From Acetobacteraceae bacterium (GTDB taxonomy: Bacteria > Pseudomonadota > Alphaproteobacteria > Acetobacterales > Acetobacteraceae), in the NCBI GenBank assembly GCA_027482245.1, contig JAIXWG010000047.1, positions 1 through 64,000 on the forward strand: DNA of 64,000 bases, in the 5' to 3' direction. The notes under the pieces were generated by a model. That model searched no databases. It was given only the letters and a program-made list of their open reading frames with translations, and was not told where the DNA came from. Positions 1 to 64,000 of the stretch are shown piece by piece; the first letter of the stretch is position 1; each line of letters starts with the position of its first letter. The position numbers and the translations under genes were made by a program.

Positions 1-332
1 ATGCCGCAGCCCCGCCGGCGGCGACCCCGCCGGCCGCGCCAGCGCCGGCCGCCACGGTGACGCCGCCCGCCCGCCCCGCCGGGTCCGGCCGCGTCCAGGT
101 CCAGATCGCCGCCCTGACCAGCGACGAAAGCGCCCGCGCCGAATGGGATCGCGTCGTCCGCCGCGCGCCCGAACTCTTCCAGGGCCGCACCCCCGCCGTC
201 ACGCGGCTGGAGCGTGAAGGGCAGGCGCCGCTCTTCCGCCTGCGCACCGGCGGCTTCGCCGACCAGGACGCCGCCCGCGAATTCTGCGAGCAGGTCCGCG
301 CCCGCGGCGCCACCTGCATCCCCGTGCGCTGA
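1..332 (+). CDS. SPOR-domain protein, C-terminal part (open at left edge)
   Basis: The frame is open from the left edge, so only the C-terminal part is present. It begins with a low-complexity Ala/Pro-rich linker (about 20 residues) and continues into a roughly 75-residue SPOR-like module: a VQIAALTS strand, a helix with EWDRV, and a closing strand followed by a helix ending in ARGATCIPVR. SPOR domains bind denuded septal peptidoglycan, and such proteins are usually envelope proteins with an N-terminal membrane helix, which here would lie outside the window. The gene sits 8 bp upstream of nagZ, the order seen in many alphaproteobacteria, so the two are probably co-transcribed. The family call rests on the fold pattern and position; sequence similarity inside SPOR domains is always weak. 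Confidence 0.72.
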   Translation, partial: AAAPPAATPPAAPAPAATVTPPARPAGSGRVQVQIAALTSDESARAEWDRVVRRAPELFQGRTPAVTRLEREGQAPLFRLRTGGFADQDAAREFCEQVRARGATCIPVR

Positions 333-340
333 GACATCCC

Positions 341-1348
341 ATGACCGCACTCGCCGCCGTGGTCGGCATCGCCGGCACGGCGCTCTCGGCGGAGGAGGTG
401 GCGCTGTTCCGCCGCCACCGCCCCGCCGGCGCCATCCTCTTCCGCCGCAACGTGGACACCCCCGCCCAGCTGCGGGCGCTGACGGACGCGCTGCGCACCG
501 AACTCGGCGCGGAAGCCCCGATCCTGGTGGACCAGGAAGGCGGCCGTGTCGCGCGGCTCCGCCCGCCGCATTGGCCCGAATTCCCCCCCGCCGCGACCTT
601 CGAGGGCCGGCCGGAGACGACGGCGGAGGCCAATGCCGCGCTGATCGGCATGGCCTGCGCGGAAGCGGGCCTCGACGTCGTCTGCGCGCCGCTGCTCGAT
701 CTGCGCCTGCCCGGCATGCACCAGGTGATCGGGGACCGCGCCTTCTCTGATGATCCGAAGGAGGTCGCGCGCCTTGGCGTCGCCTGGATCAGCGGGCTCC
801 GCCAGGCCGGCTGCATCCCCGTCATCAAGCACATCCCCGGCCATGGCCGCGCCCGCGTGGACAGCCACGAAACGCTGCCGGTGGTGGAGGCGGACCGCGC
901 CACCCTGGCCCCGGATATCGAGGCTTTTCGTCGGATCTGCGCCGATGGGGCAGGGGACGGCCTCTGGGCCATGACCGCCCACATCCTCTACAGCGCGCTG
1001 GACGCGAAGCTGCCCGCGACGCTGTCGCCCGGCCTGATCCGGGACGTCATCCGGGGCGAGATCGGCTTCGATGGCGTCCTGGTCTCCGACGACCTGGCCA
1101 TGGGCGCCATGGCGGGGCTGTCCAATGACCTGGCAGGCGACACGGTGCGCGCCGGCTGCGACCTGGTGCTGCACTGCACGGGCGTGCTGGCGGAAACCGC
1201 CGCGATCCTCTCGACCTGCCCAGCGCTGTCGGAGGACGCCGCGCGCCGCCTCAACGCCGCCCGCGCCGCCACCGCCGCCGCTTCCCGCCCGCTCAACCCC
1301 TCCGCGCTGATCGCCGCGCGGGACGCCCTGCTGGCCGTCACCTCGTGA
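341..1348 (+). CDS. nagZ: beta-N-acetylhexosaminidase (glycoside hydrolase family 3)
   Basis: Cytoplasmic enzyme of peptidoglycan recycling that removes N-acetylglucosamine from anhydromuropeptides. The 335-residue length fits a single-domain GH3 NagZ. The diagnostic motif KHIPGHGRARVDSH spans residues 163-176 and carries the Asp174-His176 dyad known to act as general acid/base in this family. The nucleophile region VSDDLAMG starts at residue 248, with Asp250 the likely nucleophile. The substrate-binding DQEGGRVAR lies near residue 64. The phenylalanine of the usual KHFPGHG motif is isoleucine here, a conservative change. The 3' end overlaps the next start by 4 bp (GTGA), so translation of the downstream protease is probably coupled. 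Confidence is high. Confidence 0.95.
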   Translation: MTALAAVVGIAGTALSAEEVALFRRHRPAGAILFRRNVDTPAQLRALTDALRTELGAEAPILVDQEGGRVARLRPPHWPEFPPAATFEGRPETTAEANAALIGMACAEAGLDVVCAPLLDLRLPGMHQVIGDRAFSDDPKEVARLGVAWISGLRQAGCIPVIKHIPGHGRARVDSHETLPVVEADRATLAPDIEAFRRICADGAGDGLWAMTAHILYSALDAKLPATLSPGLIRDVIRGEIGFDGVLVSDDLAMGAMAGLSNDLAGDTVRAGCDLVLHCTGVLAETAAILSTCPALSEDAARRLNAARAATAAASRPLNPSALIAARDALLAVTS

Positions 1349-2049
1349 GCGGGGAGTGGGTGGGTGAGATCGCGGCGATCGCGCTCGCCGCCATCCTCGC
1401 CATCACGCTGCACGAGGCCGCGCACGGCTTCGCCGCCAAGGCGCTGGGCGACAGCACGGCGGCGGAGATGGGGCGGGTCAGCCTGAACCCCATCCGCCAC
1501 ATCGACATGGTCGGCACCATCCTGCTGCCGGCCTTCCTGCTGGTGTCGCAGCTGCTGACCATCGGGCGGGTGGAGGCGATGTTCGGCTGGGCCAAGCCCG
1601 TGCCGGTGAACATCTGGCGGCTGCGGAATCCGCGCTGGGGCATGGTGCTGGTGGCGGCCGCGGGGCCCGCCATCAACTTCGCCCTTGCCTGGGGCTTCGG
1701 CCTGGCGGCCCATGGGGTGACGGCGCTGGCCGATTCGCTGCCGGAGGACGGCACGGAATGGCTGCTGCGCTTCATCGCATTGAGCATGCTCTACAACGTG
1801 ATTCTCGCCTGCTTCAACCTGCTGCCGCTGCCGCCCCTGGATGGCGGGCGCATCCTGGTCGGCATCCTGCCGGCGCCGCTGGCGCGCGCCGTGGCGGGGC
1901 TGGAGCGCTTCGGCCTGCTGATCGTCATCGGCCTGGTCTTCGTCCTGCCGCACCTGATCACGGGCTTCGACCCGCTGGGCGCGCTGATCCGCAACGTCGC
2001 CCTGCCGGTGCTGCGCTTCATGTTCATGCTGGCCGGGCACGGGGGCTGA
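1345..2049 (+). CDS. M50-family site-2 protease-like membrane metalloprotease
   Basis: A 234-residue polytopic membrane protein of the compact site-2 protease type without PDZ domains. The zinc motif HEAAH lies in the first membrane segment at residues 23-27, and the third ligand is Asp166 in the conserved PLPPLDGG motif near the C-terminal part. These proteases cleave substrates within the membrane, but the substrate of this short subgroup is generally unknown. It starts with GTG overlapping the nagZ stop codon by 4 bp and ends 2 bp before scpA, so nagZ, this gene and scpA-scpB form one transcription unit. The gene is too short and lacks the PDZ insert expected for RseP, so I do not assign that name. 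Confidence 0.9.
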   Translation: MSGEWVGEIAAIALAAILAITLHEAAHGFAAKALGDSTAAEMGRVSLNPIRHIDMVGTILLPAFLLVSQLLTIGRVEAMFGWAKPVPVNIWRLRNPRWGMVLVAAAGPAINFALAWGFGLAAHGVTALADSLPEDGTEWLLRFIALSMLYNVILACFNLLPLPPLDGGRILVGILPAPLARAVAGLERFGLLIVIGLVFVLPHLITGFDPLGALIRNVALPVLRFMFMLAGHGG

Positions 2050-2051
2050 CC

Positions 2052-2822
2052 ATGGCGGATCCGGTGCTGCACCTCCGGCTGGATGGCTACGAGGGTCCGC
2101 TCGACCTGCTGCTCGATCTCGCGCGGTCCCAGAAGCTCGACATCGCCAACATCTCCATCGTGGCGCTGGTGGACCAGTACCTCGCCGTCATCGAGCAGGC
2201 GCGCGGGATGCGGCTGGAGCTGCAGGCGGAATGGCTGGTCATGGCCGCCTGGCTCGCCTGGCTGAAATCCCGCCTGCTGCTGCCGAGGGAGGAGACGGCG
2301 GAGCAGGAGGACCCGGAGGCGCTGGCCGCCCGCCTGACCGACCGGCTGGCGGAGCTGGAGGCGATGCGCGCCGGCGCCGCCTGGCTGCAGGCCCGGCCCC
2401 AACTCGGCCGCGACGTCTTCGCCCGCGGCGCGCCGGAAAGCCTGACGGTCGAGGACCGCTCCGGCATCCGCGCCGACCTCGCCAGCCTCTGCCAGGCCTA
2501 TGCCGCCGCCCGTCGCCGGGCGCTCGCGCAACGCCCCTATCGCCCGAAGCCCCGGAAACTGTTCACGGTGCAGGAGGCGATCCAGCGCCTGACGCAGGTG
2601 CTGGGGGAACTGCCATCCTGGGCCGTGCTGCAGCGCTTCATGCCGGATGACGCGGCGCTCGACCCCGTGGAGCGGCGCGCGGCCCTTGCCAGCACGCTCA
2701 TTGCGGGGTTGGAGATGGCCCGCGGCGGCGCGCTGGAGTTGCGCCAGGACCGGGCCTTCGGCCCCATCCTGCTGCGCCGTGCGGAGGCCGTGGAGGGTCA
2801 GCGGGATGTGCGCGCCGCCTGA
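2052..2822 (+). CDS. scpA: segregation and condensation protein A
   Basis: Kleisin subunit of the bacterial SMC-ScpAB condensin, which organises and helps separate the chromosome. The N-terminal YEGPLDLLLDLARSQKLDI is the hallmark SMC-neck-binding segment, followed by helices containing EWLVMAAWLAWLKSRLLLP. The C-terminal winged-helix part contains the VQEAIQRLTQVL segment. The chosen ATG gives 256 residues, a normal family length. An open frame continues further upstream but lies inside the protease gene, so the start 2 bp after that gene's stop is preferred. It is followed directly by scpB, its obligate partner. Confidence 0.93.
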   Translation: MADPVLHLRLDGYEGPLDLLLDLARSQKLDIANISIVALVDQYLAVIEQARGMRLELQAEWLVMAAWLAWLKSRLLLPREETAEQEDPEALAARLTDRLAELEAMRAGAAWLQARPQLGRDVFARGAPESLTVEDRSGIRADLASLCQAYAAARRRALAQRPYRPKPRKLFTVQEAIQRLTQVLGELPSWAVLQRFMPDDAALDPVERRAALASTLIAGLEMARGGALELRQDRAFGPILLRRAEAVEGQRDVRAA

Positions 2823-2841
2823 GGAGGATGGGGACCCCCTG

Positions 2842-3462
2842 ATGGTCCCCGACGCGATCGAGGCGCCACCCGCCGTGACGGCGGAGGCGATCCGCATCGC
2901 GGAAGCCCTGCTCTTCGCCACCGACCGCCCCCTGGCGCCGAACCGCCTGCAGCAGGTGCTGCCGGAAGGTCAGTCCGCCGATGCGGTGCTGGCCGAACTC
3001 GCGCATCTGCTGGATGGCCGCGGCGTGACGCTGGTGGAGGTGGCGGGCGGCTATGCGCTGCGCACCGCCCCCGAACTGGCGCCGGCCCTGACCCGCGTGG
3101 TGGAGGTGCCGAAGCGCCTGCCGCGCGCGGCGATGGAAGCGCTGGCCGTGATCGCCTGGCACCAGCCCGTGACGCGGGCGGAGATCGAGGAGATCCGCGG
3201 CGCCAGCCTCTCCCAGACCACGCTCGAATCGCTGCTCGAACACGGGCTGGTCGCGCCCCGCGGGCAGCGGGAGGTTCCGGGCCGTCCGACGCTGTGGGGC
3301 ACGACGCCGCGCTTCCTGGAGCAGTTCGGCCTGAAGTCGCTGCGCGACCTGCCGCGGCGGGAGGAACTGGTCAGCGCCGACGCCGCCATGCCGCTGCTGG
3401 CGGCGATGCAGGCGCCGAAGGAGGAGAAGCCGGAACCCGAGTCCGACGGCACGCCAGCATGA
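2842..3462 (+). CDS. scpB: segregation and condensation protein B
   Basis: Winged-helix partner of ScpA in the SMC-ScpAB complex. The N-terminal IAEALLFATDRPLAP and the later AVIAWHQPVTRAEIEEIRG are characteristic of ScpB, as is the second wing with GRPTLWGTTPRFLEQFGL. With the ATG at 2842 the protein is 206 residues. An in-frame ATG at 2806 with a GGAGG 9 nt upstream would add 12 residues and overlap scpA by 17 bp; either start is possible. The last 20 residues are acidic and probably disordered. Instead of running directly into tat genes as in many relatives, it is followed by a structured intergenic element and an ABC ATPase gene. Confidence 0.9.
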   Translation: MVPDAIEAPPAVTAEAIRIAEALLFATDRPLAPNRLQQVLPEGQSADAVLAELAHLLDGRGVTLVEVAGGYALRTAPELAPALTRVVEVPKRLPRAAMEALAVIAWHQPVTRAEIEEIRGASLSQTTLESLLEHGLVAPRGQREVPGRPTLWGTTPRFLEQFGLKSLRDLPRREELVSADAAMPLLAAMQAPKEEKPEPESDGTPA

Positions 3463-3486
3463 CGCTGCCGACGATGCGCCTCACGG

Positions 3487-3609
3487 CGGCCGGCCCTGCC
3501 GGCCGAGGCCGCGAAGGCGGCCCGCGCGCAAACCAGCCTGTTGGCCCGGCGCACCCGTCGCCCGCGCGAAGCCAAGGCCCCGGAGGGGCCGCCCGGCGTC
3601 TGAGGGCAT
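3487..3609 (+). promoter_or_regulatory. structured intergenic element, copy 1, upstream of the ABC ATPase gene
   Basis: The spacer between scpB and the ABC ATPase gene can fold into successive hairpins: 3487-3493 pairs with 3499-3505, 3507-3512 with 3517-3522 (loop GAAG), possibly GGCG/CGCC around 3546-3562, and a final GGCCCC-GGA-GGGGCC hairpin at about 3576-3590. It ends with GCCCGGCGTCTGAGGGCAT. The GAGGG there lies 9 nt upstream of the TTG start at 3616 and looks like its ribosome-binding site. A second copy with the same architecture, different but still paired stems and the same distance to the start codon lies upstream of nrdR. I do not recognise it as a known riboswitch class. Confidence 0.7.
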
Positions 3610-3615
3610 GAAAAG

Positions 3616-4713
3616 TTGAGCATCCGATTCGAGGGCGTCTCGCATTCCTACCCGGAGCGCGGCCAGGTGCTGCGCGGGCTCGACCTCGATGTCGGGCCGG
3701 GGGAGATCCTGTGCCTGCTCGGGCCCTCGGGCTGCGGGAAGACGACGCTGCTGCGCCTGGCCTCCGGCCTCGAACCCCTGCAGGCCGGGCGGATCACGCT
3801 CGGCGGGCAGCTGATCGCGGAGCCGGGGCGGGAGACGCCGCCGGAGGGCCGCGGCGTCGGCTTCGTCTTCCAGGACTACGCGCTGTTCCCGCATCTGACG
3901 GTGGAGGAGAACGTCGCCTTCGGGCTGCGCTTCATCCCGCGCGGGCAGCGGAAGTGGCGGATCATGGATGCGCTGGCGCGCGTCGGCCTGGAAGGCTACG
4001 CGGCCGCCTGGCCGCACATGCTCTCCGGCGGCCAGCAGCAGCGCGTGGCGCTGGCCCGTGCGCTCGCCCCGCGCCCGGCCGTGCTGCTGCTGGACGAGGC
4101 CTTCGCCAGCCTCGATGCGCGGCTGCGCGAACAGGTGCGGGACGACACGCTGCATGTGCTGCAGGAAGCCGGCATCGCGACGCTGATCGTGACGCATGAT
4201 GCGGAGGAGGCGATGTTCATGGCCGACCGCATCGCGCTGATGAATGCCGGCCAGATCGAGCAGCTCGGCACCCCCGCGGAACTCTACCTGACCCCCGCCA
4301 GCCGCTTCGTCGCGACCTTCCTGGGCGAGGTGAACGTCCTGCCCGCGCGGGTCCATGCCGGGCGGGCGGAAACCCCGATCGGCACCGTCCCGGCGCCGGC
4401 CGCGCTCGGCAACGCGCCGGTCCAGGTGCTGCTGCGGCCGGAGGGGCTGCGGGTGATGACGGCGCCTTCCGCCGATGGCCCCGCCGCGCCGCTGGCGGGC
4501 GACCTTGCGGGCTGCGGCGCGGTGGCGGAGGTGGAGGCCTGCCGGCTGCTGGGGGCGACGACGCTCGTGCACCTGGCGGTGCCGGACGGGCAGGGTGCGC
4601 TGCTGCACCTGCATGCCAGGCTGCCGCCGGGCATCTGGCTGGCGCGGGGGGAACGCGTCTCCGTCGCGATGGACCCGCAACGGGCCTTCGTATTCCCGGC
4701 GGAGGCTCCCTAG
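3616..4713 (+). CDS. ABC transporter ATP-binding protein (FbpC/PotA-like, with TOBE domain)
   Basis: ATPase subunit of an importer of the iron(III)/sulfate/polyamine type. Walker A GPSGCGKTT is at residues 36-44, the Q-loop FQDYALFPHLTVEENV near 86, signature LSGGQQQRVALARAL from 136, Walker B LLLDEAF with Asp160-Glu161, and the switch histidine in VTHDAEEAM at 194. After about residue 240 a TOBE-like regulatory domain follows (QVLLRPEGLRVM), giving 365 residues, normal for the subfamily. The start is TTG, placed 9 nt after a GAGGG. No permease or binding protein gene adjoins it, so its substrate cannot be read from context; the gene interrupts the usual scpB-tat order and may have been inserted with the structured element in front of it. 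Confidence 0.9.
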   Translation: MSIRFEGVSHSYPERGQVLRGLDLDVGPGEILCLLGPSGCGKTTLLRLASGLEPLQAGRITLGGQLIAEPGRETPPEGRGVGFVFQDYALFPHLTVEENVAFGLRFIPRGQRKWRIMDALARVGLEGYAAAWPHMLSGGQQQRVALARALAPRPAVLLLDEAFASLDARLREQVRDDTLHVLQEAGIATLIVTHDAEEAMFMADRIALMNAGQIEQLGTPAELYLTPASRFVATFLGEVNVLPARVHAGRAETPIGTVPAPAALGNAPVQVLLRPEGLRVMTAPSADGPAAPLAGDLAGCGAVAEVEACRLLGATTLVHLAVPDGQGALLHLHARLPPGIWLARGERVSVAMDPQRAFVFPAEAP

Positions 4714-4815
4714 ATAGGGGATGCCGCTTCGCCGCCGGATTGGCGCGACGCGGCGATCCTGCTAACGGGATGGGCCCGCAGGCCGGCACGATGCACGGCG
4801 CGGGAATGGGGAAGA

Positions 4816-5391
4816 ATGCTCGGTCTCGACTGGTCCGAACTCGCGCTGATCGCGGTGGTCGCGGTGGTCGTCATCGGCCCCAAGGATCTGCCCGATGCCG
4901 TGCGCGGAATCGCCAAGGGCATCCAGAAGCTTCGCCGCATGGCCGGAGAATTCCAGGGCCAGGTGGATGAGGTGGTGCGCGAGGCGAAGCTGGAGGATGT
5001 GCGGAACTCCATCAACGAGATCCGCAACTTCAACGTCCGCGACATCGTGGAGAAGGAGATCGACAAGGACGGGTCGATCCGCAAGACCTTCACCGAGGAC
5101 CCGATCGGCAACCCTCTGCGGGACGCCTTTAACGCGGACTCCGTGCACGGTGCCGCCGTGACGCCGCCGCCTTCCGCCATGCCCGCCGCGCCGCCGCCGC
5201 CGGTCGCGCCCGCTTTCGTGCCGCCCGGCACGCTGCCGCCGCTGCCGGAGCCGCCGCCACCCCCGGCCGCCGCCGTGCCGCCGGCCTTCGTGCCGCCCGC
5301 TTCGGTGCCCCCAGCTTCGGTGCCCCCGGCCGCCATCCCGCCCGTCGCGACGGTGACCCCGCCGCCCGCGTCGCCCCCTTCCGCCGCCTGA
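4816..5391 (+). CDS. tatB: Sec-independent protein translocase subunit TatB
   Basis: Component of the twin-arginine translocase that exports folded proteins; with TatC it forms the signal-peptide receptor. One membrane helix (about residues 7-21) carries the conserved Glu8 and ends in the Gly21-Pro22 hinge, followed by an amphipathic helix (DAVRGIAKGIQKLRRMAG) and a charged region. The C-terminal 60-70 residues are a Pro/Ala-rich tail with repeats such as PPASVPPASVPPA, probably disordered. Length and long charged helix favour TatB over TatA. No tatA gene is found next to it, so TatA must be encoded elsewhere. It is 17 bp from tatC. Confidence 0.9.
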   Translation: MLGLDWSELALIAVVAVVVIGPKDLPDAVRGIAKGIQKLRRMAGEFQGQVDEVVREAKLEDVRNSINEIRNFNVRDIVEKEIDKDGSIRKTFTEDPIGNPLRDAFNADSVHGAAVTPPPSAMPAAPPPPVAPAFVPPGTLPPLPEPPPPPAAAVPPAFVPPASVPPASVPPAAIPPVATVTPPPASPPSAA

Positions 5392-5408
5392 GATAACGGA
5401 TCCCCCCC

Positions 5409-6206
5409 GTGCCGCGTGATCCGGACGACCAGATCGACGACAAGCCGATGCCGTTGATCGAGCACCTCATGGAGCTGCGCACGCGGCTCATGTGGTCGAT
5501 CGGCGCCTTCATCATCGCCTTCGCCGTCTGCTACTACTTCTCCACGCAGATCTACGGCTTCCTGGCCGCACCGCTGGCGGACATCCTGCACGCGCAGTCC
5601 GGCGGCGCCGACCGGCGCATGATCTTCACCGCGCTGTACGAGGCCTTCTTCACCTACCTGAAGGTCGCCTTCTTCGGCGCCACCTTCTTCAGCTTCCCGA
5701 TGTGGGCGACGCAGCTCTGGCTGTTCATCGCGCCCGGCCTGTACCGGAGCGAGAAGAAGGCGATCATGCCCTTCCTCGTCGCCTCGCCCTTCCTGTTCCT
5801 CGCCGGCGCGGCGCTGGCCTACTACTTCATCTTCCCGCTGGCGTGGAAGTTCTTCATCTCCTTCGAGACGCCTGCCGATGCGGGCTCCATCCCCATCCAG
5901 CTGGAAGCCAAGGTCAGCGAGTACCTCTCGCTGGTCATGCACATGATCCTGGCCTTCGGCATCGCCTTCCAGCTGCCGGTGCTGCTGACGCTGATGGCCA
6001 AGGTCGGCATCGTCAGCGTGGACGGGCTGCGCAAGGGAAGGCGCTACGCGATCGTCGGCATGTTCGTCGTGGCGGCGGTGATCACGCCGCCCGACATCAT
6101 CAGCCAGATCGGCCTCGCGGTGCCGTTGATCCTGCTCTACGAGCTGTCGATCATCGCCGCCTCCTGGATGACGCCGAAGCCGCCGAAGGACGAGGCGACG
6201 AGTTGA
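5409..6206 (+). CDS. tatC: Sec-independent protein translocase subunit TatC
   Basis: Polytopic core of the Tat translocase that recognises twin-arginine signal peptides. The N-terminal MPLIEHLMELRTRLMWSI is the conserved cytoplasmic signature before the first membrane helix. Further landmarks are FPMWATQLWLFIAPGLY before the third helix, and PPDIISQI in the fifth loop-helix junction. Six membrane segments can be drawn over 265 residues, the expected size. The start is GTG after a run of C residues, with GATAACGGAT upstream rather than a strong ribosome-binding site, so translation may depend on tatB. A UUCG hairpin follows the stop codon. Confidence 0.94.
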   Translation: MPRDPDDQIDDKPMPLIEHLMELRTRLMWSIGAFIIAFAVCYYFSTQIYGFLAAPLADILHAQSGGADRRMIFTALYEAFFTYLKVAFFGATFFSFPMWATQLWLFIAPGLYRSEKKAIMPFLVASPFLFLAGAALAYYFIFPLAWKFFISFETPADAGSIPIQLEAKVSEYLSLVMHMILAFGIAFQLPVLLTLMAKVGIVSVDGLRKGRRYAIVGMFVVAAVITPPDIISQIGLAVPLILLYELSIIAASWMTPKPPKDEATS

Positions 6207-6217
6207 CGCGGGCCTGA

Positions 6218-6233
6218 GGGGGCTTCGGCCCCC
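6218..6233 (+). terminator. UUCG-capped hairpin after tatC
   Basis: GGGGGC-TTCG-GCCCCC forms a six-base-pair stem with the very stable UUCG tetraloop, 11 nt after the tatC stop. No T-run follows, so it may act as an RNA-stabilising 3' end or an attenuator before serS rather than as a full intrinsic terminator. Confidence 0.45.
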
Positions 6234-6287
6234 ATCCTGACTTCGCTCACTCGCACCGTTCCACCGCCCCAGGGAGGGGCAGCCCCC

Positions 6288-7559
6288 ATGCATGACATCA
6301 AGCTGGTGCGCGCCAACCCCGCCGCCTTCGACGCCGCGCTCGCCCGCCGCGGCGCGCCGCCCGCGGCGGCGGAGGCGCTGCGCCTCGATGACCTCCGCGT
6401 CGAGGCCATCCGCATCACCCAGGCCGCGCAGACCACGCGCAACGAGCTGTCCCGCCAGATCGGCGCCGCCATGAAGCGCGGCGACACGGCGGAGGCCGAG
6501 CGGCTGAAGGCGGAGGTGAAGGCCGCCGTGGACGCCGCCGCCGCCGCGACGCCGGAGGTGCATGAGGCCGCGCGCGACGCCGTCCTCGCCGCCCTGCCGA
6601 ACGTGCTGGACGAGGCGGTACCGGAAGGCCTGGATGAGAGCGCCAACGTCGTCCTCCACACCCACGGCGCCACTGCCAACTACGCCTTCGCGCCGAAGCA
6701 GCATTTCGAGCTGGGCGAAGCCTTCGGGATGGACTTCGCCAATGCCGCCAAGCTGGCCGGCACGCGCTTCACCATCCTGCGCGGGCCGCTCGCCAGGCTG
6801 GAGCGGGCACTCGGCCAGTGGATGCTGAACCTGCATGTCGAGCAGCACGGCTACACGGAAGTCTCCGTGCCGCTGCTGGTGAATGACGCCACCATGTATG
6901 GCACGGGCCAGCTGCCGAAGTTCAGCGAGGACCTGTTCCGCACCACCGATGGCCGCTGGCTGATCCCGACGGCGGAAGTGCCGCTGACCAACCTGGTGCG
7001 CGGCGAGATCCTGGCCGAATCCGCGCTGCCGCTGCGCTTCACCGCGCTGTCCCCCTGCTTCCGGAGCGAGGCGGGATCGGCTGGCCGCGACACGCGCGGC
7101 ATGCTGCGCCAGCACCAGTTCCCCAAGGTGGAGCTGGTCTCCATCTGCCTGCCGCAGGACAGCGCGGCGGAGCATGAACGCATGACCGCCTGCGCGGAGC
7201 GCGTGCTGACCGACCTCGGCCTGACCTGGCGGCGCATCGTGCTCTCCGCCGGCGATACCGGCTTCGGCGCGGCCAAGACCTATGACCTCGAGGTCTGGCT
7301 GCCCGGCCAGCAGGCGTGGCGGGAGATCTCCTCCTGCTCCAACTGCCGGGACTTCCAGGCGCGGCGCATGGATGCGCGCTTCCGGCCGGCGGGCGGGAAG
7401 GGGACCGAGTTCCTGCACACGCTGAACGGCAGCGGCGTCGCTGTGGGCCGGGCGCTGATCGCGGTGCTGGAGACCTTCCAGCAGGCCGATGGCTCCGTGC
7501 TGGTGCCGGAGGTGCTGCGCCCCTGGATGGGCGGGGTGGAGGTGCTGCACCCCGCCTGA
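6288..7559 (+). CDS. serS: seryl-tRNA synthetase
   Basis: Charges tRNA-Ser (and tRNA-Sec where present) with serine. The first 100 residues form the antiparallel coiled-coil arm (for example [15 protein letters not shown]). The class II catalytic domain follows, with [11 protein letters not shown] for serine binding, motif 2 [20 protein letters not shown], and motif 3 [17 protein letters not shown]. The length of 423 residues is typical. The order tatC-serS is common in alphaproteobacteria. The ATG at 6288 follows AGGGAGGGGCAG, a strong ribosome-binding site. A 9-bp hairpin overlaps the stop codon. Confidence 0.97.
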
Positions 7560-7568
7560 GGGGTGCAG
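7545..7568 (+). terminator. hairpin overlapping the serS stop codon
   Basis: CTGCACCCC pairs perfectly with GGGGTGCAG across a 6-nt loop that contains the serS TGA. It sits between convergent genes and could end transcription from either side. There is no T-run, so the call is tentative. Confidence 0.4.
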
Positions 7569-7580
7569 CTTCCGCCAGGC

Positions 7581-7802
7581 TCAGTCGCCGGCGGCGGTGG
7601 CGAGTTCGATCGGCGCGGGACGACGGCTATCATCCAGCCAGATGACCACGGTGGCGCCGATCATGGCGGCCCAGACGCCATAGCCGCCATGACCGGTCAG
7701 GGCGCCCGCGATCGTCAGCGCGGTGCAGAGGGCGATCGTCTGCCAGGGGAAGCGCCCGATCACACCCGTCAGCAGGGTGTAGGGCAGCAACAGGATACGC
7801 AT
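7581..7802 (-). CDS. small two-helix membrane protein, paralog of 8824-9045
   Basis: A 73-residue protein I cannot place in a named family. It has an N-terminal hydrophobic stretch, IGRFPWQTIAL, a second hydrophobic segment around LTIAGALTG, and a third ending in VVIWLDD, followed by a short tail ending AAGD. The same length, the same IGRFPW, LTGH, IW-D and AAGD positions recur in the protein encoded at 8824-9045, so the two are duplicates. The ATG at 7802 is chosen because the paralogy begins there; the frame stays open further upstream without similarity. It is probably an inner-membrane protein; no function is assigned. It is convergent with serS. Confidence 0.7.
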   Translation of the reverse strand: MRILLLPYTLLTGVIGRFPWQTIALCTALTIAGALTGHGGYGVWAAMIGATVVIWLDDSRRPAPIELATAAGD

Positions 7803-8030
7803 CACGGTGTGGGGGTGTCCTTCGCGGACCCCTCGCCACCGGAAGGGCGGCCGGACGGATGCGCGGGTGCACCCTCCGCGCCTGCCGGGCCCGGCACAAC
7901 GTAAATCGGCGCCGCGCAGCCCGCATGGGACGCTTGCAATGCGGTGCGCGAAACAGCGCGAAACCGTGCTCGCTCGACACTGCCGCACGGGGCGGTCCAG
8001 GCTGAGGCTTCCCACGGCAGGACGCCCGGC

Positions 8031-8636
8031 ATGGCATCGGTGGAGTTGCGGGTCCTCGACACGCGGATCGGCGCGCGGTTCAAGCGCCCGCGCCCCAGCG
8101 ACATCATCGTCGGCAGCGCGACGCCCCTGACACGGCTGTTCGAACGGGTGACGACGGCCCTCGGCGCCAACCGCCTGTCACGGCTGTCGGTGTGCTGCCA
8201 CGGCTATGAGGGTGGCGTCGCGGATGACCGGATGGCGATGTCGCGCATGGGCGGTGGCTTCGGCCTTCAGCTGGGCCAGGACGACCTGACCTTCGACACG
8301 GTCGGCGCCTTCAACGTGCTGTCCGGCAAGTTCGCTTCCGGCGGGCAGATGGACATCTATGCCTGCGCGGCGGCGGAGGACAGTTCCTCCAACGGCTTCA
8401 CCGGCAATGGCCGCGCGCTGATGCGGGAGCTGGCGGGGCAGATCAACGCGACCGTCCGGGCCTCGGACTCCATCCAGTCCTACAACCACGGCGTGGTGAC
8501 CACGACGGTCTTCGGCATCCCCATCTTCAGCGACTACGAAGGCGTCGATTTCGGGGAGTGGGAGGGGAATGTCTGGCTGTTCCTGCCCGACGGCACCCGC
8601 CGGCAGGATCGCCGGCCTGGCCGCGGCGTCAGCTGA
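8031..8636 (+). CDS. DUF4347/CHAT-like protein with His-Cys pair
   Basis: A 201-residue soluble protein. The segment SVCCHGYEGG (His57) and the later strand MDIYACAAAED (Cys112), followed by a helix (GRALMRELAGQ) and TVRASDSIQ, match the pattern of DUF4347 and, more distantly, CHAT caspase-like domains: a His-Gly after a beta strand, a Cys after the next strand, then a statement of a second helix and strand. In caspase-fold proteins such a pair is catalytic; whether this one is active cannot be told from sequence. The ATG at 8031 is preferred over upstream frames because conservation-like sequence begins there. It stands alone between two divergently oriented paralogous membrane-protein genes, which suggests a cassette. 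Confidence 0.65.
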   Translation: MASVELRVLDTRIGARFKRPRPSDIIVGSATPLTRLFERVTTALGANRLSRLSVCCHGYEGGVADDRMAMSRMGGGFGLQLGQDDLTFDTVGAFNVLSGKFASGGQMDIYACAAAEDSSSNGFTGNGRALMRELAGQINATVRASDSIQSYNHGVVTTTVFGIPIFSDYEGVDFGEWEGNVWLFLPDGTRRQDRRPGRGVS

Positions 8637-8662
8637 CCCCGGCAATAAGGCGGATTTACCCT

Positions 8663-8680
8663 TTTTAGCACTTTTAGCAC
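8663..8680. repeat. tandem 9-bp repeat TTTTAGCAC
   Basis: Two head-to-tail copies of TTTTAGCAC lie 26 bp after the end of the DUF4347-like gene, in an AT-rich patch unlike the surrounding DNA. The spacing of 9 bp is close to one helical turn, so it could be a binding site, for instance for control of the minus-strand gene at 8824-9045, or simply a remnant. The remaining spacer sequence from 8681 to 8823 shows nothing I can name. Confidence 0.4.
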
Positions 8681-8823
8681 CGATTCCGGGGTGTTCGCCG
8701 GCCCGGCGCGAGCACCACGCGGACGCAATCCGGCCGGTGATGATCGGAACATAACAGGAACGACGGCCGGAACGCCAGCGCCTTCGGCGGTACGGGGGCG
8801 CCGTCCTGGCACCCCCGGCCCGG

Positions 8824-9045
8824 TCAGTCGCCCGCGGCGACGCCTTCGTCGATCGCGCGGGGGTTCGTCGTCTCGTCCACCCAGATCAGCACCATGGAGG
8901 CGACGAGCACGGCGGAGATGCCGACCACGTCATGGCCCGTCAGGAAGCCGACCGGCGTCAGGATCGCGCCCAGGATGATCGTGGGCCAGGGGAAGCGGCC
9001 GATCAGCCCGAAGAGCAGGCCGAAGGGAGCGTAGAGGGCAGCCAT
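8824..9045 (-). CDS. small membrane protein, paralog of 7581-7802
   Basis: A 73-residue protein of exactly the same length as the one at 7581-7802. Shared positions include IGRFPW at about residues 15-20, LTGH near 36, an IW-D motif near 54, and the C-terminal AAGD. Two or three hydrophobic segments predict an inner-membrane protein. The ATG is chosen to match the paralog; the frame extends upstream without similarity. It lies downstream of and opposite to the DUF4347-like gene. The upstream 245 bases up to 9291 contain no convincing gene. No function is assigned. Confidence 0.7.
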   Translation of the reverse strand: MAALYAPFGLLFGLIGRFPWPTIILGAILTPVGFLTGHDVVGISAVLVASMVLIWVDETTNPRAIDEGVAAGD

Positions 9046-9291
9046 CAAGGCCTTGGTCCTTTGGAAACAGCGCTCCGCTGGCCACCACCACGATGGGAAT
9101 GCGGGCGCGCGCCTGGGGACGCTCTCGCCAAGTGGTGGATCGGACAAGGCGCTTGTCCAAAGGATGCGGCGAATTCACCCGGGCGACAGCCAGGGCGGCC
9201 ATTCCGCAATGAACGGCAGAATTCCCTGTATCTGCCGTAACTTGGCGGGCAAGCTTCACGTCATGAGAGGGCGGTCACGCCGCCGCCATCA

Positions 9292-10158
9292 TCACGCGTC
9301 GAGCCGCACGCCGAGCCGCCCCGCCATTTCCTGCACGAACTGCCAGGCGACGCGGCCGGACCGCCCACCCCGCGTCACGGACCATTCGACGGCGGCCTTG
9401 CGCAGATCCTCCTGCCCGATGGGCAAAGCGAGGGTCGCGGCATAGCCCTCGATCATCGCGAAGAAGGTGTCCTGGTCGCAGTTGTGGAAGCCGATCCAGA
9501 GGCCGAAGCGATCGCTGAGGGAGACCTTCTCCTCCACCGCCTCCCCGGGGTTGATCGCCGTGCTGCGCTCATTCTCGATCATGTCGCGGGACATGAGGTG
9601 GCGGCGGTTGGAGGTGGCGTAGAACAGGACGTTGGCGGGGCGGCCCTCGATCCCGCCATCCAGCACCGACTTCAGCGCCTTGTAGTCCGCGTCCTCCCGC
9701 TCGAAGGACAGATCGTCGCAGAAGACCAGGCAGCGGCGCGGCTGCGCGCGGAGCACGTTCAGCAGGTCGGGCAGGGTGCGGACATCCTCGCGCTGGATTT
9801 CCACCAGCGCCAGGCAGCCCGGGTTCTCCCGGTTCGCCGCGCCGTGGGCGGCCTTGACCAGGGACGACTTGCCCATGCCGCGGGCGCCCCAGAGCATGGC
9901 GTTGTTGGCCGGCAGGCCGCGGGCGAAGCGCAGCGTGTTCTCCAGCACCAGGCCCTTCTGTCGGTCCACGCCCTGCAGCAGCCCGATATCCACGGCGGAG
10001 ACGCGCGGCACGGGTGACAGGCGCGCGGGCGGGCCGGGGTGCCAGACGAAGGCGTCGGCGCCCCGCAGGCTCGGTGCCGGCGGCGGGGGCGGCGCCAGGC
10101 GTTCCAGCGCCTCCGCGATGCGGGTCAGGGTGGGGAGGAGGGCGTGCGGGTCGGTCAA
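9292..10158 (-). CDS. DUF815-family AAA+ ATPase
   Basis: An ATP-binding protein of the DUF815 family, common in alphaproteobacteria next to yajC, with no established role. With the TTG start at 10158 it has 288 residues: an N-terminal helix, a Pro-rich linker (about residues 23-29), Walker A GARGMGKSS at 91-99, Walker B CLVFCDDLSFE around 143-153, sensor-1-like YATSNRRHLM, and SLSDRFGLWIGF further on. The helical lid contains WSVTRGGRSGRVAWQF. TTG is chosen because the frame upstream becomes low-complexity and runs into the spacer to yajC. It is divergent from yajC. Confidence 0.85.
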   Translation of the reverse strand: MTDPHALLPTLTRIAEALERLAPPPPPAPSLRGADAFVWHPGPPARLSPVPRVSAVDIGLLQGVDRQKGLVLENTLRFARGLPANNAMLWGARGMGKSSLVKAAHGAANRENPGCLALVEIQREDVRTLPDLLNVLRAQPRRCLVFCDDLSFEREDADYKALKSVLDGGIEGRPANVLFYATSNRRHLMSRDMIENERSTAINPGEAVEEKVSLSDRFGLWIGFHNCDQDTFFAMIEGYAATLALPIGQEDLRKAAVEWSVTRGGRSGRVAWQFVQEMAGRLGVRLDA

Positions 10159-10334
10159 GGCTTGGGCCCCGGCGGAGGGTGGGAAGGCGGCGGAAGCTAG
10201 CCCGGACGCCGCGCCACGGCCAGCGAGGGGCCCCCTGGCAAGAGGGGCGCTTGGCCGCCGCGGGAACTCCGGGCTATCTAGCGCGCCGAAGCGCCGTCCC
10301 GCGGCGCAAGCCCCCAAGAAAGCCGGACGCACCG

Positions 10335-10673
10335 ATGTTCATCTCGCCTGCCTATGCCCAGACCGCCGATGGCGGCACCAGCGCCGTGATCATGCAGCTG
10401 CTGCCGCTGATCCTGATCTTCGCCGTCTTCTACTTCCTGCTGATCCGTCCGCAGCAGAAGAAGATGAAGGAGCATCGCGCGCTGCTCGGCCAGCTGAAGC
10501 GCAACGACAAGGTCGTCACCGCCGGCGGCATCGTCGGCACCATCGCCAAGGTGCGCGACGACAGCGACGAGATCGAGGTGGAGATCGCGCCCGGCGTGCG
10601 CGTGACGGTGGTGCGCGGCACCATCGCCAGCGTGGTGAAGCCGCCGGAGCCGGCGAACGACACCAAGGGCTGA
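10335..10673 (+). CDS. yajC: preprotein translocase accessory subunit YajC
   Basis: Small membrane protein that associates with SecDF-YidC. A single membrane helix (LLPLILIFAVFYFLLI) is followed by the conserved RPQQKKMKEHRALL and the cytoplasmic domain with DKVVTAGGIVGTIAKV. Length 112 residues is normal. The N-terminal FISPAYAQ resembles a signal peptide, as is typical for alphaproteobacterial YajC. Unlike the usual arrangement, secD and secF do not follow; a strong intrinsic terminator comes 20 bp after the stop, so yajC is transcribed alone here. Confidence 0.94.
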   Translation: MFISPAYAQTADGGTSAVIMQLLPLILIFAVFYFLLIRPQQKKMKEHRALLGQLKRNDKVVTAGGIVGTIAKVRDDSDEIEVEIAPGVRVTVVRGTIASVVKPPEPANDTKG

Positions 10674-10692
10674 CGCGCCTGCTGGTGCGCAG

Positions 10693-10721
10693 GGGGCGGG
10701 CCGCAAGGTCCGCCCCTTTTT
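10693..10721 (+). terminator. intrinsic terminator after yajC
   Basis: A ten-base-pair stem (GGGGCGGGCC with GGTCCGCCCC, one G-U pair) closed by a GCAA tetraloop is followed directly by TTTTT. This is a complete Rho-independent terminator separating yajC from the next gene. Confidence 0.9.
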
Positions 10722-10819
10722 GATTCGCGCATGGCGGATCGCCGTCGCCATGCGTCCCGCGCGCGGGACAGGGCGCTGGCGGGGTGGCAGAAGCGCGCTC
10801 GACCCCGAGGAGAGCGACG

Positions 10820-11416
10820 ATGACCGAGCCCAAGACCCTGCTGCAGATGGCCGGCGCCAGCCTGGCGCCGCCCGCGCTGGCGGATGCCGTGCTGCTGGTG
10901 ATCGACGCGCAGGGCGAATACCGCACCGGCCGCCTGCCGCTGGAGGGCATCGAGGAATCGCTGCCCGTGTTGGCCGGCCTGATCGTCCGCGCCCGCGCCG
11001 GCGGCGCCGTCGTGATCCATGTCGCCCACAAGGGCCGCGCCGGCGGGCTGTTCGACCGGGACGCGGCCGGCGGCGCCATCCTGCCGGAGGTCGCGCCCGC
11101 TGCCGGCGAGGCGGTGGTGGAGAAGCCGCTGCCCAACGCCTTCGCCGGCACCGACCTGGCGCAGCGCCTGGCCGCGATCGGCCGGAAGGAGCTGATCGTG
11201 GCAGGCTACCAGACGCATATGTGCGTCAGCAGCACGGCGCGGGCGGCGCTCGACCTCGGCTACCGGGTGACCGTGCCGCATGATGCCTGCGCGACGCGGG
11301 CGCTGCCGGATGCGCTGGGGGGCGCCGCGATCAGCGGGGCCGCGATCCACCGCCATGCGCTGGCGGAACTCGCTGACCGCTTCGCCGTGGTGCTGCCGGC
11401 GGCGTCGATCGGCTGA
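10820..11416 (+). CDS. isochorismatase-family cysteine hydrolase
   Basis: A 198-residue hydrolase of the isochorismatase/nicotinamidase superfamily. The catalytic triad is visible as Asp29 in LLVIDAQGEY, Lys102 in VVEKPLPNAF and Cys135 in YQTHMCVSSTA. The superfamily hydrolyses amide or vinyl-ether bonds, and the exact substrate here is unknown; related proteins are often annotated only as cysteine hydrolases. The ATG follows GAGGAGAGCG, a good ribosome-binding site. It stands between the yajC terminator and a region of different composition, so nothing nearby hints at a pathway. Confidence 0.9.
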   Translation: MTEPKTLLQMAGASLAPPALADAVLLVIDAQGEYRTGRLPLEGIEESLPVLAGLIVRARAGGAVVIHVAHKGRAGGLFDRDAAGGAILPEVAPAAGEAVVEKPLPNAFAGTDLAQRLAAIGRKELIVAGYQTHMCVSSTARAALDLGYRVTVPHDACATRALPDALGGAAISGAAIHRHALAELADRFAVVLPAASIG

Positions 11417-11436
11417 CCACCCCGTGCGCCCTTGGC

Positions 11437-12708
11437 GTGGTGTTCAATGCTGGCCGTTGGGCGATCCACGCTTTGTCGACGCGTACTGGCGACACCATCG
11501 CGCGTAGCGGAACGGTATCGCTTGACATCACGGTGGTGATTGCAGAAGAGGAACAAATATCGGCACCGTGCATCCCGGAGGGCAATGTGGCTCGGCAGCG
11601 TTTTTCGGTGGCTCAGACTGCCGAGGCCCTCTTCGCCCCTGAGGAACCCGATCTGGCGAACGCAGAGGCCGTCATACTCCTTGAAACGCCCGCCCCTGGC
11701 ATCGCTGCCGCTCCCACGCGCGCGATCCACCGTTATGGAAGGGTGGTCATCGCGCCCGGTAGTGCAGCCCGGGATAACGCTCCGCCAGTTGTGTCGGCAG
11801 GTGACGCTGGGCTGACGCTGACGGAGCGGATGGGGGTGCACGCCTTCTGGCGGCGGCGCTCCGATGCCTTCCGGATAGCGAGCCAATCTCGCGCGGGGCG
11901 CTTCGTCGCATGGGGCAGCGGCGGTCGTGTGGCACCGGCTCCGCCGCTTGGCGGCGCCACGGCCCCCCAACCAAGCAATGGCTTATCGGCCGCTGGCGCC
12001 ATGCCGTCGCCGACCAGCGAAAGGCTGCAGGGCGAGGTAGCGGTCGGGCTCATCATCGTCAGCGGGCCCGGTCACCTAGCCATCCTGCCTGACGAGATGG
12101 ATGAGATTGTCGCGCGGATGCAGGAAGGCTGTTCCATCCTCCAGGCAGCGGCGCCGGCTGGCGACGTAGTGTTCAATCACGAGATCCACCCCGTGTACCT
12201 GTCCCTGCCTGATGCTCGGGCGACACAAGACCACGACGCGACGGAAGCGCCGTGGCGCGACGCGGCGCTGGCGCAAATCGGCCAGCGCGGCGGGCGCGCT
12301 GGTGTCCTCGCCTATGTGACTGATTTGCGGAGGCGATTGGGAACCCGATGGGCGTACTGCGCCTTCGTGACGAAGTATTCGTTAACCCATTTCGCCTATG
12401 CGTGGATGGACGGCCCGCACCTAGTCCTTGCGGCCGAACCTGGGCACGGATGGTCACAAGCCGATTTGGACGTCTTGTTTGCGCACGAAACGTGCCACAT
12501 CTTCGGCGCACCGGACGAGTACAAGAGTAGCGGCTGCAACTGCGGCACGACGCATGGAGTCTATGGGCACGCGAACCTCAACTGCCAAAATTGCGTTCCC
12601 AATGGCGGCGAGCTTTGCATAATGCACACCAACGTGAAACGTCTTTGCGACCACACCAAGCGGCATGTCGGTTTCAGCGCGCCACCGGGTGGGTGGCCCA
12701 GCGCGTAG
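11437..12708 (+). CDS. predicted secreted-type zinc metalloprotease with HExxHxxGxxDE motif
   Basis: The C-terminal 230 residues form a recognisable domain: it opens with GEVAVGLIIVSGPGHLAI, has a central VTKYSLTHFAYAWMDGPHLVL, and carries the zinc motif HETCHIFGAPDE at residues 350-361. A Cys-rich segment follows (CNCGTTHG, CQNCVPNGGELCIMH, RLCDHTKRHVGF), probably binding metal or forming disulfides. The His-Glu-x-x-His-x-x-Gly-x-x-Asp pattern resembles metzincin-like zincins. The N-terminal 190 residues are less certain and the GTG start at 11437 is only the longest choice; the ATG at 12001 marks the start of the confident domain. No signal peptide is visible. Codon choice and GC content are lower than in neighbours, suggesting horizontal transfer. 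Confidence 0.75.
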   Translation: MVFNAGRWAIHALSTRTGDTIARSGTVSLDITVVIAEEEQISAPCIPEGNVARQRFSVAQTAEALFAPEEPDLANAEAVILLETPAPGIAAAPTRAIHRYGRVVIAPGSAARDNAPPVVSAGDAGLTLTERMGVHAFWRRRSDAFRIASQSRAGRFVAWGSGGRVAPAPPLGGATAPQPSNGLSAAGAMPSPTSERLQGEVAVGLIIVSGPGHLAILPDEMDEIVARMQEGCSILQAAAPAGDVVFNHEIHPVYLSLPDARATQDHDATEAPWRDAALAQIGQRGGRAGVLAYVTDLRRRLGTRWAYCAFVTKYSLTHFAYAWMDGPHLVLAAEPGHGWSQADLDVLFAHETCHIFGAPDEYKSSGCNCGTTHGVYGHANLNCQNCVPNGGELCIMHTNVKRLCDHTKRHVGFSAPPGGWPSA

Positions 12709-12746
12709 AGCGTCGCCTGAGTGTCAGACCTGTAAGGAAATTCAGT

Positions 12747-13070
12747 ATGGAAGCGCTTCTGTTCCTGGATGGAGACCGCAATGATGTCCTTCCGAGCCCA
12801 GCAGAAGCGAAAGTCCTGCGGCGTGGTGCGCAGGTGCTGGTTATCGAGGCCGACCCAAAACGACTGAGTGAGATGCAGCGCCGTGGGGCCAACATATTGT
12901 TGGCCACCGGCGGTCCAGAGCCACGGATCGCCGAGAGCTTGTCGATGTCCGATAAAATGTTCGTTCGAGGATGGCTCAAGCGGCTGGCCAACGCCAACAG
13001 CCCCAGCCCAACCCTTGGCTATGCTTGGGATAGCGCGGGCTTCGTGCCACCAGGTAACCCGGTTCGCTGA
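12747..13070 (+). CDS. small protein of unknown function, partner candidate of the metalloprotease
   Basis: A 107-residue protein starting at an ATG 8 nt after an AAGGAAA ribosome-binding site. It begins EALLFLDGDRNDVLPSPAEA, then has a beta-alpha-beta-like stretch (RGAQVLVIEADPKRLSEMQ, RRGANILLATGG) reminiscent of a ferredoxin-like or inhibitor-type fold, and ends in a helix and a Pro-rich tail. I do not recognise the family. It follows the metalloprotease gene by 38 bp on the same strand in the same atypical-composition patch. An inhibitor, propeptide-like or immunity role is a guess from position alone. Confidence 0.6.
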   Translation: MEALLFLDGDRNDVLPSPAEAKVLRRGAQVLVIEADPKRLSEMQRRGANILLATGGPEPRIAESLSMSDKMFVRGWLKRLANANSPSPTLGYAWDSAGFVPPGNPVR

Positions 13071-13105
13071 GGGGCTGCCATTGAGCCTTCAAGGCTGAGG
13101 CCACG

Positions 13106-13136
13106 AAAAAGGGGCGCTGGATCGCTCCGGCGCCCC
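13106..13136 (-). terminator. intrinsic terminator of sodB
   Basis: Read on the minus strand, an 11-bp stem (GGGGCGCCGGA with TCCAGCGCCCC, one G-U pair) with a GCGA loop is followed by five T residues. It lies 23 bp downstream of the sodB stop codon and ends its transcript. Confidence 0.88.
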
Positions 13137-13158
13137 CCATTCGCGAACCCCGGAGGGT

Positions 13159-13797
13159 TCAGGCCGCCTGGTCGCTGCTCAGGCCGCCCTTGTCCATCAG
13201 CCCCTCGACCACTTCCCAGTCCACGAGCTTGTTCAGGAAGTTGTCGAGGTAGTTCGGGCGGACGTTGCGGAAATCGAGGTAGTAGGCGTGCTCCCACACG
13301 TCGACGCCGAGGATCGGCGTGCCCTCGCCCGTCGCGACGGGGTTGGAGCCGTTCGGGGTCTTCGTGACCTTCAGCTTGCCGTCGCTGCCGATGATCAGCC
13401 AGGCCCAGCCGGAGCCGAACTGCGTCACGCCGGCCTGCTTGAAGGCCTCCTTGAACGCGGCGAGGCCGCCGAGGTCGCTGTCGATCTTCGCGGCGAGCTT
13501 GCCCGGCAGCTTGTCCCCGCCGCCCTTCGGCGACATCACCTGCCAGAACAGGATGTGGTTCCAGTGCTGGCCGGCCTGGTTCAGCACGGGCAGGCCATCG
13601 GCGCCGGCCTTGCCGGCTTCCGCCACGATCTGCTCCAGCGTCTTGCCGGCCAGGCCCTTGGATTCGATCAGGCCGTTCAGCGCCGTCACATAGGCATTGT
13701 GGTGCTTGCCGTGATGGAGCTCGAGCGTCTCCTGGCACATGCCCTGGCCCGCGAGGGCGTTGGTGGAATAGGGCAGGGGCGGCAGGCTGAAGGGCAT
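13159..13797 (-). CDS. sodB: superoxide dismutase, iron type
   Basis: Cytoplasmic enzyme that dismutes superoxide. The four metal ligands are seen as His28 (ELHHGKHH), His81 (QHWNHILFW), Asp166 and His170 (DVWEHAYYLDF). Gln77, four residues before His81, sits at the position that distinguishes iron enzymes, and GSGWAWLI follows at 128-135. Length is 212 residues. A ribosome-binding site GGGAGAG precedes the ATG, and a complete terminator follows the gene, so it is monocistronic. It is divergent from the squalene/phytoene-synthase-like gene. Confidence 0.95.
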   Translation of the reverse strand: MPFSLPPLPYSTNALAGQGMCQETLELHHGKHHNAYVTALNGLIESKGLAGKTLEQIVAEAGKAGADGLPVLNQAGQHWNHILFWQVMSPKGGGDKLPGKLAAKIDSDLGGLAAFKEAFKQAGVTQFGSGWAWLIIGSDGKLKVTKTPNGSNPVATGEGTPILGVDVWEHAYYLDFRNVRPNYLDNFLNKLVDWEVVEGLMDKGGLSSDQAA

Positions 13798-13933
13798 GGG
13801 GGACTCTCCCGTTGGAGGTTCTTGCCCCCGTGTCGTGCCGGAGGCCGGCGTCTGACCTAGGCGTGGTGCTTGAGGGCGTCAACCACACCCGCCCACGCTT
13901 GCCCGGCCTGCACGGGACGGTCATCAAGCCAGC

Positions 13934-14752
13934 ATGGCCGATGCCCCGCTTTCCCCGATCGCCGCCTTCGCCCGCGCGCATGACCCGGACCGCTTCCTGA
14001 CCGCGCTGTTCATGCCGGTGGCGGTGCGGGAGGCCTTCTTCACGCTGATCGCCTTCAACCATGAACTCGCCCGGGCGCGGGAAGTGACGACCAATCCCGT
14101 CGCCGCGCTGATCCGCCTGCAATGGTGGCGGGATGCGGTGGCGGAAGCGGCGGCGGGGCAGCCGCCCCGGCGGCATGAGGTCGCGGAGCCGCTGCATGCC
14201 GAGATCGTGTCCGGCACCCTGGCCGCCGATGACCTGCTAGGCCTGATCGATGCGCGGGAGCCGGAGACGGAGGTGGAGGGCATCCCGACGCGGGAGGCCT
14301 TCGGGGCCTATCTGCGCGCCGGCGCGGGCGGCTTCGGCGTGGTCGCGGGGCGGCTGGCGGGGGCGCCGCCCGACTCGCTGCCGCTGCTGCAGCGCCTCGG
14401 CGCGCTGCACGGCCTGTCGGGCGTGCTCCGCAGCGTGCCCGCCCATGCCGCGCAGGGCCGCTGCCTGCTTCCCCGGGACGCGCTGGCGGAGGCCGGGCTG
14501 GTGGCGGAGGCGGTGGTGGCGGAGCCCGGCCTCGCCGCCGGGCTGGTCGCCGCGCTGGCGGAGGAAGGCGGCACGATGATCGCCAAGGCGATGGCGGAGC
14601 CGCTGCCCCGCGCCGCGCTGCCGGCCGCGCTGCCGGCGGTGCTGGCGCGGCGCGACCTGGCGCGGATCGCGCGCGGGCAGCCCGTGCCGCGGCCGCGCGG
14701 GGCGGGGGACCGCCTGGCCGTCGCCTGGGCGGCGTTCCGCGGGCGGCTCTAG
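13934..14752 (+). CDS. squalene/phytoene synthase-like protein, probably non-catalytic
   Basis: A 272-residue member of the head-to-head prenyl synthase fold. Family landmarks are REAFFTLIAFNHELARAREV, IRLQWWRDAVAEA near residue 57, FGAYLRAGAGGFG, and GRCLLPRDAL near 176. The two Asp-rich motifs that bind magnesium and prenyl diphosphate in true phytoene or squalene synthases are not seen: the first is replaced by ELARAREVTTNP and the second is absent. This is the pattern of the NDUFAF6-like subgroup implicated in complex I assembly in eukaryotes. An assembly or accessory role is therefore more likely than carotenoid or hopanoid synthesis, but this is inference. Confidence 0.72.
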   Translation: MADAPLSPIAAFARAHDPDRFLTALFMPVAVREAFFTLIAFNHELARAREVTTNPVAALIRLQWWRDAVAEAAAGQPPRRHEVAEPLHAEIVSGTLAADDLLGLIDAREPETEVEGIPTREAFGAYLRAGAGGFGVVAGRLAGAPPDSLPLLQRLGALHGLSGVLRSVPAHAAQGRCLLPRDALAEAGLVAEAVVAEPGLAAGLVAALAEEGGTMIAKAMAEPLPRAALPAALPAVLARRDLARIARGQPVPRPRGAGDRLAVAWAAFRGRL

Positions 14753-14820
14753 CCGCCGGGCATTCCCAGGGCGGCCCTGGCCGTGGCACCCTTTGCGGAA
14801 CGACCGGGAGGATCCTCGCC

Positions 14821-15573
14821 ATGCCGTCTCGCCGCGCCCTGCTGGCCGCGCCGCTGCTGATGCTGCCGGGCGTGGCCCGCGCCCAGGAAACCGCCGCCAT
14901 CTTCGCCGCCGGCGCCACCAAGCATGCGGTGGAGGAATTGCGGGACGCCGCGCGCGCCGCGGGCCGCCCGGTGCCGACCGCGGCCTTCGACACGGTCGGC
15001 GCGCTGCGGGACCGCATCCTCGCGGGCGAGCGGCCGGCCGTGACGCTGCTGTCAACGGAGGCCGTGGCCGCCATCCAGGCGCGCGGCATCGGGCCGGCCG
15101 ATGGCGCGCTGGATGTGGGGCGGACCGGCGTCGGGCTCGGCGCGCCGGCGGGGCGGCCGGTGCCGGACATCGCGACGCCGGAGGCCTTCCGGGCTGCGCT
15201 GCTGGCCGCCGACAGCATCGCCTATGCCGACCCCGCCCGCGGCGCCACCGCCGGCCGGCACGTCGCCGCGCTGATCGAGCGACTCGGCCTGACGGAGGCG
15301 CTGCGCCCCAAGCTGCGCCTGGTGTCCTTCGGGGTGGAGGGTGTCACGATGGCGAGCCGGGGGGAGGTCTCGCTGGCCTTCAGCCAGGCGACGGAGATCA
15401 TCGACCGGCCGGGCGTGCAGTTCGTGGGCCTGCTGCCGGATGCGCTGAACCTGTGGACCGTCTATCGCGCCGCCATCGTGCGGGACGGCCCGGAAGCGCG
15501 GGCGCTGCTGGCGCTGCTGTCGGGGGAGGAAGCGCGCGCGGCCTATGCGCGGATCGGGTTCCGGCCGGCTTAG
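14821..15573 (+). CDS. ModA-like periplasmic substrate-binding protein
   Basis: Periplasmic binding protein of the molybdate-type (SBP_bac_11) class. An N-terminal signal peptide of about 21 residues ends in GVARA before QE. The mature part reads AAIFAAGATKHAVEELRDAA, the beginning of lobe one, and later ADPARGATAGRHVAALIERLG, the characteristic ligand-loop and helix. Total 250 residues. In ModA-like orphan proteins the ligand is often not molybdate, and no ABC permease or ATPase gene adjoins. The gene ends 4 bp before the convergent GT29-like gene. Confidence 0.82.
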   Translation: MPSRRALLAAPLLMLPGVARAQETAAIFAAGATKHAVEELRDAARAAGRPVPTAAFDTVGALRDRILAGERPAVTLLSTEAVAAIQARGIGPADGALDVGRTGVGLGAPAGRPVPDIATPEAFRAALLAADSIAYADPARGATAGRHVAALIERLGLTEALRPKLRLVSFGVEGVTMASRGEVSLAFSQATEIIDRPGVQFVGLLPDALNLWTVYRAAIVRDGPEARALLALLSGEEARAAYARIGFRPA

Positions 15574-15577
15574 CGGG

Positions 15578-16393
15578 TCACGCGATCCGGAATCCGGGGC
15601 AGGCCAGCGGCAGGAAGCGCTCCGCCATCCAGCGTTCATAGGCGAGTTCATGCTGCGCGCCGGCCGAGGTGTCGCCCCAGTAGTGGCCGGGGCGGCCGGG
15701 GCTGAAGAAGTCGAAGCCGAACAGCGTGACGCGCCGGCGCAGCACGAGCGCCGCCAGCAGCACCGCGAAGAAGCCGGTCGTGGGCTGGTGATAGCCGAGC
15801 GCCACCACCGCCTCCGCCAGCGGGCGCGGCACCTGGTCCGGCGTCGCCTCCGCCTTGCGCGGCCAGGCGACGCGCGCGGCAAGCGCCGGCGTCGTCGCAT
15901 AGGCTGCCTCCCGCGCGCGCAGTTCGTCGAGTTGCCATCGCTTGGCCTCCGCGACGATGACCAGGTCCGCGCGGCTGCCGACATCGGCCTCATGCCCCGT
16001 GACGACGGGAAAATTGAGGCGGAGGACGAGGTCATGCGCCTCGATCGCCGCCGCGGCGCCGCTGCCGAGCAGGCCAGCGCCGTTGCCGATGATGGCGACG
16101 CTCTCCGCCGCGGCCAGGCGCGCGAGGGGCCCGGGCAGCGGGCCGGCCGGCAGCGCCGCCAGCAGCGGTGCCGCGTCCACCGGCAGTCCCGCGGCGGCGT
16201 GGCGCTGCGCGTCATGGGCGAGGCGCGCCAGTGGCGGCAGGGTGGCGGCGAAGCGGTCCCAGGTGGCGGGATCGGCGCCGGGTGCCAGCAGCGCGCAGCG
16301 CAGCCATTCCGCGCGGCGGGCTGCGGCACCGGCGGGCGGGTCATCGGGCCAGCGTTCCAGCAGGGCGGGCGCGAAGAGCGCCGAAATCCTCAC
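15578..16393 (-). CDS. GT29 sialyltransferase-like glycosyltransferase
   Basis: Residues 98-146 match the L-sialylmotif pattern: SVAIIGNGAGLLGSG, HDLVLRLNFP, then GSRADLVIV. Residues 204-230 match the S-motif (PTTGFFAVLLA, then VTLFGFDFF), and HYWGD around 237 fits the VS-motif histidine. GT29 enzymes transfer sialic or related nonulosonic acids from CMP-sugars. It follows, on the same strand, a CMP-sugar synthetase-like gene, which supports the assignment. The GTG start at 16393 has no clear ribosome-binding site and the first 60 residues overlap the preceding ORF; a single frameshift would join the two into one longer protein (see that entry). Confidence 0.75.
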   Translation of the reverse strand: MRISALFAPALLERWPDDPPAGAAARRAEWLRCALLAPGADPATWDRFAATLPPLARLAHDAQRHAAAGLPVDAAPLLAALPAGPLPGPLARLAAAESVAIIGNGAGLLGSGAAAAIEAHDLVLRLNFPVVTGHEADVGSRADLVIVAEAKRWQLDELRAREAAYATTPALAARVAWPRKAEATPDQVPRPLAEAVVALGYHQPTTGFFAVLLAALVLRRRVTLFGFDFFSPGRPGHYWGDTSAGAQHELAYERWMAERFLPLACPGFRIA

Positions 16394-16649
16394 GCCGGTT
16401 CAGCAGCCGGGCGAGCATGGCGATGGCCGGCGCGCGCGCCATCTCCTCCGCCTCCAGCAGCGTGCAGGCGCGGGCCAGCAGGTCGGGATGGCTGCGGATG
16501 AGCCCCTGGGCGAAGCGCCAGGCGCCGGGCAGCGCGCCGGGTTCGCGGGCGGCGTCGCGCAGGGTGGCGGCCAGCCAGGGCAGGCGATCGGCCTCCGCCC
16601 GCGCGGCGATGCCGTCGCGCAGCTGCCGGTAGCTGGCGGGGCCTGTCAT
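16341..16649 (-). CDS. Ala/Leu-rich helical protein, possible N-terminal part of the GT29-like protein
   Basis: A 102-residue helical ORF with a plausible ATG 11 bp after the end of the cytidylyltransferase gene. It reads like helical-repeat sequence (LPWLAATLRDAAREPGALP, then LIRSHPDLLARACTLLEAEE). Its last 53 bp overlap the start of the GT29-like gene in another frame. Joining EDFGAL of this frame to FAPALLERWPDD of the next gives a continuous helical protein, so a frameshift, either natural or an assembly error, is likely. Otherwise it is a separate small gene translationally coupled to the glycosyltransferase. Confidence 0.6.
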   Translation of the reverse strand: MTGPASYRQLRDGIAARAEADRLPWLAATLRDAAREPGALPGAWRFAQGLIRSHPDLLARACTLLEAEEMARAPAIAMLARLLNRREDFGALRARPAGTLAR

Positions 16650-16659
16650 CGGCGGGCCG

Positions 16660-17394
16660 TCATGCCGGCGGCAGGTGGATGTGGCGCGCGATGAGGTCCG
16701 GGCGCGGCGTCGCCTCGATCAGCGTGCGGATGATCTCGAAGCCGTCGCGGTCATCGACATCGAGGCCCGTGAGGCGCGGCAGGACGATGGGGTGGATGCG
16801 GCTGCCCATGAAGGCGCCGCCGCGGGCGCGCCAGCCCGCATGGCGGAAGACCTCCAGGTTGAAGGGCTGGAAGACCTTCGGGAATTCGGACCGCCGCATC
16901 TTGGACCGCGCGGGGTCCCAGCCCGGCAGCAGCGGTTCCAGAAAGCCCTCCGCATTGATGCGGTGCAGGCGGGCATCGGCCTCGCTGACCAGGCGGATGG
17001 AATCGAGGCCCGGCCGCGCGGCGAGCAGGGAGAGGGCCTCGCTGACGGCGGCGCTGTCGCGGAAGGGGCAGGTGGGCTTCAGCCAGACCCAGAGATCGGG
17101 GAGCGGGATGCCGAGGGCGGGCAGGGCGGCGTCGAGGTCGGCGAGGATGTCCTCCTCCATCGCCGTGTCGCCGCTTGCCGCCGCCCCGCGCAGCGCCGGC
17201 ACCTCCGCCCCGTAGCGCCGGCCGATGGCGGCATAGGCCTCGCTGTCGGTGGAGAGGATGATGCGCTCCACCGGGATCGTCTTCGCGAAGGCGACGGAAT
17301 AGGCCAGCAGCGGGTGGCCGGCGACGGGCAGGATGTTCTTGTCCGGCAGGCCCTTGCAGCCGGACCTGGCGGGGATCAGGGCATAGGCGCGCAA
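16660..17394 (-). CDS. acylneuraminate cytidylyltransferase-family protein (NeuA-like)
   Basis: Predicted to activate a sialic-acid-like sugar as its CMP derivative. The N-terminal ALIPARSGCKGLPDKNI is the hallmark nucleotide-binding motif of CMP-Neu5Ac and CMP-KDO synthetases. RIILSTDSEAYAAIGRRYG, then WVWLKPTCPFRDSAAVSEA, are further family motifs. The TTG at 17394 directly precedes the first beta strand and gives 244 residues; no better in-frame start is visible and no strong ribosome-binding site is present. It lies 55 bp after the uvrA stop and just before the GT29-like genes, so the three minus-strand ORFs form a small glycan-decorating unit. NeuB and NeuC are not in the window. Confidence 0.85.
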   Translation of the reverse strand: MRAYALIPARSGCKGLPDKNILPVAGHPLLAYSVAFAKTIPVERIILSTDSEAYAAIGRRYGAEVPALRGAAASGDTAMEEDILADLDAALPALGIPLPDLWVWLKPTCPFRDSAAVSEALSLLAARPGLDSIRLVSEADARLHRINAEGFLEPLLPGWDPARSKMRRSEFPKVFQPFNLEVFRHAGWRARGGAFMGSRIHPIVLPRLTGLDVDDRDGFEIIRTLIEATPRPDLIARHIHLPPA

Positions 17395-17449
17395 GGGGGG
17401 GCGGCTCCGCGGGCATGGCGCGAAGCCTACCGCGCCGGAACCGCCGCCG

Positions 17450-20326
17450 TCAGGCCCGCTTGCGCTTCTTCGCCACCACCGGCGCCGCCGCCGCGCCGTC
17501 CCGCGCGATGATGGGCTTGAGGAAGCGGCCGGTATGGCTTTCCGGCGCTTCCGCCACCTCCTCCGGCGTGCCCTGGGCGACGATGCGGCCACCGCCCTCG
17601 CCGCCCTCGGGGCCGAGGTCGAGGATCCAGTCGGCGGTCTTGATGACCTCCAGGTTGTGCTCGATCACCACGACGGTGTTGCCCTGCGCGACCAGCGCGT
17701 GCAGAACCTCCAGCAGCTTGCGGACATCCTCGAAATGCAGGCCGGTCGTGGGCTCGTCCAGGATGTAGAGCGTGCGCCCGGTGGCGCGGCGCGACAGTTC
17801 CTTCGACAGCTTGATGCGCTGCGCCTCGCCGCCCGAGAGTGTCGTCGCCTGCTGGCCGAGATGGATGTAGCCGAGGCCGACATCGCGCAGGACCACGAGC
17901 TTGTCGCGGATGGAGGGCACGGCGGAGAAGAACTCCACCCCCTCATCCACCGTCATGTCCAGCACGTCGGCGATCGACTTGCCGCGGAACTTCACGTCGA
18001 GCGTTTCGCGGTTGTAGCGCTTGCCCTTGCAGGTGTCGCAGGTGACGTAGACGTCGGGCAGGAAGTGCATCTCGATCTTCAGCACGCCATCGCCCTGGCA
18101 TGCCTCGCAGCGGCCGCCCTTGACGTTGAAGCTGAAGCGGCCGGCCTGGTAGCCGCGGGCGCGGGACTCCGGCATCTCCGCGAACCAGTCGCGGATCGGG
18201 CCGAAGAGGCCGGTATAGGTCGCGGGGTTGGATCGCGGCGTGCGGCCGATCGGCGACTGGTCGATGTCGATGATCTTGTCGAGGTGTTCGAGACCCTCGA
18301 TCCGCTCATGCGGGCCGGGCACCTCGCCGCTGCCCATCAGGCGGCGCGACGCCGCCTTGAACAGCGTCTCGATCACCAGCGTGGACTTGCCGCCGCCGGA
18401 GACGCCGGCGACGCAGCAGAAGGTGCCAAGCGGGATTTCCGCCGTCACGTCCTTCAAATTGTTGCCCCGCGCGCCGACCACGCGGATGACGCGCTTCGGG
18501 TCGATGGGCCGGCGCGTCGCCGGCATCGGGATGCGCCGCGCGCCGGAGAGGTACTGGCCGGTGACGCTGTCGGGGTTCGCCTCCACCTCCGCCGGCGTGC
18601 CCTGCGCGATGATGCGGCCGCCGCCCTTGCCGGCGGCGGGGCCGATATCGATCAGGTGGTCGGCGCTGCGGATCGCGTCCTCGTCATGCTCGACGACGAG
18701 CACGGTGTTGCCGATGTCCCGCAGCCGCCGCAGCGTCTTCAGAAGGCGCTCATTGTCCCGCTGGTGCAGGCCGATGCTGGGTTCGTCCAGCACGTAGAGC
18801 ACGCCCGTCAGCCCGCTGCCGATCTGCGACGCCAGCCGGATGCGCTGCGATTCACCGCCCGAGAGCGTCGCGGACGACCGGCCGAGCGAGAGGTAGTCGA
18901 GGCCGACATCGACCAGGAACTGCAGGCGGTCCTCGATCTCCCGCAGGATGCGGCGCGCGATCTCCTGCCGCTGCGGCGTCAGCGTCGGCATCACCTGCGC
19001 AAACCAGTCCCGCGCCTTGCGGATGGACAGGTTGTTGACCTGGCCGATGTGGCATTCCGCCACCTTCACGGAGAGGCTTTCCGGCTTCAGGCGGTGGCCC
19101 TGGCAGGCGGGGCAGGGGCGGTCGGCCTGGTAGCGGGAAAGGTCCTCCCGCACCCAGGGATTGTCCGTCTCCCGGTAGCGGCGCTCGAGGTTCGGGATCA
19201 CGCCCTCGAAGGGCTTCTTCACGTCATAGGCGCGCAGCCCGTCCTTGTACTTCAGCGTGACCACTTCGGAACCGGTGCCCGTCATGACGACACTACGAAA
19301 AGCCTTGGGCAGGTCGGCCCAGGGCGTCGTCATCGCGACCTTGTAGTGGCGCGCGAGGCTTTCCAGCGTCTGGTCGTAATAGGGGGATGAGGCGCCGGAC
19401 CAGGGCTGCACCGCGCCGTCCTTCAGCGACTTCGCATCGTCCGGCACGACCAGCATCGGGTCGAAGAAGGATTGCGTGCCGAGCCCGTCGCAGGTGGGGC
19501 AGGCGCCCTGCGGGGAGTTGAAGCTGAACAGCCGCGGCTCGATCTCCTCGATCGTGAAGCCGCTGACGGGGCAGGCGAATTTCTGGCTGAAGACGGTGCG
19601 CTTCTGGTCGTCCGCGCCCTCGGCATAGGCGACTCCATCGGCGAGGGCCAGCGCCGTCTCCAGGCTGTCCGCCAGGCGGCTCTCGATGCCTTCGCGGACC
19701 ACGATGCGGTCCACCACGACCTCGATGTCGTATTTCAGCTTCTTGTTGAGGGCCGGCACCTCCCCCACCGAATAGAGCGTGCCGTTGACCTTCACGCGTT
19801 CGAAGCCGCGCCGCTGGAACTCGAGAAAGTCCTTCTTGAACTCGCCCTTCTTGCCCTTGGCGACGGGGGCCAGCAGCAGCAGCCGCGTGCCTTCCTCCAT
19901 CGCCATGATGCGGTCCACCATCTGGCTGACCGTCTGCGCCTCGATCGGCAGGCCCGTCGCCGGCGAATAGGGCACGCCGACGCGGGCCCAGAGCAGGCGC
20001 ATGTAGTCGTGGATCTCCGTCACCGTGCCGACGGTCGATCGCGGGTTGTGGCTGGTGGTCTTCTGCTCGATGGAGATCGCGGGGCTGAGGCCCTCGATGC
20101 TGTCCACATCCGGCTTCTGCATGAGCTGGAGGAACTGGCGCGCATAGGCGCTCAGGCTCTCCACATAGCGGCGCTGGCCTTCCGCGTAGATGGTGTCGAA
20201 GGCGAGGGATGACTTGCCGGAGCCCGACAGGCCGGTGACGACCGTCAGCGTATCGCGCGGGATGTCGATGTCGATGTTCTTGAGGTTGTGCTCCCGCGCG
20301 CCGCGGACGCGGATCAATCCGCTCAT
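17450..20326 (-). CDS. uvrA: excinuclease ABC subunit A
   Basis: DNA-damage recognition ATPase of nucleotide excision repair, which loads UvrB. It has two ABC modules: Walker [10 protein letters not shown] at residues 32-40 and GVSGGGKST near 640, with signatures [19 protein letters not shown] and [19 protein letters not shown]. Zinc-binding segments include [22 protein letters not shown] and the later [18 protein letters not shown] paired with CDTCKGKRY. Length 958 residues is standard. It is divergent from ssb, and a LexA box (GTTC-N7-GTTC) lies 61 bp upstream, so it is predicted to be SOS-induced. Confidence 0.97.
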
Positions 20327-20386
20327 GGGGTCACCGATCGGTCTGGGTGGGCCGGATAGGGCACCGCCCCGCGGAGTCGGGACGGC

Positions 20387-20401
20387 GTTCGCGTCTTGTT
20401 C
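20387..20401. promoter_or_regulatory. predicted LexA (SOS) box between uvrA and ssb
   Basis: GTTC, seven bases, GTTC: the direct-repeat operator known for LexA of alphaproteobacteria such as Rhodobacter and Caulobacter. It is 61 bp upstream of uvrA and 135 bp upstream of ssb, in the shared 209-bp spacer, so it could control one or both. CTATAG elements occur on both sides but no clear -35 boxes were found. Confidence 0.75.
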
Positions 20402-20535
20402 TAGATGATGCGAAGCCCTATAGGTAGTCCTGCATCGAGAATTGCCAGAGTGCCGGGGCGCGGCGCGTCACGCATGGCTGGCCTGTGTGGCCCCCTGCGC
20501 TATAGGGTTCGGCCAAGGATACGAGGGGTGCCGCC

Positions 20536-21123
20536 ATGGCCGGTGTGAACAAGGTTATTCTCGTGGGGCGGCTGGGCCGCGACCCGGAGATCCGCAACTT
20601 CCAGAATGGCGGCCGCGTGGTGAACCTGCGGCTTGCCACCAGCGAACGCTACAAGGACCGCGAGGGCAACCAGCAGGAGCGCACCGAGTGGCATTCGGTG
20701 GCGATCTTCAACGAGAAGCTGGGCGAGATCGCGGAGAAGTACCTGCGCAAGGGCAGCGAGGTCTATGTCGAGGGCCAGCTGGAGACCCGCAAGTGGCAGG
20801 ACCAGGCCGGCGCCGACCGCTACACCACCGAAATCGTGCTGCGCCAGTTCCGGGGCGAGATCGCGCTGCTGGGCGGCCGCGGCACGGGCGGTGAGATGGG
20901 CGGCGACCCGGGCGAGGGTGGCGGTGGCTATGCCGGGGGCGGCGGTGGCGGTGGCGGCGGCGGCTATGGCGGGGGCGGCGGTGGCCGGTCCGGCGGTGGC
21001 GGCGGCCGGTCCTCCGGCGGCTGGGACAACAGCGGTGGTGGTGGTGGCCGGGCCCCGGCCGGCGGTGGCCGCGGCGGCCCGCCCAAGGGCGGCAGCGACC
21101 TCGACGACGACATCCCGTTCTGA
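20536..21123 (+). CDS. ssb: single-stranded DNA-binding protein
   Basis: Tetrameric protein that coats single-stranded DNA in replication, repair and recombination. The OB-fold domain covers about residues 1-115: [19 protein letters not shown], then [19 protein letters not shown], then [16 protein letters not shown] long Gly-rich linker with GGGG repeats follows, and the protein ends in the acidic tip DDDIPF that recruits partner proteins. At 195 residues it is slightly long because of the linker. The ATG is preceded by GAGGGGTGCCGCC. The divergent uvrA-ssb pair around a LexA box is typical. Confidence 0.97.
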
Positions 21124-21137
21124 TCACGGCGCGCGCG

Positions 21138-21581
21138 GTGGGGGAATCGGGTTCCACCGCGTCGCTGCCTAGGACCGTCGCCACGGCGGCAATGGTCCTC
21201 GGCGCCATCGGAACCCTCCCCGTCATCATCGTCCTGGCGGGCCTCTGGGCCGAGTTCTTCCCTGAAACCGCCGGCGTTCTTGGTCTTCCGGGGCTGCGAA
21301 TCGACAAGAGCGGGTCCGGACCCGGCGGCTCGGACATCATCGGAGATCTGCTGCCGCTGCTCAGCGGGATCGTGGCGCCGACGCTGTTCCTCTGGGGCCT
21401 CTTGCGTCTGCCGCGCGGCGCCGCGGCGCGCCGCCGGGTCACCGGCTGGGCCTTCGCGGTCTTCTTCGTCACCACGCCGCTCTTCATGGGGCTGGTGCTG
21501 GCCGTCCCGCTGATCCTGCTGGTGCTCCTGCCCGCGGTCGGGCAGTTCCGGCGGGACTTCCTGCCGCAGCGCCGCCCCTGA
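21138..21581 (+). CDS. small membrane protein of unknown function
   Basis: A 147-residue hydrophobic protein, 14 bp after ssb, with a GTG start. Three to four membrane segments are visible: VATAAMVLGAIGTLPVIIVL, DLLPLLSGIVAPTLFLWGLL, and AFAVFFVTTPLFMGLVLAVP merging into LILLVLLPAVG. It ends in a basic tail. I do not recognise the family. Its position suggests transcription together with ssb, but no functional link follows from that. The hydrophobicity pattern supports it being a real gene. Confidence 0.6.
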   Translation: MGESGSTASLPRTVATAAMVLGAIGTLPVIIVLAGLWAEFFPETAGVLGLPGLRIDKSGSGPGGSDIIGDLLPLLSGIVAPTLFLWGLLRLPRGAAARRRVTGWAFAVFFVTTPLFMGLVLAVPLILLVLLPAVGQFRRDFLPQRRP

Positions 21582-21680
21582 CCCACAGCCTGTTCCCCCG
21601 GGAACACGGGTCCCCCCCCATCCCCCGCCATTCTCCCCCCACGCCGCGGATGGTCGCGGTCCTGGACGATGGAGACGACG

Positions 21681-23198
21681 ATGGGCCTGTTCGATCCCAA
21701 GGGCACCGATGGCGACGACGAGTTCATCGCCTGGCGCGCGACCGGCATGTTCGGGGAGTTCATCGACCTCGGGAACGGCCGCAACGTCGTCCGCGGCTTC
21801 GGCGGCAACGACAGCATCTTCGGCGGCGATGGCCGGGATTCGATGTATGGCGACGAGGGCGACGACTACCTGCATGGCGGCGGCGGTGCCGACAAGCTCT
21901 ACGGCGATGCGGGGAACGACACGCTGTTCGGGCATTTCGGCAACGACACGCTGGATGGCGGGGCGGGCGACGATGAACTCCGCGGCTTCGAGGATGACGA
22001 CATCCTCTTCGGCGGCGATGGCCGGGACACGCTGGATGGCGGCATCGGCGCCGATACGCTGGATGGCGGCGCCGGCGCGGATACGCTGAAGGGCGATGAC
22101 GGCGCGGACCTGATGGATGGCGGCGCGGGCGACGACACGCTGGATGGCGGCAACCAGGACGACACGCTGAAGGGCGGCGCGGGCAACGACCAGATGGATG
22201 GCGGCGCCAACAACGATTGGATGGATGGCGGCACGGGCGACGACCAGATGCAGGGCGGGCAGGGGGCGGACACGCTGTTCGGCGCCGCGGGCAACGACAA
22301 CATCTCCGGCGGCATCGGCAATGACAGCCTGGCCGGCGAACAGGGCAACGACGTCCTCGATGGCGGCCAGGGCTTCGACACGCTCCAGGGCGGCATGGGC
22401 GCGGACCTGCTGCGCGGCGGCGACGATGACGACCTGCTGGTCGGCGACGTGGTGGGGGAGGCCGGCTTCGGCGCCGATACCCTCCAGGGCGGCTATGGCC
22501 GGGACACGCTGCAGGGCGCGGGCGGCCACGACCGGCTGGACGGCGATGTGGGCGACGACCTGCTGGAAGGCGGCGCCGGCAACGACACGCTGAATGGCGG
22601 CGCGGACAATGACCGGCTGCTGGGCGGCGTCGATGACGACACGCTGCGCGGCGATGCGGGGCAGGACACGCTGGAAGGCGGCAGCGGCCGCGACGTGCTG
22701 GATGGCGGCGCGGGGAATGACAGCCTGCTGGGTGGCGCGGATGCGGACCGGCTGCTGGGCGGCGCGGGCGACGACGTGCTGATGGGCGGCGCAGGCCAGG
22801 ATACGCTGGTGGGCGGGCTCGGCGTCGACCAGCTCTTCGGCGGCGCGGAGGCGGACATCTTCGTCTGGACCCAGGCGGATGTCGGCAAGCTCAGCGCCGC
22901 GGGCCAGCTGAAGTATGCGGGGGTGCGGGACGTGGTGCATGACTTCCAGGCCGGGGACCGGCTGGATGTCTCCGGCATCGATGCCCAGCCCGGCGGTGCC
23001 GACGACGCCTTCCTCTTCATCGGCACCGACCGCTTCCTGACGGGGGGCAACCACGGGCAGATCCGCTACCAGGCGCAGGGCGGCGACACGCTGGTGCAGC
23101 TGGAGATGAACGGCGACGGCATCGCGGATCTGGAGATCCTGGTGAGCGGCACCCACGCCCTGCGCTTCGACGCGCAGGTCCAGGATTTCGTCCTGTAG
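21681..23198 (+). CDS. RTX (hemolysin-type calcium-binding repeat) protein
   Basis: Nearly the whole protein from about residue 30 to 390 is a tandem array of Gly/Asp-rich nonapeptides of the GGxGxDxLx type (for example LDGGAGDDTLDGG), which fold into a calcium-binding beta-roll after secretion. The C-terminal 110 residues (ADIFVWTQADVGKL, VVHDFQAGDRLDVSG, FLTGGNHGQIRYQ) match the serralysin-type C-terminal module read by type I secretion systems. There is no catalytic domain, signal peptide or cysteine-based domain. The ATG at 21681 is chosen because GGAG precedes it by 6 nt; an ATG at 21669 would add four residues. No type I exporter genes are nearby. Likely role: extracellular calcium-dependent surface or matrix protein. 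Confidence 0.88.
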   Translation: MGLFDPKGTDGDDEFIAWRATGMFGEFIDLGNGRNVVRGFGGNDSIFGGDGRDSMYGDEGDDYLHGGGGADKLYGDAGNDTLFGHFGNDTLDGGAGDDELRGFEDDDILFGGDGRDTLDGGIGADTLDGGAGADTLKGDDGADLMDGGAGDDTLDGGNQDDTLKGGAGNDQMDGGANNDWMDGGTGDDQMQGGQGADTLFGAAGNDNISGGIGNDSLAGEQGNDVLDGGQGFDTLQGGMGADLLRGGDDDDLLVGDVVGEAGFGADTLQGGYGRDTLQGAGGHDRLDGDVGDDLLEGGAGNDTLNGGADNDRLLGGVDDDTLRGDAGQDTLEGGSGRDVLDGGAGNDSLLGGADADRLLGGAGDDVLMGGAGQDTLVGGLGVDQLFGGAEADIFVWTQADVGKLSAAGQLKYAGVRDVVHDFQAGDRLDVSGIDAQPGGADDAFLFIGTDRFLTGGNHGQIRYQAQGGDTLVQLEMNGDGIADLEILVSGTHALRFDAQVQDFVL

Positions 23199-23213
23199 CC
23201 GAGGGGACCGCGG

Positions 23214-23253
23214 GGCGGGCGCCGGGGGGCAACCACCCCCCCTGGCGCCCGCC
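23214..23253 (+). terminator. long GC hairpin after the RTX gene
   Basis: GGCGGGCGCC pairs with GGCGCCCGCC and the stem continues with six G-C pairs around a CAACCA loop, leaving one unpaired CT. It lies 15 bp after the stop codon. It lacks a T-run but is very stable and likely ends or protects the transcript. Confidence 0.6.
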
Positions 23254-23336
23254 GGGCGTTAGAGGACCCTTCAGCCTTGTCGTCTAAGGCCTCCGACAGT
23301 CGACGAGTCTGGCCCCTCCGGGCCGCAGGAGTGCCC

Positions 23337-25460
23337 ATGTCTTTTCTCCGCCAGCCCGCGCCGATGGCGCTGTCGATCCGGGCCGCGCTGCTCGGCGTGG
23401 TTGCGGCGCTGTCGCTGCTGGCCAGCGGCCTTGCCGGCCTGCACGCCCTGAACGCCTGGTCCGTGCTGCGCCAGGCGGAGAAGGCGCAGGCGGAGGATCG
23501 CGCGGCGAACCGCTTCGCCGCCGGGCTGCATGACCTGCTGCTGGAACGCCTGCTGACCGGGACGGCGCTGACGGCGCCGGCCCCCATGCCGGCCGAGACG
23601 CGCCAGCGGATGGAGCGGCACCGCAACGCGAACCGGGAGGCGCTGCAGGAGCAGGGCCTGCCTGCCGCCGCGTCCCTGCCCGGCGGCGCATTGCTGCTGG
23701 AGAATTTCCGCAACGCCCTGCGGGATGCGGAGGCGATCCGCCAGCAGGCCGACCAGGCGCTGGGCGTGCCGCGGGACCAGCGGCCGCTGCCCGCGATCCA
23801 GCCCTATGTGCCGACCATGTCGCGCCTGCTCGAAGCCTCCACGCGGCTCTGGGCGGCCTATGCGCATGACGCGGCCGGGGAGGATGCGGTGCTGACCCGG
23901 CTGGCCACGCTGAAGGAGATCGGCTGGCGGATGCGGGAAGCCGCGGGCTTCGAACTCGGCCTGGTCGGCGTTGCCATCAGCGGCGAACGGGCGCTGGACC
24001 AGGGGCAGCTGACGCAGGTCGCCGCCATGCGGTCGCGCATCGATGCGCTGTGGTCGCAGGTGGAGAACCTGGCCCCCGCCGCGGACCCCACCACCCACCC
24101 CGCGCTCCGCGCGGCCTTCGACACCATCCGCCAGCAGTATTTCGAGGGCTTCCGCCGCCGGGTGGATGAGGCGGTGCGCCGCGGCGCGGAAGCGCCGGGC
24201 GGGCGCTACGGCATGACGGGCCGCGAGTGGATCGAGACCGGCAACCCCATGGTCGGCACGCTGCTGCTGGTGCGCGACGCCGCCGGCACGGCGAGCGAGG
24301 CGCATATGGAGGCGCTGGTCGCGGCCAAGCGCACCTCCCTCCTGCTCTCCCTCGCGGCGGCGCTGCTGGTGCTGGTGGTGGCCGCCGGCGCGGCCTGGAT
24401 CGTGCTGCGGCGCGTGACGGCGCCGCTTGCCGGGCTGGCCGCGGCGACGGATCGGCTGGGCGCCGGTGAACTCGACACGCCCATCCCGGGCCTCGGCCGG
24501 CGGGATGAGGTGGGCGCCGTGGCCCGGGCGCTCGGCAGCCTGCGGGACGGGTCGCGCCGGGCGCGGGAGCTGGAGGCGGCGGCGGCGGCGGAGCGGGCGG
24601 CGCGGGAAGCGCGGGCCGCGGCGATCGAGCGGGAGACGGCGGGCTTCGGCAGCGCGGCGGCGGGGATCATGGAGCGGCTCGGCGATTCCGCGACGGCACT
24701 GCGCCAGGCCGCGGATGCGATGGCGTCCGGGGTGGCGAGCGCCGGCCAGGCCGCCGCGACGACGGCGGAGGGGGCGGAGCGCAACGCCGCCAACCTCGCC
24801 GCCGTCGCCGCGGCGACGGAGGAACTGACCGCCAGCATCGGGGAGATCAGCCGCCAGGTCGCCTCCGCCGCCGCCATGGCGCGGGATGCCGATGAGCGGG
24901 CGCGGAACACCAACACGACGGTGCTGAGCCTGGCGGAGGCGGCGGCGCAGATCGGCGACGTGGTGCGCCTGATCGGGGAGATCGCGGGCCAGACCAACCT
25001 GCTGGCCCTCAATGCGACGATCGAGGCCGCGCGGGCGGGCGATGCCGGCAAGGGCTTTGCGGTGGTGGCGAGCGAGGTGAAGACGCTGGCCGGCCAGACC
25101 GCCCGCGCGACGGAGCAGATCAGCGCCCAGATCGGCGCCATCCAGTCGGCGACGGACCTTGCCGTTTCCGCCATCCGGGAGGTCGGCGGCAGCATCGCCA
25201 AGGTGAGCGAGGTGGCGACCGCCATCGCCGCGGCGGTGGAGGAGCAGGGGGCGGCGACGCGGGAGATCGCGGGCAGCGTCCAGGTGGTGGCGCAGCAGAA
25301 TGACGAGGCGAACCGCATGATGCAGCAGGTCCAGGAAGCGGTGCGGAGCACGGAGGCGCAGGCCCAGGCCGTCCTAGCCACGGGCGACGGCGTTTCCGCC
25401 ACCTCCGGCGAGTTGCGCGGCAAGGTGGATCACTTCCTCTCCGCGGTGCGGGCCGCCTGA
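23337..25460 (+). CDS. methyl-accepting chemotaxis protein
   Basis: Transmembrane chemoreceptor. With the ATG at 23337, preceded by AGGAG, it has 707 residues: membrane helix about 10-32, a helical periplasmic sensor of about 290 residues, a second membrane helix near 335-355 ([20 protein letters not shown]), a HAMP domain, and a coiled-coil signalling domain. The conserved tip [16 protein letters not shown] lies around residue 552. The sensor has no motif I can link to a ligand. No CheA, CheW or flagellar genes are in the window, so it acts with a chemotaxis system encoded elsewhere. A TTG 60 bp upstream is an unlikely alternative start. Confidence 0.93.
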
Positions 25461-25539
25461 GGGGCCCAACCCAGGCTTCGACATCGCGGCCGCGATGGGC
25501 TAGACCCGGGGGGACAGGAACGAAGCACGAATCTGACCC

Positions 25540-27774
25540 ATGCCGGACGACATCAAGGCGCTCCCCCCGGGGGGCAATGAACGTGAGACGCGCCTCGCCG
25601 ATGCGCTGTCGGAGCGCTACCTGGCCTATGCGCTGTCCACCATCGTCAGCCGGTCCCTGCCGGATGTGCGGGACGGGCTGAAGCCGGTCCATCGCCGGCT
25701 GCTCTACGCCATGCACCAGCTGAAGCTGGACCCGGCGGCGGGCTTCAAGAAATGCGCCCGCATCGTCGGCGACGTGATGGGCAAGTACCATCCGCATGGC
25801 GACAGCTCGATCTATGAGGCGCTGGTCCGCCAGGCGCAGGAATTCGCCGCGCGCTACCCCCTGGTCGAGGGCCAGGGCAATTTCGGCAACATCGACGGCG
25901 ATAACGCCGCGGCCATGCGCTACACGGAAGCGCGGCTGACGGAGGTCGCGCAGGCGCTGCTCGAGGGGATCGAGGAGAATGCCGTCGATTTCCGCGCCAC
26001 CTATGACGGGGAGGAGAAGGAGCCGCTGGTCCTGCCGGCGGCCTTCCCGAACCTGCTGGCCAATGGCGCGGCCGGCATCGCGGTGGGCATGGCGACCTCC
26101 ATCCCGCCGCACAATGCGGGCGAACTCTGCGGCGCCGCCATCGCGCTGATCGAGAACCCCGACGCCTCCGTCGATGACCTGCTCGCCCACGTGAAGGGCC
26201 CGGACTTCCCGACCGGCGGGCTGCTGGTGGAAGGGCCGGAGAGCATCCGGGAGGCCTATGTGACGGGCCGCGGCGGCTTCCGGCTGCGCGCGCAATGGAT
26301 GACGGAGCCGCTGAAGAACGGCACCTGGCAGATCGTCGTCACCGAAATCCCCTACCAGGTCCAGAAGTCGCGCCTGATCGAGCAGATCGCGCAGCTGATG
26401 GAGGAGAAGAAGCTGCCGCTGCTCGGCGATGTGCGCGACGAGAGCACGGATGTCGTCCGCCTGGTGCTGGAACCCAAGACCCGCGCCGTCGATCCCAAGA
26501 TGCTGATGGAGACGCTGTTCCGCAATTCGGCGCTGGAGACGCGCTTCCCGCTGAACATGAACGTGCTGGATGCGGACCGCACGCCGCGCGTCATGGGGCT
26601 GAAGGAGGTGTTGCGCTGCTGGCTGGACCACCGGCACGTGGTGCTGGTGCGACGGTCGGAGCACCGCCTGGCCGCCATCGCGCGGCGGCTGGAGATCCTG
26701 GACGGCTATCTCATCGTCTTCCTCAACCTCGACGAGGTGATCCGCATCGTCCGCTACGAGGACAAGCCGAAGGAGGCGCTGATGAGCACCTTCTCGCTGT
26801 CCGAGGTGCAGGCGACCGCCATCCTCGACATGCGGCTGCGGGCGCTCCGCAAGCTGGAGGAGATGGAGATCCGGAAGGAGCACAAGAAGCTCAGCACGGA
26901 ACAGAAGCGGCTGCAGGGGCTGCTGTCGAGCGAGGCGAAGCGCTGGGCCGCGATCGCCGAGGAGATCGCGGAGACGCGGCGGAAGTTCGGGGAGGAGACG
27001 CCGCTCGGCAAGCGGCGCACCCAGGTCGGCGGCGCGCTGACCGAGATCGTGGTGGATGAGAACGCCTTCGTGGAGCGCGAGCCCATCACCGTGATCCTGT
27101 CGGAGAAGGGCTGGATCCGCGCGCAGAAGGGGCACCTGCCCGCCGACGCCGAGCTGCGCTTCAAGGAAGGCGACGCGCTGAAATACGCGCTGCATGCGGA
27201 GACGACGGACCGCATCGTCGTCTTCGCGACCAACGGCAAGGCCTTCACCCTCAAGGCCGACGCCATCCCCCGCGGGCGCGGCGATGGCCAGCCCGTGCGC
27301 CTCATGCTCGACCTGACGAACGAGGACGACGTGGTGACGATGTTCGTTCACAGGGACGGCATCCGCTACCTCGTCGCGGGGCAGGACGGGAAGGGCTTCC
27401 TGGTGAAGGGGGAGGACCTGCTGGCGGAGAAGCGGACCGGCAAGCAGGTGCTGGTGCTGGACCCCGGCAAGGAAGCCGCCTGCTGCAAGGTCGCCGATGG
27501 CGACATGGTGGCCGTGATCGGCGACAACAGGAAGCTGCTGGTCTTCCCGCTGGAACAGGTGCCGGAGATGACGCGCGGCCGCGGCGTGCAGCTGCAGGGC
27601 TACAAGGATGGTGGCCTGGCCGACGTTCAGGTCTTCGCCGCCAAGGCCGGGCTGCGGTGGAAATACGGGTCGGGCGTGCGGACCGAAACGGACCTGCGCG
27701 AATGGCGCGGCAACCGCGCCGGCGCCGGCAAGCAACCGCCCAACGGCTTCCCTCGCAGCAACCGGTTCGAGTGA
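25540..27774 (+). CDS. parC: DNA topoisomerase IV subunit A
   Basis: Breakage-reunion subunit of the type II topoisomerase that decatenates daughter chromosomes. The N-terminal [20 protein letters not shown] and the catalytic Tyr128 in [10 protein letters not shown] are clear. The quinolone-interacting segment reads [12 protein letters not shown] with Asp88, Ser89 and Glu93, the unmutated pattern. The C-terminal beta-pinwheel is shorter than in GyrA and lacks a GyrA box (QRRGGKG), supporting ParC; length is 744 residues. Its ATP-binding partner ParE is not in the window. It is convergent with the leucyl-transferase gene. Confidence 0.95.
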
Positions 27775-27789
27775 CCGGGACGGGGAAGG

Positions 27790-28566
27790 TCAGCCGGTGA
27801 CGCTGACCTTCTCATGCCCCTCGGCCGGGGCGGCTTCCGCGCCATCCTCGGCCAGCACGCGCCAGATGCCGCCGGACAGCGTCTCGCTCGGCCGGAAGCG
27901 GGCCTTGTAGGCCATCTTCGGGCTCTGGGGGACCCAGTAGCCGAGGTAGACGTAGGGCAGGCCGAGGCTGCGGGCGCGGGACACCAGCCAGAGGATGGCA
28001 TAGGTGCCGAGGCTGCGGCGCGTCTCCTCCGGCGCGTAGAAGGAATAGACGGCGGAGAGGCCATCGCTCAGCCAGTCGGTCAGGCAGGCGCCGAGCAGGC
28101 GGCCGCCGCCATCGCGGAACTCGACCACCCCGGTGGTGATGGGGGTGTCCTCCACCATCGCGCGGTAGTCGTAGAAGCCCATCGCCGCCATGTCGCCATC
28201 GCCGTGGCGGGCGCCCTGGTAGCGCTGGAACAGGGCGAACTGCTCGGCGCTTGCGCGCGCCGGCATCTCCGCCGTCACGAGGTCGGCGTTGAAGCGCATC
28301 ACCTTCCGCTGGGTGCGGTCGGGGGTGAAGGCGTCGGCGACGATGCGGATCGGGATGCAGGCGCGGCAGCCGGGGCAGACCGGCGAATAGGCGATGTTGT
28401 GGCTGCGGCGGAACCCGGCGCGGGAGAGGCGGTCATGCAGCGCCTCCGCATCCCCGCCCGCCAGCTCGGTCACGATCTTCCTCTCCGTCCGGCCTGCCAG
28501 GTAGGGGCAGGGCAGCGGCGCGGTGGTGTAGAAGAACTGCGGACGGCGGGTTGCGCGTTGGAGCAT
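27790..28566 (-). CDS. bpt: aspartate/glutamate leucyltransferase (Bpt)
   Basis: Transfers leucine from leucyl-tRNA to N-terminal Asp or Glu, marking proteins for ClpS-ClpAP degradation. The 258-residue protein has the ATE/Bpt N-terminal region with CPYLAGRTERKIV and CPGCRACIPIRI, which carries the Cys residues of the family, and the C-terminal GNAT-like part with AVYSFYAPEETRRSLGTYAI and LPYVYLGYWVPQSPKMAYKA. It is the last gene of a minus-strand unit with the RDD protein and penicillin acylase, 39 bp from the former. The N-end rule role is known for the family; local regulation is unknown. Confidence 0.93.
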   Translation of the reverse strand: MLQRATRRPQFFYTTAPLPCPYLAGRTERKIVTELAGGDAEALHDRLSRAGFRRSHNIAYSPVCPGCRACIPIRIVADAFTPDRTQRKVMRFNADLVTAEMPARASAEQFALFQRYQGARHGDGDMAAMGFYDYRAMVEDTPITTGVVEFRDGGGRLLGACLTDWLSDGLSAVYSFYAPEETRRSLGTYAILWLVSRARSLGLPYVYLGYWVPQSPKMAYKARFRPSETLSGGIWRVLAEDGAEAAPAEGHEKVSVTG

Positions 28567-28605
28567 CGGCTTCAGGCTCTACTGTCCGCGCTGGGCGCTG
28601 GCAAA

Positions 28606-29109
28606 TCAACCATCCTCGGCAAGGAATCGCCCGGATCGCGGTGCCGCGTGCAGGGCCGCGGCCCGCACCACGATGGTGTCGGAGAACAGGTCGTGCAGCG
28701 TGCGCGACCGGGTGGAGAACAGCGCCGCCAGCAGCGGCACGCCGCCCGCCGCCCAGGACAGGGCCAGCAGCGTGGTGCTGGTGAAGGCCTGGCCGAAGCT
28801 CGGATGGCCGGTGTCCGATTCCGACCGCACCACGAGGCCCATCAGCGCCTGGCCCGGCGTGGCCGACAGGGGCGATCCGATGGAGAGCGTCCCGTAGAGG
28901 ATCGGCAGCACCAGCCCCCAGGGCAGCATGAACAGCCCGCCCGTCAGGCCAAGCGTCAGGACCGCCAGCAGCCCGGTGCCGCCCCAGACCAGCCAGGACA
29001 GGATGAACAGGATCGCGGCGTCGATCAGCCAGGCCACGACGCGGCGGCCGATCACGCCCGCATAGGGGGGCGGCCGGTCATCGGCGTCGCTGGCGCGGTT
29101 CTGGTTCAC
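28606..29109 (-). CDS. RDD-family membrane protein
   Basis: Small inner-membrane protein of 167 residues. The RDD signature appears as GRRVVAWLIDAAILFILSWL in the first membrane helix, and two more hydrophobic segments follow (LLAVLTLGLTGGLFMLPWG and FTSTTLLALSWAAGGVPLL). TPGQALMGLVVRSES and RTLHDLFSDTIVV are the other conserved stretches. Some RDD proteins are reported to act in ion exchange, but none of that can be shown for this one. Its start overlaps the 3' end of the penicillin acylase gene by 32 bp, so translation is likely coupled. Confidence 0.88.
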   Translation of the reverse strand: MNQNRASDADDRPPPYAGVIGRRVVAWLIDAAILFILSWLVWGGTGLLAVLTLGLTGGLFMLPWGLVLPILYGTLSIGSPLSATPGQALMGLVVRSESDTGHPSFGQAFTSTTLLALSWAAGGVPLLAALFSTRSRTLHDLFSDTIVVRAAALHAAPRSGRFLAEDG

Positions 29110-31465
29110 TGGGAACTCCGGGAGCTTCGGGCTTCAGGCGGATGGTCCCGGTCACGCTGGCCGGCACCCGCCCCAGCTTCAAAACGTCACCATCCCGCCA
29201 TCGTTGCATCTGGTCATCCCAATGCGGTGAAAAAGGATGGCCAGACTGGCCGGTGGCGATGATGGCGACGGCGCCATCGGGATCGCCGAGGTCGAAGGCC
29301 GCGCGCAGCCCCGCGCCGTGCAGATGGGCATAGGGGGTCGCGCCCCCGCCGCGCATCCCGCCGCGGGACAGCGTCTCCCCATCCCCCGGGCTCGGCACCT
29401 CCAGCCGCGTCATGCCGCCGAGCACGGGGACGAAGCGGAGGATGGGGTGTTCGAAGGTCGCGACATGCGCGCGGCCCCACAGCCACTTGGCGGGGTCGGA
29501 CCCTTGGGCGGATTCGATTTCCGCCGTGGCTTCCGTCAGCGCACGGGCCAGCAGCGCACCGCAGCCGCCGGGGCCACACCAGGCGGCGGCTCGGGCGGGG
29601 TTGGTCAGCAGCAGGCGGGTGAATTCCGGCCCCGCGGCCGTGCCCTCCGGCGCGCCTCCCTGCGCCAGGACCAGGCGGCGGAAGGCGCGCAGCCAGGCGT
29701 GGTAGACCAGGGGCTGCGGCGCCTCCGCCCGCATGGCCCCGTCCCAGTCCCGCAGCAGCGCCTGCGCGCGGCCTGGCAGGCCGGGGGGCGCGGGCACGGC
29801 GAGCAAGGCGGGCAGGACCTCCCGCGCCAGCAGCGACACCACGTCGTTCTGCATGGCGGCGAAGCTGGCCAGGTCATGCGTCGGGCGGGCGGCCAGCAAC
29901 TCCCGGATCCGGCGCAGGCGCCAGTCGCCATACCAGTCCACGCCCAGGAACACCGGATGGTCCGCCGGCGCCGGGCGCGCATTGGCGTTGGCGATCTGCC
30001 CGCTGGCCGGGTTCTCGACATGCGGCATGGCGTCGAAGGGCACGAAGCCAGTCCAGTCCATGCTGCCGTCCCAGCCGCGGGCGGGCAGGCGGCCATCGCC
30101 CCCGCGGCGGATCGGCGTACGGCCGACCAGATATTGCGCGATGGCGCCCTCGGCGGAGGCGACCATCAGGTTCTGCGGCGGGCTGGTGAAGCGCGCGGCG
30201 GCGGCGCGGGCCTCGGCCAGGCTGGCCGCCCGGTTCAGCGCCAGCAGCGCCTCCGCCGCCGTGTCGCGCGGCGCGAGGTTGGCCATGGAGACCGCCAGCA
30301 CGTAGCCCTGGTCGGCCACCAGGCCATCGAGGCCGGAGACGACCGGGCCGTGCCGCGTCTCCCGCACCCGCAGCACCTCCGGCTCCGTCCGGCCGCGGAC
30401 GGCGATGCGTTCCTCCCGCACCATGAACGGGCGGGGGCCGTCCGGCGTGTCATAGGCATCGGCGCCGGACAGGCGTTCGACGAAGACGTCCTGCGTGTCC
30501 GAATGCGTGGTGGTGAAGCCCCAGGCGATCCGCTGGTTGCGCCCGATGACGATGGCGGGGACGCCGGGCGCGGTGGCGCCGGCGCGGAAGCTGCCATCGG
30601 GGAAGTCGATGCGGGCGAGGTACCAGAGGACCGGCGCCTGGAAGCCGAGATGCGGGTCGTTCGCCAGCATCGGCGCGCCCGAGGCGCTGCGCGCGCCCGT
30701 CACCGCCCAGGCGTTGGAGGCGCTGTCCGGCAGCGGCGCATCGACGCCGAAGACCGGCACGGCCTGCAGGATGCGGGCCAGCGACACCGCGCCCGGCAGC
30801 CCCGCCAGGTCCGGCCGTCCGGCGCTGGCATCGCGGGGCCAGAGGTCATCCAGCCGGTCCGCCGGCAGCGCCGCCGCCTGCGCGGCGTATTCCAGCTCCC
30901 GCCGCCAATTGCCGGACAGCCAGAGCCCCATGACCTTGCCCCAGAGCAGGCTGTCCACCGGCCGCCAGGGCTCGGGCTCCCCGATCGCCAGGAATTCCGG
31001 CGCGGCCAAGCGCCCGCGCGCGGCGATCAGGGCGTTCACCCCCTCCGCATAGGCCTCCAGCAGGTCGCGGGCTTCGGGGGAAAGGGCGGCAAGGTCCGAT
31101 TCCGCGGATTGCACCAGGCCGAGGGTGCGGGAGAAGCGGTCGAGCCGCAGCGCGGAGGCGCCCGCGATCTCCGCCAGCCGGCCGGAGGCACCGCGGCGCA
31201 TCGCGTCCATCTGGAACATCCGGTCCCGCGCATGCAGCCAGCCCAGCGCGACCGCGGCATCGCGTTCTGTGCGGGCCTCAATCCGGGGGATGCCGTGCTC
31301 GTCGAGGCTGATCGCGACGGGGGCGGAGAGGGTCGGGATGCCCGGCTCCTCCCGCGCATCGGGCAGGCTGCTCGACACCATCGCGAAGCCGAAGGCCACC
31401 GCGATGCCGGCGAGCACGAAGAGCAGGATGATGAGGCGGCCGGCGAAGGCGAGGAGCATGCGCAT
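29078..31465 (-). CDS. penicillin acylase-family protein (Ntn hydrolase)
   Basis: A 795-residue member of the penicillin/acyl-homoserine-lactone acylase family, made as a proenzyme that cuts itself into alpha and beta chains. An N-terminal hydrophobic segment (LLAFAGRLIILLFVLAGIAV) is a signal or membrane anchor. VALGWLHARDRMFQMDAMRR is typical of the alpha chain. The catalytic, self-processing serine is Ser250 in PDSASNAWAV. LANDPHLGFQAPVLWYLARI and AWGFTTTHSDTQD are conserved beta-chain segments. Natural substrates could be beta-lactam-like amides or acyl-homoserine lactones; sequence does not decide. It heads the unit with the RDD gene and bpt. Confidence 0.92.
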   Translation of the reverse strand: MRMLLAFAGRLIILLFVLAGIAVAFGFAMVSSSLPDAREEPGIPTLSAPVAISLDEHGIPRIEARTERDAAVALGWLHARDRMFQMDAMRRGASGRLAEIAGASALRLDRFSRTLGLVQSAESDLAALSPEARDLLEAYAEGVNALIAARGRLAAPEFLAIGEPEPWRPVDSLLWGKVMGLWLSGNWRRELEYAAQAAALPADRLDDLWPRDASAGRPDLAGLPGAVSLARILQAVPVFGVDAPLPDSASNAWAVTGARSASGAPMLANDPHLGFQAPVLWYLARIDFPDGSFRAGATAPGVPAIVIGRNQRIAWGFTTTHSDTQDVFVERLSGADAYDTPDGPRPFMVREERIAVRGRTEPEVLRVRETRHGPVVSGLDGLVADQGYVLAVSMANLAPRDTAAEALLALNRAASLAEARAAAARFTSPPQNLMVASAEGAIAQYLVGRTPIRRGGDGRLPARGWDGSMDWTGFVPFDAMPHVENPASGQIANANARPAPADHPVFLGVDWYGDWRLRRIRELLAARPTHDLASFAAMQNDVVSLLAREVLPALLAVPAPPGLPGRAQALLRDWDGAMRAEAPQPLVYHAWLRAFRRLVLAQGGAPEGTAAGPEFTRLLLTNPARAAAWCGPGGCGALLARALTEATAEIESAQGSDPAKWLWGRAHVATFEHPILRFVPVLGGMTRLEVPSPGDGETLSRGGMRGGGATPYAHLHGAGLRAAFDLGDPDGAVAIIATGQSGHPFSPHWDDQMQRWRDGDVLKLGRVPASVTGTIRLKPEAPGVPSEPEPRQRRR

Positions 31466-31531
31466 GGGGCGGGAGATGGACCGCCCGGGCCGGAAAGGGA
31501 AGCGGCGGCCCGGCCAGGCCGCCGCCTCGGG

Positions 31532-32116
31532 TCAGCCCTTGCGGGGCGTGCCGATCGCCTCCAGCCGCTTTACGAAGGCGTCGCGCGCGGCCTCGAAGCT
31601 CGCCTCCAGCTTCGTGGGCAGCGCATCGGCGTTCTGCTGGTCTACATACCAGGCGCCGCCGGTCTCGGCATCGTCCTCCAGCGTGCGCAGCCAGCCGATG
31701 GCGGCGATGGCGTCGCCGCGGCGGTGGGACAGGTAGCGGTCCGCCGCCACCGCCTTGCTGCGCTGCCGCCCGCCGACCTTGGGCTTGCCGTCCGCGCCGG
31801 TGAACTTGTGCGGCTGCGACGTGCCCGCGGGGGGGGAGAGGTCGAAGACCCCCGCCAGTTCCACGGCCAGCGCCGTCAGCTGCTCCACCGCCGCCGTGGT
31901 CGCGGTGGCGGCCGCCGTGCTGCCGCCGCGCGTGGGCGGGGGCGGGGGCGGCAGGGCTTCCAGCATGGCGCGCGCCTGGGCGTGCAGCTTGGACCGCTTG
32001 GGATCGGCCAGGATGCGCTCGGCATTGGCGCGGAGGTTGGCGAGCTCCGCCTTGTCCTTGCCGGCGTAGTTGGCGCCCGCGGTGGCGGGGGCCGTGTTCG
32101 TCGGGTTCGTGCTCAC
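31532..32116 (-). CDS. protein of unknown function coupled to aldehyde dehydrogenase
   Basis: A 194-residue protein without a recognised family. It has an N-terminal helical part rich in Ala, Lys and Glu (ELANLRANAERILADPKRSK), a Pro/Thr-rich linker with PPPPPPT, a short helix pair, and a C-terminal part with RRGDAIAAIGWLRTLEDDAE and WYVDQQNADALP. No signal peptide or membrane helix. The GTG start overlaps the stop codon of the aldehyde dehydrogenase gene (GTGA), so the two are translated together. The coupling suggests a shared role, which I cannot name. Confidence 0.7.
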   Translation of the reverse strand: MSTNPTNTAPATAGANYAGKDKAELANLRANAERILADPKRSKLHAQARAMLEALPPPPPPTRGGSTAAATATTAAVEQLTALAVELAGVFDLSPPAGTSQPHKFTGADGKPKVGGRQRSKAVAADRYLSHRRGDAIAAIGWLRTLEDDAETGGAWYVDQQNADALPTKLEASFEAARDAFVKRLEAIGTPRKG

Positions 32117-33624
32117 GCCATGTTCACCATGATGGTCTTCTTGTGGGTGAAGTGTTCCAGCATCGCTTCCAGCGAGGCCTCCTTGCCGAGGCCGGAGGAC
32201 TTCACGCCGCCGTAGCTGAGGTTGGCCTGCACGACGAGGTTCTGGTTGATCTGCACCAGCCCCGCCTCCAGCCGGTGCGCCAGGTCGAGGCCGACCTTGA
32301 GGTTGTTGGTCCAGAGGCTGGCGGCCAGGCCGTATTCGCTGTCATTGGCCTGGGCCAGCACCGTCTCCGGATCGTCGAAGGGCTGGATGACCGTCACCGG
32401 TCCGAAGATCTCCTCCCGCACCAGGCGCGACGAATTGTCGAGGCCGGTGAAGATCACGGGCTGGATGAACAGGCCCTTCTTCAGCGCGGGATCGGTCGGC
32501 ATGGCGGAGCAGACATGGGCGGTCGCACCCGGCGTCGCCGTGCCTTCGGCGATGTAGGCGCGCACCTTCTCCAGCTGGCCCTCGCTGACGATGGTGCCGA
32601 TGTCGGTCTTCTCGTCCAGCGGGTCGCCCATGACCATGGCGTCCACGGCCTTCTTCATCTCGGCGACGAAGCGGTCGAAGATCGGGCGCTCCACATAGAT
32701 GCGCGACGCGGCCGTGCAGGACTGGCCCTGGCGCGTGAAGCGCATGGAGGTCAGCGCGCCGGACACCGTCTTCTCGAAGTCGCAATCCGCGAAGACGATC
32801 ATCGGCGACTTGCCGCCGAGTTCCAGCGTCACGGGCACCAGCTTCTCGGCCGCGGCCTTGGCGACGATCTTCCCGGTCTCGACGCTGCCGGTGAAGGTGA
32901 CCTTGCGGACCTTCGGGTGCGCGACCAGCGGCGCGCCGCATTCCGGGCCGAAGCCAGAGACCATGTTGAAGACGCCCGGCGGCAGGATGCGGTTCATGAT
33001 CTCGCAGATCCGCAGCACCGCGAGCGGCGCTTCCTCCGCCGACTTCACCACCACGCTGTTGCCCGCCACCAACGCCGGCGCGACCTTCAGCGCCATCAGC
33101 AGCATGGGCACGTTCCAGGGGATGATGGCGCCGACGACGCCGAGCGGCTCCCGCACCGTCACGCTGAGCACGTTGGGGGCGAAGGGCACGCTCTCGCCCT
33201 TCAGCTCGGAGCCCAGGCCGCCGAAGAACTCGAACACATCGGCGACGACATTGGCCTCGACGCGGGATTCGGTGCGCAGCGCCTTGCCCGTTTCCAGCGC
33301 GATCAGCCGGCCGAGCTCGTCGACATGGGTGCGGATGGCGGCGGCGCAGGCATGCACCAGGGCGCCGCGCTTGCGGGCCGGGACCTTGGCCCAGGCCTTC
33401 TGAGCCTCCGCCGCGTTGAGGACGGCGGCATCGACATCGGCGGAATCACCTTCGGCGGCGCGCGCGACTTCGGCGCCTGTCGCGGGATTGACCACGGCGA
33501 AGGTCTTGCCGGACCGGGCGGGCACATAACGTCCGCCGATGAAATGCACGCCGGACAGGGCCTTCGCGAGGGCGAAGCAGTCCGCCGTCGGGGCATCGGG
33601 GGTGGGGTGGGGCAGGTCGAGCAT
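32113..33624 (-). CDS. NAD(P)-dependent aldehyde dehydrogenase
   Basis: Oxidises an aldehyde to the acid. The 503-residue protein, starting at the ATG at 33624, has the catalytic Cys303 in RQGQSCTAAS and the base Glu268 in VTLELGGKSP. The cofactor loop VVGAIIPWNVPM and the FTGSVETGKIVAKAAAEK segment are clear. EEIFGPVTVIQPFDD is a standard C-terminal landmark. The substrate is not evident; the sequence is closest in style to benzaldehyde/betaine-aldehyde type enzymes. It is divergent from a CoA-transferase gene and coupled to the downstream unknown protein. Confidence 0.95.
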   Translation of the reverse strand: MLDLPHPTPDAPTADCFALAKALSGVHFIGGRYVPARSGKTFAVVNPATGAEVARAAEGDSADVDAAVLNAAEAQKAWAKVPARKRGALVHACAAAIRTHVDELGRLIALETGKALRTESRVEANVVADVFEFFGGLGSELKGESVPFAPNVLSVTVREPLGVVGAIIPWNVPMLLMALKVAPALVAGNSVVVKSAEEAPLAVLRICEIMNRILPPGVFNMVSGFGPECGAPLVAHPKVRKVTFTGSVETGKIVAKAAAEKLVPVTLELGGKSPMIVFADCDFEKTVSGALTSMRFTRQGQSCTAASRIYVERPIFDRFVAEMKKAVDAMVMGDPLDEKTDIGTIVSEGQLEKVRAYIAEGTATPGATAHVCSAMPTDPALKKGLFIQPVIFTGLDNSSRLVREEIFGPVTVIQPFDDPETVLAQANDSEYGLAASLWTNNLKVGLDLAHRLEAGLVQINQNLVVQANLSYGGVKSSGLGKEASLEAMLEHFTHKKTIMVNMA

Positions 33625-33763
33625 GGGTTTCCTCCGCCGCGGACACGGCACTATAAGCGCGGGCCGCACCATGCGTCGCCCGCCGGCCGGCGGCAATGCT
33701 GCGGTTTCCGGGACGCCCGCCGGGGGCGCCCGGCCAATGACGGATTGAAGGGGCGTGTTATCG

Positions 33764-34972
33764 ATGGAGAAGGCACCGAGCGGGCCGCTGCGCGGCCTCA
33801 GGGTCCTTGACCTGACCCGGGTGCTGGCCGGGCCGACCTGCACGCAGATGCTGGGCGACATGGGCGCCGAGGTCATCAAGATCGAGCGTCCGGAATCCGG
33901 CGACGACACGCGCGGCTTCGCGCCGCCGGTCTGGCCGGGCACGGAGGAAAGCGCCTACTTCCTGGGCGTCAATCGCAACAAGAAGTCCCTCACCCTCGAC
34001 ATCGCGAAGGAGGAGGGGCAGGCGATCATCCACCAGCTGCTCGAGACCTGCGACATCCTGGTCGAGAACTTCAAGGTCGGCGCTCTGGCCAAGTACGGGC
34101 TCGGCTTCGACCAGCTGAAGTCGAAGTATCCCGGGCTGATCTACTGCTCCATCACCGGCTTCGGGCAGACCGGCCCCTATGCGCCGCGCCCAGGCTATGA
34201 CGCGCTGATCCAGGGCATGGGCGGCGTGATGTCCCTGACCGGGGAGCCCGAGGGCCTGCCGCAGAAGGTGGGTGTGCCGGTCGCGGACCTGTTTGCCGGC
34301 CTCTATGGCTGCATCGGCATCCTGGCGGCGCTGCGCCACCGCGAACGCACGGGGCAGGGGCAGCAGATCGATATCGGCATGCTCGATACCTCCGTCGCCT
34401 GGCTGGCCAACCAGGGCATGAACTACCTGGCGACCGGGGAGAACCCGCCGCGGCTCGGCAACCAGCACCCGAACATCGCGCCCTACCAGGTCTTCCCGAC
34501 GAAGGACGGGCACATCGTGCTCTCCGTCGGCAACGACCCGACCTTCGAGCGCTTCTGCAAATCCTTCGGCTGCGAGGCGATGCTGGCCGATCCGCGCTTC
34601 GCCACCAATGCGGAGCGCGTCGCGAACCGGGATGCGGTGACGGCGACGCTGACGCCGGTGATGCAGTCGAAGACGACCGCCGAGTGGGTGGCGGCGCTGG
34701 AGGAGCGGAAGATCGGCTGCGGCCCGATCAACAAGCTGTCCGACGTCTTCGCCGACCCGCATGTGAAGGCCCGCGGCTGCACCGTGGACCTGACGCTGAG
34801 CAACGGCGCGAACGTGACCGTCATCGCCAACCCCGTGCGGCTGTCGGCGACGCCCGCGGACTACCGTATCGCGCCGCCGCTGCTCGGCGAACATAGCGAG
34901 GAAGTGCTGACGGGCCTGCTCGGCATGACGGAGGCCGAGGTGCAGGCGCTGAAGGACAAGGGCGTCGTCTGA
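33764..34972 (+). CDS. family III CoA-transferase (CaiB/BaiF type)
   Basis: Moves CoA between carboxylic acids. The 402-residue protein begins GLRVLDLTRVLAGPTCTQML, has the AEVIKIERPESGDDTRGF loop, and carries the nucleophilic Asp175 in PVADLFAGLYG, the position of Asp169 in formyl-CoA transferase. YGLGFDQLKSKYPGLIYCSI and GFGQTGPYAPRPGYD are further signatures. The ATG at 33764 is 10 nt after AAGGGG; a GTG nine bases upstream is too close to that site. The acid substrates are not known. It is divergent from aldehyde dehydrogenase, with which it may share a pathway for an acid or aldehyde. Confidence 0.94.
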   Translation: MEKAPSGPLRGLRVLDLTRVLAGPTCTQMLGDMGAEVIKIERPESGDDTRGFAPPVWPGTEESAYFLGVNRNKKSLTLDIAKEEGQAIIHQLLETCDILVENFKVGALAKYGLGFDQLKSKYPGLIYCSITGFGQTGPYAPRPGYDALIQGMGGVMSLTGEPEGLPQKVGVPVADLFAGLYGCIGILAALRHRERTGQGQQIDIGMLDTSVAWLANQGMNYLATGENPPRLGNQHPNIAPYQVFPTKDGHIVLSVGNDPTFERFCKSFGCEAMLADPRFATNAERVANRDAVTATLTPVMQSKTTAEWVAALEERKIGCGPINKLSDVFADPHVKARGCTVDLTLSNGANVTVIANPVRLSATPADYRIAPPLLGEHSEEVLTGLLGMTEAEVQALKDKGVV

Positions 34973-34997
34973 CGGCAAGGTCGCCTTGCCCGCGAAG

Positions 34998-35039
34998 CCC
35001 TCTCCCCCCGCCGGGGGGAGAGGGTTGGGTGAGGGGGGC
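34998..35039. repeat. REP-like palindromic repeat, single copy
   Basis: A 12-bp perfect stem (CCCTCTCCCCCC with GGGGGGAGAGGG) with a 3-nt loop, followed by TTGGGTGAGGGGGG. The hairpin and its GGGTTxGG tail resemble the arms of the inverted repeat at 51400-51552, so they appear to be one family. It fills the spacer between two plus-strand genes. Confidence 0.65.
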
Positions 35040-35081
35040 TTCCCCGGACACGACCCGCAACCGCCACCAGGACCCCACCCC

Positions 35082-35921
35082 ATGCGCCACGGCCATGTCA
35101 GCTACCTCCTGGCCGGCGCCTTCCACCGGATGGCCTGGGTCGAATGGGGCCCCGCAGATGGCGCGCCCGTCCTCTGCGTGCACGGCCTGACGCGCAACGG
35201 CCGGGACTTCGACGTCCTGGCGCAGGCGCTGGCCGGGCAGGGGCGGCGGGTGATCTGCCCGGACCTGCCGGGGCGCGGGGCGTCCGACTGGCTGCCGGAC
35301 CCGATGCTCTACCAGCCGCCGAGCTACGTGGTGGCGCTGACGCATCTGCTGGCGCGGATCGACCAGCCCGTGGACTGGGTCGGCACCTCGCTCGGCGCCA
35401 TCTGCGGCATGGGGATCGCGGCGGCCAAGGGCCATCCGATCCGCCGCATGGTGATGAACGACCTCGGCCCCTTCGTGCCGCAGGCCGCCATGGTGCGCAT
35501 CCGCGACTACATGGCGACGACGCCGCGTTTTCCCGACCTGGCGGCGCTGGAAGCCCATCTCCGCCGCGTCCACGCCCCCTTCGGCGCGCTGACGGACGAG
35601 CAGTGGCGGCATCTGGCCGAAACCTCCGCCCGCCCGGCCGGGGATGGCGGCGTGCTGCTGCACTACGACCCCGCCATCGCGACGCCGATCCTGGCGCAGG
35701 AGGCGCAGGCACTGGACATGCGCTTCCTCTGGAACGCGCTGGACTTGCCGGTCCTCGCGATCCGGGGTGCCGAGAGCGACCTGCTGCTGCCGGAAACCGC
35801 GACGGCCATGGCGGAGAAGCCGGGCGTGAGGCTGGAGATCGTCGCGGGCGCGGGCCACGCGCCGGCGCTGATGGACCCGGCGCAGGTCGCGCTGGTGGCG
35901 GGGTTTCTCGGGGAGCCATAA
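35082..35921 (+). CDS. alpha/beta-hydrolase
   Basis: A 279-residue hydrolase. The nucleophile Ser103 lies in GTSLGAICG, the oxyanion region is LCVHGLTRNGRDFD near residue 29, and the catalytic His is in VAGAGHAPALMD near the C-terminus. PDLPGRGASDWLPDP is typical of the fold. The general class includes esterases and lactonases; the substrate is unknown. It begins at an ATG after the palindromic repeat and ends 6 bp before the convergent glycosyltransferase-like gene. Confidence 0.92.
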   Translation: MRHGHVSYLLAGAFHRMAWVEWGPADGAPVLCVHGLTRNGRDFDVLAQALAGQGRRVICPDLPGRGASDWLPDPMLYQPPSYVVALTHLLARIDQPVDWVGTSLGAICGMGIAAAKGHPIRRMVMNDLGPFVPQAAMVRIRDYMATTPRFPDLAALEAHLRRVHAPFGALTDEQWRHLAETSARPAGDGGVLLHYDPAIATPILAQEAQALDMRFLWNALDLPVLAIRGAESDLLLPETATAMAEKPGVRLEIVAGAGHAPALMDPAQVALVAGFLGEP

Positions 35922-35927
35922 AGCCGT

Positions 35928-36860
35928 TCAGGTCGCCGCGGCCCCTGGCGGAGGTTCTGCTGGCGCGCGTCGCCGCCGGACCCATCCCGCGATGCCGCGC
36001 ACGACGATCCCCGCGCGCCGGCGGATGTCGCGCAGCCCCTCCTTCGCCTCCGCCCGCCAGAAGAAGGGCTTCACGGGGTGCCAGAGCATGTCCGGCCGGC
36101 GGCCCATCCGGTACAGCGCCGGCTTGAAGATCAGCGTCCCGGGGGCGAGGTGAACCTGCTTCGGGCAGTTCAGGTAGAAGCGCCCGCGGTAGCGTTCCGG
36201 CGTGAATTCGCCATCCCCGCCGAGGTCCACCACGGACAGCCCCCGCGCCAGGGCGACGGTGCCCCAGGTGGCCTCGCAGTGGCCCGCCCAGCCGGCGCGA
36301 TAGGCGTCCTCGATCGCCGCTACCATGGCGGCGCTGGCACGGAAGATCGGCAGGAAGACCCGCAGCGTGCGGTGGTCGTCCAGCGGCTCCGGCGCCGCCA
36401 GGCTCGGCCAGTTGAACCAGCCCGGATCGTCGCGCCGCCGCAGGACGGAGGAGATGAGGAGGTCCGCCGGATCATCCTCGAACGCCGCGAAGAAGCGGGA
36501 CCAGGGGCCGGAGAAGCGCACGTCGTATTCGACCGCCCAGTAGTGGTCGTAGCCGGGATGGGCGGTGAAGGCGTGCAGCGCGATCAGGTCCGTGTGCCCG
36601 CCTGACCAGAGGTGCCAGTCCGGCCCGGCCGACTTGCCGGGATAGGCGGGGTTCCGCAACTCCTCCGTCGGCACGACATGATGCGGGACACCCGCCAGGC
36701 GCGGGGGCAGGGGCACGCCTCGGCCTTGGTGGAACACCACCATCGGCGTGACATGCGGCGGGCACCCCGCAGCGATGTCCCGGAAGGCGCGTTCGCACCA
36801 GCGGTCGAAGAAGTGGGTCTGGAAGACGAGCAAGCTGCGCGGCCGCGCCTGGTGATCCAC
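35928..36860 (-). CDS. glycosyltransferase-like protein of unknown specificity
   Basis: A 310-residue protein opening SLLVFQTHFFDRWCERAFR. It contains YDHYWAVEYDVRFSGPWS, an acidic motif like the DxD-type metal/nucleotide sites of glycosyltransferases, and FYLNCPKQVHLAPGTLIFKP. The family resembles DUF3405-style putative glycosyltransferases, but I am not certain. The GTG at 36860 is favoured because AAGG precedes it by about 5 nt; a GTG 6 bp further upstream is also possible. The C-terminus is basic (RRRR). It is divergent from rfbC, which supports a polysaccharide-related role. Confidence 0.6.
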   Translation of the reverse strand: MDHQARPRSLLVFQTHFFDRWCERAFRDIAAGCPPHVTPMVVFHQGRGVPLPPRLAGVPHHVVPTEELRNPAYPGKSAGPDWHLWSGGHTDLIALHAFTAHPGYDHYWAVEYDVRFSGPWSRFFAAFEDDPADLLISSVLRRRDDPGWFNWPSLAAPEPLDDHRTLRVFLPIFRASAAMVAAIEDAYRAGWAGHCEATWGTVALARGLSVVDLGGDGEFTPERYRGRFYLNCPKQVHLAPGTLIFKPALYRMGRRPDMLWHPVKPFFWRAEAKEGLRDIRRRAGIVVRGIAGWVRRRRAPAEPPPGAAAT

Positions 36861-37056
36861 TGACACCTTCCCTGGGACCCTGCCTGTAGCGCGAACACGC
36901 GGGCGTGCCCGGCCGTTCCGGGATCGCTCCGTCACGAAAGGCGGAGGGTGGAAACCGCGGCCCGTGGCGCGCGTCGAGCGCCTGTCGTTGCAGGGCGCGA
37001 CAGTTCCAGAGGGGGAGAGCAGGGATGCGTACCACCAAGCCAGGACGGGGCGCGGC

Positions 37057-37662
37057 ATGAGCACGCTTGCCGCCCCCAAGCCCCCCGCCGGCAGCATCCG
37101 CTTCCAGCCGACGCCGGTCGCGGGCTGCTTCATCGTCGATCCCGTCCGCCGCGGCGACGACCGCGGCTTCTTCGCCCGCGCCTTCTGCGAGGCGGAGTTC
37201 GAGGCCGCGGGCGTGGAGGGCCGCTTCGTGCAGGCCAACAACTCCCTGACCCACAAGGCGCTGACGCTGCGCGGCATGCACTACCAGCTGCCGCCGGCCG
37301 CGGAGGTGAAGCTGGTGCGCTGCCTGGCCGGCGCGCTGTTCGACGTGGTGGCGGACCTGCGCCCCGACAGCCCGAGCTATGGCCAGTGGTTCGGCGCGAC
37401 GCTGACGGCGGAGAACCGGCAGATGATGCTGGTGCCGCGGGGCTGCGCGCATGGCTTCCTGACGCTGCAGCCGGATACGGAGGCGCTCTACCTGGTCAGC
37501 GCCGCCTATGCGCCCGCGCAGGAACGCGGGCTGCGCTGGGACGATCCGTTCCTGTCGATCGAGTGGCCGGAGGATCCGGCCGAACTCTCGGCCAAGGATG
37601 CGTCCTGGCCGGCCTTCGATCCCGCCTTCCACGGGACCGAACAGATGCGCGGCCTGATGTGA
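37057..37662 (+). CDS. rfbC: dTDP-4-dehydrorhamnose 3,5-epimerase-like protein
   Basis: RmlC-family cupin, expected to epimerise dTDP-4-keto-6-deoxyglucose in deoxysugar biosynthesis. The 201-residue protein has DDRGFFARAFCEAEFEAAG, FVQANNSLTHKALTLRGMHYQ with the catalytic His75, and VPRGCAHGFLTLQPDTEALY. rmlA, rmlB and rmlD are absent nearby, so it may act on another sugar than rhamnose. The ATG at 37057 is the start of similarity; the frame is open 93 bp further upstream. It precedes the SAF-domain oxidoreductase by 16 bp and is probably in one operon with it. Confidence 0.9.
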   Translation: MSTLAAPKPPAGSIRFQPTPVAGCFIVDPVRRGDDRGFFARAFCEAEFEAAGVEGRFVQANNSLTHKALTLRGMHYQLPPAAEVKLVRCLAGALFDVVADLRPDSPSYGQWFGATLTAENRQMMLVPRGCAHGFLTLQPDTEALYLVSAAYAPAQERGLRWDDPFLSIEWPEDPAELSAKDASWPAFDPAFHGTEQMRGLM

Positions 37663-37678
37663 GCGGCGGGGACAGGGC

Positions 37679-39010
37679 ATGATCATCGTTGACCGGCTTC
37701 TGGCCGAACGTGCCGCCGCGGGGCGACCCATCCGGGTCGGCATGGTGGGCGCGGGCTTCATGGCGCGCGGCATCGCCAACCAGATCGTCAACTCCACGCC
37801 GGGCATGGACCTGGTGGCGATCGCCAACCGGACGCTGGCCCGCGCCGCTTCCTGCTATGCGGAAGCCGGCATCACCACGCCGCGAACGGTCTCCTCCGTC
37901 CCCGCGCTGGAACAGGCGATCCGCGATGGCCGCCCCGCCATCACCGACGATCCGTTCCTGCTGGCGGAAGCGGGCGGCATCGACTGCCTGGTCGATGTGA
38001 CCGGCGCGGTGGAGCATGGCGCGCAGGTGACGCTCGCCGCCATCAAGGCTCGGCGTCCCGTCGTCTCCATGAATGCGGAGCTGGATGGCACGGTCGGCCC
38101 GCTGCTGAAGCGCATGGCGGACGAGGCCGGCGTGATCTTCACGGGCAGCGATGGCGACCAGCCCGGCGTGCAGATGAACCTGTTCCGCTTCGTCCGCTCC
38201 ATCGGGCTGACGCCGCTGGTCTGCGGCAACATCAAGGGCCTGCAGGACCCCTACCGGACGCCGGAGACCCAGGCCGCCTTCGCCGCGAAATGGGGCCAGG
38301 ACCCGCACATGGTCACAAGCTTCGCCGATGGCACCAAGATCAGCTTCGAACAGGCGATCGTCGCCAACGCCACGGGAATGACGGTGTCCCGCCGCGGCAT
38401 GCTGGGTCGCGACCATGCCGGGCATGTCGATGAACTGACCCGGATGTACGATGTGGAGGAGCTGCGGCGCCTCGGCGGCGTGGTGGACTACGTCGTGGGG
38501 TCGAAGCCCGGCCCTGGCATCTATGTGCTGGCGACGCATGACGACCCGAAGCAGCGCCACTACCTCAACCTCTACAAGCTGGGGGAGGGGCCGCTCTACA
38601 GCTTCTACACCCCCTACCACCTCTGCCATTTCGAGGTCCCGATCTCCGTCGCGCGCGTGGTGCTGTGCGGGGATGCGGTGCTGCAGCCGCTCGGCGCGCC
38701 GATGGTGGACGTGGTGGCGACCGCCAAGCGCGACCTGAAGGCCGGGGAGGTGGTGGACGGCCTCGGCGGCTTCATGACCTACGGCCAGGCGGAAGCCTAT
38801 GCGGCATCCCGTGCGGAGGGGCTGCTGCCGATGGGCGTCGCGGAAGGCTGCCGCCTGAAGCGGGACCTGCCGAAGGATGCCGTGCTGACCTACGCCGATG
38901 TCGAACTGCCGGCGGGGCGGCTGATCGACCGGTTGCGGGCGGAACAGGATGCGATGTTCCCCGGCGCGGCCGCCAACGACGTCCGCGCGCGCGCCGCGGC
39001 GGCGGAGTGA
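37679..39010 (+). CDS. NAD(P)-dependent oxidoreductase with C-terminal SAF domain
   Basis: A 443-residue protein with an N-terminal Rossmann fold (RVGMVGAGFMARGIANQIV, residues 19-37) of the homoserine-dehydrogenase/Gfo-Idh type, a catalytic middle part with TGSDGDQPGVQMNLFRFV, and a C-terminal SAF domain (KRDLPKDAVLTYADVELP), the module also found in sialic-acid synthases and altronate dehydratases. A sugar or polyol derivative is a likely substrate, in line with the rfbC gene upstream, but no specific reaction can be given. It begins 16 bp after rfbC, with GGGGACAGGGC ahead of the ATG. Confidence 0.85.
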   Translation: MIIVDRLLAERAAAGRPIRVGMVGAGFMARGIANQIVNSTPGMDLVAIANRTLARAASCYAEAGITTPRTVSSVPALEQAIRDGRPAITDDPFLLAEAGGIDCLVDVTGAVEHGAQVTLAAIKARRPVVSMNAELDGTVGPLLKRMADEAGVIFTGSDGDQPGVQMNLFRFVRSIGLTPLVCGNIKGLQDPYRTPETQAAFAAKWGQDPHMVTSFADGTKISFEQAIVANATGMTVSRRGMLGRDHAGHVDELTRMYDVEELRRLGGVVDYVVGSKPGPGIYVLATHDDPKQRHYLNLYKLGEGPLYSFYTPYHLCHFEVPISVARVVLCGDAVLQPLGAPMVDVVATAKRDLKAGEVVDGLGGFMTYGQAEAYAASRAEGLLPMGVAEGCRLKRDLPKDAVLTYADVELPAGRLIDRLRAEQDAMFPGAAANDVRARAAAAE

Positions 39011-39101
39011 CCTGCATCGCGCCTTGACGGGCGGGCAGGCCGGGCGGAGGGTTTCCTTACAGCGCCGCAATCCAACGGACGGCGCGACCGGAGGAAACCC
39101 C

Positions 39102-40085
39102 ATGCGCCTGACCCGCCGCACCCTTGCCATGGCCACGGCCGGGCTGTTCGCCGCCCCCGCGCTGCGGGCCCAGACGGCGTGGCAGCCCACCGCCCCCATC
39201 CGCATCATCGTGCCCTTCCCGGCCGGCGGCACCACGGACATCCTGGCCCGGCTCTACGCGCAGCGGCTGGGGGAGACGCTGGGCGTTTCCGTCGTCGTCG
39301 AGAATCGCGGTGGCGCGGGTGGCTCCATCGGCGCCGATGTCGTGGCCAAGGCGGCGCCGGACGGGCAGGTGCTGCTGTTCCACAACCTCACCTTCTCCAC
39401 CACCACGGCCGCGCTGGAATTCGTCGGCCGCGCACCGCATTCGATCGAGCGCGACTTCGCGCCCATCAGCCTCGGCGCCAACGTCCCCATGATGCTGCTG
39501 GTCGGCGCGCAGGTGCCGGCGGCGAACCTGGCGGAGCTGATCGCCTGGGCGAAGGCCCAGCCCTCGGCCCCCTTCTACGGATCGACGGGGCCCGGCAGCA
39601 CCATCAACCTGATCGGGGAGGTGCTGAAGCGCGATGGTGGCTTCGCCATGGAACACGTCCCCTTCCGCGGCGCCGCGCCGCTGGTGCAGGAGATGCTGGC
39701 CGGCCGCATCGCCTTCGGGGGCGACCAGCTCTCCTCCTCCCTCCAGCACATCCGGGGTGGCGCGCTGCGGCCGATCGCGACGCTGGCGGCCAGCCGCGCC
39801 AGCGCCCTGCCCAACATCCCGACGGTGCGGGAGCAGGGCTTCGCGAATGCGGAGCTGCTGGGCTGGAACGGCTTCTTCGCCCCGGCGCGGACGCCGGAGC
39901 CGGTGCTGGCGCGCCTGCACGCCGAGATCGCCGCCGCCGCCCGCCACCCGCCGCTGGCATCGCGCATCGCGGAACTGGGTGCCGAGCCCGGCGGCAACAG
40001 CGCGGCCGAATTCACCGCCCAGGTGCACGGCCAGGTGGCGGCGGTTCGCCCGCTGGTGCGCGACCTTCGCATGCAGGTGGAGTGA
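39102..40085 (+). CDS. tripartite tricarboxylate transporter (Bug-type) substrate-binding protein
   Basis: Periplasmic binding protein of the TctC/Bug family, common in beta- and alphaproteobacteria that use many organic acids. A signal peptide of about 23 residues, starting MRLTRRTLAMA and ending in ALRA before QT, is followed by IRIIVPFPAGGTTDILARLY, the family signature. VVENRGGAGGSIGADVVAKA and the NIPTVREQGF segment are also typical. Length 327. No TctA or TctB membrane genes adjoin, so it is an orphan binding protein, as usual for this family. The ATG follows GAGGAAA. Ligand unknown. Confidence 0.93.
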   Translation: MRLTRRTLAMATAGLFAAPALRAQTAWQPTAPIRIIVPFPAGGTTDILARLYAQRLGETLGVSVVVENRGGAGGSIGADVVAKAAPDGQVLLFHNLTFSTTTAALEFVGRAPHSIERDFAPISLGANVPMMLLVGAQVPAANLAELIAWAKAQPSAPFYGSTGPGSTINLIGEVLKRDGGFAMEHVPFRGAAPLVQEMLAGRIAFGGDQLSSSLQHIRGGALRPIATLAASRASALPNIPTVREQGFANAELLGWNGFFAPARTPEPVLARLHAEIAAAARHPPLASRIAELGAEPGGNSAAEFTAQVHGQVAAVRPLVRDLRMQVE

Positions 40086-40166
40086 AGGCGGGCATCGCTT
40101 AAGGGGCGGTCAACGTCGATCGCCTAGCCTCCGCCCGCCCCGCACTGGAGCGGGCCGGAGTTCCGC

Positions 40167-42224
40167 ATGCGCATCCGCCAGGTCTTTCTGCTCTCCACCC
40201 TGCTCGGCTCCCTGGTCGGTATCGTCGCGGCGGTGATCTTCGCCGCCGGCCAGTGGTCCAGTCTCACCCGCAACCAGGTCGTGTTGCGGGACAGCCGCCT
40301 GCTGGCCGAATCGCTGCGGCTGCCGGAAGCGCTGAACTTCGAGCGTGCCTTCATCAACCCGCTGCTGGTCGCCCCCGCCGCGGCGACGGAAGGCCAGATG
40401 GCCCCGGTGCGGCAGCGGCTGGCGCAGGTGGACGCCGCCCTGGCGGCGGCGCGCCCGTTGGCGGGCGGCGCGCAGGATACGGAGGCGTTGGACCGCATCC
40501 AGGCCGCCTTCATGCGCCAGCGCACCGCCGCGCTGGCCGCCATCGCCCAGCCGAGGGAGGCGCGGGACGCCGGGCTGGTGCGGGACTACGTCGCGCAGAT
40601 GTTCGCCGCCCAGGAACAGGCGGCCGCCTTCGCAGCCTCCATCCAGCGCCGGATCGCCGCGGCGGGCGGCGCCGCAGGCCCGGCCGCGCGGCTGGCGCTG
40701 CTGGGCTGGGAGATGCGGGACCAGGCCGGGCGCCAGGTGACGCTGACGGTGCGGGCCACGGGGCTGCGCCTGCCGATGGAAGGGGAACTCGCCGAACAGG
40801 TCGCGCTGCAGCGGGGGCGCGTGGATGCGGCCTGGGCGCAGCTGCGCGAACTGGCGCTGGAAGTGGACAGCGCGCCGGTGAACCAGGCGCTGGCCGGCGT
40901 GCAGAACGGCTACTGGAGCCGCGGCGGCGACATGTATGCGCGCTACGTCGTGCCTGCCCGCGGGCAGCCGCCGGCCACGACGGTGGACGCCCTGTTCGCC
41001 GACGTCATCCCGGTGCTCGATACCATCACGCCGCTGCGTGACGCCGCGCTGGCGGAGACGCTGCGCCGCGCCGAAGCCGCCATCGACGCGTCCTGGACGA
41101 ATTTCGCCTTGGCCTGCCTGCTGGCCGCCGCCACCATCGGCGCCAGCCTGGCCGGCGCCTGGATCTTCAACCGCCGCGTCGTGGCCCCGGCCGGGCAGCT
41201 GACGCTCGCGGTGCGCGGCCTGACCGGCGGCGCGCGAGAGGTGGCGATGCCGCTGCAGGACCGTGGCGACGAACTGGGGGAACTCGCCCAGGCCATCGAC
41301 GCCATGCGCCGGGACGCCGTGGCGGCGGAAGCCGATGCCCGCGCCAGCCTGGCCGAACAGCAATCCCGCGCCGCGCGCGGCGCCGCGCTGGAACAGGCCG
41401 CGCGGGCCTTCGAGGCCGAGGCCGACCGCGCGCTCGGCGCCGTCACCCGCGCCACGGGCCAGCTGCAGGACCAGGCGCGGACGCTGACCGCGGCGGCCGG
41501 GGAGGGCAACCAGCAGGCCGATGCCGTGGCCGGTGCCGCCATGACGACGTCGGAGAATGTGCAGCTGGTGGCTGCCGCGATCGAGGAACTGACTGCCAGC
41601 ATCGCGGAGGTGCATCGCCGCGTGGCCGATGCCGCGCGCATCGCCTCCGGCGCCGCCGGCGCGGCGCGGGACGGCAACACGGCCATGACCAGCCTGGCCG
41701 ACAGCGCCAGCCGGATCGGCGACGTCGTCCGCCTGATCAGCGACATCGCCGGCCAGACCAACCTGCTGGCGCTCAACGCGACGATCGAGGCCGCCCGCGC
41801 CGGCGAGGCTGGCAAGGGCTTCGCCGTGGTGGCGCAGGAAGTGAAGGCGCTGGCGGCCCAGACCGCCAAGGCGACGGAGGAGATCTCCGCCCAGATCGGC
41901 GCCATGCAGGGCGCGACGGATGGCGCCGTGACGGCGATCCGCGCCATCGGCGACACGGTCGGGCAGCTGGAGGACGTGACCGTCGCGGTGGCCGACACCG
42001 CCCGCGAACAGGCGGAGGCGACGCGCAGCATCGCGGAGGCCATCAGCCGCGCCGCGACCGGCGCGCAGGACGCCGCCCATCACGCGGAAGCCGTGCGTCA
42101 CGGTGCGGGCCGCACGCGGCAGACGGCGGAAGCGGTGCAGGGCGCGACGGGCGACCTGGCGCAGCGTGGGGATGAGCTGCAATCCGGCGTCCAGCGCTTC
42201 CTGACGGCGCTGCGCGCCGCCTGA
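40167..42224 (+). CDS. methyl-accepting chemotaxis protein
   Basis: Second chemoreceptor of the window, 685 residues. First membrane helix about residues 8-27 ([20 protein letters not shown]), an all-helical periplasmic sensor, second membrane helix around 313-332 ([20 protein letters not shown]), a HAMP-like segment ([17 protein letters not shown]), and the signalling coiled coil with the tip [20 protein letters not shown] near residue 530. Its sensor does not resemble that of the receptor at 23337-25460. The gene ends directly against the stop codon of the convergent gene at 42225. Confidence 0.93.
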
Positions 42225-44918
<2,694 letters not shown>

Positions 44919-45062
44919 GTGGCCCTCCTCCTGCCCGCCTGTGGCGGTGCGTTGCGGCTGCATCCGTTCCACGCCGCCGGGGGGGCGCGCAAGGCGGGAT
45001 GCAACCTGTCGTGGTGGTGGCGTGGGGGAGGGGTCCTTGCTGCCGCTGGGGTCGAAAAGGGC

Positions 45063-45075
45063 CATTTCACCTCCC
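45063..45075 (-). promoter_or_regulatory. upstream in-frame start site of metY (ATG with GGGAGGTGAA)
   Basis: On the minus strand GGGAGGTGAA directly precedes an ATG that is in frame with metY and has no stop codon before it. The 49 extra residues would be rich in Pro and Arg (starting MALFDPSGSKDPSPT), unlike the conserved enzyme. Two well-formed start sites on one frame could mean two protein forms, or an annotation trap. I looked for a SAM riboswitch in the 239-bp spacer and saw none I could support. Confidence 0.4.
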
Positions 45076-45157
45076 GTTCCGCGCGGGGCAGGGTTGCGGC
45101 CCCCAGGGGTTGGGTCGGTGGTTCCGGCGGGCCACCCGCCGTGGTAGTCAAGCCGCC

Positions 45158-45619
45158 ATGAACCCTGCCAATACCCCTGTCGCACTCGGTGCCGACCATG
45201 CCGGCGTGGCGATGAAGGCCGCGATCCGGGAGATGCTGGAGGCCGCCGGGCGCCCGGTGACGGACCTCGGCACCCATGGGACGGAGAGCGTGGACTACCC
45301 CGATTTCGGCGCCGCCGTGGCTTCCGCCGTGGCGGAGGGCCGCGCCGCCTTCGGCGTGCTGGTCTGTGGCACCGGCATCGGCATCTCCATCGCCGCCAAC
45401 CGCAACCCCGCCATCCGCTGCGCCCTGGTGCATGACGTGACGGGCGCGCGGCTGACCCGGCTGCACAACGACGCCAACGTCATCGCCCTCGGTGCCCGCA
45501 TGACCGGGATCGAGGTGGCGCTGGACGCCGTCCGTACCTTCCTTGCCACCCCCTTCGAGGGCGGCCGCCACGGGCGCCGCATCCAGAAGATCAGCCCCGG
45601 TTGGAGCGCGCGCCTATGA
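45158..45619 (+). CDS. rpiB: ribose-5-phosphate isomerase B
   Basis: Interconverts ribose 5-phosphate and ribulose 5-phosphate. The 153-residue protein has [13 protein letters not shown] at the N-terminus, the catalytic Cys70 in [15 protein letters not shown], and [20 protein letters not shown]. The family also includes allose-6-phosphate isomerases, but the operon position before glyA, as in many alphaproteobacteria, supports RpiB. The ATG is the start of similarity; the frame is open further upstream. The stop codon overlaps the glyA start (ATGA). Confidence 0.94.
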
Positions 45620-46914
45620 ACGAGACCATCCCCGCCGTGACCCCCGCCCGCTTCTTCTCCGCCCCGCTCGCGGAGGTCGATCCCGAGCTGGCCGCCTCCA
45701 TCGGCGACGAGCTGGTGCGGCAGCAGGACGGGATCGAGCTGATCGCGTCCGAGAACATCGTCTCCCGCGCCGTGCTGGAAGCGCAGGGCAGCGTGATGAC
45801 CAACAAGTACGCGGAGGGCTATCCGGGCCGCCGCTACTATGGCGGCTGCGAATTCGTCGATGTGGCGGAGGCGCTGGCGATCGAGCGCGCAAAGAAGCTG
45901 TTCGATTGCGGCTTCGCCAACGTCCAGCCGCATAGCGGCGCGCAGGCCAACCAGGCGGTGTTCCTGGCCCTGCTGCAGCCCGGCGACAGCTTCATGGGCC
46001 TCGACCTGGCGGCCGGCGGGCACCTGACCCATGGCGCGCCGGCCAACATGTCCGGCAAGTGGTTCAAGCCCGTCCCCTACACGGTGCGGCGGGGAGACCA
46101 GCGGATCGACATGGCGGAGGTCCGGCGCATCGCGCTGGAGAACAAGCCGAAGCTGATCATCGCCGGCGGCTCCGCCTACGCCCGCACCTGGGATTTCGCC
46201 GCGTTCCGTGAGATCGCGGACGAGGTCGGCGCCTATTTCATGGTGGACATGGCGCATTTCGCGGGCCTGGTGGCCGGCGGCGCGCACCCGTCCCCGTTCC
46301 CCCACGCGCATGTCGCGACGACGACCACGCACAAGACGCTGCGCGGCCCGCGCGGCGGCATGATCCTGACGAATGACGAGGCGCTGGCGAAGAAGTTCAA
46401 CAGCGCCGTCTTCCCCGGCCTCCAGGGCGGCCCGCTGATGCATGTCATCGCCGCCAAGGCGGTGGCCTTCGGGGAGGCGCTGCGGCCGGAATTCCGGACC
46501 TATGCGAAGCAGGTCGTGGCGAATGCCAATGCGCTGGCGGTGGAGCTGAAGGCGCAGGGGCTAGATCTCGTGACGGGCGGCACCGACAACCACCTGGTGC
46601 TGGTGGACCTCCGCCCGAAGAAGCTGACGGGCAAGGCGGCGGAGGGCGCGCTGAACCGCGCCCACCTCACCTGCAACAAGAACGGCATCCCCTTCGATCC
46701 GGAGAAGCCGATGACCACCTCCGGCGTCCGTCTCGGCAGCCCCGCGGCGACGACGCGCGGCTTCGGGGAGGCGGAGTTCCGCCAGGTGGGCCAGATGATC
46801 GGCGAGGTGCTGGACGGGCTGGCGAAGGCCAATGCGCCGGACGGCAATTCGGCGGTCGAGGCCGCGGTGAAGGGCAGGGTGCTGGAGCTCTGCCGGCGCT
46901 TTCCGATCTACTGA
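45616..46914 (+). CDS. glyA: serine hydroxymethyltransferase
   Basis: PLP enzyme that interconverts serine and glycine and supplies one-carbon units to tetrahydrofolate. The PLP lysine is Lys240 in [14 protein letters not shown]. Further landmarks are [35 protein letters not shown] and [16 protein letters not shown]. Length 432 residues is standard. The start is translationally coupled to rpiB; a TTG 15 bp upstream is not needed. It is followed by the second copy of the structured element and nrdR. Confidence 0.97.
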
Positions 46915-46947
46915 GGCCGTGATGGCAAAGGGCGCTCCCCTCAAAGG

Positions 46948-47075
46948 CGGCCCGCGCCCTTCAGCGGGCCGAGCGGCCGAATGGCCGCCGCGCCCAGACC
47001 GACCGCATAGCCCGGCACGCGAGTGCAAGGCGCGAAGGCAAGCGCGCGGAGCGCGCGCCCGCCGTCTGAGGGCAT
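46948..47075 (+). promoter_or_regulatory. structured intergenic element, copy 2, upstream of nrdR
   Basis: Between glyA and nrdR the plus strand folds as in copy 1: 46948-46955 pairs with 46964-46971, then after GA 46973-46978 pairs with 46983-46988 (loop GAAT), GCAC with GTGC around 47015-47026 (loop GCGA), and GCGCGC-GGA-GCGCGC at 47042-47056. It ends GCCCGCCGTCTGAGGGCAT, 7 nt before the nrdR ATG, with GAGGG placed as the ribosome-binding site. From 46989 to the end it aligns without gaps over 87 nt to 3523-3609 with about 70 percent identity by hand count. Stem changes relative to copy 1 keep pairing. Confidence 0.7.
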
Positions 47076-47081
47076 AGATAT

Positions 47082-47534
47082 ATGCGCTGCCCGTTCTGTG
47101 GGAACGAAGACACGCAGGTGAAGGACAGCCGCCCGGCGGAGGATGGGGCCTCCATCCGGCGCCGGCGGTCCTGCCCCGCCTGCGGCAACCGATTCACCAC
47201 CTTCGAACGGGTGCAACTGCGCGAGCTGCTCGTCATCAAGACCGATGGCCGCCGCGTGCCCTTCGACCGCGACAAGCTCGCGCGTTCCGTCCGCGTGGCG
47301 CTGCGCAAGCGGCCCTTCGACGAGGAACGGATCGAGCGCATCGTCTCCGGCATCCAGCGCCGGCTGGAAGTGGAAGCGGATAGCGAGGTCACCAGCCGCC
47401 GGGTCGGCGAGGTGGTGATGGAAACGCTGCGCGATGTGGACGAGGTGGCCTATGTGCGCTTCGCCTCGGTCTACCGGAATTTCCGGGAGGCCAAGGATTT
47501 CCGGGCATTCCTGGGCAAGATCGAAGGCTCCTGA
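47082..47534 (+). CDS. nrdR: transcriptional repressor NrdR
   Basis: Zinc-ribbon/ATP-cone repressor of ribonucleotide reductase genes. The four zinc-binding cysteines are Cys3, Cys6, Cys31 and Cys34 ([10 protein letters not shown] and [10 protein letters not shown]). The ATP-cone follows, starting [20 protein letters not shown], and [18 protein letters not shown] closes the protein. Length 150 residues is exact for the family. The order glyA-nrdR-ribD is conserved in alphaproteobacteria. Its ribosome-binding site is the GAGGG inside the structured element. Confidence 0.97.
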
Positions 47535-47539
47535 GTCTC

Positions 47540-48640
47540 GTGGACGACGCGTTTCACATGCGGGCCGCGCTCGCCCTGGCGGCGCGCGGGCTCGGCAATA
47601 CCTGGCCCAACCCCGCGGTCGGCTGCGTGATCGTGGCGAAGGACGGCCAGGTGGTCGGCCGCGGCTGGACCCAGCCCGGCGGGCGGCCGCATGCGGAGAC
47701 GGAGGCGCTGAAGCGCGCCGGCGAACGGGCGCGGGGCGCGACGGCCTATGTGACGCTGGAGCCCTGCTGCCATTGGGGCCGCACGCCGCCCTGCACCGAT
47801 GCCCTGGCCGCGGCCGGCATTTCCCGGGTTGTGGTGGCGCTTCGGGACCCTGACCCGCGCGTGGACGGCGAAGGTTTCCGCAAGCTCGCCGCTGCGGGGA
47901 TCGCGGTGGAGGAAGGGCTGCTGCGGGAGGAGGCGGAGCGGCTGACCGCCGGCTTCATCAGGCGGCTCCGCCACGGTCTGCCGCTGGTGACGCTGAAGCT
48001 GGCGACGACGCTGGATGGGCGGATCGCCACCGCCACCAAGGAAAGCCGCTGGATAACGGGCCCCGCCGCCCGCCGCGCCGCCCACGGGCTGCGGGCGCGG
48101 CACGACGCGATCCTGGTCGGCAGCGGCACCGTCATCGACGACGACCCCGATCTGACCTGCCGCCTGCCGGGCGGCGTGCCGGTGCCGGCGCCGCGCGTGG
48201 TGGCCGATGCAAGGCTGCGCATCCCGCTGGCGTCGAAGCTGGTCCGCACGGCGCGGGAGGTGCCGACGCTGGTGTGCACCGTGCCAGGCCATGCGGAGGC
48301 CGCGCTGGTCCCGCTGCGGGAGGCGGGCGTCGAGATCGTCGAGGTCGAGCCCGGCCCCGCCGGCCTTTCCATGCGGGCCGTGCTGTTCGCGCTGGCCGCG
48401 AAGGGCATCACCCGCGTGCTGGCGGAAGGCGGGTCCGGCATCGCGGCCTCCCTGCTGCGGGAGGGGCTGGTGGACCGGCTGGCCTGGTTCCATGCGCCCA
48501 TGGTCATCGGCGGCGACGGAATCCCCGCCAGTTACGCCCTGCCATTGCCCGATCTCGCCTCCGCGCCCAAGTTCCGTCGCGTGGCGGTGCGGACCCTGGG
48601 GCCTGACCTGCTGTCCGAATACGAATGCGAGGCCGGCTGA
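47540..48640 (+). CDS. ribD: bifunctional riboflavin deaminase/reductase RibD
   Basis: Carries out the second and third steps of riboflavin synthesis: deamination of the pyrimidine and reduction of its ribosyl chain. The zinc-dependent deaminase site is visible as HAETEAL (His51, Glu53) and PCCHWGRTPPC (Cys76, Cys85). The reductase domain starts near residue 145 with LVTLKLATTLDGRIATATKE and includes VLAEGGSGIAASLL. Length 366. It starts with GTG, 5 bp after nrdR, and abuts ribE without a gap. Confidence 0.95.
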   Translation: MDDAFHMRAALALAARGLGNTWPNPAVGCVIVAKDGQVVGRGWTQPGGRPHAETEALKRAGERARGATAYVTLEPCCHWGRTPPCTDALAAAGISRVVVALRDPDPRVDGEGFRKLAAAGIAVEEGLLREEAERLTAGFIRRLRHGLPLVTLKLATTLDGRIATATKESRWITGPAARRAAHGLRARHDAILVGSGTVIDDDPDLTCRLPGGVPVPAPRVVADARLRIPLASKLVRTAREVPTLVCTVPGHAEAALVPLREAGVEIVEVEPGPAGLSMRAVLFALAAKGITRVLAEGGSGIAASLLREGLVDRLAWFHAPMVIGGDGIPASYALPLPDLASAPKFRRVAVRTLGPDLLSEYECEAG

Positions 48641-49243
48641 ATGTTCACGGGTATCGTCACCGCGCTGGGGGAAGTCACCGCCATCACGCCGATCGGCGGC
48701 GGCCATGACATGCGGCTGACCATCGTGACGCCGCCGGGCTGGCTGGAGGGTGCGGCGATCGGCGCCTCCATCTGCTGCTCCGGCTGCTGCCTGACCGCGA
48801 TCGAGTATGCGGGCGACAGCTTCGTGGTGGAGGCCTCGGCCGAGACGTTGTCCAAGACGACGCTCGGCACCTGGCAGGTCGGGCGCCGCATCAACCTGGA
48901 ACGCTCGCTGAAGCTCGGCGACGAGATGGGCGGGCACATCGTCTCCGGCCATGTCGATTGCGTCGGCACCGTGGTCGCGGCGGTGCCGGAGAACGGATCG
49001 ACGCGCTGGACCTTCGCCATGCCGCGCGACTTCATCCGCTTCGTCGCGAAGAAGGGCAGCATCGCCATCGATGGCTGTTCGCTCACCGTGAACGAAGCAA
49101 CCGAAGAAAGCTTCGGCGTCAACATCATCCCCCACACGGCGGAGGTCACGGGCTTCGGCACGCTGAAGCCGGGTGATTCCGTGAATATCGAGATCGACAT
49201 GCTGGCCCGCTACGTCGCGCGCCTGGCGGAGTTCAAGGCATGA
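48641..49243 (+). CDS. ribE: riboflavin synthase, alpha chain
   Basis: Dismutates two 6,7-dimethyl-8-ribityllumazine molecules to riboflavin. The protein of 200 residues has the invariant N-terminus MFTGIVTALGEV and two lumazine-binding repeats, with CCSGCCLTAIEY in the first and IDGCSLTVNEATEESFGV in the second. VSGHVDCVGTV is another signature. It follows ribD without a gap and overlaps ribB by 4 bp (ATGA), so the riboflavin genes are translated as a chain. Confidence 0.96.
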   Translation: MFTGIVTALGEVTAITPIGGGHDMRLTIVTPPGWLEGAAIGASICCSGCCLTAIEYAGDSFVVEASAETLSKTTLGTWQVGRRINLERSLKLGDEMGGHIVSGHVDCVGTVVAAVPENGSTRWTFAMPRDFIRFVAKKGSIAIDGCSLTVNEATEESFGVNIIPHTAEVTGFGTLKPGDSVNIEIDMLARYVARLAEFKA

Positions 49244-50358
49244 ACGTTCAGCCCCGCACCACCAGCTTCGCGGAGTTCCTCAGCCCGACCGAGGAACTGA
49301 TCGAGGAGGCCCGGCGCGGCCGCATGTTCATCCTCGTCGATGACGAGGACCGGGAGAACGAGGGCGACCTCGTCATTCCCGCGCAATTCGCGACGCCGGA
49401 CGCCATCAACTTCATGGCCAAGCACGCGCGCGGGCTGATCTGCCTGGCGATGGCGCGGCACCGCGTGGAACAGCTCGGCCTGCCCTTGATGGCGCAGTCC
49501 AACGGCACGCGCCACGCGACGGCCTTCACCGTCTCGATCGAGGCGCGGGACGGCGTCACCACCGGCATCTCCGCCGCCGACCGCGCCAAGACGGTCGCGG
49601 TCGCGATCAACCCGGAGCTGGGGCGGGAGCATATCGTGACCCCCGGCCATGTCTTCCCGCTGGTGGCGCGGGATGGCGGGACGCTGGTGCGGGCGGGGCA
49701 TACCGAGGCCGCGGTCGATTTCGCGCGCCTCGCGGGCCTCAACCCCGCCGGCGTGATCTGCGAGATCATGAACGATGACGGCACCATGGCGCGGATGCCG
49801 GACCTCGTCGCGTTCGCGCAGCATCACGGCCTCAAGCTCGGCACCATCGCGGACCTGATCGGCCATCGCCGCCGGACGGAACGCCTGGTGAAGCGGGTGG
49901 AGGAAGGCACGGTGGAGGGGATCGGCGGTCCCTGGCGGGCCGTGGTCTACAGCTCCACCTTGCAGGAGGGGGAGCACGTCGCCCTGGTGAAGGGGGACGT
50001 GACCGGCCCGCAGCCGACGCTGGTGCGGATGCATGCGGCATCCCTGCTGCGGGACATGGTGGGCGGGCGCGTGGAGCAGGACCTGCACGCCGCCATGCGG
50101 ACCATCGGGGAAGCCGGGCGTGGCGTGGTGGTGCTGCTGCGGGACTGGCGGCCGGATGGCCTCTCCCAGCAGATCCGCGCCCAGCGGGACCGCCGGCAGA
50201 GCGCGCCGGAAATCCGGGACTACGGCATCGGCGCGCAGATCCTGGCCGATCTGGGCTTGCGCGACATCATCCGCCTGTCGGACAACCCCCGCCCCCTGGT
50301 GGGGCTGGAGGGCTACGGGCTGACGGTGCTCGAGACCCGGCCCATCCCCAAGGACTGA
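49240..50358 (+). CDS. ribB: 3,4-dihydroxy-2-butanone-4-phosphate synthase with degenerate RibA-like domain
   Basis: Makes the four-carbon precursor of lumazine from ribulose 5-phosphate. The N-terminal domain has the acidic active-site motif DDEDRENEGD at residues 34-43 and the RAGHTEAAVDFARLAGL stretch. The C-terminal 165 residues have the layout of GTP cyclohydrolase II but lack the three zinc-binding cysteines and the arginine-containing catalytic segment, so that activity is probably lost. Length 372. Such fused but degenerate RibBA proteins are frequent in alphaproteobacteria; a separate GTP cyclohydrolase II must be encoded elsewhere. Confidence 0.92.
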   Translation: MNVQPRTTSFAEFLSPTEELIEEARRGRMFILVDDEDRENEGDLVIPAQFATPDAINFMAKHARGLICLAMARHRVEQLGLPLMAQSNGTRHATAFTVSIEARDGVTTGISAADRAKTVAVAINPELGREHIVTPGHVFPLVARDGGTLVRAGHTEAAVDFARLAGLNPAGVICEIMNDDGTMARMPDLVAFAQHHGLKLGTIADLIGHRRRTERLVKRVEEGTVEGIGGPWRAVVYSSTLQEGEHVALVKGDVTGPQPTLVRMHAASLLRDMVGGRVEQDLHAAMRTIGEAGRGVVVLLRDWRPDGLSQQIRAQRDRRQSAPEIRDYGIGAQILADLGLRDIIRLSDNPRPLVGLEGYGLTVLETRPIPKD

Positions 50359-50407
50359 CCTGATTCACGCGCCGGGCCCGATTGGCCCGGCGCATCGAGG
50401 ATTGACG

Positions 50408-50890
50408 ATGAGCACGAAGGACGCGCCGACCCGCTCGGCCGCGACGATCCCCGGCCAGCCGCCCCGGCTGCTGGTCATCCAGGCCCCGTATTACGCGGAG
50501 GTCGTCGGCGGCATGCTGGCCGGCGCCCGCCGGAGCGTGGAGCAGGCGGGCGGGGTGCTGGAGGTGGTGGACGTCGCCGGCGCCTTCGAACTGCCGGCCG
50601 CGCTCCGCATGGCGATCCGGGCCGGGCGCGGCTGGGACGGCTACATCCTGCTGGGCTGCGTGGTGAAGGGCGAGACGGACCATTACGACTTCATCTGCGA
50701 CGCCGTCTGCCAGGGCGTCATGGCGATCTCGGCCGAGGCCGGCGCGGCGCTCGGCTTCGGGCTGCTGACGGTGGCGAACCTCGACCAGGCCATCGCCCGG
50801 TCGCGCGACGACGGCATGAACAAGGGCGTGGAGGCCGCGCATGCGGCACTCACCCAGGTGGCGCTCGCGCGTCGCTGGGGGCGGGCATGA
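50408..50890 (+). CDS. ribH: 6,7-dimethyl-8-ribityllumazine synthase
   Basis: Condenses the pyrimidine and butanone precursors to lumazine, the substrate of RibE. The 160-residue protein has VDVAGAFELPAAL (substrate loop, residues 54-66) and GCVVKGETDHYDFIC with the catalytic His92. The ATG at 50408 is preceded by GAGGA; a TTG 6 bp upstream is in frame but less likely. Its end overlaps nusB by ATGA. It is the last riboflavin gene of the operon. Confidence 0.95.
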   Translation: MSTKDAPTRSAATIPGQPPRLLVIQAPYYAEVVGGMLAGARRSVEQAGGVLEVVDVAGAFELPAALRMAIRAGRGWDGYILLGCVVKGETDHYDFICDAVCQGVMAISAEAGAALGFGLLTVANLDQAIARSRDDGMNKGVEAAHAALTQVALARRWGRA

Positions 50891-51390
50891 GCGGCGCGCG
50901 GGATAGCGGGCGGCTGCAGAAGGGCCGCCCGCGCACCGGCGCGCGCCTCGCCGCCGTGCAGGCGCTGTTCCAGTCGGAGCAGGCCGGCGAGAACCCGGAG
51001 ACGGTGATCCAGCAATTCGTCCGCCACCGCCTCGGCCCCAATGACGCCGATGAGGGGCTGGGCGAGGGCAGGGTGCCCGACGCCGACGCCAAGCTCTTCG
51101 CCCGCATCGTGCGGGACACGGCATCGCGCATCGAATCGCTGGACGAGACGCTCGGCAAGGCGCTGGCCAAGGACTGGCCGCTGGAGAAGCTGGACCCCGT
51201 GCTGCGGGCGCTGCTGCGCGCGGCGGCGGCGGAACTCTCCACGCCGCATGAGCCGCCGGCGCGGGTGGTGATCAACGAATACCTCGACATCGCGCATGGC
51301 TTCTTCGTGGGCGATGAGCCGCGCTTCGCGAATGGCGTGCTGGACGCGCTGGCGCGGACGCTGCGGGCCGATGAATTCGCGCGGCCGTGA
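50887..51390 (+). CDS. nusB: transcription antitermination protein NusB
   Basis: RNA-binding protein that with NusE and NusA controls antitermination of rRNA operons. The 167-residue protein starts with basic residues and ARLAAVQALFQSEQAGE, the BoxA-binding helix. The later LRAAAAELSTPHEPPARVVI and NEYLDIAHGFFVGDEPRFAN segments are the C-terminal signature. It overlaps ribH by 4 bp, the usual order in bacteria. A palindromic repeat pair follows and separates it from thiL. Confidence 0.94.
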   Translation: MSGARDSGRLQKGRPRTGARLAAVQALFQSEQAGENPETVIQQFVRHRLGPNDADEGLGEGRVPDADAKLFARIVRDTASRIESLDETLGKALAKDWPLEKLDPVLRALLRAAAAELSTPHEPPARVVINEYLDIAHGFFVGDEPRFANGVLDALARTLRADEFARP

Positions 51391-51399
51391 TCGCCTCTT

Positions 51400-51552
51400 C
51401 CCTCCCCCGCGCTTGCGGGGGAGGGTTAGGGTGGGGGAGGCGCAGGGCGCTGGCTCCTCCCGCCCCAAGTTCCGGTGCCCTACGTGCTCGCCGCATCGGC
51501 CCGCAGGCCGGCGACCCCCACCCCGACCCTCCCCCGCAAGCGCGGGGGAGGG
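51400..51552. repeat. inverted pair of REP-like palindromes between nusB and thiL
   Basis: Two 38-bp arms, 51400-51437 and 51515-51552, are inverted copies of each other with two mismatches, separated by 77 bp. Each arm carries its own 11-bp hairpin (CCCTCCCCCGC with GCGGGGGAGGG, 4-nt loop) and a GGGTTAGGGTGGGGG tail. This is the layout of a REP doublet (REPIN/BIME). A related single copy is at 34998-35039. In transcripts it would form a large stem that could separate nusB from thiL expression. Confidence 0.8.
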
Positions 51553-51582
51553 AGCAGTCCGCATGCCGCTGGCTCTGAGCGC

Positions 51583-52542
51583 ATGACCCTCCCCCCCGAA
51601 TTCTCCCTCATCGCCCGCCACTTCCTGCCCCTGGCCGGCGAAGGGGCACTCAACCTCGGTGACGACGCCGCGCTGCTCACCCCGCCGCCCGGCCGCACCC
51701 TGGTCCTGGCCGCCGATGCGATGGTGGCCGGCGTGCATTTCCTGCCTGACGACCCGCCGGGGACGATTGGGCGCAAGCTGCTGCGGGTGAACCTCTCCGA
51801 CCTCGCCGCCATGGGCGCGACCCCGCTCGGCTACCTCATGACCTGCGGCTTCGCGCGGGGGACGACCGACGACTGGATCGCGAAGTTCGCGGCCGGGCTG
51901 GCGGGGGACCAGGCGGAGTTCGGCCTCTCCGTCCTGGGCGGCGACACCGTCGTCACGCCGGGGCCGGCGACCTTCTCCCTCACCATCCTCGGTCATGTCG
52001 CGCCGGGCCAGGCGCTGCGGCGGGTCGGCGCGCGGGTGGGGGATGATGTCTGGGTCTCCGGCACCATTGGGGATGGGGCGCTCGGCCTGCTGGCGCTGAC
52101 GGGGCGGCTGCCGCCCGACGACCACCTGGCCGGCCGCTACCGGCTGCCGCGGCCGCGGCTGGCGCTCGGGCAGCGCCTGGCAGGCCTCGTCCATGCGGCG
52201 ATGGATGTGTCCGACGGGCTGGTGCAGGACCTCGGCCACCTCGCGCGCGCCGCGGGCCTCGGCGCGGCCATCGAGGCCGCCGCCGTGCCGCTCTCCGGCC
52301 CCGCCCGCGCCGCGCTCTCTGCCGATGCGGCGCTGCTGCCCCGCATCGTGGCGGGGGGGGACGACTACGAACTTCTCTTCGCCGCCCCGCCCGCCAACGC
52401 CGACCTCATCCGCGCCGCCGGCATGGAAGCGGGGGTGGCGGTGACGCGGATCGGGTGCTTCATGGTGGGCGAAGGCGTCCGCGTGACGGACGCCACGGGC
52501 AGCGAGGTTCCGCTGCCTCGGGGGGGATGGAGCCACTTCTGA
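51583..52542 (+). CDS. thiL: thiamine-monophosphate kinase
   Basis: Phosphorylates thiamine monophosphate to thiamine diphosphate. The 319-residue PurM-like protein has NLGDDAALL near residue 24, FLPDDPPGTIGRKLLRVNLS, and DLAAMGATPLGYLM, all family signatures. AMDVSDGLVQDLGHLARAAG and GGDDYELLFAAPP are the C-terminal hallmarks. The ATG at 51583 follows the repeat pair; the frame is open through part of the repeat but without similarity. The stop codon shares one base with the start of the MFS gene. Confidence 0.95.
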   Translation: MTLPPEFSLIARHFLPLAGEGALNLGDDAALLTPPPGRTLVLAADAMVAGVHFLPDDPPGTIGRKLLRVNLSDLAAMGATPLGYLMTCGFARGTTDDWIAKFAAGLAGDQAEFGLSVLGGDTVVTPGPATFSLTILGHVAPGQALRRVGARVGDDVWVSGTIGDGALGLLALTGRLPPDDHLAGRYRLPRPRLALGQRLAGLVHAAMDVSDGLVQDLGHLARAAGLGAAIEAAAVPLSGPARAALSADAALLPRIVAGGDDYELLFAAPPANADLIRAAGMEAGVAVTRIGCFMVGEGVRVTDATGSEVPLPRGGWSHF

Positions 52543-53741
52543 TGTCCACCACGACCGCCGCCGATCCGCGCGAGGAAGCCCGGATGCGCCGCGATGTCTG
52601 GCTGCTGTTCTTCTGCCAGGCGCTGATGAACGCCTCCGTCGTCGGGCAGGTCGCCATGTCCGCGCTGGTCGGCTTCAGCCTGGCCTCCGACAAATCCCTC
52701 GCCACCCTGCCGATGGGCATCCAGATGGTCGCCACCATGGCGGCCTCCATTCCCGCCGGCATCGTCTTCGCCCGGCTCGGCCGCCGCGCGGGCTTCATGC
52801 TGGGCGCCATCGCCTCCCTGCTCGGCTGCCTGACCTTCGCCGCCGGCATCTGGCAGCACAGCTTCTGGCTCTATGTCGCGGGCGGGCTGCCGGCGGGCAT
52901 CGGCTTCGGCATCGCCCAGCACTACCGCTTCGCGGCCAGTGAGGTCGCGAGCCCCGCCTACCGCCCCCGCGCCATCGCGCTGGTCATGGCGGGCGGCGTG
53001 CTGGCCGCGATCTTCGGGCCGGAGCTGGTGAAGCACAGCAAGGACATGGTGCCGCCCTTCCTGTTCCTCGGCACCTACATGATCCTGGCGCTGCTGCCGG
53101 TGGCCTGCATGACGCTGCTGTCCATCGTCCGCCTGCCGCCGGCGCCACCCCGCCAGGCCAGCCCGACCCCGGTGGGGGAGATCATCCGCCGCCCCGCCTT
53201 CATGGCGGCCGCGCTGACCGCCGCCATCGCCTACGGCACGATGAACCTGGTCATGACCTCCACGCCGCTGGAGATGATGGCCTGCGGCTTCGCCGTGACG
53301 GCCAGCGCCACGGTCATCCAGCTGCACGCGGTGTCCATGTTCGCACCGGGCTTCGTCACGGGGCGCCTGATCGCGCGCTACGGCTCCCGCCCGATCGTGG
53401 CGGTGGGGGCGGTGCTGAACGCGCTCTGCGTCGCCGTGGCGCTGTCGGGACAGCAGTTCTGGCACTTCAGCGGCGCGCTGATCCTGCTGGGCGTGGGCTG
53501 GAACTTCATGTTCGTCGGCGCCACCACGATGCTGGGCGAATCGCACAGCCCGGCGGAGCGCGTGCGGGCCCAGACGGCCAACGACTTCATCGTCTTCGGC
53601 ACCGTCGCCTGCACCGCGATGGGGTCGGGCGCCGTGCATGCCGGCGCGGGCTGGAACGTGTTGAACCTGCTGCTGCTGCCGGCGCTCGCGCTGGCGCTGG
53701 CGGTCACGCTGTGGCCGCGCCGCAGCCTGAAGCCGGCCTGA
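52542..53741 (+). CDS. MFS-family transporter
   Basis: A 399-residue membrane protein with about 12 hydrophobic segments and the loop motif FARLGRRAGFMLG between helices 2 and 3, typical of the major facilitator superfamily. Helix 4-5 region reads LPAGIGFGIAQHYRFAASEV and the second half has GRLIARYGSRPIVAVGAVLN, the repeat of the loop motif. The substrate cannot be inferred. An ATG 15 bp upstream (MEPLL) is an alternative start. Its start shares a base with the thiL stop, so it is co-transcribed. Confidence 0.88.
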   Translation: MSTTTAADPREEARMRRDVWLLFFCQALMNASVVGQVAMSALVGFSLASDKSLATLPMGIQMVATMAASIPAGIVFARLGRRAGFMLGAIASLLGCLTFAAGIWQHSFWLYVAGGLPAGIGFGIAQHYRFAASEVASPAYRPRAIALVMAGGVLAAIFGPELVKHSKDMVPPFLFLGTYMILALLPVACMTLLSIVRLPPAPPRQASPTPVGEIIRRPAFMAAALTAAIAYGTMNLVMTSTPLEMMACGFAVTASATVIQLHAVSMFAPGFVTGRLIARYGSRPIVAVGAVLNALCVAVALSGQQFWHFSGALILLGVGWNFMFVGATTMLGESHSPAERVRAQTANDFIVFGTVACTAMGSGAVHAGAGWNVLNLLLLPALALALAVTLWPRRSLKPA

Positions 53742-53748
53742 AGCCGGG

Positions 53749-53769
53749 CCGGGCGCCGGGTGCGCCCGG
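53749..53769. terminator. hairpin between convergent MFS and bamE genes
   Basis: CCGGGCGC and GCGCCCGG form an eight-base-pair stem around a CGGGT loop in the 33-bp convergent spacer. It has no T-run on either side; a bidirectional 3'-end structure is plausible. Confidence 0.4.
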
Positions 53770-53774
53770 TCCGC

Positions 53775-54335
53775 TCAGCGAGCGGTGGGGGAGGGCGCGC
53801 CGACCGTGTTGTTGGCGCCGGCGCCGACACCCGGGCCCAGGCGGCCGAGGTTGCCGAAGAGCTGCTGCAACACCGTGCGGTCATTGCCCGGGGACGGCGT
53901 GACGCGGCTGACCACGCGCACATCCCGCGCATCATCCTGGCCGAGGCGCCGGATCTCCCGCACCGTGCCGCGGCCGTCGAACAGCACGGCCACCACGCGC
54001 TGGTCTTCCAGCGCCAGGGTCTGGCCGGGGCGCTGACGGGTCACGCCGCTGATGTAGTACCAGGCGCTGTCGTCGAAGGTCCCGGTGACGGAAGGAGAGC
54101 CGAGCACGGCCTCCACGTCCGAGCGGGAACTGACGCCGACCGTGATCTGGGCCAGCGTCTCGTCATCCACCTGGTGGCCGCGGATGGTGCGGGGGCTTTC
54201 GAACAGGCCGCCGCCCGGGACATAGGGCAGGTAGGAACAGCCGCCGAGCGCGAGCAGGGCGACGAGGCCGGCCGCCGGGGCGAACCCGCGCGCGGGGCGA
54301 CGCGAAACGTTGACCGGGTGGCGGGGGCGCTCCAT
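53775..54335 (-). CDS. bamE: outer membrane protein assembly lipoprotein BamE
   Basis: Lipoprotein of the Bam complex, which inserts beta-barrel proteins into the outer membrane. The N-terminal signal ends in a lipobox LALGGC with Cys33 as the lipidation site. The SmpA/OmlA fold is seen in QITVGVSSRSDVEAVLGSPS, then DSAWYYISGVTRQ, then VAVLFDGRGTVREIRRL. Length 186, with a C-terminal low-complexity tail. The ATG at 54335 is chosen by the signal peptide. It is divergent from the cbp3-like gene, as in many alphaproteobacteria. Confidence 0.92.
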   Translation of the reverse strand: MERPRHPVNVSRRPARGFAPAAGLVALLALGGCSYLPYVPGGGLFESPRTIRGHQVDDETLAQITVGVSSRSDVEAVLGSPSVTGTFDDSAWYYISGVTRQRPGQTLALEDQRVVAVLFDGRGTVREIRRLGQDDARDVRVVSRVTPSPGNDRTVLQQLFGNLGRLGPGVGAGANNTVGAPSPTAR

Positions 54336-54431
54336 GTGGGCGGTATTCCACCCCGGCGCGGCGCGGTCAACGCCCCCGCCCCGGGGCTGGCCGATCCGCC
54401 AATCCGGGCGGCATCCCGATCGGAGCATCCC

Positions 54432-54986
54432 ATGGGCCTGCTTGGCCTCTTCTCCCGCCGCCCGCATGAGCGTGCCGGCTTCGCGCTCTACGCCGCGGCG
54501 GTCGGCGCGGCGCGCCAGGCCGTCTATTTCGACCGGCTCGGCGTGCCGGACACGCTGGACGGGCGCTTCGACCTCGTCTCCTTCCACGTCGCGCTGCTGA
54601 TCAACCGGCTGCGGCATGACGGGGATGCGGAAGGCCCGAAGCTCGCGCAGGCCGTCTTCGACGCCATGTTCGCGGACATGGACGTGAACCTGCGGGAGAT
54701 GGGGGTGGGTGACCTCGTCGTCGGCAAGCGCGTGAAGAAGATGTGGGAAGCCTTCCACGGCCGCGCCGCCGCCTACGAGGCCGCCTTCGAGTCGGGCGAC
54801 TGGCCGGCCCTCGCGGAGGCCCTGTCCCGCAATGTCTGGCGGGGGGAGGCACCGCCGGGCGCGCCGGAGGAACTGGCCGCGCAGGCCGGGCGCATCCGCG
54901 CCGCGCTGGCCGCGCAGCCCCTGGCGGGGCTGCTGAAGGGGGAGGTCCGCTTCCCCCCCGCGCCGCCCGAAGCCGCCGCCGCATGA
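54432..54986 (+). CDS. ubiquinol-cytochrome c chaperone-family protein (Cbp3-like)
   Basis: Homolog of mitochondrial Cbp3/UQCC1, which helps assemble cytochrome b of complex III. The 184-residue protein has YAAAVGAARQAVYFDRLGVP, then GRFDLVSFHVALLINRLRHD, then VFDAMFADMDVNLREMGVGD, all typical of the family. The C-terminal third is less conserved and Ala/Pro-rich. The ATG follows GGAGCATCCC. It overlaps the DUF177 gene by 4 bp. In bacteria its exact role is inferred from the mitochondrial protein. Confidence 0.92.
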   Translation: MGLLGLFSRRPHERAGFALYAAAVGAARQAVYFDRLGVPDTLDGRFDLVSFHVALLINRLRHDGDAEGPKLAQAVFDAMFADMDVNLREMGVGDLVVGKRVKKMWEAFHGRAAAYEAAFESGDWPALAEALSRNVWRGEAPPGAPEELAAQAGRIRAALAAQPLAGLLKGEVRFPPAPPEAAAA

Positions 54987-55525
54987 CCCCCGAATTCGCC
55001 CGCCCCTACCGCCTGGGAAACGAGCCCAAGGCGCTGGAGCTGGTGGCGACGCCGGCGGAATGCACCGCGCTGGCCCGCCGCTTCGGCATCCCGGGAATCG
55101 CCGGCATCACGGCAACCCTGTCGCTGACGGCGGAGCCCGGCGGCACGGTGCGTGCCCGCGGCCGCATCCGCGCCGCGGTGACGCAGGAATGCATCGTGAC
55201 GCTGGAGCCGGTGGACCAGCGCGTCGATGCGGCGGTGGACCTCCGCATCCTGCCGGATGGCGTCCCGCCCACGGATGACGACCCCGACAGCCCCGACGAG
55301 ATCGAGAGCGCCGGCGGCTACATCGACCTGGGCGAGGCGGTGGCGGAACAGCTCGCGCTCGCGCTCGACCCCTATCCAAGGCTGCCCGATGCGGCGCTTC
55401 CGGCGGAACTGGACGGTTCAGGGCTGGACGCGGAGGCGCCGGCGGCGCAAAGAGCGGCAGAGCCGTCACCGGGGGAGTCCCGCCCCAACCCCTTTGCCGC
55501 CCTGGCAAGGTTGAAGCGGGATTGA
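54983..55525 (+). CDS. DUF177 (YceD) family protein
   Basis: A 180-residue protein of the YceD family, which in other bacteria is linked to 23S rRNA accumulation and nearly always lies upstream of rpmF, as here. The N-terminal half is variable. The conserved core reads RAAVTQECIVTLEPVDQRVD, with the typical Cys, and the C-terminal part has GGYIDLGEAVAEQLALALDPYP. It ends in NPFAALARLKRD. The ATG overlaps the stop of the upstream gene. Role in the cell is inferred from the family. Confidence 0.9.
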   Translation: MTPEFARPYRLGNEPKALELVATPAECTALARRFGIPGIAGITATLSLTAEPGGTVRARGRIRAAVTQECIVTLEPVDQRVDAAVDLRILPDGVPPTDDDPDSPDEIESAGGYIDLGEAVAEQLALALDPYPRLPDAALPAELDGSGLDAEAPAAQRAAEPSPGESRPNPFAALARLKRD

Positions 55526-55539
55526 TGCCCCCGGTGCGC

Positions 55540-55568
55540 TTGCGCCCTCTCGGTGCCGGTGGTAATGC
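55540..55568 (+). promoter_or_regulatory. candidate promoter of rpmF-plsX-fabH
   Basis: TTGCGC and TAATGC are 17 bp apart, close to the sigma-70 consensus, and lie about 50 bp upstream of rpmF. It is seen by eye only and no transcription start is known. Confidence 0.35.
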
Positions 55569-55616
55569 CGCCGGCCCCACCTACTTTCCGATTGTTGACG
55601 AGAAAGGCTCGGCACC

Positions 55617-55817
55617 ATGGCCGTTCCGAAGAAGAAGGTTTCGCCCTCCCGCCGCGGCATGCGCCGTAGCCATGAGGCGCTGACGGCGGTTGCGAGCCTG
55701 GAATGCTCCAATTGCGGTGAGCTGAAGCGTCCGCACCACGTCTGCTCCCATTGCGGCCATTACGATGGCCGTGAGGTGATGGCTGCAGACAAGGCCAAGG
55801 GCGTCATCCGCGTCTGA
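55617..55817 (+). CDS. rpmF: 50S ribosomal protein L32
   Basis: Small zinc-ribbon ribosomal protein of 66 residues. The N-terminal [19 protein letters not shown] is diagnostic. The cysteines Cys30, Cys33, Cys43 and Cys46 (LECSNCG and [10 protein letters not shown]) form a complete zinc site. A ribosome-binding site GAGAAAGG precedes the ATG. It heads the lipid-synthesis genes plsX and fabH, the usual order. Confidence 0.98.
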
Positions 55818-55862
55818 TCGCGTTGCCGGGCTGATGCCGATGCGGCGAAGGGTCGGATCCTG

Positions 55863-56930
55863 ATGGCAAGGGCCATTGCGGCACGCGGGCAGGGTGAGTT
55901 CGCCCTGGCGATCGACGCCATGGGCGGGGATCACGCGCCCGATTCCGTGCTGGATGGGCTGGAACTCGCGGCGGAACGTCATCCGCAGGCGCGATTCCTC
56001 CTCGTCGGAGATGAAGCCAGGCTGGGCGCGCTGCTGGCGCGCCGGCCCCGCGCGGCCAAGGCCTGCAGCCTGCGTCACGCGCCGGAATCCATCCCGGGCG
56101 ACATGAAGCCGACCGCGGCGCTGCGCGTCCGCGGCTCCTCCATGCGCGGCGCCATCGATGCGGTCGCCAGCGGCGAGGCCTCCGGCGTCGTCTCCGCCGG
56201 CAATACCGGCGCGTTGATGGCGTTGGCGAAGATCGTCGTGAAGACGCTGCCGGAGATCGACCGGCCGGCGCTGGCGGCCATCGGGCCCTCGGCGCGCGGC
56301 GACGTCGTCATGCTCGACCTCGGCGCCAATGTTCAGTGCGATGCCCGCAACCTGGTGGAGTTCGCCGTGATGGGCGATGCCTTCGCCCGCGCGGTGCTCG
56401 GCCTGACGGAGCCGACGCTCGGCCTGCTCAATGTGGGGTCGGAGGAGCTGAAGGGCGACGAGCGGGTTCGCCAGGCGGCGGAGACGCTGCGGGACAGCCA
56501 TATCGGTGCCAATTTCCGCGGCTTCGTCGAAGGCCATGACATCGCCGCCGGCACGGTGGACGTGATCGTCACCGATGGCTTCACCGGCAATGTCGCGCTG
56601 AAGACCGGGGAGGGCGCGCTGAAGCTGATGCGCGACCTGCTGCGCCAGGTCTTCACCAGTTCCGTCCCCGCCCGCGTCGGCTACCTGCTGGCGCGGCCGG
56701 CACTGGACCGGCTGCGGGAATGGATGGATCCCCGCCGCTACAACGGCGCGGTGCTGATCGGGCTGAACGGCGTCGTGGTCAAAAGCCATGGCGGCACGGA
56801 TGGCGTCGGCTTCGCCCATGCGGTCGACGTCGCCATGGACATGGTGACGCACCGCTTCAACGAACGGATCCAGGAGGGGCTGGCGCGCCTCTCGGAGACC
56901 ACGCCGCGCGTCGCGGCCACCCCGCGCTGA
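55863..56930 (+). CDS. plsX: phosphate acyltransferase PlsX
   Basis: Makes acyl-phosphate from acyl-ACP for phospholipid synthesis. The 355-residue protein starts near FALAIDAMGGDHAPDSVLDG, the family hallmark. SAGNTGALMALAKIVVKTLP, LLNVGSEELKGDERVRQA and FVEGHDIAAGTVDVIVTDGF are further signatures, and GLNGVVVKSHGGTDGVGFA closes the fold. The ATG at 55863 follows GGATCCTG; the first 10 residues are not conserved, so a later start is possible. It precedes fabH by 46 bp. Confidence 0.95.
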   Translation: MARAIAARGQGEFALAIDAMGGDHAPDSVLDGLELAAERHPQARFLLVGDEARLGALLARRPRAAKACSLRHAPESIPGDMKPTAALRVRGSSMRGAIDAVASGEASGVVSAGNTGALMALAKIVVKTLPEIDRPALAAIGPSARGDVVMLDLGANVQCDARNLVEFAVMGDAFARAVLGLTEPTLGLLNVGSEELKGDERVRQAAETLRDSHIGANFRGFVEGHDIAAGTVDVIVTDGFTGNVALKTGEGALKLMRDLLRQVFTSSVPARVGYLLARPALDRLREWMDPRRYNGAVLIGLNGVVVKSHGGTDGVGFAHAVDVAMDMVTHRFNERIQEGLARLSETTPRVAATPR

Positions 56931-56976
56931 TCCGCGGGCGACCCTAACCATACCCGGCCCTGGGGGGGAACGCGCG

Positions 56977-57942
56977 ATGCGCGCCGTGATCGTCGGCACC
57001 GGCGGCTACCTGCCGGAACGGGCCGTGACCAATGAGGAACTGGCGGCGGAGAAGGGGCTCGACACCTCCGATTCCTGGATCCGCGAACGCACCGGCATCG
57101 GCCAGCGCCACTTCGCGGCAGCCGGGGAGACCGCTTCCTCCATGGGCGCCGCCGCCTGCCGCGCCGCGCTCGCCCAGGCCGGCGCCGATGTGGCGGAGGT
57201 GGACTGCATCATCGTCGCCACCGCCACGCCCGACAGCGCCTTCCCCAGCACCGCCGCGCGAATCCAGGGCGCGCTCGGCGTCACGCGCGGCATGGCCTTC
57301 GACGTGGCCGCGGCCTGCACGGGCTTCATCTACGCGCTCGGCATCGCCGATGCGATGGTCCGCGCCGGCAAGGCGCGGGGCGTGCTGGTGGTGGGCACGG
57401 AAGTCTATTCCCGCATCCTGGACTGGTCGGATCGCGGCACCTGCGTGCTGTTCGGCGATGGCGCCGGCGCCGTCTTCCTGCGCGCGGGCGACCCCGCGCC
57501 GGGCGATGGCCTGCTCTCGACCCATATGCATGCCGATGGCCGCTTCGGGGACATCCTGAACGTCGATGGCGGCGCCGGATCGACCGGCGGCACCGGCGTG
57601 GTCCGCATGGCGGGGCGGGAGGTGTTCAAGCACGCCGTCACCAAGCTGGCCTCCGCGGTGGACGAAGCGCTGGCGGCCAATGGCCTCGACCAGTCCGCGG
57701 TCGCCTGGCTGGTGCCGCACCAGGCCAATGTCCGGATCATCGAGGCGATGGGCAAGAAGCTCGGCCTTCCGCTGGACCGCGTGGTCATCACGGTGGACCG
57801 CCACGCCAATACCTCGGCCGCCTCCATCCCGCTGGCGCTGGCGGAAGCGACGCGCGATGGACGCATCAAGACGGGCGACCTGGTGCTGATGGAAGCCATT
57901 GGCGGTGGCCTGACCTGGGGCGCGGCCCTGGCGCGCTTCTGA
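56977..57942 (+). CDS. fabH: 3-oxoacyl-[acyl-carrier-protein] synthase III
   Basis: Starts fatty-acid synthesis by condensing acetyl-CoA with malonyl-ACP. The catalytic triad is Cys114 (AAACTGFIYAL), His248 (VPHQANVRII) and Asn278 (HANTSAASIPLAL). The N-terminus has GTGGYLPERAVTNEEL and WIRERTGIGQRHFA. Length 321 is normal. The preceding GGGGGGAACGCGCG has a purine-rich but imperfect ribosome-binding site. It is the last lipid gene; ihfA follows after 146 bp containing its own promoter-like elements. Confidence 0.97.
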   Translation: MRAVIVGTGGYLPERAVTNEELAAEKGLDTSDSWIRERTGIGQRHFAAAGETASSMGAAACRAALAQAGADVAEVDCIIVATATPDSAFPSTAARIQGALGVTRGMAFDVAAACTGFIYALGIADAMVRAGKARGVLVVGTEVYSRILDWSDRGTCVLFGDGAGAVFLRAGDPAPGDGLLSTHMHADGRFGDILNVDGGAGSTGGTGVVRMAGREVFKHAVTKLASAVDEALAANGLDQSAVAWLVPHQANVRIIEAMGKKLGLPLDRVVITVDRHANTSAASIPLALAEATRDGRIKTGDLVLMEAIGGGLTWGAALARF

Positions 57943-57983
57943 GCGAATCGCCTGGAATCAACGTGATCGGGGGCTTGGCTCCC

Positions 57984-58017
57984 GTTTCACGCGAAGGCGC
58001 GCGCGGCTTCGTGAAAC
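57984..58017. repeat. inverted repeat GTTTCACG / CGTGAAAC upstream of ihfA
   Basis: Perfect 8-bp arms at 57984-57991 and 58010-58017 flank an 18-bp GC-rich spacer; the inner bases AAG and CTT can add pairing with a 2-nt bulge. It lies directly before a promoter-like pair of hexamers of ihfA. It may be a dyad operator or the 3' hairpin of fabH. Confidence 0.5.
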
Positions 58018-58024
58018 CCCGTGG

Positions 58025-58053
58025 TTGACGCCCCCTGCGGATACCGGTTTTCT
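58025..58053 (+). promoter_or_regulatory. candidate promoter of ihfA
   Basis: TTGACG is followed after 17 bp by TTTTCT, a good -35 with a weak -10, about 36 bp upstream of the ihfA ATG. The inverted repeat at 57984-58017 sits just upstream. Confidence 0.4.
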
Positions 58054-58088
58054 TGCGGGATGAATGGCTTGCAGGGGCCTGTTGCGGC

Positions 58089-58406
58089 ATGACGACGATG
58101 ACCCGCGCCCATCTGGCGGAGGCGATCTACACCCAGGTCGGGCTCTCCCGGAACGAGAGCGCGGCGCTGCTCGAGACGGTGCTTGAGAAGATGTCGGCGG
58201 CGCTGGAGGCGGGCGAGCCCGTGAAGATCTCCGCCTTCGGCTCTTTCGTCGTGCGCCAGAAGGGCAAGCGCGTGGGCCGCAATCCCAAGACGGGGGTGGA
58301 GGTGCCGATCCAGCCCCGCAAGGTCCTGGCCTTCCGGCCCTCCCACGTCCTGAAGGCGCGCCTCAACCCGGGCCAGGCGCCTGAAGCCGGTGGCGATGAC
58401 GAATGA
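58089..58406 (+). CDS. ihfA: integration host factor subunit alpha
   Basis: DNA-bending protein of the HU/IHF family. The 105-residue protein has [20 protein letters not shown] at the N-terminus, the family signature [41 protein letters not shown], and a short acidic tail. The 105-residue length and the position before a MerR-type gene fit IhfA rather than HU. An ATG 9 bp downstream is an alternative start. It overlaps the MerR gene by ATGA. Confidence 0.95.
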
Positions 58407-58822
58407 GCGATGACCAGCAGGTCGATGCCGAGGGGCGCGCCAGGCCACGCAAGGCGCCCACGGCCTTCCGCACCATCAGCGAGGTCGCGGACGACCTGCA
58501 GATCCCGCAGCATGTGCTGCGCTTCTGGGAGACGAAGTTCCCGCAGCTGAAGCCGCTGAAGCGCGGCGGCGGCCGGCGCTACTACCGGCCGGAGGACATC
58601 GCGCTGCTGAAGCGGGTCAGCGACCTGCTCTACACCCAGGGCTACACGATCAAGGGCGTGCAGCGCCTGCTGCGCGAAGGCGGCATCGAGGAAGCCGGCG
58701 GCGCCCCCGAATTGCCGCTCGGCGATCCGGAGGAGGCGGATGCGCCCGAGCCGGTGCGGGAGGCGCTGGATGCGCTGGAACGCCTGGCGCATGAGCTACG
58801 GGCCCTGGCCGCCCGCGGCTGA
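58403..58822 (+). CDS. MerR-family transcriptional regulator
   Basis: A 139-residue regulator with the MerR-type winged helix [40 protein letters not shown] and [20 protein letters not shown]. The C-terminal part is a helix without metal-binding cysteines, so it is not a metal sensor. This subtype, coupled to ihfA, is widespread in alphaproteobacteria, but its targets are not established. The start overlaps the ihfA stop. Confidence 0.93.
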
Positions 58823-58892
58823 GCCCCGGCCCCTGGCCGGGCGGGGCTGATCGCGCCACCCTGCACCGGATGACGGCGTGGCGGGGGAACGC

Positions 58893-59924
58893 ATGAAGGC
58901 ATTGCGCAAGCTGGCGCCCGGACCGGGGCTGCTGCTCTGCGACATCCCATGCCCGCCGGCGCCCGGGCCCGGAGAGGTGCTGGTGCGCGTGGAGGCCGCG
59001 GGCATCTGCGGCAGCGACCTGCATATCGAGGACTGGTCGGGCGGCTATGAATGGATCACCGCCGCCATGCCGGTGACGCTCGGCCATGAACTCGCGGGCC
59101 GCGTCGCCGAATCGGGCGATCCCGCGCTGCCGCCCGGCACGCCTGTCGTCGTCATCCCATCCGTCACCTGTGGCGGCTGCGCCGTTTGCCGCGCCGGCGA
59201 CCCGGATCGCTGCGTGGACCGGCGAGGAATCGGCATGACGCGGGAAGGGGGCTTCGCGCCCTTCGTCCTGGCGCCTTCGCGGAACTGCCTGGTGCTGCCC
59301 GCGGGCTTCGACCCCGGCATCGCCGCGCTGACGGAACCGCTGGTCATCGGCGCGCGCGCCGTCTCGGTCGGCGGGGTCGGCCCTGGCGATCGCGTGCTGG
59401 TGCTCGGCCCTGGCGCGATCGGCCAGGCCATCGCGCTGATGGCGCGGGAGGCGGGGGCGGCGGAGGTTACGGTGGCGGGGCGGGATGATGGGCCCCGCTT
59501 CGATGTGCTGGGGCGCCTCGGCTTCGACCGGCTGGTGGAGGTGGGCGACCAGGGCCTCACCCACCTCGCCGCCGAAGGCCGCTTCGACGTGGTGTTCGAG
59601 GCGGTGGGCATGCCCACCCTGGTGGCGGAGGCGCTGCCCCTGCTGCGGCGCGAAGGCGTGCTCGTCATCGCCGGCATCCATCCCCGCCCGGCCGAGATCC
59701 CGCTGAACACCGTGGTGCGGGAACAGCTCCAGCTCCGCGGCACCAACCGCGGCAGGATGGCGGATTGGCAGCGCACGCTGGATTTCGTGGTCCGCCAGGG
59801 AGCCGCGCTCGCCCCCATGGTCACGCACCGCCTGCCGCTGCGCGACGCGCTGGCGGGCTTCGCCACCACCCGCAGCCGCCAGGCCACCAAGGCGATGCTG
59901 CTGCCGGAGGCCGGCGATGAGTGA
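58893..59924 (+). CDS. zinc-dependent alcohol dehydrogenase (MDR family)
   Basis: A 343-residue medium-chain dehydrogenase. The catalytic zinc site is seen in AAGICGSDLHIED and TLGHELAGRV, and the structural zinc site as the four cysteines of CGGCAVCRAGDPDRC. The NAD(P)-binding fold has VLVLGPGAIGQAIALMA. It resembles sorbitol- or threonine-dehydrogenase-like enzymes; the substrate is not known. The ATG at 58893 is chosen; a GTG 15 bp upstream is in frame. It overlaps the next gene by 8 bp and probably acts in one pathway with it and the aldo/keto reductase. Confidence 0.92.
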   Translation: MKALRKLAPGPGLLLCDIPCPPAPGPGEVLVRVEAAGICGSDLHIEDWSGGYEWITAAMPVTLGHELAGRVAESGDPALPPGTPVVVIPSVTCGGCAVCRAGDPDRCVDRRGIGMTREGGFAPFVLAPSRNCLVLPAGFDPGIAALTEPLVIGARAVSVGGVGPGDRVLVLGPGAIGQAIALMAREAGAAEVTVAGRDDGPRFDVLGRLGFDRLVEVGDQGLTHLAAEGRFDVVFEAVGMPTLVAEALPLLRREGVLVIAGIHPRPAEIPLNTVVREQLQLRGTNRGRMADWQRTLDFVVRQGAALAPMVTHRLPLRDALAGFATTRSRQATKAMLLPEAGDE

Positions 59925-60564
59925 GCCCGGCTTCCTGGCGCTGTGGAACGACCTGGCCGCGGGGCGGGAGGCCGAATACGAGGAATGGCACGCCCGCGAG
60001 CACCTGCCCGAGCGCGTCGCCGCGCCGGGCTTCCTCGCCGGCCGCCGCTACCGCGACTCCGCGCACCTGACCCATCGCTGGTTCACGCTGTACGAGGTGG
60101 AGTCGCCGGACGCCTTCGAGACCCCCGAATACCGGGACCTGCTGGCCAACCCGACGCCTTGGTCGGCCTCCATGCGCCCTGATTTCCGCGCCTTCCTCCG
60201 CGCGCCGTGCCGGGAGGTCGCGCGCGCCGGCCATGGCTTCGGGGCGGCGCTGGCCGTGCTGCGCCTGCGGGATGCCGCCGGAATCGACGTCGCCGCGCTG
60301 GCGGCGATGCCCGGGATGGTCGGCGCCCGGCTCGGCCTGCGGGCGGCCGACGCCGCGCCGGCGCATCGCCTCGGCACCGGCGCGACCGAAGAACGCTTCG
60401 ACGCCGTGCTGCTGCTGGAGGCGCAGGACCGGCCCGCGGCGTCCCGTGCCCTGGCGGCCGCGGGCGGGTCCGGCAGCGTCTACGACCTTCTCTTCGCCTT
60501 CCCTGGCGCCGCGCCCGGCGAACGGCCCGCGCATCGCCGACCCCACTGGAACGCCCCCGCATGA
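59917..60564 (+). CDS. dimeric alpha/beta-barrel-like protein of unknown function
   Basis: A 215-residue protein starting EPGFLALWNDLAAGREAEYE, EWHAREHLPERVAAPGFLAG, a pattern seen in EthD/DUF4286-style ferredoxin-like barrel proteins, in which a conserved His lies near the EWH motif. A second, weaker copy of the same layout may occupy residues 105-195. No signal peptide. It overlaps both neighbours (8 bp and 4 bp), so it is part of the dehydrogenase operon, perhaps as a lyase or isomerase step; this is inference. Confidence 0.65.
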   Translation: MSEPGFLALWNDLAAGREAEYEEWHAREHLPERVAAPGFLAGRRYRDSAHLTHRWFTLYEVESPDAFETPEYRDLLANPTPWSASMRPDFRAFLRAPCREVARAGHGFGAALAVLRLRDAAGIDVAALAAMPGMVGARLGLRAADAAPAHRLGTGATEERFDAVLLLEAQDRPAASRALAAAGGSGSVYDLLFAFPGAAPGERPAHRRPHWNAPA

Positions 60565-61514
60565 ACGCCACCGACCGCATCCCCTTCGGCGCCACCGGCC
60601 TGATGATGTCCCGCCTCGGCATCGGGGGCGGGTCGCTGGCCAGCGCGGCCGGGGAGGCGGGGGTGAAGGCGGTGGTGGATGCCGCCTGGGATGCCGGGCT
60701 CCGCTACTTCGACACCGCCGCCTACTACGCCGGAGGGGAGAGCGAGCGGCGGCTTGGCCTGGCGCTGCGCGGCCGGGACCGCGACGCCTACGTGCTCGGC
60801 ACCAAGACCGGGCGCTACCTGCTGCCGGATGGCACGGACCGCTTCGACTACAGCGCGGCGGGCACGGAGGCCACGATCCGCACCGCGCTGTCCCGCCTGC
60901 ACACCGACCGACTCGACATCGTCTTCATCCATGACGTCCAGCCGAGCCTGCATGGGCCGGACTACGAGGCGCAGCACGCCCTGGCGCTGAAGGGCGCCTT
61001 CCCGGTGCTCGCCCGCCTGAAGGCGGCGGGCGTGATCGGCGCCATCGGCGTCGCCATGCGCGATCCCTGGCCGATCCTGCGCCTGCTGCGGGAAGCGCCC
61101 TTCGATGCGGTGATGCTGGCCGGCGCCTGCACGCTGCTGCACCAGGAAGCCTGCGAGGGTCTGCTGCCGCATTGCGTGGCGACGGATACGCCCGTCCTGT
61201 TCGCCGCGCCTTTCGAGACCGGGATCCTGGCCACCGGCGCCATCCCCGGCGCCCGCTACCGCTACAAGCCCGCGGCCCCGGAACTGCTGGCCCGGACCGC
61301 CGCGATCGAGGCCGTCTGCGCCCGCCAGGGCGTCCCGATCGCCGCGACGGCGATCCACTTCCCGCTGCTCTGCCCCGCCGTGAAGGGCGTGGTGGTCGGC
61401 CACCAGGCACCGGCGGAACTGGCGCGGAACCTGGCCCTGCTGGCCGCCGAGCCCCCCGCCGCGCTCTGGTCCGACCTGCTGGCGGAGGGGTTGATCACCG
61501 CCATTCCGGCATAG
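60561..61514 (+). CDS. aldo/keto reductase
   Basis: A 317-residue TIM-barrel oxidoreductase. LRYFDTAAYYAGGESERRLG carries the catalytic Asp and Tyr, GTKTGRYL the Lys, and IVFIHDVQP the His. The sequence style resembles D-threo-aldose 1-dehydrogenase and pyridoxal 4-dehydrogenase, so a sugar lactone-forming oxidation is possible. Together with the zinc dehydrogenase two genes upstream it suggests a small aldose catabolic operon, without proof. It overlaps the upstream gene by ATGA. Confidence 0.93.
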   Translation: MNATDRIPFGATGLMMSRLGIGGGSLASAAGEAGVKAVVDAAWDAGLRYFDTAAYYAGGESERRLGLALRGRDRDAYVLGTKTGRYLLPDGTDRFDYSAAGTEATIRTALSRLHTDRLDIVFIHDVQPSLHGPDYEAQHALALKGAFPVLARLKAAGVIGAIGVAMRDPWPILRLLREAPFDAVMLAGACTLLHQEACEGLLPHCVATDTPVLFAAPFETGILATGAIPGARYRYKPAAPELLARTAAIEAVCARQGVPIAATAIHFPLLCPAVKGVVVGHQAPAELARNLALLAAEPPAALWSDLLAEGLITAIPA

Positions 61515-61530
61515 GGCGGGGCAGCGGGGG

Positions 61531-61558
61531 TTGGCGGCCCCCATGCCCGATGCTATTG
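61531..61558 (+). promoter_or_regulatory. candidate promoter of tRNA-Pro
   Basis: TTGGCG and CTATTG are separated by 16 bp, with a TG just before the second hexamer. The pair lies 10 bp upstream of the tRNA, the distance expected for a stable-RNA promoter. Confidence 0.5.
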
Positions 61559-61568
61559 CCCCCGCAGT

Positions 61569-61645
61569 CGGAGCGTAGCGCAGTCTGGTAGCGCATCAGT
61601 CTGGGGGACTGGGGGTCGTGGGTTCGAATCCCGCCGCTCCGACCA
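61569..61645 (+). tRNA. tRNA-Pro (anticodon GGG)
   Basis: A 77-nt cloverleaf. The acceptor stem CGGAGCG pairs with CGCTCCG and CCA is encoded. The D-arm contains AGCGCAGTCTGGTAGCGC. The anticodon stem CAGT/ACTG closes a 7-nt loop CTGGGGG, with GGG at positions 34-36. The T-arm has GGGTTCGAATCCC. The first pair C1-G72 is the known identity feature of bacterial proline tRNAs. A strong terminator follows. Confidence 0.97.
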
Positions 61646-61660
61646 TCCTGAACCCGTCAG

Positions 61661-61706
61661 GAATCACGAAGGCCCGGCGGAGCGATCCGCCGGGCCTTCG
61701 TGATTC
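61661..61706. terminator. perfect 21-bp hairpin after tRNA-Pro, bidirectional
   Basis: Two 21-bp arms (61661-61681 and 61686-61706) pair without mismatch around a GCGA loop; the core is GGCCCGGCGGA. It lies between the tRNA and the convergent TPR gene and is placed to end both transcripts. T-rich bases (CCTTCGTGATT) are inside the stem, not after it. Confidence 0.75.
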
Positions 61707-61717
61707 CGGACGCCGGC

Positions 61718-62548
61718 TCAGTTGCCGGCGCCGCCCTCCCGCGGGATGGCGCGCAGCGTCGCGGGCTGCAGCAGCAGGGCGCTGGCCTCGGCCTCCGACG
61801 CCGTGGAGAGCCACTCCGCGAAGTTCTTGAACTCCAGCGCCAGCGCCTCGGCATCCGTGGCGGCCGAATCGCGGCGCAGCAGGCGTACCACGCGGGCATG
61901 TTCGCCGCGCGCGGCCAGGATCAGGGCCAGGTTGTGGCGGGCGCGCTGGGGGGCATCGGCCTCCCGCTCCGCCGGCGCCAGGGTGCGCTCGGCCTCCGGC
62001 AGGCGCTTGGCCAGCAGAAGGGAGACCGCCTGGTTGCTGCGGATCGTCCAGTCGTTCGGCGCCACGATGCGGGCCTGGCGATAGGCTTCCTGGGCGCGGG
62101 CGGTATCGCCCAGCATGTCGAAGGTCAGCGCGAGCCCGGCATGGGCGCCGGCGTGGCGGGGCGCGATGGCGCGGGCGCCGGAGAAGGCGGCCTCCGCCGC
62201 CGCCAGGTTCCCGGCGCGGAGATGCATGGTGCCGAGGCGCACCAGGCGTTCCGGCGTGCTGCCATCCAGGTCGATCACCCGCTGCAGCGCGGCGGAGGCT
62301 TCGGCATGCAGCCCCGCGGCTTCCGCCGCATCCGCCAGCCGGGCCTGGGCGAAGCGGTCATCCGGGCTGGCCTGCGCTGCCGCGCGAAGCTGGTCGATCG
62401 GCCGCGCCGCCGGGACGGCGGGCGCCTGCTGGCGGGCGAGGAGCGGGTTGGGCACCCGGCCGCACCCCGCGACCGTGACGGCGCAGGCCAGGGCCACCAG
62501 CGTGATGCGGGCCAGGTGGCGTGGCGATGCGGGGAAGGGGAAGCGCAT
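61718..62548 (-). CDS. TPR-repeat lipoprotein (TadD-like)
   Basis: A 276-residue lipoprotein. The signal ends in a lipobox TVAGC with Cys29. Tetratricopeptide repeats follow, for example RFAQARLADAAEAAGLHAEA, RLVRLGTMHLRAGNLAAAEA and AGLALTFDMLGDTARAQEAY. This is the layout of TadD, the outer-membrane pilotin-type protein of the tight-adherence (Flp) pilus system. The gene lies 107 bp after a TadG-like gene on the same strand, which supports the call. The ATG is chosen from the signal peptide. Confidence 0.8.
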   Translation of the reverse strand: MRFPFPASPRHLARITLVALACAVTVAGCGRVPNPLLARQQAPAVPAARPIDQLRAAAQASPDDRFAQARLADAAEAAGLHAEASAALQRVIDLDGSTPERLVRLGTMHLRAGNLAAAEAAFSGARAIAPRHAGAHAGLALTFDMLGDTARAQEAYRQARIVAPNDWTIRSNQAVSLLLAKRLPEAERTLAPAEREADAPQRARHNLALILAARGEHARVVRLLRRDSAATDAEALALEFKNFAEWLSTASEAEASALLLQPATLRAIPREGGAGN

Positions 62549-62655
62549 GGGCGGGGGAAGGGCTCCGTCGCTGGGTTCCGCGGCGCGGCAGGGCCCGCTG
62601 GCCGCCGGACCTTGCCGTGGGGTGGTGCGCATCACAAGCCCCGTGAGCCGCGCCG

Positions 62656-64000
62656 TCACTGCACGATCCGCAGGTTGGTGAGTTCGTTGGCGATGAGCTG
62701 GAAGGTCGGCCGCAGCTGGTCCGGCGTCGTCACCAGGTAGTAGTTGGCCGGCGCCGTCGCGCAGTTCTGGTAGAGCGTGCGGGTGGCCGTGCTGACGGAG
62801 CCCGAGGTGTTCACCACCATGGTGTAGATCATGATCCCGTTGTTCTTGATGGTGGTGCAGAGGGAGGCGAGGCGGTTGTTCAGCTCCGTCGTCGCCGCCG
62901 AATTGGTGGTGATGCTGCTGCCCAGCCGCCGGTCCGCCAGCCGCCCATACCCCGTGTAGTCGGCATTGCCGGCGATGACGGGCCCACCCGTCGCCACCGT
63001 GATGGTGCCCGATGAGGGGCAGGCCAAGGGCTGCACGGGCATGGAGGGTCCGGGCGCCGCGAAGCCCGCGCCCGAATTGGGGAAGGAGTTCGAGTTGACC
63101 GATGTGATGGTGCAGTCGCCGGGATAGCCGTTCGGCGAATCGAACCAGTTCTGGTCGCCATCCGTCATCATCACGATGACCTTGCGCATGTTCGGCGTGT
63201 TGTAGGCCAGCGGCAGGGATGTCGACTGGCCGTCCGGCGCCGGGCCCAGGTTCCAGGTGCTGCGCCAGCGCGGGCTCAGCGTCCACCACCCCGCCAGCAG
63301 GCCGAGGTTGCCCATGGTGCCGCCGCGGTTGGTGGCGCGCATGCTCTGGATCGTGTTCAGCACCGCCGTCTTGCTGGTGGACAGCGGCAGCACGGCGGCG
63401 GAGGGGCAGCCGGAATTCGGCCCCACCTGGTAGTTGCCGCGATAGGGAAACCAGTCCTCCGTGATCACGTCGGTGCCGACCGTCGTCGCGTTCCACAGCC
63501 GCCGCGCCCAATCATTGTCGCCCGGCACGCGGACGCCGTTGCGCGTGTACACGCCGAGGGTCGAGGGCCAGTAGAAGGGGCGGAACGGAACCTCCGCCGG
63601 CGTGTAGTCGTTCCGGTCACCATCCGTGGGCGCGCCCGCGTAGCCGACGCGCGCCTCCACGCAGCCCCACCAGGTGGCAGGCGAGAAATTGGTGGTGAGG
63701 TTGGCGCGGGACGTCGCATCCAGCCAGGCGGTCCGCGTCGGGCCCAAATTCACCGTGGTGGTGAAGGGCACGACGGAGACGTAGAGGTTGCGCTGAGTCT
63801 CGTTGTTGCCGAAGACGATGTTCACCAGGTCCGCCGCCGCGACGCGCATCAGGTCCGCGTTGTTGTTGACGGCGGTGATCACCTGGCCCGGGGACCGTGG
63901 CACGCTGGTGATGGCGCAATTCGTCGTGGTGCGGTTCGACGGCAGCGTGCAGTTCGTGTCCATCGAGCCGGTGATGTCGAGCACCAGCGCGAGTTCGAGG
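62656..64000 (-). CDS. TadG-like pilus-associated protein with vWA domain (open at right edge)
   Basis: C-terminal part of a protein whose start lies beyond the right edge. The visible part begins LELALVLDITGSMD, a von Willebrand A MIDAS motif in which Asp-x-Thr-x-Ser replaces the common Asp-x-Ser-x-Ser. Further MIDAS positions are the Thr in NRGGTMGNLGLLAGWW and the Asp in VIVMMTDGDQNWF. Several cysteines (GDCTITS, LACPSSG, ASLCTTIKNNG) suggest disulfides. It ends in LIANELTNLRIVQ. Proteins of this type carry an N-terminal TadE/TadG membrane segment and act at the cell surface in Flp pilus assembly. The TadD-like gene downstream supports this. Confidence 0.82.
   Translation of the reverse strand, partial: LELALVLDITGSMDTNCTLPSNRTTTNCAITSVPRSPGQVITAVNNNADLMRVAAADLVNIVFGNNETQRNLYVSVVPFTTTVNLGPTRTAWLDATSRANLTTNFSPATWWGCVEARVGYAGAPTDGDRNDYTPAEVPFRPFYWPSTLGVYTRNGVRVPGDNDWARRLWNATTVGTDVITEDWFPYRGNYQVGPNSGCPSAAVLPLSTSKTAVLNTIQSMRATNRGGTMGNLGLLAGWWTLSPRWRSTWNLGPAPDGQSTSLPLAYNTPNMRKVIVMMTDGDQNWFDSPNGYPGDCTITSVNSNSFPNSGAGFAAPGPSMPVQPLACPSSGTITVATGGPVIAGNADYTGYGRLADRRLGSSITTNSAATTELNNRLASLCTTIKNNGIMIYTMVVNTSGSVSTATRTLYQNCATAPANYYLVTTPDQLRPTFQLIANELTNLRIVQ

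Follow-up and report, generated by a model that had tools for sequence, protein, structure and literature searches.

The locus raises the question of why a spacer made of several hairpins, placed immediately before the start codon of an ABC transporter gene, recurs with its stems changed in pairs before an unrelated gene of the same 64,000-nt stretch of DNA (the window, i.e. the whole stretch that was analysed). The first-pass annotation read these changes as the mark of selection on RNA or DNA structure, and proposed either a cis-regulatory RNA or a structured repeat that had been taken over as a leader for translation. The two window spacers are copies of a dispersed, between-gene, multi-hairpin element; very probably, this is a MITE-like structured mobile repeat moved by transposition, whose hairpins may be exchanged and whose copy at nrdR has probably been domesticated as a leader.

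Genes were called with an author's own codon-usage script, which gives 63 genes in the window, with a summed length of 57,057 of the 64,000 nt. Copy 1 (core at 3483..3608, forward strand, like all features described here for the window) lies between scpB (2806..3462, start uncertain; TIGR00281 116.9 bits, cut-off 89.2) and the gene of an ABC transporter ATPase (3616..4713), which starts with TTG at a position conserved in relatives; as to the subtype of the ATPase, all 25 families listed score below their cut-offs. Copy 2 (46944..47074) is found in a glyA, nrdR, ribD neighbourhood, between glyA (45616..46914; NF000586 631 bits) and nrdR (47082..47534, start ATG 47082; TIGR00244 171 bits, cut-off 124.65). 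The two downstream genes are unrelated. Both copies are long forms, composed of S1 of 8 bp, S2 of 6 bp with a GAAN loop, S3 of 6 bp in a long-loop form, S4, and the tail TGAGGGCA; S4 combines an outer 3-bp helix, GCC/GGC or GGC/GCC, with an inner helix of 6 bp closed by a GGA loop. In copy 1, S1 (CGGCCGGC-CCT-GCCGGCCG, 3487..3505) and S2 (GGCCGC-GAAG-GCGGCC, 3507..3522) were read from the sequence, while S3 (3523..3568, pairing CGCGCG 3523-3528 with CGCGCG 3563-3568) was assigned by analogy with the structure of R2, a model of the nrdR leaders from seven genomes; S4 (3571..3597) has an outer GCC/GGC and an inner GGCCCC-GGA-GGGGCC (3576-3590). In copy 2, S2 is GCGGCC-GAAT-GGCCGC (46973..46988) and the inner hairpin of S4 is GCGCGC-GGA-GCGCGC (47042..47056), both read from the sequence.

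The sequences, coordinates and common hairpin order that had been claimed are correct, the two cores having one fold, and so are the paired changes in S2 and in the last stem; to these must be added the outer helix of S4, which flips from GCC/GGC in copy 1 to GGC/GCC in copy 2 and was absent from the earlier annotation. S4 of copy 1 also shows paired changes when compared with the orthologous site of F. algicola. The stretch CGTCTGAGGGCAT occurs exactly at 3597-3609 and 47063-47075 and nowhere else in the window, and includes the tails (3601..3608 and 47067..47074), the presumed Shine-Dalgarno sequences of the ABC ATPase gene and of nrdR; each ends 7 nt before its start codon (TTG 3616, ATG 47082), so that a role as ribosome-binding site, as had been suggested, is tenable for both genes. 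No Rfam family matches the element: the window gives tRNA only at the gathering score, and at E ≤ 10 the copy 1 region gives one CRISPR-DR match (E 8.4).

Further copies, which the annotation had proposed to seek with a covariance model, are abundant. The model R1 was built from alignment A2, made of 15 short-form copies of the same genome (row L017, shifted by one base near S4, was kept), with the window copies not among them; since it nevertheless scores copy 1 at 69.7 bits (E 1.7e-8) and copy 2 at 59.9 bits (E 8.3e-7), their likeness to the other copies is far beyond chance. R2 gives 80.2 bits for copy 1 and 163.6 bits for copy 2, the latter not being independent, as copy 2 is a training row of R2. 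A nucleotide search yields 52 matches in the own genome, and R1 finds at least 86 places there at E ≤ 1e-3. In a survey of 39 genomes, own genome included, R1 detects the element in all 15 of the genus Falsiroseomonas (at least 23-93 places each, with about 107 candidates scored per genome), in none of eight from other genera of the Acetobacteraceae, and in three of 16 from other families of the class; G033, a genome of another family, has 22 matches. The repeat family belongs to Falsiroseomonas, has kin elsewhere in the Alphaproteobacteria, and often sits at stop codons. When R1 was run over 80 loci of fmt, 11 gave matches at E ≤ 0.01: six at 48-90 bits, from Falsiroseomonas and the closest Roseomonas (L111, L112, L113, L115, L145, L170), and five at 34-55 bits, from F. 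selenitidurans (L124), Plastoroseomonas (L126) and three MAGs (L156, L162, L182). Matches on plasmids are one in Azospirillum oryzae, one in Pannonibacter and two in Niveispirillum; the search of phages gave no match and that of viral contigs for the S4 pattern gave none. In the A. oryzae plasmid, a kin element of 39.7 bits (L110, 2996-3078) has a TRAP transporter substrate-binding gene on one side and the gene of an ABC ATPase on the other. Among the titles and abstract openings listed from the open-licence literature, none describes this repeat in Roseomonas or Falsiroseomonas.

Complete copies comprise, besides the four hairpins S1-S4 and the TGAGGGCA tail, a terminal hairpin on the 3′ side, and they are bounded by TACC...GGTA. 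In 82 own copies the GC content is 0.73-0.86. Pairing is well kept: 97.0% of the pair cells of A2 are paired, against 81.5% after shuffling, with both-sided changes in 16 of 29 pairs (8.7 in shuffled data). For 82 own copies (from 75 of 81 mapped loci) aligned to R1, the values are 98.2% against 76.1%, with both-sided changes in 22 of the 29 pairs; this alignment was fitted to the R1 structure and is hence biased towards pairing, but the signal is lost when the partner is slid by 1-3 columns. The stems draw on a limited set of sequences: in S2, GGCCGC accounts for 85 of 162 and GCGCCC for 33 (nine CGGGTG being parse artefacts of a nested hairpin), while in S3 three sequences cover 116 of 125. 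The one shared structure and the paired stem changes that the annotation described are upheld; the paired changes alone do not establish that RNA was selected step by step, since a hairpin that has changed mostly has done so at several pairs. Some copies carry a second hairpin, GGGTGCCCATGCGCGTTGC...GGGGTCCCG, within the S2 loop, in the same place where seen (L025 1499-1639, L056 1501-1640, L009 1499-1638), and its presence differs between species at shared sites; a third, GTCACGCCG.AGGCGTGCCTTCGGCACGAC, lies inside S3 or S4 of several copies (L030 1498-1619, L015 1400-1552, L107 1501-1667).

As regards location, 85 of the 86 own copies had a locus, and only one of these lies mostly within a predicted gene. 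The 84 copies with both neighbours called comprise 24 sense and 24 antisense copies between co-directional genes, 33 between convergent genes and three between divergent genes, compared with 50 convergent, 196 co-directional and 44 divergent among all 290 adjacent gene pairs in the copy loci (chi-square p=1.4e-5). With no strand preference, the element is not a strand-specific leader, and the tie to start codons drawn from the two window copies does not extend to the family. Copies in both orientations, with no relation to start codons, had been named as evidence against a leader; this is largely what the family as a whole displays, but the copies are placed between genes, not inside them. One own copy (L074 1484-1601) sits in the first codons of fmt, with the reading frame open throughout, and judging from the sequence it may provide methionyl-tRNA formyltransferase with an N-terminal extension. 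In the comparison of Fmt across species the nearest relatives are F. stagni, F. algicola and Roseomonas ponticola, all of which lack this copy; an antisense copy is present at the def-fmt junction of AR75, F. bella and F. oryziterrae.

Complete short copies, as distinct from the two window copies, in neither of which TACC/GGTA ends or a target duplication are recognisable, have inserted as a unit in the manner of DNA transposons and MITEs, being bounded by TACC...GGTA terminal inverted repeats and a 3-bp TNA target duplication. TNA covers TAA and TGA together with their reverse complements TTA and TCA; consequently, insertion at a stop codon leaves the stop intact in both orientations. Comparison with F. 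algicola was possible for 35 of the 86 own copies, those with both flanks in the stretches fetched, and for 15 of them (14 sites) F. algicola has a site that falls short by more than 60 nt. Clean empty sites with a 3-bp duplication are seen with TCA at C54:127635 and C54:45057 and with TGA at C65:74418 and C19:68574, e.g. gtagTCAgtcg in F. algicola against gtagTCA|tacc...ggta|TCAgtcg in the own genome; at C27, C49 and C40:56608 the shorter site is not clean and holds other sequence.

The duplication is also apparent across the copies. In 25 of 85 copies a T[CG]A stops precisely 22 nt ahead of the core; the other offsets from 0 to 41, leaving out 20-23, average 2.5. A second peak at offset 0 (19 copies) arises because many cores follow their own TGA. 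By eye, among the 28 copies with TNA at 21-22 nt, seven have no judgeable 3′ end and 20 of the remaining 21 have the same TNA after it, the single mismatch being TGA/TCA; 14 of the 20 matching duplications are the stop codon of a neighbour, three overlap an ATGA start, and three are neither. A fixed rule, which asks for GG[TC]A and then TNA at the 3′ end, 20-56 nt past the core, admits 19 copies, of which four have no 5′ TNA at 21-22 nt and 14 of the other 15 match. A loose rule, which accepts an equal TNA anywhere from 24 to 46 nt past the core, gives a weaker signal (21 of 28 copies, shuffled mean 14.7, with 27 of 5000 shuffles as high), and an unrestricted search for inverted ends (4 nt) with duplications (3 nt), in which GC-rich chance matches are abundant, gives 44 of 85 against 41.3 in shuffled data. 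In G033, 11 full elements of 145-146 bp were found by an end pattern that demanded a TNA at each side, equal or not, and in 10 of them the two TNA are identical (TAA, TTA or TGA).

The short, multi-copy unit contains no transposase gene (138-204 bp, at least 86 copies), and mobility would be conferred by a DDE transposase acting in trans. A scan for TNA with a 10-bp inverted repeat (≤2 mismatches, 80-2600 bp) over 3.36 Mb of loci of at least 2.8 kb, in which overlapping loci count repeatedly and most loci were picked for carrying copies, gives 14 hits, all of 138-204 bp, with no autonomous partner having the same ends and transposase-sized room. Two end-pattern searches for such a partner in the own genome gave seven hits each: six on known copies and one chance-looking (L340) in the first, all on copies in the second.

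Among known systems, bacterial MITEs are the closest in being short, multi-copy, with inverted ends, target duplications, and empty sites in relatives; unlike them, the element is GC-rich (0.73-0.86), with several maintained internal hairpins, and no parent transposon was found in the 3.36 Mb of loci scanned or by end pattern in the own genome. In the account given in PMC3049150 MITEs are AT-rich, and the element is accordingly filed as MITE-like rather than as a textbook MITE. From the same account, the pneumococcal BOX elements share with it a modular composite structure, variable internal modules, interspersion, a stable fold if transcribed, and effects on neighbouring genes; compared with that account by architecture and not by sequence, the present element differs in host phylum and GC content, in its TNA duplications and stop-codon seating, and in that its modules vary within a mostly fixed order of four hairpins. 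The IS1031 group of the IS5 family is described as inserting at 5′-TNA-3′ with a 3-bp direct repeat (PMC12016507), as does our element; however, the ISLrh ends given there start with GAACC and those of the element with TACC, so that this likeness is a lead only. As to other repeats of the class, Rickettsia palindromic elements insert in frame, and the fmt copy, which leaves the frame open, recalls these alphaproteobacterial palindromic repeats; the likeness is one of description, not of sequence, and in-frame insertion is exceptional here. Alphaproteobacteria also have long intergenic repeats with CcrM sites (GANTC); this candidate was rejected, GANTC being present in 2 of 85 cores.

How the stems change in time can be followed at the 18 same-site copies common to the own genome and F. 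algicola, some of which could be independent insertions. For S2-S4, 30 hairpins were parsed in both species, after removal of two module-insertion parse artefacts and leaving out S1: 23 are unchanged, three have one-sided changes and four have two or three paired changes, while exactly one paired change is found in none. Counting hairpins of equal length, changes affect 17 of 352 stem nucleotides and 17 of 111 loop nucleotides (p=6e-4), and in S3 alone 1 of 96 and 8 of 32, respectively; at sites shared by the two species, stems stay paired while loops drift. Whole nested hairpins are also found in one species and missing in the other at shared sites. The arrival of paired changes two or three per hairpin suggests that hairpins are exchanged between copies. 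Single-pair compensation does occur, as the nrdR leader of F. algicola has a lone change in S1, from C-G to T-A.

The nrdR site differs from the rest of the family in its constancy. Leader models find a match before nrdR in 13 of the 15 genus genomes, with scores of 147-164 bits for the seven training rows, 65 for G008 and 27-43 for G007, G012, G009, G010 and G014; by eye, the low-scoring leaders have a different S1-S2 arrangement. Of the other two genomes, G005 has the S4 motif and the tail by eye only (R1 20.3 bits, E 0.14), and G011, unmatched by the leader models, has other sequence there. In the 14 genomes with the tail, the gap to the ATG is 7 nt in 12, 6 nt in one and 8 nt in one. The distance from the glyA stop codon to the nrdR ATG is 167-201 nt, with a stretch between glyA and the element that varies in length and is unalignable by eye. 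Over seven genomes, identity is 90.7% for the leader, 90.4% for nrdR and 88.6% for the last 300 nt of glyA; the leader is thus conserved at the level of coding DNA, not tellingly above that of the coding DNA nearby. In two genomes, three pairs of S4 have changed in this leader, the inner and outer helices having flipped together. Conserved position, spacing and sequence indicate that the nrdR copy has probably been domesticated. At the scpB-ABC site, R1 matches the own genome, F. algicola, G007, G011 and, more weakly, G010 (31.5 bits), with no match in the other 10 genus genomes; the site is empty in G006 and G004, relatives as close as F. algicola. Copy 2, matched before nrdR in 13 genomes, is a leader that has been conserved, and copy 1, matched at scpB-ABC in five, is patchy. 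G010 has also a second copy (L205 2598-2683, 54.8 bits), which follows closely on the ABC ATPase gene.

A genuine class of cis-regulatory RNA, resembling a riboswitch or bound by a protein and acting in sense on the downstream gene, would agree with the conservation of the nrdR leader at coding level with its 6-8 nt spacing, and with the behaviour of other sense long forms. R2 has many matches in the genus, with long forms among the matches listed; from these, 40 further long-form loci were fetched (131-145 nt, new loci, short contigs and already-fetched stretches excluded). Nine of the 10 sense copies among them have a start codon within 3 nt of the model end, so that a sense long form can usually supply a ribosome-binding site, and in the own genome four of five sense long forms are separated from a start codon by exactly 7 nt; in the fifth, C19:38324, the model end is cut by a nested hairpin and the start follows the tail by 8 nt (by eye). 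However, most of the fetched long forms are not sense (26 antisense between co-directional genes, 4 convergent), the own copies are without strand preference overall, the window neighbours are unrelated genes, and the glyA-nrdR spacer of 11 genomes outside the genus has no match to R1 or R2 at E ≤ 0.01. Such a class is unlikely; of the two alternatives originally offered, mixed orientation speaks against the general leader, and the 13 genomes at nrdR favour the recruited repeat. It is possible, though not probable, that a function under selection at the ends of genes (terminator, protection of the mRNA 3′ end, nucleoid or gyrase site) maintains the hairpins locus by locus: stems are kept at fixed sites, and convergent spacers are over-represented at the expense of divergent ones (33 and 3 of 84 copies, 50 and 44 of 290 adjacent pairs). 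Yet presence is patchy between close species, and insertion at TNA and stop codons explains the location as well.

The paired changes themselves might come about in replication, if hairpins are corrected on their own template (quasi-palindrome repair) with neither selection nor copy-to-copy exchange, a process that would keep stems paired anywhere and would explain stem upkeep with drifting loops; but new stems are drawn from a small shared repertoire, several pairs at once, and shared sites gain or lose entire nested hairpins, so that this explanation is a serious though less probable rival. Palindromes of the REP/BIME type moved by a RAYT, a Y1 HUH transposase, are extragenic and form modular arrays (PMC2817692), and the element resembles what is described there in being dispersed, intergenic, palindromic, and rare between divergent genes. 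PF01797 (Y1, the RAYT fold) has 0 matches in the own genome and is positive in 5 of 14 control genomes, and the 3-bp duplication with inverted ends would point to a DDE-type transposase; this origin, already disfavoured, is very improbable.

The MITE-like reading, in which a mobile repeat exchanges its hairpins and was taken up at nrdR, would connect these observations as follows. TNA targeting would seat the element on stop codons, in either orientation, without breaking the gene, and would help to explain the crowding at gene ends; a transposon whose target coincides with a stop codon has a simple route to safe ground. Purifying selection together with the TNA target might alone account for the preference for stop codons. 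Gene conversion would then swap whole hairpins between copies, and paired changes would thus arrive several at a time. An old long-form copy at nrdR would have been domesticated as leader and ribosome-binding site, with copy 1 at the ABC gene as a patchier case of the same process. Cassette swapping, if true, yields a strong covariation signal without base-by-base compensation; hence the caution that covariation, a standard sign of functional RNA, can also arise when mobile hairpins are swapped whole. The same-site pairs, both the filled and the empty ones, allow the recruitment of a repeat into gene control, as at nrdR, to be tested directly. A broader proposal, of an alphaproteobacterial superfamily of interchangeable hairpin cassettes that target the TNA of stop codons, insert harmlessly, swap single hairpins and include some essential leaders such as that of nrdR, is put forward only tentatively.

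Two further repeats were noted in the window. A 39-bp inverted repeat, TCCCTCCCCCGCG..., at 51399-51553 is of another kind; G011 (before nrdR) and F. algicola (at the C40:56608 site) have sequences that look similar. In the region 21749-22871, units of 27 nt form an array (25 windows, with 60-71% likeness to the reference), which, judging by its period, we take to be probably an RTX-type glycine-rich calcium-binding repeat.
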